Below, piece after piece: positions 1-20,461 of a stretch of 20,461 nt of DNA; the first letter of the stretch is position 1; each line of letters starts with the position of its first letter. The DNA comes from a virus. Below the pieces are notes generated by a model. It was not told the DNA's origin and did no database searches. It saw only the letters and a program-made list of their open reading frames with translations. Made by a program: the position numbers and the translations under genes. The stretch spans positions 1-20,461 of the IMG/VR virus record IMGVR_UViG_3300047666_000274, one strand, 5' to 3'.

Positions 1-723
1 TTATTCAGCAGCAGCTTTCGCAGCTTCTTTTTCAGCTTTCGCATCAGCCTTGGCTTTGACAGCAGCTTCACGCTCGGCGATTTTCGCAAGTTTCGCAGCT
101 TCGCGTTCTGTTTTCTTGACAGCAGCAGCTTCGTCACGCTCAACTTTCGCTTTTGCTCGTTCGGCAGCAGCTTCAGTTTTCGCCGATTCAGGATCAGTCA
201 GACCGTGCTTCGTATACCAAGCCGCTTTGCGAGCAATGAACTCTTCCGCAGTTGGTTCGGTGATGGTCATGATGCCTTGTCCAGTCCAGCTATAGACGTC
301 CCACGGCTCTGTGCCTTCTTTTTCAATGACGTCGACAATAGTCATGCCATCAGTGTAGTTCGGCCAGCGATGCGTCCGCCCCTGAGTGCCGTCGTGTTCG
401 CCAGTTTTGGTGATGGTTGAAAACATTTTCTGGTTCGGACGTTTGACCGTCTTCGCCTCAGCCGATTTGGCCAGACCGCGCTCTTTGGGTTCAGCTTTGA
501 CTTTCGGCTTTGTTTCTTTCACTTTCGGTGCTTCAGAAGCTTTGTTGTGGCGCAGGAGCGCTTTCCAAGTCTGAGCAGCACCAGCGGCTTGATCTTTGAA
601 ACCTTTGACTTCTGCCACGTTGAGGCTCACAGCCACTTCATTGCGCAGTACCAAAAGGTCTTCAATTGACAGTTGAGCCAAGTCTGCCTCGGCGTATTCT
701 GTCTCGTTAAAGGTAATGTTCAT
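1..723 (-). CDS. Unknown phage protein with Ala/Lys/Glu-rich tail
   Basis: I do not recognise this 240-residue protein. The chosen start is the ATG at 721-723, which has GGAG 7 nt upstream; the reading frame is open further upstream (to 771), but that start would lie inside a hairpin and has no ribosome site. The N-terminal 60 residues are acidic and probably helical. A central part (about residues 95-175) is rich in Trp, Thr and Gly (HRWPNYTDG, EPWDVYSWTGQG) and looks like a small folded domain. The last 65 or so residues are almost entirely Ala, Lys and Glu, a long charged helix or histone-like tail that could bind nucleic acid, but this is inference. The TAA stop lies at bases 1-3, so the gene is complete. 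It follows the reductase gene after a hairpin that may end or attenuate transcription. Confidence 0.75.
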   Translation of the reverse strand: MNITFNETEYAEADLAQLSIEDLLVLRNEVAVSLNVAEVKGFKDQAAGAAQTWKALLRHNKASEAPKVKETKPKVKAEPKERGLAKSAEAKTVKRPNQKMFSTITKTGEHDGTQGRTHRWPNYTDGMTIVDVIEKEGTEPWDVYSWTGQGIMTITEPTAEEFIARKAAWYTKHGLTDPESAKTEAAAERAKAKVERDEAAAVKKTEREAAKLAKIAEREAAVKAKADAKAEKEAAKAAAE

Positions 724-752
724 ATCATTTCTCCATTTATCTGATATCAAAA

Positions 753-806
753 GTTGCCTCAGTTTGGGCATAGTTAAACCTAACTTATTCCCATATCCGA
801 GGCAAC
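753..806 (-). terminator. Long hairpin between nrdJ and the next gene, possible terminator
   Basis: GTTGCCTC (753-760) and GAGGCAAC (799-806) form a perfect 8-bp inverted repeat. The 38-nt interior can fold further: TGGG/CCCA, then ATAGTTA/TAACTTAT with a bulge, closing on a short AACC loop. Read on the minus strand the last arm is followed by TTTT, as in a weak intrinsic terminator. It sits 33 bases after the nrdJ stop and 30 bases before the start of the next gene, so it could instead be an attenuator or an mRNA-stabilising structure. Confidence 0.5.
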
Positions 807-838
807 CCTTAATTGTCCAGTAAAGACAAATAGTTTAG

Positions 839-2704
839 TTAGTCTGCACAGGCACCAGTTTTTCTGCCGAACTCGTCTAAAGTACAGGACCCACCAGTAT
901 CTTCAACTTGAACATCCTCATCAGCAGATTTGATAGGCTCGTCGTAGTTACCTGCTGGACGATACGTTGTCAAACCTTTGGCACCATTTTCCCAAGCAGA
1001 CATATAGATGTTCTTGAACTCGTCGTATGGGAAGTCAGAAGGAACGTTGCACGTCTTAGAGACTGCGCTGTCGCTCCACTTTTGGGCAGTACACAGAACG
1101 GCTACGTGTTCATCAGCAGTGATGTTTCCATTAGTTACAGTGCGACCCTTATGCCCAAGAACAGCAACGCCGTAGTCAGGTATCTCTACTGTCTGAACAC
1201 CAGATGTCATGATGACATTACGTTTCTGCTTGTAGGCAATAACAGGTTCTACACCAGACGATACGTTGTCAGCGTAAAGCGAGATAGTACCAGTCGGCGC
1301 AATGCTAGTCAAGTGACTGTTGCGAATACCATGCTTTTTGATGAGATCGATAGTTTCTGGCCAAAGAGTACTGACAAACTTTGAAGCAAGATAACGAGTC
1401 TCATCATATAGTGGGAAAGCACCTTTTTCACCAGCGAGAAGAGCTGATGCCTGATAACAGTGATTCGCAATGAACTCACCAAGACGATCTTGAAATTCAA
1501 TGAATCCAGGAGTTCCGTAGGGCATACCCATAGCTTCGAGAGCGTTTGCTAGACCAGTTTGACCGAGACCCATGCGACGTTTCAAGTGAGCTTCTAGACG
1601 TTGCTCAGGAAGAGGGTAGCGGCTCCGATCAATTACGTTATCCATAGCGCGCACAACGTTCGGAATATCTTTTGCAAGAAGTTCCCAATCGAAAGCCCAT
1701 GAACCATCAGGTGTTTTGTAAAGATATTTAACCGCGTTGAATGAACCCAAGAGGCAAGCACCATAGGGAGGAAGAGGTTGTTCACCGCATGGGTTAGTCG
1801 CTGCAATTTTCTCACAATAGTACAGGTTGTTCATCTCGTTGATGCGATCAATGAACAGGACTCCAGGTTCTGCCCAATCGTAGGTGCCACGCATGATCAT
1901 GTCCCACAAAGCACGAGCATTGACTTCGCGGTAATTAACACCGTTAAATTTCAATGTGAACATACTGTCTGATTTGACAGCTTCCATCAATTCGTCAGTT
2001 ACAGCGACTGATAAGTTGAAACCTCGGAGAGGACGCATATCCCAAGGAATATTTGGATCACTTACCTGTTTTGCACGAATGAACTCTTCAATATCAGGGT
2101 GATCACACCGGATAACCATCATTTGTGCGCCGCGACGATTACCTGCTGATGAAGTGGCTTTGCAGATTGCATCATAGATACCAGCAAACATCATAGGACC
2201 ATCTGTGGTTGAGTCTACACCCTTGATGATATCACCTGATGGTCGCAATGTTGAGAAGTCATAACCAACCCCACCTCCCTGTCGCATAGTCGTAGCTGCC
2301 AACTTAGCTACGTCCATGATGCTTTCTGGAGCGAAGCCCTTGTGGTTAGAGAATTTGAAAACAGTCATGTCCCCAACAAGAGAGTCGATGTATTGTTTGC
2401 GCTCTTCACCAGTGGGGCCATCAACGAAGCTGTCATGGATTGTCGGCATGACAAAGCAATTGAACAGAGTTACATTCTTTAGAGAACCTGCTCCAGCTTG
2501 CACTCGACCAGGAGGCCTGAACCGCTGATCCATAGTGCATTCTCGAAATGCCATATAATGTTCGTGATTGTCTTGAAGAAAAGCAGCTACTCGATTCGTC
2601 GCTTCTCTGTAGTCTTCGTTTTTGCCTCGGTATTTTTCTGCACCGACAGCATCGCAGTGTGGGTTTTGTGGACCAACCATTCGTCGTTTCTCCTGAGTTC
2701 GCAT
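839..2704 (-). CDS. nrdJ: Class II (adenosylcobalamin-dependent) ribonucleotide reductase
   Basis: Reduces ribonucleotides to deoxyribonucleotides using a cobalamin-generated thiyl radical, supplying DNA precursors for phage replication. Seen in the 621-residue product: redox Cys83 (FNCFVMP), the finger-loop NPCGE with radical Cys306 and Glu308, and Cys317 eleven residues later, the same +11 spacing as Cys408/Cys419 of the Lactobacillus enzyme. Also present are APTGTIS (nucleotide phosphate binding) and Cys607/Cys619 near the C-terminus, which probably form the shuttle pair, though their spacing is wider than usual. There is no N-terminal ATP-cone, and the protein is short compared with bacterial NrdJ. 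The ATG at 2704 has a modest AAAAGG site; an in-frame ATG at 2680 (residue 9) has AGGAG 9 nt upstream and may be the true start (613 residues). It lies 3 bases after the helicase stop, in the same operon. No thioredoxin-like partner is in the window. Confidence 0.95.
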   Translation of the reverse strand: MRTQEKRRMVGPQNPHCDAVGAEKYRGKNEDYREATNRVAAFLQDNHEHYMAFRECTMDQRFRPPGRVQAGAGSLKNVTLFNCFVMPTIHDSFVDGPTGEERKQYIDSLVGDMTVFKFSNHKGFAPESIMDVAKLAATTMRQGGGVGYDFSTLRPSGDIIKGVDSTTDGPMMFAGIYDAICKATSSAGNRRGAQMMVIRCDHPDIEEFIRAKQVSDPNIPWDMRPLRGFNLSVAVTDELMEAVKSDSMFTLKFNGVNYREVNARALWDMIMRGTYDWAEPGVLFIDRINEMNNLYYCEKIAATNPCGEQPLPPYGACLLGSFNAVKYLYKTPDGSWAFDWELLAKDIPNVVRAMDNVIDRSRYPLPEQRLEAHLKRRMGLGQTGLANALEAMGMPYGTPGFIEFQDRLGEFIANHCYQASALLAGEKGAFPLYDETRYLASKFVSTLWPETIDLIKKHGIRNSHLTSIAPTGTISLYADNVSSGVEPVIAYKQKRNVIMTSGVQTVEIPDYGVAVLGHKGRTVTNGNITADEHVAVLCTAQKWSDSAVSKTCNVPSDFPYDEFKNIYMSAWENGAKGLTTYRPAGNYDEPIKSADEDVQVEDTGGSCTLDEFGRKTGACAD

Positions 2705-2707
2705 TTG

Positions 2708-3952
2708 TTACCTTTTCATTCTAACGACAGCTACATCATCTGCTGCTCTGGTTATCGCAGTATAGAGCCACCGCCATTTATCTTTGCGGAAGCAATTACT
2801 CTCGTCGAAGACGCAAACGCTGCGCCATTGTGAACCTTGTGATTTGTGACAAGTCAACCCATATCCATAGGCAAATTCTTGAGCTTCTCGCTTTTCATAC
2901 CAAGCGAGTTTTTCTTCTGTTCCTAGGAAATGGTGTTCGTGGGCTGATATCTCTATTGAGGCCATATTGTCTTCTGGGTGCATAGACATAAACACTTTTT
3001 GGTCTAAGACCGCAGTGACATCAGATACCTCGAAGATAGCCCCGTTTAACAACCCTAGTTCACTATTGTTTCTAAGGCAAACTAATCTGTCACCGATCAC
3101 AGGGTATTTATCTTCAATCCCTTTTAGCTGACGAAGTTTGTTGTTAGTGAGACGCCGTGTGGTATTCTTACCTACAAGAATCTGATCAAAAGAAAGCATT
3201 GTTTCAGGCTCTAATTTTGTTCCCTCTGGGTAGACCGCGCAATTATCACCGTAGTCACCGATTGTCAAAGCTATCTGGTTACGAGTCTCTGTTGCCATAC
3301 GGATGATAGGGCTTTCACCAGCTTGTCTGTGGATATCTGTAAGCATGACATCTGGCTTTACGTTCTCAGTGAAGAACCCAGCACCGCCGACTGGAGGTAG
3401 TTGTGCAGGATCGCCCAAAACGAGGACAGGAACACCAAAAGACAGAAGGTCTTTGCCCATGCGCTCATCGACCATAGAGCATTCATCAATGATAATAAGG
3501 GCGGCTTGACGTATTTCACTTTCAGTGTTCAACACGAAAAATGGTTGTTCTGAATTATCGCTCTCGGCTTTCACATCTGATCGAAGACGTCGCACTTTTG
3601 GGTGATCATCTATGAAATCAGCTTTCAAGTTTGCTGCTGATAATTCTTTGATTAAGTTCTCTAGTTCTAGTTCGAGCTGAACTAATCTTACACGACTTTT
3701 GTCTCTGCTGTGATAGATCAAGCTGTGGATAGTACAGGCGTTTTCGCAACCTTTTGATCGCAGGACGTGAGCGGCTTTGCCTGTGTAAGCTGCGAATATA
3801 ACTTCGCCATCGATTCCTTCGGCTAGGTGTTTTGCAAGTGTGGTCTTACCTGTTCCTGCATACCCAAAGAAGCGGAAAACTTGGGTATCTCCATAGTTTA
3901 TCCACTCGTTAACTTTACTTAGAGCATCGTTTTGTTGGTCATCAAATTTCAT
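2708..3952 (-). CDS. Dda/RecD2-like superfamily 1 DNA helicase
   Basis: ATP-driven 5'-3' type (SF1B) helicase, probably acting at phage replication forks or in recombination. The 414-residue protein shows a Q-motif-like QQNDAL (6-11), Walker A GYAGTGKTT (30-38), Walker B IIIDECSM (153-160), motif III LGDPAQLPP (179-187), a late TCHKSQGSQW (367-376) as in RecD/Dda proteins, and TAITRA (398-403, the arginine-finger motif VI). A charged, probably helical insert (about residues 85-135) lies between motifs Ia and II. Length is close to T4 Dda (439), so this is a compact phage helicase without the N-terminal extension of RecD2. The start ATG has AGGGGG upstream. Placed between the SSB-like gene and nrdJ, it fits a replication operon. 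The family call is firm; the exact role in the phage is inferred. Confidence 0.93.
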   Translation of the reverse strand: MKFDDQQNDALSKVNEWINYGDTQVFRFFGYAGTGKTTLAKHLAEGIDGEVIFAAYTGKAAHVLRSKGCENACTIHSLIYHSRDKSRVRLVQLELELENLIKELSAANLKADFIDDHPKVRRLRSDVKAESDNSEQPFFVLNTESEIRQAALIIIDECSMVDERMGKDLLSFGVPVLVLGDPAQLPPVGGAGFFTENVKPDVMLTDIHRQAGESPIIRMATETRNQIALTIGDYGDNCAVYPEGTKLEPETMLSFDQILVGKNTTRRLTNNKLRQLKGIEDKYPVIGDRLVCLRNNSELGLLNGAIFEVSDVTAVLDQKVFMSMHPEDNMASIEISAHEHHFLGTEEKLAWYEKREAQEFAYGYGLTCHKSQGSQWRSVCVFDESNCFRKDKWRWLYTAITRAADDVAVVRMKR

Positions 3953-3975
3953 TGTTGGGCCCCCTAAAGAAGTTC

Positions 3976-4004
3976 GGAGGGCAGCGTTGGGAGCGCCACC
4001 CTCC
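3976..4004 (-). other. GC-rich hairpin between ssb-like and helicase genes
   Basis: GGAGGG (3976-3981) and CCCTCC (3999-4004) pair, followed after a symmetrical CA/CA internal loop by GCG/CGC around a 7-nt loop. It lies entirely in the 79-base gap, 24 bases before the helicase start and just ahead of its AGGGGG ribosome site. No T-run follows on the minus strand, so I read it as an mRNA processing, stability or translation-control structure rather than a terminator. Confidence 0.45.
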
Positions 4005-4031
4005 AGTGATATACCGTTTAGTCAGCCCGAC

Positions 4032-4892
4032 CTAGAACGGCATATCATCGTCGGTGTCTGCACCCGAGCCACCACTCGAGGAGTCACCCGACCCCTGATC
4101 CGTGACCTTACCTTCAGTTTCAGTGGCCGCTTTGACCAATCCACCTTCGATCATTTCACGGAATTCACGTGCCGCAGTCAGCATCAACATACCAGCTTCA
4201 TCTGGCTTGATAAGAGAACTGATCCAAGTATCTCCAAACGGACGGATCAACAAGTTGAAGAAACTCTTGCCTTTCGCAGTTTGTTTAGTGGTTGATACTT
4301 TTGCACGGTTAGCCATCAAAGGTGGAGCACCCTTGATCGTATACATAGAAGTCCACCAGTCTTTCTGCACTTTGATCTTAGTGCTAGAGAATGGAAGAAC
4401 ACAATACCCGACGGTCTCTGTTCCAGTTTCATCAAGGATAAGACAATAAACATAGTGTGTTTCTATCAAATCCATACCTTCTGGAGTTTTGAACGGCATA
4501 CGTTTTCCATCTGCATCTGCCGGAGGAATTCGTGACCCACCATTTTTCTTGAGCACTGCCAGGACAATAGCAGAACCATCTTCGTGTGAATCACCGCGAC
4601 CACCGCCTTTGGTACGGGGAACCCATTCAGCCCAAAGGTGGTCTTTGTGGATAGGCTGCACGATGAAAGGTTGCTGTACGACTTCACCGGTCACAGAGTT
4701 CACAAGATCACCTGATTTGATGTTGTTGTCCTCGTCCTCAACCAAAACTGAGTTGCTTTGCATAACAGAGATAAACGGAATGGAAAGGTCTGTGACTTTT
4801 ACGCCTTCAAAACCTTCGTGTTTTGCATCACCGTAGTCGTAATTGCCGACTGCTTGTGTTTTTTCTTCAGCTTTCGCTACTTCTTTTGCCAT
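4032..4892 (-). CDS. Probable single-stranded DNA-binding protein with SSB-type acidic tail
   Basis: The 286-residue product ends in a Gly/Ser/Asp linker and the tip DDDMPF, almost the same as the DDDIPF tip by which bacterial SSB proteins recruit replication and repair partners. The body (about residues 30-235) is mixed beta-strand and helix with many Trp/Phe/Tyr and Lys residues (for example KVQKDWWTSMYTIKG and KGKSFFNLLIRPFG), fitting a nucleic-acid binding fold, but I do not see a standard bacterial OB-fold SSB sequence. Its neighbours are a helicase on each side of the module and nrdJ, which supports a role coating ssDNA at the fork. The start ATG has AAGGA 9 nt upstream. Function is inferred mainly from the tail and context; a recombination-mediator or other DNA-binding role is the main alternative. 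Confidence 0.7.
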   Translation of the reverse strand: MAKEVAKAEEKTQAVGNYDYGDAKHEGFEGVKVTDLSIPFISVMQSNSVLVEDEDNNIKSGDLVNSVTGEVVQQPFIVQPIHKDHLWAEWVPRTKGGGRGDSHEDGSAIVLAVLKKNGGSRIPPADADGKRMPFKTPEGMDLIETHYVYCLILDETGTETVGYCVLPFSSTKIKVQKDWWTSMYTIKGAPPLMANRAKVSTTKQTAKGKSFFNLLIRPFGDTWISSLIKPDEAGMLMLTAAREFREMIEGGLVKAATETEGKVTDQGSGDSSSGGSGADTDDDMPF

Positions 4893-4924
4893 TTGGGCTA
4901 TTCCTTAGGTCGTTAGAGTTTGAT

Positions 4925-4948
4925 GGGACTTTATATTCTGGCAGTCCC
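4925..4948 (-). other. Hairpin in the leader of the ssb-like gene
   Basis: A perfect 6-bp inverted repeat GGGACT/AGTCCC with a 12-nt AT-rich loop, 32 bases upstream of the start codon. The 180-base gap 4893-5072 contains this hairpin and three very short minus-strand reading frames (8, 16 and 9 codons) laid nearly end to end. Nothing else recognisable is there. Confidence 0.4.
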
Positions 4949-5007
4949 TGGACCAGTAGTATAACTGAGAGGACGATTAGGCCTCCATTCGTTTCTCACT
5001 TAACATG

Positions 5008-5058
5008 TCAATTCATGTCCGCCTTTTTGATCAGCGCCTTACGCAAGAGAAATTGCAT
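5008..5058 (-). CDS. Possible 16-residue leader peptide upstream of the ssb-like gene
   Basis: ATG at 5056-5058 with GGAG 8 nt upstream, reading MQFLLRKALIKKADMN then TGA. It is basic and amphipathic. A 9-codon frame (MLSEKRMEA) follows within a few bases of its stop. It lies in the gap between the 182-residue protein gene and the ssb-like gene, where a translated leader could control the downstream gene. It is so short that chance is a real possibility. Confidence 0.2.
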   Translation of the reverse strand: MQFLLRKALIKKADMN

Positions 5059-5072
5059 ACTTCATGCTCCAG

Positions 5073-5621
5073 TTATTCCTTCACCTTGGCAACTCGTTGG
5101 CGGAAAATACCAAAGGTATCTCTGGGTAATTCTACGCCTTCCCCGAGTTGCTCTTTCACCCATGCGTTGAGAGTTGCATGGTGAACGGTATGATTTTCTT
5201 TCACAACCAAAGGCAACTTGCGACGCCTTAGATCTGCTGCGAATTTCTTAAATGCTTTGTCTTCTCCTTTAGAAAACTCAACAATAATTTGACGTTTCGG
5301 AAGATTTCCGTATCCGTTTGCATCCAACCAGTTAATAGCAGGAACACGTTTGTCACCAGCGATAGAGGAACGGATGTCTTCTTTAACTTCGAGTATCCGG
5401 CCATCTTTGAGAGTAAGTTTACCGTTCATGCCTTCTGTAGCGGCTGGAATTCGTTGCTCGGCGATATCTTTGCGAGCATCTTTAGCTTTTTCGAGAGCTG
5501 TCTCAAGCTCTAGTATTAACGCATCTGATTCTTGTAGTTCATCTGCGAGTTGCATCAACACAACTTCAAGATTTCCAGGAATAGCATCATCTTTGAATGC
5601 GGCGTATGGGTCATCTGTCAT
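5073..5621 (-). CDS. Unknown phage protein with coiled-coil N-terminal part
   Basis: A 182-residue protein I cannot assign. Residues 1-60 are acidic and heptad-like (LADELQESDALILELETALEKA), a likely coiled coil. The rest is basic with a compact mixed fold: INWLDANGYGNLPKRQIIVEF, a Lys/Arg cluster DLRRRKLPLV (about 133-142) and a C-terminal segment rich in Leu, Arg and Pro. The basic second half would suit DNA or RNA binding and the first half oligomerisation; both are inferences. Start ATG 5619-5621 has AAGGA 7 nt upstream, at the foot of a hairpin. It sits between an unknown small protein and the ssb-like gene in the replication module and has its own promoter-like element upstream (5651-5683). 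Confidence 0.8.
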   Translation of the reverse strand: MTDDPYAAFKDDAIPGNLEVVLMQLADELQESDALILELETALEKAKDARKDIAEQRIPAATEGMNGKLTLKDGRILEVKEDIRSSIAGDKRVPAINWLDANGYGNLPKRQIIVEFSKGEDKAFKKFAADLRRRKLPLVVKENHTVHHATLNAWVKEQLGEGVELPRDTFGIFRQRVAKVKE

Positions 5622-5630
5622 GGTTATATC

Positions 5631-5663
5631 CTTGGGCTGTTAGTTTGCTCAACTTAGCCCAAG
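5631..5663 (-). promoter_or_regulatory. Hairpin abutting the ribosome site of the 182-residue protein gene
   Basis: CTTGGGCT (5631-5638) and AGCCCAAG (5656-5663) are a perfect 8-bp inverted repeat with a 17-nt spacer that contains a smaller AGTT/AACT pairing. On the minus strand its 3' arm runs directly into the AAGGA ribosome site. If transcribed in full it could hide that site; as DNA it could be a palindromic operator overlapping the predicted -10 of the promoter-like element at 5651-5683. Confidence 0.4.
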
Positions 5664-5683
5664 TGGCCGCAGGTGACAACATC
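5651..5683 (-). promoter_or_regulatory. Promoter-like element E2 (phage promoter family)
   Basis: On the minus strand: GATGTTGTCACCT, then TAAGTT, placed so that TTGTCA and TAAGTT are 17 bases apart like a -35/-10 pair. It matches the element at 7516-7548 at both ends and also shares CC and TTGGG in the spacer. The end of the element (5682-5683) overlaps the stop of the upstream 112-residue gene. A transcript would start near 5644, about 23 bases before the start codon. Confidence 0.45.
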
Positions 5684-6020
5684 AAAATATCTTTGAGACA
5701 ATCTCAGTGTACTCTCCATGTCGTCCGCTCCATTGTAAGAACTTCACTCTACCTTCATTGTAATGAGCAGCGACAGCGGTAGATATTCCTATTAATCCCG
5801 GATTACCAATAAGAAGAAGGAAGTCATCGTCGTTGAATCCAGACAGCTTATTGTGGATATTACCGAGAATAAGTTCAGGGTTGAAAGGGTGAGCAGAAGG
5901 AGAGAGGACATAGACAATATTCCCCCACCTTTCGGCTTTGAAAATTGAAGGGAAGCGTGGAACTAACTCACGCTTATCCCCATCAAATTTCATCTGTTGT
6001 TGAATTGCAAATACAGTCAT
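5682..6020 (-). CDS. Unknown small conserved-type phage protein
   Basis: A 112-residue protein of unknown function. The frame is open further upstream (to 6119) inside the helicase gene, but the ATG at 6018-6020, 4 bases after the helicase stop, gives the sensible start (MTVFAIQQQMKFD) by translational coupling. It reads as a small alpha/beta domain: a first strand, VYVLSPSAHPF, then FNDDDFLLLIGNPGLIGISTAVAAHYNEGRVKFLQW. The last part resembles a family of short proteins seen next to phage replication helicases, though no function is known to me. No TM segment or metal-binding motif. A partner or regulator of the adjacent helicase is possible but unproven. Confidence 0.75.
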   Translation of the reverse strand: MTVFAIQQQMKFDGDKRELVPRFPSIFKAERWGNIVYVLSPSAHPFNPELILGNIHNKLSGFNDDDFLLLIGNPGLIGISTAVAAHYNEGRVKFLQWSGRHGEYTEIVSKIF

Positions 6021-6024
6021 GAGA

Positions 6025-7494
6025 TTAGATCCATTCTTTCCATTTGTCGCCTTGGATTTCCACTGCGACGTCTCTTTTGTTTCTGAGATTGTCAACAATG
6101 TGGTTATCAACAGTATCATTGGCTACGATGTCAATATAGTTCACTGGATGCTCGTCCATTCCAGCGCGGTGGCATCGGTCTTCAGATTGCAGTCTGTCAA
6201 TCAGGCGGAAGCTGTTAGAGTAGTAGACCATGTTTTTCGCTTGAGTTAGAGTGAGTCCTGGTCCACCCTTCTGGGCTGTTCCAACAAACCATTGAGCGTC
6301 TCCAGCTTGGAAAGCTAGTTTATTACGCTCGGCAGTATCATCATCAACTGATCCATCGTAACGCACAGCGTCTTTGCCCAAGAGGTCCATCAGTTGGTCC
6401 ACGTCGTGGGTGAACCGCGCCCATACAATAGTCGGTTGAAATGTCTGATCACGGATATCTTCCATGACTGTCAATCGAGGATTCTTTTCAGAGAACATGT
6501 GAACTGGTTCGTCTTCACCGACAGGAACATAGTTACAAGCGATCTGTTGAAGTCGAAGCAGTTTAACGATTGGAAGTTCAGCGGTGATAACCTCTTCACC
6601 AATTTCAATCATGAGTTCTTCATCAAGTTCTTTGTATGCTGCTTTCTGAGCAGGGCTCATATCAAAATAACGCTTGGAGTATAGTTTCGGAGGAAGATCA
6701 AGCACATCGTCTTTAAGTACGCGATCCGTTATTTCAGTCAACCACTTACGCAGCAGATCAATGTTCTGGTACTCGATAAGCTTGTCATACCCAGGATCGT
6801 AACCGTGCAGTTTCTGGCAATCAGCGCGGGTGAACCATCGCCCAAAGAACTGACGAAACTCTACTGATCCGTGGATTCCTTTGTTTTTCCAGAAGTACTC
6901 GTCAAGGAAACGAATTTGACTATAGAGGTCGAATGGTCCGACAGCCACGGGAGTTCCGGTAAGGATACGGCGATAGTCAGCATATTTGCCAGAAGCGACA
7001 ACTGACTTGGTACGTTTCGCGTTGGGAGCTTTGACATTGTGGGCTTCGTCAAGGACATACAAGCATTTCCGCTTCTTTAGAAATTTCCAAACAAAGTCCT
7101 TTCCTTCTTTTGTCATGAACGCATTGTAGCTGATGAGAAGAACAGCGAGACCGTCCCATTGAATCAGAGCTTCCATAGATCGCTTGTGAGCTTTGGTGTT
7201 TTTCTTGGCTGTGAGAAATACTGATACCATAGTGTCGAACACATACTCTGGAGGCATATGCTTTGGAATTTCATCTGTGTTCCAGTTGCGTTCAACCCCA
7301 GGAGGAGCAACAACTACTAAAGCATCTATCTTTTTGTTTTCGTACAGAAAGCAAGCTGTGTCAATAATAGGCTTTGTTTTTGCAGTTCCCTGCTCCCAAA
7401 GTAAACCCCATGACTTTTGCTCTACGTGTTCTGCGAGGTGACTGAGTTGATGATCAAACGGCTTGACTGTGTGAGGGTAATCTTTGATATCCAT
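6025..7494 (-). CDS. SNF2-type (SF2) DNA helicase/translocase
   Basis: ATP-dependent DNA translocase or helicase, likely used in phage replication or recombination. Seen in the 489 residues: PFDHQ Q-motif-like start (12-16), motif I EQGTAKTK (34-41), motif Ia VVAPPGVERNW, DEAH box (149-152), TGTP motif III (179-182), then the second RecA-like domain with GGPGLTLTQA and QSEDRCHRAG (436-445; arginine finger region, as in SNF2 proteins). Motif I has Ala38 where GTGKT normally has Gly, while the Lys39 and Thr40 that hold phosphate and magnesium are kept. Start ATG 7492-7494 has a strong AAGGAG site 5 nt upstream and a promoter-like element just beyond. It is the first gene of the replication module and is followed 4 bases on by the 112-residue gene. 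Confidence 0.93.
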   Translation of the reverse strand: MDIKDYPHTVKPFDHQLSHLAEHVEQKSWGLLWEQGTAKTKPIIDTACFLYENKKIDALVVVAPPGVERNWNTDEIPKHMPPEYVFDTMVSVFLTAKKNTKAHKRSMEALIQWDGLAVLLISYNAFMTKEGKDFVWKFLKKRKCLYVLDEAHNVKAPNAKRTKSVVASGKYADYRRILTGTPVAVGPFDLYSQIRFLDEYFWKNKGIHGSVEFRQFFGRWFTRADCQKLHGYDPGYDKLIEYQNIDLLRKWLTEITDRVLKDDVLDLPPKLYSKRYFDMSPAQKAAYKELDEELMIEIGEEVITAELPIVKLLRLQQIACNYVPVGEDEPVHMFSEKNPRLTVMEDIRDQTFQPTIVWARFTHDVDQLMDLLGKDAVRYDGSVDDDTAERNKLAFQAGDAQWFVGTAQKGGPGLTLTQAKNMVYYSNSFRLIDRLQSEDRCHRAGMDEHPVNYIDIVANDTVDNHIVDNLRNKRDVAVEIQGDKWKEWI

Positions 7495-7515
7495 GTTTGC
7501 TCCTTTTCTAATTGC

Positions 7516-7548
7516 ACGTTAACCCAAACGGGTAAAGGTGACAACATC
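7516..7548 (-). promoter_or_regulatory. Promoter-like element E1 upstream of the SNF2 helicase
   Basis: Minus-strand GATGTTGTCACCT with TAACGT 17 bases after TTGTCA. Thirteen bases are identical to the element at 5671-5683, and the CC and TTGGG-Y-TAA positions in the spacer also match. The predicted transcript would begin near 7509 and carry only the AAGGAG ribosome site before the ATG at 7494, a typical arrangement. The 9-bp repeat cluster starts 3 bases upstream of it, so the repeats could be binding sites for a regulator of this promoter. Confidence 0.5.
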
Positions 7549-7551
7549 TTT

Positions 7552-7793
7552 GACTCTACTGACTTCACTTATGAAACTTCGCTTGACCCCAAGTGAGGGC
7601 ATCTCAACCCTTTGTTTTTATTATATTTATTTATCATTGACTCTACTTACTTTACTGACTTTACTAAAATATAACCCCAGCTAAACACAGCAACCCCAGC
7701 GGTTTACAAACTAGGGGTGGCAGGGGTGCAAGTAAAGTCAACGATAATCTTTGCAGCAATAACAGCAACATAGAAAACAACGATGACTTTACT
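7552..7793. repeat. Cluster of seven 9-bp repeats with AT-rich tract: origin or operator candidate
   Basis: Repeat consensus on the plus strand is GACTYTACT. Copies: 7552-7560 and 7561-7569 (tandem, second is GACTTCACT); 7639-7647, 7648-7656 and 7657-7665 (three in perfect tandem, middle one starts with T); 7731-7739 in the opposite orientation; 7785-7793. Between the first two groups is an AT-rich tract (about 7611-7637, nearly pure A/T). Two copies of AACCCCAGC (7673-7681, 7692-7700) and two of AGGGGTG (7713-7719, 7722-7728) also occur. Directly repeated short sites beside an AT-rich stretch next to a replication helicase gene are typical of iteron origins; a multi-site operator for the adjacent promoter is the alternative. 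No convincing gene lies in 7495-7812. Confidence 0.6.
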
Positions 7794-7812
7794 TGGCTTC
7801 CCTAATAGTATT

Positions 7813-8319
7813 TTAGCGCAGCATCTCGTAGTGTGGACCATCAATAAAGTCAGGTCCAGGATTACGAATGGTGTACGCACGAACAGCCTTTTCAATCGCA
7901 TCAGCGTATTCTTTTGGGCTGCTCAGAGATTTAGGAGCGTACTCGTCAAGCTCTTTGTCCCATACGCCACCCCACCGAAGTTCAAGGTCCATTTCACGAC
8001 TCAGCCAAGCCATGCAACCTGCGATTGGGTAAATGAGAGGCCATTCCCAACGTGGATCCCCAACGTATGGAACTAGATCGACAGCTTCACCAAAACCACT
8101 GGACTGCTTTTGGTGCTTTGACTTACGATTGCGACCATCGAGCTTTGATGCACCTCGTTTGAAAAGTTTCATCTGCATGGAAGCAGTGCGAAGACCTCCA
8201 TTGCTCAAGATCGTGAAATCAACCGGTGTGATCTTGATACATTCTTCGACCATCTCTACCAGCTTTGGGTGAACACCCTTGAGATTCTCTTTTGAACCTT
8301 CTCCAAGAAAATACGTCAT
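7813..8319 (-). CDS. Endolysin, M15-family peptidase (L-alanyl-D-glutamate or D-Ala-type peptidase)
   Basis: Cuts peptide bonds in peptidoglycan to release progeny phage. The 168-residue protein has the zinc-site pattern of the VanY/T5-endolysin group: SKH with His69, GEAVDL with Asp81, and DGPHYE with His163; WGGVW (117-121) is also typical. The His69-Asp81 distance is five residues longer than the common H-x6-D form, and about 40 residues lie between WGGVW and the final His, longer than in T5 endolysin. There is no signal peptide or cell-wall binding domain, so it needs a holin to reach the wall. The start is the ATG at 8317-8319 (GGAG 10 nt upstream), two bases before the upstream stop; an in-frame ATG at 8355 lies inside the upstream gene. 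It is the last gene of the lysis group. Confidence 0.88.
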   Translation of the reverse strand: MTYFLGEGSKENLKGVHPKLVEMVEECIKITPVDFTILSNGGLRTASMQMKLFKRGASKLDGRNRKSKHQKQSSGFGEAVDLVPYVGDPRWEWPLIYPIAGCMAWLSREMDLELRWGGVWDKELDEYAPKSLSSPKEYADAIEKAVRAYTIRNPGPDFIDGPHYEMLR

Positions 8320-8320
8320 G

Positions 8321-8599
8321 TTATCTTTTCTCCATTCTTTCAAGAAGTCTGTCAATGCGCGAGGCCAGATTTCCCAATGCTCCGTGAAGTCGCTCCTCGC
8401 TGAGCGCCATTTTTCGTTCCATCGCTACCAACTGAGCAGCCCCGACATACTCTTGGGCTACTTTCAACTTGAATTCAGACAACGCTTCTGAGTTAGCAAT
8501 AACTTTTCGCCAGATGTTGTATACCATAGTCAATACAAGACCACCTATTGCGACTAGTAGACCCAATAAAGAAATCAATTCTGGGAGAGAAAAATTCAT
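8321..8599 (-). CDS. Small single-TM coiled-coil membrane protein of the lysis cassette
   Basis: The 92-residue protein has one hydrophobic segment (about residues 7-27, ISLLGLLVAIGGLVLTMVY) followed by a basic turn (WRKVI) and a long amphipathic helix with heptads up to a charged end (RIDRLLERMEKR). The start ATG overlaps the o-spanin TGA in an ATGA and has AAGGA 10 nt upstream; the stop is one base before the endolysin start. Being wedged between spanin and endolysin, it is probably a lysis factor: a second holin, an antiholin or a holin regulator. I do not recognise the family, so this is a context-based guess. Confidence 0.75.
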   Translation of the reverse strand: MNFSLPELISLLGLLVAIGGLVLTMVYNIWRKVIANSEALSEFKLKVAQEYVGAAQLVAMERKMALSEERLHGALGNLASRIDRLLERMEKR

Positions 8600-8910
8600 G
8601 TATTAGTTATCCTTGTGTCTCGCTTCACATAGAAGTCGATGAGGGCTTGAAGCTGCAATCCGCAACTGATAAGGTTAGATCGATCGCTTATCCAAAAGGC
8701 CTCTACCTCTGCTTGAGTCAATGATCGAGAAGGTAACAAAACAGGTCGCTCACAAGCAACAGTAAACCCAAGAGGTGGGTCTGCTAGAATTGGTGGTTCA
8801 ACGGAGCCGATTGAGTCTCCACACGCTGTCGTCACTAATAGCACGGCGATCAGCATCAGGGTCTTCGGAACCTTCGAGTAACAACTCTTCAATTTCTGTG
8901 TTTCGTTCAT
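8596..8910 (-). CDS. Outer-membrane spanin lipoprotein (o-spanin, Rz1-like)
   Basis: Joins with the inner-membrane spanin to span the periplasm and fuse or disrupt the outer membrane at lysis. The 104-residue protein begins with a basic segment, a hydrophobic stretch LMLIAVLLVTTAC and a likely lipid-modified Cys30 (position -3 is Thr, slightly off the usual lipobox), then a Pro-rich start of the mature part (EPPILADPPLG). The C-terminal half has the pattern LTQAEVEAFWISDRSNLISCGLQLQ seen in larger o-spanins. Its start ATG (8908-8910) lies inside the i-spanin gene in another reading frame, overlapping 113 bases and then running on: the overlapping Rz/Rz1 layout. An in-frame TTG at 8925 is a weaker alternative start. 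Confidence 0.85.
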   Translation of the reverse strand: MNETQKLKSCYSKVPKTLMLIAVLLVTTACGDSIGSVEPPILADPPLGFTVACERPVLLPSRSLTQAEVEAFWISDRSNLISCGLQLQALIDFYVKRDTRITNT

Positions 8911-9169
8911 CGAGTAATCTCTCAAGTTTCAGTTGTCGCTGCCTCGCTTCTACTAGAGCCTCTTCATTGGCTTCAGATTGACGAGAACGCTCCTCTTGAA
9001 TTGCTGTTTGGTATTTGCGTTCTATTGCTTCGACACCACGGTCGTAACCGTTACCATCAACCCACCACAGAGTCAAGAGGACAACCGACACAGCCAAAAG
9101 ATACGGCAAAAACTTCATCAATGCAACCCCAGCCCGTTTTCCGAGTAGTGAAATTAGAAATGATAACAT
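8798..9169 (-). CDS. Inner-membrane spanin (i-spanin, Rz-like)
   Basis: A 123-residue type II membrane protein: short cytoplasmic N-terminus, one TM segment (about 20-38, LPYLLAVSVVLLTLWWV), then a long periplasmic coiled coil rich in Glu, Gln, Arg and Leu (about 48-97), ending in a basic tail DSVWRLNRLR, as in lambda Rz. It pairs with the lipoprotein encoded in the overlapping frame. The ATG at 9167-9169 has GAGG 8 nt upstream. It is the first gene after the terminator that follows the holin candidate. Lack of a normal signal peptidase site and the nested o-spanin start make the call firm; such a pair is expected only in phages of Gram-negative hosts. Confidence 0.9.
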   Translation of the reverse strand: MLSFLISLLGKRAGVALMKFLPYLLAVSVVLLTLWWVDGNGYDRGVEAIERKYQTAIQEERSRQSEANEEALVEARQRQLKLERLLDERNTEIEELLLEGSEDPDADRRAISDDSVWRLNRLR

Positions 9170-9228
9170 AACTTAGACCTCTGCGGACGTGTTGGTGTAA
9201 AGGCAACGCGCCACAACCCAACCAGCGC

Positions 9229-9272
9229 CACCAAAACACCGCCCGTTGCGGGCTTGTTTACCTGTTTTGGTG
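9229..9272. terminator. Nested hairpin, likely bidirectional intrinsic terminator
   Basis: A GC-rich hairpin GCCCG-TTG-CGGGC (9241-9253) is enclosed by a perfect 10-bp inverted repeat CACCAAAACA (9229-9238) / TGTTTTGGTG (9263-9272). On the minus strand the inner hairpin is preceded by AAACAA and followed by GGTGTTTTGG; on the plus strand it is followed by TTGTTTA. The right arm directly abuts the stop of the holin-candidate gene. Its place suggests an end, perhaps partial, to the transcript covering fibre and holin, with the spanin gene starting 60 bases later. Confidence 0.65.
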
Positions 9273-9560
9273 TTATGCCCCACCATTACCATCAGGCCCC
9301 TCTACGGTGTCTTCTACCACTCCACACTTAGTGTCGTTTATTTGGGTTACAGTAGAAGACGTGAAATAGCTTACGATAATAGTCGTACACATACCGAACA
9401 ATGAGCCCAAGAGGAAAGATAGTTTCTCGACACGTTCTGCTGCTGCGTCTTGGGTTGTGCCATAGATCAGCATCCATCCTCCAACGACAAGCATGAACCA
9501 GAAAGAAATCCATGCCATGCGTCGGCGATTATTGAAACGTATGTCAGATTTGATTGCCAC
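9273..9560 (-). CDS. Two-TM membrane protein, holin candidate
   Basis: A 95-residue protein with a basic N-terminus (RFNNRRRMAW), one TM segment at about 16-33 (ISFWFMLVVGGWMLIYG), a short amphipathic link (TTQDAAAERVEKLS), a second TM at about 49-67 (LLGSLFGMCTTIIVSYF) and a hydrophilic acidic tail. Size, two TM segments and position before spanins and an M15 endolysin fit a class II holin, which forms membrane lesions that time lysis. The GTG start (9558-9560) has GGGA 7 nt upstream and follows the previous stop by two bases. Holins share little sequence, so the call is from layout and context. Confidence 0.7.
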   Translation of the reverse strand: MAIKSDIRFNNRRRMAWISFWFMLVVGGWMLIYGTTQDAAAERVEKLSFLLGSLFGMCTTIIVSYFTSSTVTQINDTKCGVVEDTVEGPDGNGGA

Positions 9561-9562
9561 TT

Positions 9563-9922
9563 TTAATTCCCAAGGGTAAAAGACACACCGAACACTGCGC
9601 CAATGTTCAGATCACCAGCGTTATTGGTCTCAAACGCTGGTGCGACGAACAAATCCACACCGTCGCGTATTTCGTAACCAGCGCGGGCATATGGGGACAC
9701 TGTGATTGACTTGTAACCAGTCACACCGCCAACTTCCAGAAACGCGCGTTCGTACTCGAAGCGATACCCACCGTAAGCGGAGAACGTGCTTTCACTGTTG
9801 AGGTAAGCTCCAGCCACAAAACCGCTGTCGTGCTGCAACTGAAGGTGCGGATGGACAGAGTTATAATTTCCGTCCATTGCTAGGTGCTGGCTGAACGCCA
9901 GTGCTAAAACTACGTCAATCAA
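9563..9922 (-). CDS. Putative beta-barrel/outer-membrane-like protein next to the fibre gene
   Basis: The 119-residue product begins with a short hydrophobic stretch (VVLALAFSQHLA) that could be a poor signal peptide, then alternates polar and hydrophobic residues in strands ending on aromatics: FVAGAYLNS, FSAYGGYRFEYERAFLEVGG, SPYARAGYEI, LFVAPAFET, NIGAVFGVSFTLG. Eight or so strands would make a small barrel, and the end in Phe-Thr-Leu is barrel-like. A host-surface role such as blocking a second infection, or a fibre-end domain, is possible. The start is a TTG overlapping the fibre TGA (TTGA), with GGGA 7 nt upstream; the first ATG would be residue 16. The frame can also be entered by a -1 slip at A AAA AAT at the fibre end. 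Confidence 0.6.
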   Translation of the reverse strand: MIDVVLALAFSQHLAMDGNYNSVHPHLQLQHDSGFVAGAYLNSESTFSAYGGYRFEYERAFLEVGGVTGYKSITVSPYARAGYEIRDGVDLFVAPAFETNNAGDLNIGAVFGVSFTLGN

Positions 9923-10854
9923 TTTTTTGTCCCATACAGGTGGAAATTGCCACTAACGATTGTGCCAGTGTCCGTAAATATCTTGACAGAATTATACGTT
10001 CCAGACAGGGCAAGTCTTGCTGAAAAATCTGTCTTCATCATGTGTATTGTCCCAGACACTCTGGGGTTATACGCAAAACTACCCCACATAAATCCTTGCC
10101 CGTCAGGTGCTAGGTTAATTCGCCCTCCATTCAGTCTGCCAAGAGTTAACGCACCATAAATAGGGAGTGGTATCAATTTTATGTGGTCCGCACTGTTTGA
10201 ATTGATTTTTGAAGTAGTACCATCACTTCTTAGACCAGTGGTTGCATAAGAATAATCCGTTGTTGAATCGTACCAAATGCTGCCCGAATTTGAGGAAAGC
10301 CTTATTTGAACTGTAGCTTCCGCTGAAGTTCTAAGATTTGATATGGATATCCATAGCTCATCATAACCACTTGTGGGGTTGTCCAAGAAGATCACTTCAC
10401 CCCCTGTAAGCGTTCCAGCGGCTATAACATGGGACGTATTCGCTATGACAGCAGCAATCTTTGCAGGGCTGACTAGCCCCTCTACAGTGCTAGTCCCCGT
10501 CTTCCATACAGATTCGGCCTGTGTTGTTACGTTAATATCTGCCAAGACCTGCGCGGGTGTGCGGAATTCAAACGCATTTTCACCTGCATTCACACGCATG
10601 TAGCTTAGAGCGTTTCCGGTTTTATCAACATTGATAGAAGCAGCAGATGCCTCTGCTTCATCAGCAGATGTGGCGGCAGCTATCCTGTCAGTCCCAGTGG
10701 TAGTTTCTTGTTTTAGTAAAGTCTTTAAAACTACACCTTCTCTGGTAGTGAAAGTTCCATTTCCATTCAGATCTACAGCGCCGTTGACAGCTAATGCAAG
10801 GTCATCAAGATCCCTTTTTCCATTATCGATGTCTGCTTGAGTGATTGAGGACAT
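9919..10854 (-). CDS. Tail fibre or tip appendage protein
   Basis: A 311-residue protein with a helical N-terminal 50 residues that would attach to the tail, a repetitive Ala/Thr/Ser middle (ATSADEAEASAASINVDKTGNALSYMRVN) typical of phage fibre linkers, then TPAQVLADINVTTQAESVWKTGTSTVEGLVSPAKIAAVI, a widespread fibre spacer motif, and a beta-rich C-terminal half with many Ser, Thr, Gly and Tyr, probably the receptor-contacting part. It lies directly after the J-like tip gene, where side fibres are often found. CGGAG is 5 nt before the ATG at 10852-10854, and a promoter-like element lies just upstream, partly over the J gene stop. The last sense codons are ACA AAA AAT before TGA, a slippery site. 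Host range role is inferred. Confidence 0.75.
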   Translation of the reverse strand: MSSITQADIDNGKRDLDDLALAVNGAVDLNGNGTFTTREGVVLKTLLKQETTTGTDRIAAATSADEAEASAASINVDKTGNALSYMRVNAGENAFEFRTPAQVLADINVTTQAESVWKTGTSTVEGLVSPAKIAAVIANTSHVIAAGTLTGGEVIFLDNPTSGYDELWISISNLRTSAEATVQIRLSSNSGSIWYDSTTDYSYATTGLRSDGTTSKINSNSADHIKLIPLPIYGALTLGRLNGGRINLAPDGQGFMWGSFAYNPRVSGTIHMMKTDFSARLALSGTYNSVKIFTDTGTIVSGNFHLYGTKN

Positions 10855-10876
10855 GATAGCTCCGGTTGTTTTTGTT

Positions 10877-10908
10877 ACACTACATTAAGAATAGCTTCTA
10901 GACAACAT
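10877..10908 (-). promoter_or_regulatory. Promoter-like element E3 upstream of the fibre gene
   Basis: Minus-strand ATGTTGTC with TAGTGT 17 bases after TTGTCT. It shares the ATGTTGTC core and spacing with the elements at 7516-7548 and 5651-5683, but not the rest of the spacer. It begins at the J-like gene stop codon and would start a transcript near 10870, giving a leader of about 16 bases that holds the CGGAG ribosome site. Confidence 0.4.
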
Positions 10909-13466
10909 TAAACGGCAAACATTTTATCGTTCTCATAATATCGATCATCGTCGTTTATTAAGTCTAATCCATAAACAAAACCATCTTTAGCTGTTTTCTT
11001 ACCAACGATCATTCTAGTAGAAGTTCTTGACAACGGTACTGAAACTAAAGAGAAAGTAGATTTTGCGTAAGAACCGTCTGTTGTATTTATTGGGTACGCC
11101 AAAGGTTCTGAAAGAGTAATAGAAGTAGGTCTTACAGAAGACACTCCAACAGATTGCACAATTCCGTTGTAGAATTGAATCTGACAAGTGTAAGTTACTC
11201 CTACTGGAATTTCTCTGTTTGGGATAACAGAAAGAGTTAGGTTATCTTGTGCCTTAATTTCTCCCGTTATGACATCAGGTCTTGTGTTGTCAGCTACAAT
11301 AACAACATCCTTAACCGAGATCAAAGCAGCCTCCTGTAAAGCATCAAAAGAAACTGATAAGTTCTGATATTGCATTTTATTCCAGGCTCTCCACGCATGG
11401 AGTTCAGCGTGTTGAGAACTTCGAAGCCCAAGAAGAGGAACGGTCTTAGGTCTAGCTAACCCAGCGGAAGGAAGTTCTTTGAAGAAAGGTTCTCCGTTAA
11501 CATCTCTCCATTCTACTTTCACTCCATCATAATCATTGTTTATTCCGAATCGAACAGTTCTTTTTTCCGTGTTTGGTCTTTTGTTTCTGTGGTTAAACAG
11601 AAGAACTGGAATATCATCTGGAATATCTGCTCTGAACATCAACTGACTACCTCTTCGGTAGGCTTTTATGAAACAAGTTTCACACACTGAAGATATCATC
11701 TCTTCAAGAGAAACATTGACGTCATCAAATGTAGCTCCGTAAATCAATGGAATATCAGTTTCAAAATGGGCTTCTACGTCTGTGCAAGCTTGATCAAGAC
11801 TCTCGAAATCAAAACTGGATAGGTCTTGATTTCCAATAACCGGATCTTCAAATATACTAGGCACAATTTCTCTTGGAGAAGAACTAGCTGCTAAAGACCC
11901 AGCAACACCAGCAGAGTTCCGAGAAGGAACTTTTCTGGTGCATAGCATATTCAATTTTCTTTGTTTAAGCGATTGAGCTCCAGCCGTAGCTAGAGTTCTA
12001 GCAATTATATTAGTCACATCTCCATAATCATGGGCGGGATGATCTTTAACTCCAAAACAAGAACCCCACCTAATTTCATCTACCACAGTTCCATCAAATC
12101 CTACATCTGAATCAGAAGTTCTTCTAGCTCTTACATTGTAGTATTTATCTCCTGGAAGACTTCCTATATCTAGAGTTACAGCTCTTTGTGATGTTAACTG
12201 GTTACTTCCTACTATTGTTACTGCATGAACTGCTGGAGTTCCGATATTTGTACCAGAAGAGTCACTCTCTGTTATTTCAACTTCTAAATTTATTGAAGTA
12301 GAAGTTTGCAAAGAACCATCATCTTTATATAATCCTTGAGGAGCAACGAAGTTACAAACAATACTTGTGGGAGTAATGTATCGACCCAAAAATAAAGGAC
12401 CTTCCCATCCTTCAGCAACGATGCCTGTTATAGTTCCACTAGAAACTTCACTTTCGTCTGTTGTGGCGTCTCCTAAATCATTCCAATCAGAATTAACTGA
12501 TCCAGGATCTACAAGAGAAATTACAGAACTTGAAGAAGATAGAATTTCGTAAGTCCCAGATAAATTTAAGGTAACTTCACCAGAACTGGTGGTCGTAACT
12601 ACAGAGCTCGCAGATAATTGAATAGTATCACCAGAAGAAAAATAGTCTTGAAATTCAATAGTTTCACCAGAAACTCCAGACTCTCTGATTCCATCTGGCC
12701 ACTCAAAAATCAATCTGTTATTACCAACGAAAGTATTTAAGTTCGGGGCTTTTAGCTCTTGACCATTAACCTCATTCATTTTGTGTGCTGTGAAAACACC
12801 ATAAGTTATGTCAGTACCCACGGAGAGAACAGGAGAATCTGAGTTTGATATTTTTGTACTCGCACTCGTTCCTGGACCGTAGACTTGAATGCTACTTCCC
12901 GATATGTTAGCTAACTCTGTTGATCCATCTCTGACATCAGTTATATCGTATTCTCCACGACCTAATACGAGATGAGATATTTCAACTTCTTTATGATTTT
13001 CATACCTAGTGAGAGTTGGACCGACCAGATCTGGAATAACTCTCACTTGTCCATAGCAATCGTTAATTCTAGCCAGAGGTCTTGGACCATTACTCCTTGA
13101 AACTAAACTATTGGTTGAAGAACCCGGACGAGAGTTTCTACGATTGACTGTTGGTATTGAGGGTATCAAAAGAACTACTGCAACAGCGACAGCAACAACT
13201 ACGGCAATTAGAATAAAAACAGGATTGCCAGGAAAGTTTACGAATATGACTCTAGAGTCTTCAGGCAGTGAATCAAGAACTTGTACCCCTTCTTTATTCC
13301 TTGGGGTTATATCTGTATGATTACTAACTTGACCCAGAAACAGACGAGCTCCATCAGGCATTCTATCATACCTTTTAGACAACTCTTCACCGATGCTTTC
13401 GCAGTTGACTATTTCCCAATCTGAGACTTGTAGGGGATTGTCACTGATCAATAGTTGAGGCATCAT
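10908..13466 (-). CDS. J-like central tail hub/tip protein
   Basis: The large protein at the tail end that contacts the host, related to lambda gpJ. The 852-residue product opens with a small domain (1-78), a strongly hydrophobic stretch at about 81-103 (VFILIAVVVAVAVAVVLLIPSIP) as in many siphovirus tip proteins, then a Ser/Arg-rich link, DCYGQVRVIPDLVGPTLTRY and VLGRGEYDITDVRDGSTEL, motifs typical of gpJ-type hubs. Long beta-rich and Ser/Thr-rich parts follow. The segment around 545-650 (CTDVEAHFETDIPLIYGAT, CETCFIKAYRRGSQLMFRAD) resembles the hub domain. The start is ATG at 13466 or 13463, inside the end of the NlpC/P60 gene; the ribosome site is weak (GGA), so coupling is likely. The gene is noticeably AT-rich at third codon positions. 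Confidence 0.85.
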   Translation of the reverse strand: MMPQLLISDNPLQVSDWEIVNCESIGEELSKRYDRMPDGARLFLGQVSNHTDITPRNKEGVQVLDSLPEDSRVIFVNFPGNPVFILIAVVVAVAVAVVLLIPSIPTVNRRNSRPGSSTNSLVSRSNGPRPLARINDCYGQVRVIPDLVGPTLTRYENHKEVEISHLVLGRGEYDITDVRDGSTELANISGSSIQVYGPGTSASTKISNSDSPVLSVGTDITYGVFTAHKMNEVNGQELKAPNLNTFVGNNRLIFEWPDGIRESGVSGETIEFQDYFSSGDTIQLSASSVVTTTSSGEVTLNLSGTYEILSSSSSVISLVDPGSVNSDWNDLGDATTDESEVSSGTITGIVAEGWEGPLFLGRYITPTSIVCNFVAPQGLYKDDGSLQTSTSINLEVEITESDSSGTNIGTPAVHAVTIVGSNQLTSQRAVTLDIGSLPGDKYYNVRARRTSDSDVGFDGTVVDEIRWGSCFGVKDHPAHDYGDVTNIIARTLATAGAQSLKQRKLNMLCTRKVPSRNSAGVAGSLAASSSPREIVPSIFEDPVIGNQDLSSFDFESLDQACTDVEAHFETDIPLIYGATFDDVNVSLEEMISSVCETCFIKAYRRGSQLMFRADIPDDIPVLLFNHRNKRPNTEKRTVRFGINNDYDGVKVEWRDVNGEPFFKELPSAGLARPKTVPLLGLRSSQHAELHAWRAWNKMQYQNLSVSFDALQEAALISVKDVVIVADNTRPDVITGEIKAQDNLTLSVIPNREIPVGVTYTCQIQFYNGIVQSVGVSSVRPTSITLSEPLAYPINTTDGSYAKSTFSLVSVPLSRTSTRMIVGKKTAKDGFVYGLDLINDDDRYYENDKMFAV

Positions 13467-13809
13467 AAAATTCCATTTTATTATAAAACATTGAGACTGT
13501 TGATTTCTCTTGGGCAGTAGGTCCGTTTTCGTCTAAGTGAAGAATTTTTCCTTTGCAGAACACGCCAACATGAGGATTTCTCTTAGCGTTAAAAAGAAAA
13601 ACTATACATGGATCCTTTGGTTTTTCTAGAAGAATTAATCTTTTTCTCTGATTTTTCCAAAATCTCATCTGCTTAGAGAGACCTTCTGGAAAGTCAGCTT
13701 GTAAAGACAAATCAATACCAGTCAGCTCTTTCCAAGCTAGCACCACGAAATCCCAACAAGTGTGACTTCCTTTCTGATATTCCTGCCAGTATAGAAAATC
13801 TAAACTCAC
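13441..13809 (-). CDS. NlpC/P60-type cysteine peptidase, tail assembly
   Basis: A 122-residue single-domain peptidase, the counterpart of the C-terminal part of lambda gpK, thought to open peptidoglycan during DNA entry or to act in tip assembly. The catalytic Cys18 lies in HTCWDFVVLAW at the start of a helix, His80 in NPHVGVF, and HLDENG (91-96) supplies the third polar position. The protein lacks the extra JAB/MPN domain of gpK. The GTG start overlaps the upstream TGA (GTGA) with AGAGG 6 nt upstream. It is flanked by a minor tail protein and the J-like hub, the same order as L-K-J in lambda, which supports the call. The J gene begins 26 bases inside its end. Confidence 0.82.
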   Translation of the reverse strand: MSLDFLYWQEYQKGSHTCWDFVVLAWKELTGIDLSLQADFPEGLSKQMRFWKNQRKRLILLEKPKDPCIVFLFNAKRNPHVGVFCKGKILHLDENGPTAQEKSTVSMFYNKMEFYDASTIDQ

Positions 13810-14306
13810 AAATAACCTCTCAGTCCAGGAAAATTGGTATAATCGAATATTATACCAGTAGACAAATTGTTAAAACTGCGTGCAGAGGCATCGAAGCTAG
13901 AACCTTTCTTGTTGAAACTAAACTTAGAAACTTCTAATTCAATTGGACCAAAAAGAGGAACAGCTAGATTATCTGATCTGTAAGTTCTGTATATTACTTT
14001 TGGCTTTTCTCCCCATGTACCAGCCGCACTGACTGCGTCTAGCTCTAATGGAATTATTTCACCTAAGTCTCCAAGAGAAATGTTTATTGATTGATCTAAA
14101 GTTCCAGAACTTCCAAGAGGAGTTATCTTCGCTGGGTAATATTCAAACACTTTGGAGACACTGTTTTCATCAATCACAGTTATTCCACCTATCGAATTTC
14201 TTACGAAACGATAAGTTTCAGTGAAAGAAGAATGACTTAGCTCAAAAGTCTCGAGCTGCACCACAGAACTTGCTGAAGATAAAAAGAATTCAGAGTAATC
14301 AGACAC
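13806..14306 (-). CDS. Minor tail protein, DUF1833-like
   Basis: A 166-residue, beta-rich protein with no TM segment or catalytic motif. It starts YSEFFLSSASSVVQLETFELSHSSF and ends FNNLSTGIIFDYTNFPGLRGYL. Its length, position just before NlpC/P60 and J, and N-terminal pattern fit the DUF1833 family of phage minor tail proteins. I am giving this from memory of the family, so the name is tentative. The GTG start (14304-14306) overlaps the previous gene by 8 bases and has a near-perfect AAGGAGG ribosome site 5 nt upstream, so it is probably well translated. A structural role at the tail tip, as lambda gpL, is likely. Confidence 0.65.
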   Translation of the reverse strand: MSDYSEFFLSSASSVVQLETFELSHSSFTETYRFVRNSIGGITVIDENSVSKVFEYYPAKITPLGSSGTLDQSINISLGDLGEIIPLELDAVSAAGTWGEKPKVIYRTYRSDNLAVPLFGPIELEVSKFSFNKKGSSFDASARSFNNLSTGIIFDYTNFPGLRGYL

Positions 14307-14766
14307 CTAGTCCTCCTTGAGTATTCACGCTAACTAGCTCTCCTAAAGAGAGTAACCACTCATCTATGCCAGCGAACTCTCCTAGACTATCTGCGATAGT
14401 AAATACAGAAGAATAGTCAACTGAAGGAACAGCAAGGATAGAAGCTTGGACAGTTCTTCTGAGACCAGTGGCATCTGTAAGCCTGACTGATCCAGGAACG
14501 AATTGAGCTTCGTATAGCTCAGCATCTCCTTGAATTGATATCAAGTTTACAGTAAAAGGAGAGCTCCCTTTAGAAATAGTAGTATGAAAAAATGTGGAGA
14601 ACTCTCTGTATTGGTCTAAAGTCATTACCCAAGTGACAGAGAACTCAGTCGGTTCAATTAACTGATCAGTTCTCAATCTAGGACTAATCCCATCGCTTGA
14701 TACAATTCCTGTTCCGAAAGTGACTCCGTAACCGTTAACGCTTGGTATGCGATCATAATGTTCCAT
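14299..14766 (-). CDS. Minor tail protein, paralogue 2 of a tandem pair
   Basis: A 155-residue protein whose first 112 residues repeat the gene just upstream: MEHYDxIP-V-GYG-TFGTG, QLIEPTEFSVTWVMT, then FVPGSVRLTDATGLRRTVQA. It has an extra C-terminal 40 residues (DYSSVFTIADSLGEFAGIDEW and on) missing from the first copy, beta/helix mixed and of unknown role. Located between tape measure and the hub, it is probably a tail-tip subunit. The gene starts two bases after the stop of paralogue 1, with no strong ribosome site, so it probably depends on coupling. Two blocks of its DNA are identical to the other copy. Confidence 0.7.
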   Translation of the reverse strand: MEHYDRIPSVNGYGVTFGTGIVSSDGISPRLRTDQLIEPTEFSVTWVMTLDQYREFSTFFHTTISKGSSPFTVNLISIQGDAELYEAQFVPGSVRLTDATGLRRTVQASILAVPSVDYSSVFTIADSLGEFAGIDEWLLSLGELVSVNTQGGLGV

Positions 14767-15019
14767 AATTAGGACACCACAGCAAGGATAGAAGCTTGGA
14801 CAGTTCTTCTGAGACCAGTGGCATCTGTAAGCCTGACTGATCCAGGAACGAATTGAGCGTTGTGTAGCTCAACATTACCTTCGACTGAAACCAAATTTAA
14901 GGTGAACGAAGAACTACCTTTAGAAATCTTTCTTTGAAAAAAGTAAGAAAACTCTATATACTGTGACACAGTCATAACCCAAGTGACAGAGAACTCAGTC
15001 GGTTCAATTAACTGATCAG
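14429..15019 (-). repeat. Duplicated gene segments with two blocks of exact DNA identity (offset 350 bp)
   Basis: Block A: 14429-14508 equals 14779-14858 over 80 of 80 bases. Block B: 14627-14669 equals 14977-15019 over 43 of 43. The 118 bases between the blocks keep register without gaps but differ at many sites. The blocks encode the FVPGSVRLTDATGLRRTVQASILAV end and the PTEFSVTWVM segment. Confidence 0.95.
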
Positions 15020-15122
15020 CTCTTAGTCTAGGAAGGCCACCGTCCGTATCTATTGACACTAGACCTGTTCCGAAGGTAGCTCCGTAGCCACTTACTTCTG
15101 GGATGAGATCGTAGTGTTCCAT
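14769..15122 (-). CDS. Minor tail protein, paralogue 1 of a tandem pair
   Basis: A 117-residue protein, the shorter copy of a tandem duplication. It aligns with its downstream neighbour along its full length, with short differences in the middle (VSQYIEFSYFFQRKISKGSSSFTLNLVSVEGNVELHNAQ). It is a beta-rich small domain placed right after the tape measure gene, where lambda has M and L, so a distal-tail or tip role is likely. The family name is not known to me. The start ATG overlaps the tape measure stop by one base (TAATG, 15120-15124). Confidence 0.72.
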   Translation of the reverse strand: MEHYDLIPEVSGYGATFGTGLVSIDTDGGLPRLRADQLIEPTEFSVTWVMTVSQYIEFSYFFQRKISKGSSSFTLNLVSVEGNVELHNAQFVPGSVRLTDATGLRRTVQASILAVVS

Positions 15123-18100
15123 TATCTTCTTCTTTCGGCAGTTGTGTTTTCGGAGAAAGCTGATGAGATTTGACTGTTAGAGTCAACTAGCTGACCAGCT
15201 ACAATTTCTGGAGTTCTCTCTGTTACTTTTTTCTCAGCTTCTTCTCCAGCTATAATCCTTATCTCACCTTCACTTATCTGCTCAACTTTAACATTTTGTC
15301 CTGTATAGTTATGAACAGATACTTTCATTCCACCGGAGGTCACATTTGGTTTATCGCTACTGGACCCAGAGGCGAAAGAAGGTAGAAGTCTGGATACATC
15401 CATACCTGAGTTTATAGCTTTTAGCAACGGAAGATTTTTAGAGGTTGCATCAGCGTTCACAACGAATTCTCTGTTAGAAAGCCAAGCTGGTATCTTATCT
15501 TCTTTCGGGCCTCCAGGTCCTGTGATTAATCCACCTTCTGCAAATCCTCCAGCAGCGGCAAGACCAGTGCTAAGAGCTACAGTTGAGGCGATTGCAGCAG
15601 CGGCGGGAGCAGCGTTTGTTCCCAGAGTCGCTAGAGAAGCTAGAGCAGCGGCAGGAGCCCAAGCAGCGGCAGTCGTGGCGGCAGTCGCTACAGAAGCAGC
15701 CGTTGCTGCGGCAGCAATTGTCTGCCCAAGAGCTGCGTTCAGCAATGCCTGAATCCCCATCTCTACTAATCCTGAGATCAATGAAGCCAGTGCATTCTGA
15801 GCCACACTTTTCAAAGCCTGACCGAGGTTCTCTGAGAAGACAATAGCTTTACCTACACTATCCGCGAATCCTGTTGTGAGGGAACCAAAGAAGTCAGAGA
15901 ATACTTCACCACTAGAAGCAGCAAATGTTCTCACTGCTTCTGTCATTTTTGATATACCCAAAAGGAAACCATCAGCGAAAGATCCATCTCCTGATTGTGT
16001 TACAGTTTCTAGGATAGTTTGATTCAAAGAGGCTAGAGAAACATTGAACGCATCTTGAGATATTCTTCCTGTATCAAGTACGAGATACAAAGCCTCTAGA
16101 CTTGTTGTGTAACTATCTAGTGGACCTTTGATTTCTTCGTATATGGAGGCAGACTCTTTCGCAACTTCAAGACTTCTCATAGTAGCAGAAGCTAAACTAA
16201 TCTCTTGTTCAGTCAAACTCCTTTTCAGTTCTTCTTCTATTTTCAAGATACCTTGAGCAATTTCTCTCTCTTGACTTGTTAATTTAAGAAGGTCGAGTTC
16301 TTTGTTCATTCCAGAGAGGATATTAGCAAAGTTTTTCTCTATTTCCCCGCCGCCTCCAGCATCTTTATCCGCAGCGTCTCTTCTCGCTCCAGCGAGTATA
16401 GTCTGATAGTTTCTTTCCGCTTCGGCTAGTTGATCAGTACTCGCTCCAGCAGCCATTAAAGCAGCTCTGTGAGTTTCATAGCCTTGAGTAGCTTGAGCTA
16501 AAGTTCTATCGAGACCTGTGAGACTAGCTAAATTAGCTTGGTTGCCATATCTGTCTACTTGATTGTTCAGCCTTTCTAAAGCGTTAGCAGCATCTTCAGC
16601 GTTATCCACAGCTACATCGTTTGTAAGTCTGCTGACTGTTGAGTTATACGCCGCTTCTGCTATGGCTAGATCTCCTAAGCTAGCTCCCGCACTGACCAAA
16701 GTAGATCTTAACGCTTCATATTTTTCAGTTTCCCGAGTTATGGCTTTATCTAAACCAGTTCTAGAGGCTACGTTTGCTTGAGAGACATATCTATCTAGTT
16801 CTGCGGTAGCATCACGAGTTGCTTCTGCTGAACCATCAATTTCACTAACAGCTTGGCGGTAAAGATCATTAAGATTAGCTTGACGATTTATTAGTTCATC
16901 AACTGAAATCCCATTGTTATTAAATTGAGAATCTAAATCAGCCATTCCAGATGCCAACTGAGCAGAAGCTTCTTGAAGACCTCCTGCTATCTTACTAGCA
17001 GCAAGCATAGATGGGATTTTACCAATGAAGAATTCTATCGCTCCAGCAGCGGCACCCGCAGAACTAGAGACAGCATCAAGACCTCCAGCCATTACTAGAA
17101 GAGCAGTCTCAGCTGCCGTTGCTGTTCCATTTAATTCTGCTATAACAGCATCTAAAATTTCAACTTGATCATTTGCTAAATCAACTGATTCTATAGAGTC
17201 TACTAATCCACGAACAAATTTTGTGAATCTAGTATTATCAACTTCTGAAGCAAGAGAAGCTATTCTATCACTAAATTGAAAAATATCTATGCTTCCAGCT
17301 TCTAACTCATCTCTAATAGTAACTAATTGATTTATGGCTCTACTAAAATCAAAATCTGCAGTTAGTATAGTTTTAGCATCAGTCCAAAGAGAGTTGTAAC
17401 CAATCAACTGATCAGAGACTGCTGCGAGGGCGTTTCTTTGGGCTTCCAGAGCTTCTACTCTTTGAAGTTGAAGTTGGGCTATAGAAATTCTGTCAAATGT
17501 GTCAGCTAGCTCAACCCCTTGATCTTTAGCATCAACCATCGCTGCTCCGACTTGTCTCATCAAATCAGAGGTTTTATCTACTACGACGTTGACTTCTGCA
17601 GAAGCGTCACGAAGATTTGAAAGAGCGAAAACCGCAGATGTAATTGCTATAGCGATAAGACCGATAGGACCCAAAGCTGCTATCAGCCCACCTATAGCTC
17701 TACCTAGACCAACAACCATTGCGGTTAAAGTTGGAAAAACCCTTGTAAGCGTTGCCGCAACAGTACCAGCCGCCGCTTGTGCCGCTGTTAGGCGCACGTT
17801 AGCCGCTGCCAATGCGTTGGTGGCCCCTGTTTGGGTTGTACGCACTGTGGCAAGCGTTCCAGTAAGTCCTATTTCTGCTTTTTCTACAATTGAAAGCTGT
17901 GCTGTCACTCTAGCAAGATTAGCTTTTGCTGCTGTCAGGTTAACGAACTGTCCAGTAGCCGCCGTCCGAGCTTTTCCGTTAGCTACTGTGAACTGAGTAT
18001 CTAGAACTGTCTGTTGAAGTTGAGTTTTTTGAACAGCTATGAGAGCCAAATTTTGACGAAGTTCTGTTTCTCTTAAAGCGATACCATATGTTCTAGGACC

Positions 18101-19063
18101 TATCCTACGGATCTCACTCGCTGCTCTCAATTGTTCAATTTCCAACATGCGAGTTGAAGCCACTGAGGCTGCTCTTATACCTACAATGTAAGCACTTATA
18201 GAGGCTAGAACTTTAGTCCCCAACATGCCCAAAAGAACAGCACCGACGACTCCAGCGACAACCGCTAATTCTGTGATATTGTCTGATATGAGTATTATAG
18301 ATTTAGCTACGTTCTCTGAAAGATTGACCGCATCATCTAAAGCATCTAAAAATTCAAGCCAGTTAGTCCCTGCAACAGACAATGCTTGACTGATAGTCGG
18401 AATCGTATTAGCGAACAGCGTGTCGATTTCTTTTTCAGCTTCACGGAATGCTTTGAGAATAGTCTCAGCTGAAATTTTACCTTCCTCACCAAGTATTCTC
18501 AACTCACCTCTAGTGACCCCAAGACTCTGAGAAATGATGTCGGCGACATACGGAAGTTGCTCAAGGACAGAACGAAGTTCGTCTCCTCTAAGAGTGTTGG
18601 AGGCCATACCCTGCCCAAGCTGAACAAGGGCAGCATGAGCTTCTCGGGCAGAAGCACCTGATATGATAGTTGCTTTACTGAGGCTTTCTGAAAATCTTAC
18701 AGTTTCAGCTTGAGAAATACCAAGCTCTCGCACAGAGAGTGCTGTTCTGCTATAAATTTCAGCGACAGCCTCAAAACCTGTACGGCTGTCTCGAGCTGTC
18801 TGAAACAGACGACGCTGAACTACATCTAGGTTAGATGCACTGGTTGCTGTCAAGCGAAGTCTGTTCTCGTATTCAGTTAGAGTATCAAGTTGACGTGTTA
18901 GTCCACGAAGGATCCCTGCTCCACCCAAGACAAACAGAGCACGTTGCATCAAGAAGATGCCGCGAGTAGCAGAGTTAGCCGCCAAGCCTATTTCATCGAT
19001 CCTGCGCTTGATTACTCTTGCGCCAGTTTCTCGAAATCTGATGTCTACATTTTCAGTAACCAT
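15122..19063 (-). CDS. Tail tape measure protein
   Basis: Sets tail length and fills the tail tube before DNA ejection. The 1313-residue protein has the tape-measure N-terminal domain: TEYENRLRLTATSASNLDVVQRRLFQTARDSRTGFEAVAEIYSRTA and GMASNTLRGDELRSVLEQLPYVADIISQ (about residues 65-185) are characteristic. Two hydrophobic parts follow, at about 258-300 and 443-490, then long helical and coiled parts, an 80-residue tandem repeat (from residue 756), a very Ala-rich segment (about 1105-1190), and the usual Gly-rich end with EGGLITGPGGPKEDKIPAWLSNREFVV. At 1.5 angstrom per residue, the length rule known for siphoviruses, the tail would be near 200 nm. The start overlaps the upstream stop (TAATG at 19061-19065). 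Confidence 0.96.
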   Translation of the reverse strand: MVTENVDIRFRETGARVIKRRIDEIGLAANSATRGIFLMQRALFVLGGAGILRGLTRQLDTLTEYENRLRLTATSASNLDVVQRRLFQTARDSRTGFEAVAEIYSRTALSVRELGISQAETVRFSESLSKATIISGASAREAHAALVQLGQGMASNTLRGDELRSVLEQLPYVADIISQSLGVTRGELRILGEEGKISAETILKAFREAEKEIDTLFANTIPTISQALSVAGTNWLEFLDALDDAVNLSENVAKSIILISDNITELAVVAGVVGAVLLGMLGTKVLASISAYIVGIRAASVASTRMLEIEQLRAASEIRRIGPRTYGIALRETELRQNLALIAVQKTQLQQTVLDTQFTVANGKARTAATGQFVNLTAAKANLARVTAQLSIVEKAEIGLTGTLATVRTTQTGATNALAAANVRLTAAQAAAGTVAATLTRVFPTLTAMVVGLGRAIGGLIAALGPIGLIAIAITSAVFALSNLRDASAEVNVVVDKTSDLMRQVGAAMVDAKDQGVELADTFDRISIAQLQLQRVEALEAQRNALAAVSDQLIGYNSLWTDAKTILTADFDFSRAINQLVTIRDELEAGSIDIFQFSDRIASLASEVDNTRFTKFVRGLVDSIESVDLANDQVEILDAVIAELNGTATAAETALLVMAGGLDAVSSSAGAAAGAIEFFIGKIPSMLAASKIAGGLQEASAQLASGMADLDSQFNNNGISVDELINRQANLNDLYRQAVSEIDGSAEATRDATAELDRYVSQANVASRTGLDKAITRETEKYEALRSTLVSAGASLGDLAIAEAAYNSTVSRLTNDVAVDNAEDAANALERLNNQVDRYGNQANLASLTGLDRTLAQATQGYETHRAALMAAGASTDQLAEAERNYQTILAGARRDAADKDAGGGGEIEKNFANILSGMNKELDLLKLTSQEREIAQGILKIEEELKRSLTEQEISLASATMRSLEVAKESASIYEEIKGPLDSYTTSLEALYLVLDTGRISQDAFNVSLASLNQTILETVTQSGDGSFADGFLLGISKMTEAVRTFAASSGEVFSDFFGSLTTGFADSVGKAIVFSENLGQALKSVAQNALASLISGLVEMGIQALLNAALGQTIAAAATAASVATAATTAAAWAPAAALASLATLGTNAAPAAAAIASTVALSTGLAAAGGFAEGGLITGPGGPKEDKIPAWLSNREFVVNADATSKNLPLLKAINSGMDVSRLLPSFASGSSSDKPNVTSGGMKVSVHNYTGQNVKVEQISEGEIRIIAGEEAEKKVTERTPEIVAGQLVDSNSQISSAFSENTTAERRR
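16380..16798 (-). repeat. 80-residue tandem repeat inside the tape measure
   Basis: Repeat 1 begins at 16798 (LDRYVSQANVASRTGLDKAI, residue 756) and repeat 2 at 16558 (VDRYGNQANLASLTGLDRTL, residue 836), an exact 240-bp spacing. Both continue with E/G-KYEALRSTLVSAGAS- and GYETHRAALMAAGAS-type sequence and an AEAAYNST/AERNYQTI stretch. This is a protein-level duplication, diverged at DNA level, of the kind that changes tail length. Confidence 0.8.
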
Positions 19064-19515
19064 TAGCGTTCAAACACCCTAAATCCAGCGAGTTCAGCTT
19101 TAGCTTCCAGTAGAGCAGTCTCAATGAAACCAGCAGGAGCTTGTTTAGATGAACCAGAGTTTAATTTCTCTATATAAGAAGCAGCGTTGCTGATATAAAT
19201 TGAAGTCTCTAAGCCTCTTGTAGAAGATCGTAACGAGTTTATGCGAGCTCGTCCAGCGTTGATAGCCGCAGAAGCATTTGCGTTCTCACCAATACCAAGG
19301 TTCTTTCCTGGAGCATAGGCACCGATCACAGCTCGAGTAGGTGCTCCGATACCAACACGCCAGTTAGAACGAGCGACACCTTTATCAGCAGGTGTGTTCC
19401 GAACAAGACTCTTCAGAGAACGCACCGCGACAGCTTTAACAACGCGAGAAGCGGAGTTCTCAACTTGAGAACCCCGCCGCCTGATGTTTCTAGAGAATTG
19501 AGCCAGAGTAGCCAT
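19063..19515 (-). CDS. HK97 gp10-like tail completion/minor tail protein
   Basis: A 150-residue protein with the gp10-like pattern: a basic helical N-terminus, TPADKGVARSNWRVGIGAPT (the TPVDTG-R-NW type motif, about 41-60), then a variable loop, ISNAASYIEKLNSGSSKQAPAGFIETAL (about 108-135; the NN-Y---LE-GSS-QAP-G motif of this family). Members join at the head-tail interface or complete the tail end, like lambda gpZ. Here it sits between the frameshift chaperone and the tape measure rather than ahead of the major tail protein, so its position differs from lambda. The ATG (19513-19515) is directly preceded by the TGA of the frameshifted chaperone ORF, and GGGAAG lies 9 nt upstream; its stop overlaps the tape measure start. 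Confidence 0.82.
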   Translation of the reverse strand: MATLAQFSRNIRRRGSQVENSASRVVKAVAVRSLKSLVRNTPADKGVARSNWRVGIGAPTRAVIGAYAPGKNLGIGENANASAAINAGRARINSLRSSTRGLETSIYISNAASYIEKLNSGSSKQAPAGFIETALLEAKAELAGFRVFER

Positions 19516-20264
19516 TCACGTTTTCTTCCCAATTTGCTTAAGATAAGCTAAGTCCATATCTTTCAAATGTATGTGCATCGCCCCTATCTGTTCTTCGTCA
19601 CACCCACTTTTTTCGCAGTACTCTTGAATCGTTGTCCACCATATTGGTCCAGCGCTCATACCCATTTGTCTAGAGGCGATAAGATCATGAAACCCTATAT
19701 AGTATAACTCAAGGCCAGGAAGAAGACTAGGGGCGTTGGCTATCTTTTCTGGTAGATCCCAACCCGCCCTAGTGCATTGCTCAATAATCGCTTGTTCAGA
19801 AGGTCCCTGTGTTAATTGATAACACAGGAACTCTACGAGTTTTTTGTATCATTCTCCAACTCTGCCTTGCGGTAGTTGGCAAGAGAAGCAGCTTGTTCTT
19901 GAATATCCGTGAACATTCGTGGAAGAGCTGACAGAGCTTGTTCAACGTTAGCAGAGTTGAAAGGAAGGATCTTCCCGTCTGGGCCTTCAATACCAGATTT
20001 CATCTCTTTACCCTGCATAGTTTCCCAAGCGAGAATAACGGTCTTGGCGTAGATGTCAGCCATGAGTGCTTGAGAACGATCGTTGCTCAGAGCTCCAGAT
20101 TCAAGAGCGCGGCGAACAGGCTTGAGCTTCTTCTCAGCGTACTTGACATAATTCTTGTTACCCTGCCCAGCAGAGGCAAGAAGAACACGGAAATCCCCGT
20201 AATCAATCCAAACGCCTTTAGATTCAAGTTCCGGATCGGTCTCAAAAGTGTCGTACATTCCCAT
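19516..20264 (-). CDS. Frameshifted tail assembly chaperone, gpGT-like fusion
   Basis: Product of a -1 ribosomal slip at 19839-19845. The 0-frame chaperone is read to its last Lys, then reading shifts and runs through 107 more codons (19839 down to 19519) before TGA at 19516-19518, giving about 249 residues. The extension has no start codon near its beginning; the same frame is closed by a TGA just upstream of the slippery site. It contains SRQMGMSAGPIWWTTIQEY (about extension residues 57-74), a pattern seen in T-domains of tail assembly chaperones, which recruit tail tube subunits to the tape measure while the G part coats the tape measure. The low-abundance fusion and the abundant short form must be made in a set ratio. 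Confidence 0.85.
19803..19845 (-). promoter_or_regulatory. Programmed -1 frameshift signal
   Basis: Minus strand: slippery heptamer A AAA AAC (19839-19845) in the correct 0-frame phase (ACA AAA AAC TCG TAG), a 7-nt spacer (19832-19838) containing the 0-frame TAG, then an 11-bp stem GTTCCTGTGTT (19821-19831) / AACACAGGGAC (19803-19813) with one G-U pair and a 7-nt loop. All three elements have standard sequence and spacing. Confidence 0.92.
19833..20264 (-). CDS. Tail assembly chaperone, gpG-like short form
   Basis: A 143-residue soluble protein that binds the tape measure during tail assembly and is absent from the finished virion. It starts MGMYDTFETDPELESKGVWIDYGDFRV, a pattern found in many phage genes before the tape measure, and has a helical second half (KPVRRALESGALSNDRSQALMADIYAKTVILAW). 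The start is ATG 20262-20264 with AAGGA 9 nt upstream; a longer frame to 20303 lacks a ribosome site. The last codons AAA AAC TCG TAG include the slippery site. Identification rests on position, the frameshift signal and general sequence pattern together. Confidence 0.88.
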   Translation of the reverse strand: MGMYDTFETDPELESKGVWIDYGDFRVLLASAGQGNKNYVKYAEKKLKPVRRALESGALSNDRSQALMADIYAKTVILAWETMQGKEMKSGIEGPDGKILPFNSANVEQALSALPRMFTDIQEQAASLANYRKAELENDTKNS

Positions 20265-20289
20265 CTTATATTTTCCTTCTTGGGTTATT

Positions 20290-20318
20290 GAGGATGCCTC
20301 CATCGCGAAGACACCCTC
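20290..20318 (-). other. Weak hairpin in the gap before the chaperone gene
   Basis: GAGGATG (20290-20296) can pair with CACCCTC (20312-20318), seven pairs including one G-U on the minus-strand RNA, with a 15-nt loop. No T-run follows. It lies in the 63-base gap between the partial upstream gene and the chaperone and may set the ratio of their expression, or be incidental. Confidence 0.3.
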
Positions 20319-20327
20319 TTGAGTTTA

Positions 20328-20461
20328 TTAAGCCGCTGTTGGAAGATAGTTAAAGTAAGTGACCAACAACGTGTGATTGAGATTTGCATCAATGTCTTCA
20401 CCAGATGCAGCCTCGGTTGACAAAGGCAAGGTAATAGGTTGATCAATTTCAACCGAGAGTC
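20328..20461 (-). CDS. C-terminal end of a tail protein, probably the major tail protein (partial)
   Basis: The window cuts this gene: 43 C-terminal residues remain, reading SVEIDQPITLPLSTEAAS, GEDIDANLNHTLLVTYF, NYLPTAA and then TAA at 20328-20330. The piece is beta-strand-like and soluble. The gene just before the G/GT chaperone is the major tail tube protein in lambda and many relatives, so that is the likely identity, but 43 residues are too few to confirm it. A second TAA-like triplet follows directly after the stop (TAATAA). Confidence 0.6.
   Translation of the reverse strand, partial: LSVEIDQPITLPLSTEAASGEDIDANLNHTLLVTYFNYLPTAA

Follow-up and report, generated by a model that had tools for sequence, protein, structure and literature searches.

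The 20,461-base viral contig analysed in this study, to which we refer in its full length as the window, carries on its minus strand two overlapping reading frames, G and T, that are almost certainly connected by a programmed −1 ribosomal frameshift of the lambda G/GT type, which would provide two tail-assembly chaperones from a single start codon. The basis of this reading is the signal itself, the universal conservation of its slippery heptamer, the selection acting on the adjoining hairpin and the membership of both protein halves in chaperone families. That ribosomes slip at this place, how often they do so and which tasks G and GT fulfil is inferred.

The genes concerned, all encoded on the minus strand, are arranged as expected for a G/GT locus, with overlapping frames, a tape measure gene downstream and one neck gene in between. 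G (19833..20264, minus strand) encodes a tail assembly chaperone of 143 residues starting at the ATG at 20264, which is preceded by GAAGGAAAATATAAG, while an alternative in-frame ATG at 20303 is located within a hairpin. An open −1 frame extends over 19848-19516, and its 107 codons, counted from the CTC at 19839, constitute T (19516..19839, minus strand), which would be reached by the frameshift and whose TGA (19518-19516) directly adjoins the ATG at 19515. The latter opens the gene of a neck or tail-completion protein (19063..19515, minus strand; phrog_169), which is followed by the gene of the tape measure protein (TMP_3; 15122..19063, minus strand; PF20155, 2.3e-54) and, further downstream, by those of minor tail proteins and a large tail protein (phrog_469). 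The gene upstream of G is cut by the end of the contig; relatives encode a tail tube or major structural protein at this place. A fusion initiated at ATG 20264 would combine 142 residues of G with the 107 residues of T to a product of 249 residues. A preliminary description of this DNA had correctly given the length of this fusion and the extent of the open −1 frame up to the next ATG, and it had portrayed T as an unannotated frame that lacks a start codon and would be missed by gene calling. Since the first ATG, GTG or TTG of the T frame is found only at codon 59, a standard gene caller would indeed miss most of T, but a start codon is present, an ATG, and although T is unannotated in this contig, relatives often contain an annotated truncated version such as gp79 of phage LKO4. 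Side observations in the same region include a hairpin (GAGGGTGTCTTCGCGATGGAGGCATCCTC; 20318-20290, minus strand) without a subsequent T run between the end of the upstream gene and G, with LKO4 showing an annotated stem_loop in the matching position between its structural gene and G, and a 12-13 bp hairpin (GGCGGGGTTCTCAAGTTGAGAACTCCGCT; 19478-19450, minus strand) inside the neck-protein gene near its start. Two virion protein genes (14299-14766 and 14769-15122, minus strand; phrog_384) are adjacent tandem duplicates of 76% identity, one of which is shorter at its C-terminus.

Both halves of the predicted fusion belong to families of tail chaperones. G matches phrog_313 ('tail assembly chaperone', 1e-24), and a Pfam profile search retrieved nothing for this protein. 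In case of T, the profile search that had been proposed earlier identified PF23812 (Phage_TAC_18; 66.3 bits, E 2.7e-18, with a curated cut-off of 27) and phrog_3817 ('tail chaperonin'; 96.6 bits, 1.1e-27). The tail assembly chaperone family phrog_8233 spans both proteins, with G aligning to positions 4-139 and T to positions 141-249, a sign that the two halves have been entered for relatives as a single joined protein. In a tblastn search of phage records, G was found in 272 and T in 265 entries, all below 60% identity and mostly from phages of Pseudomonas, Vibrio, Achromobacter and other proteobacteria. An AlphaFold2 model of T is mostly helical (mean pLDDT 89), and a comparison with solved structures, on the basis of both sequence and fold, revealed no convincing counterpart of either G or T.

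The putative site of slippage is the heptamer A_AAA_AAC (19839..19845, minus strand), which is in phase in G, where the 0-frame reads ACA AAA AAC TCG TAG. Together with the downstream stem-loop it forms the sequence 5'-GAG AAT GAT ACA AAA AAC TCG TAG A-GTTCCTGTGTTA-TCAAT-TAACACAGGGAC-3', in which heptamer and stem are separated by a spacer of 7 nt; heptamer and spacer agree with the preliminary description. The TAG terminating G (19833..19835, minus strand) is placed within this spacer, one codon (TCG) past AAC. In the main genes of the window, any heptamer of the type X_XXA_AAN or X_XXT_TTN occurs at 13 of 5,699 in-frame positions and AAAAAAC at one. An SD-like GGAG (19854..19857, minus strand) located 8 nt upstream of the heptamer might possibly act as an additional stimulator: its duplex with the anti-SD amounts to −6.4 kcal/mol and 58 of 89 representative relatives contain GGAG, GAGG or AGGA within 18 nt upstream of their heptamer, with the z-score of this element in the family against a synonymous null reaching just −0.31 ± 0.09.

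In the mechanism that we propose, most ribosomes would translate G as far as TAG 19835-19833 and release the protein of 143 residues. With AAA occupying the P site and AAC the A site, the hairpin located 7 nt downstream would slow the ribosome, and in a minority of cases tRNA-Lys and tRNA-Asn would slip in tandem by −1, leading to the 249-residue GT as minor product with the junction ...NDTKN-LVEFL.... According to the general view, the second codon is properly decoded before the shift takes place (PMC4066793), and because tRNA-Asn would thus have decoded AAC before the slip, the junction residue is expected to be mainly Asn (DTKN-LVEFL) instead of the second Lys in the originally suggested DTK-K-LVEFL, which would require slippage prior to the decoding of AAC. 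By analogy to lambda gpG and gpGT, whose mechanism has been summarised with a product ratio of 30:1 (PMC5009743), many copies of G and few of GT may coat the tape measure protein, with the T domain recruiting tail-tube subunits. In E. coli, which may not be the host of this phage, A_AAA_AAC is far less slippery than A_AAA_AAG (PMC5009743).

The conservation of the slip site was investigated in 171 junctions, 131 of them distinct, gathered by scanning viral contigs three times and genomes once, the latter yielding just two contigs of one MAG, together with 13 phage records, and with the register of each junction set by protein homology alone. An in-register heptamer is present in all 131 distinct junctions, as AAAAAAC in 80 cases, GGGAAAC in 50 and GGGAAAT in one, and its register is identical throughout except for three junctions where GGGAAAC is found one codon upstream. 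The third base of the preceding codon always equals X of the heptamer; its encoded residue varies between A, S, G, T, L, V and E. The stop codon of G follows directly after the heptamer or one codon later in 116 of the 131 junctions. AAAAAAG and GGGAAAG, which are stronger slip sites in E. coli (PMC5009743; PMC4066793), were found in none of them, and their lack would fit the need for a low level of shifting. Intermediates between the AAA and GGG triplets, which are three base changes apart, are equally absent among the 131 sequences. On a maximum-likelihood tree of 89 representatives, the heptamer switches 24 times between A-type and G-type, with at least 15 of these events forced by well-supported branches, although recombination across the junction and errors in a tree of short proteins could lower the true number. 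The A-type is more common at loci of lower GC content (0.529 vs 0.573, p 0.002, in a statistic that ignores relatedness).

This conservation bears on the possibility that T would instead be a separate gene, unjoined to G and started within the −1 frame by translational coupling or at a non-ATG codon. Such a gene would be consistent with the overlap of the stop codon of G with the start of T, with a CTG at codon 5 of T and with the frequent annotation of a truncated separate T, as in LKO4 (gp79) and Halfdan. It would, however, leave unexplained why homology already begins at the first residue of T and the match to Phage_TAC_18 at residue 24, whereas the first ATG is found at codon 59, and re-initiation does not require a heptamer, yet this is maintained in 131 of 131 junctions. 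Rhodobacter phage RcRudolph is moreover annotated as a joined gene, which we count in support of a frameshift. A separate T consequently appears very improbable, and the programmed frameshift of the G/GT type, already put forward in the preliminary description, is supported by the chaperone families of both halves, the same −1 junction in all homologues and the join in RcRudolph.

The putative stimulator of this frameshift is a stem-loop (19803..19831, minus strand) with arms at 19831-19820 and 19814-19803 and a loop of 5 nt, whose stem contains 12 bp including one G.U at the given 7-nt spacer, and not 11 bp as initially counted. The 41 nt past the heptamer fold with −18.5 kcal/mol (z −5.8), a value reached by none of 200 dinucleotide shuffles. 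Since the coding strand of the window contains roughly eight stems of at least 11 bp, it is the coincidence of heptamer and stem, and above all its conservation, that is decisive. As the hairpin resides in coding sequence, we employed a null model in which the protein is kept and synonymous codons are redrawn from the usage of the locus itself. Under this null, the 16 codons that follow the slip site show a mean z of −1.95 in the 89 representatives, with 47% below −2 and the window at −5.04, while segments covering most of the remaining T, serving as internal control, average about 0. Among 14 close relatives, 82.7% of the cells of the window's stem are paired and the stem shows a covariation score of 0.172 compared to 0.083 after shuffling (0 of 500 as high), with slid versions performing clearly worse. 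When the exact register of the window is imposed on all 89 sequences, 688 of 1,068 cells are paired, compared to 641 ± 8 with arms exchanged between sequences. The synonymous null, the covariation and the excess of pairing together argue for a hairpin under selection, located within the range of 5-8 nt past the heptamer. In some clades this hairpin is weak or found in a different register, and a strong proximal hairpin is missing in many relatives (such as the loci L097 and L114), so that it is not universal. Its strength shows no link to the type of heptamer (z −1.99 vs −1.90, p 0.60). The stem, which had been singled out as worth noting, is thus real and selected, but it is less special than assumed, as hairpins are common in the family and one has been predicted for Burkholderia phage KL1 (PMC3483164). 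A search of the window against Rfam gave no match. A role of the hairpin as terminator was considered and rejected, as no terminator-like site is found there, the sole one of the region being located elsewhere and scoring at chance level.

The selected hairpin 7 nt downstream fits slippage of the ribosome and in this way also speaks against a −1 product arising from transcriptional slippage, where RNA polymerase would slip on the A run, as it can on such runs, to generate mRNAs of altered length. About 40% of the homologues carry GGGAAAC, where no run exceeds three bases and which is interchangeable with the A-type along the tree, making this explanation exceedingly unlikely. The same degree of improbability applies to an artefact, by which one gene would have been split in two through a sequencing error or indel within the six-A run, a classic site of such errors and formerly named as a potential refutation. 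Seven further contigs, closely related and drawn from several metagenomes, show this junction as well, and isolate genomes with GGGAAAC in place of a homopolymer have their two frames in an identical −1 relation, so that, judged from these homologues, a sequencing error can be regarded as excluded.

Besides the proximal hairpin, the predicted frameshift region of many relatives contains a second structured place around codons 18-33 of T, where the mean z of the 89 representatives is −1.57 under the synonymous null and 52% are below −2. The underlying hairpin, located approximately +54 to +102 nt past the slip site within the T frame, is carried by YuA, M39, the loci L002, L004 and L025-L043, the group of L077, L109 and L126, and others, and it is absent in the sub-clade of the window (window, L018 and L022-L024; z +0.4 to +1.2). 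Its distance from the slip site is too large for a classical stimulator, and no anticorrelation was detected between the two hairpins (rho −0.09). It is conceivable, if on balance somewhat doubtful, that the family uses a two-state signal, in which the slip triplet flips between AAA and GGG next to a nearly fixed AAAC with intermediates being strongly selected against, and in which the second hairpin, present in many relatives and lost in the sub-clade of the window, would help to set the ratio of G to GT.

When compared to known systems, the window resembles lambda gpG/gpGT in that its predicted −1 slip would take place at a heptamer of the X_XXA_AAN type, with the tape measure gene following downstream, and in a T domain ending in the −1 frame. 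The slip site of lambda is G_GGA_AAG, and neither a stimulatory hairpin at its G/GT junction nor a gene between GT and the tape measure is known. The dnaX and IS911 cassettes of E. coli share with the window the succession of a slippery heptamer and a hairpin at a distance of 5-8 nt, in unrelated genes, and their SD-like element, which in a dnaX-like cassette would be expected about 8-14 nt upstream, has a weakly supported candidate counterpart in the GGAG of the window. Closer relationships are found in the Yuaviruses YuA and LKO4 and in the related Septimatrevirus, Lokivirus and Nipunavirus, which contain homologous G and T proteins (with about 40-50% identity in T) and a heptamer in the same register. 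In contrast to the window, YuA and LKO4 use GGGAAAC and their G ends 13 codons later, with YuA combining a weak proximal fold with the second hairpin in T. RcRudolph (OP009285) also encodes a homologous T, deposited as a joined frameshift CDS, but with GGGAAAC and a different downstream fold; among the deposited relatives that we examined it is the only one with a joined T. In NC_010116, KX129925, MH362766, NC_041934 and others, T is either missed or annotated as a truncated separate gene, and many phage records thus carry this half truncated or missing.

The closest published description concerns KL1, where a frameshift between gp18 and gp19 with GGGAAAC and a stem-loop was predicted in 2012 (PMC3483164). 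As described, its heptamer is found just before the stop of gp18 with the predicted stem-loop downstream, as in the window, an extra tail gene is similarly positioned between GT and the tape measure, and the products of 142 residues and, for the −1 fusion, 264 residues compare to 143 and 249 residues in the window (PMC3483164), the heptamer of KL1 being of the G-type and that of the window of the A-type. In light of the KL1 prediction and the joined deposit of RcRudolph, a frameshift of this kind was already known. In the freely readable literature, the strict two-state heptamer that switches repeatedly, the covariation of the hairpin and the presence of a second one appear to be undescribed so far, and a search of this literature brought up no paper dealing with covariation in the frameshift signal. 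With 131 divergent junctions that share one register, use either of two interchangeable heptamers and vary in their hairpins, these phages offer a large natural data set on which it could be tested what rules govern −1 frameshifting in bacteria and whether the ratio of G to GT has to be fixed.
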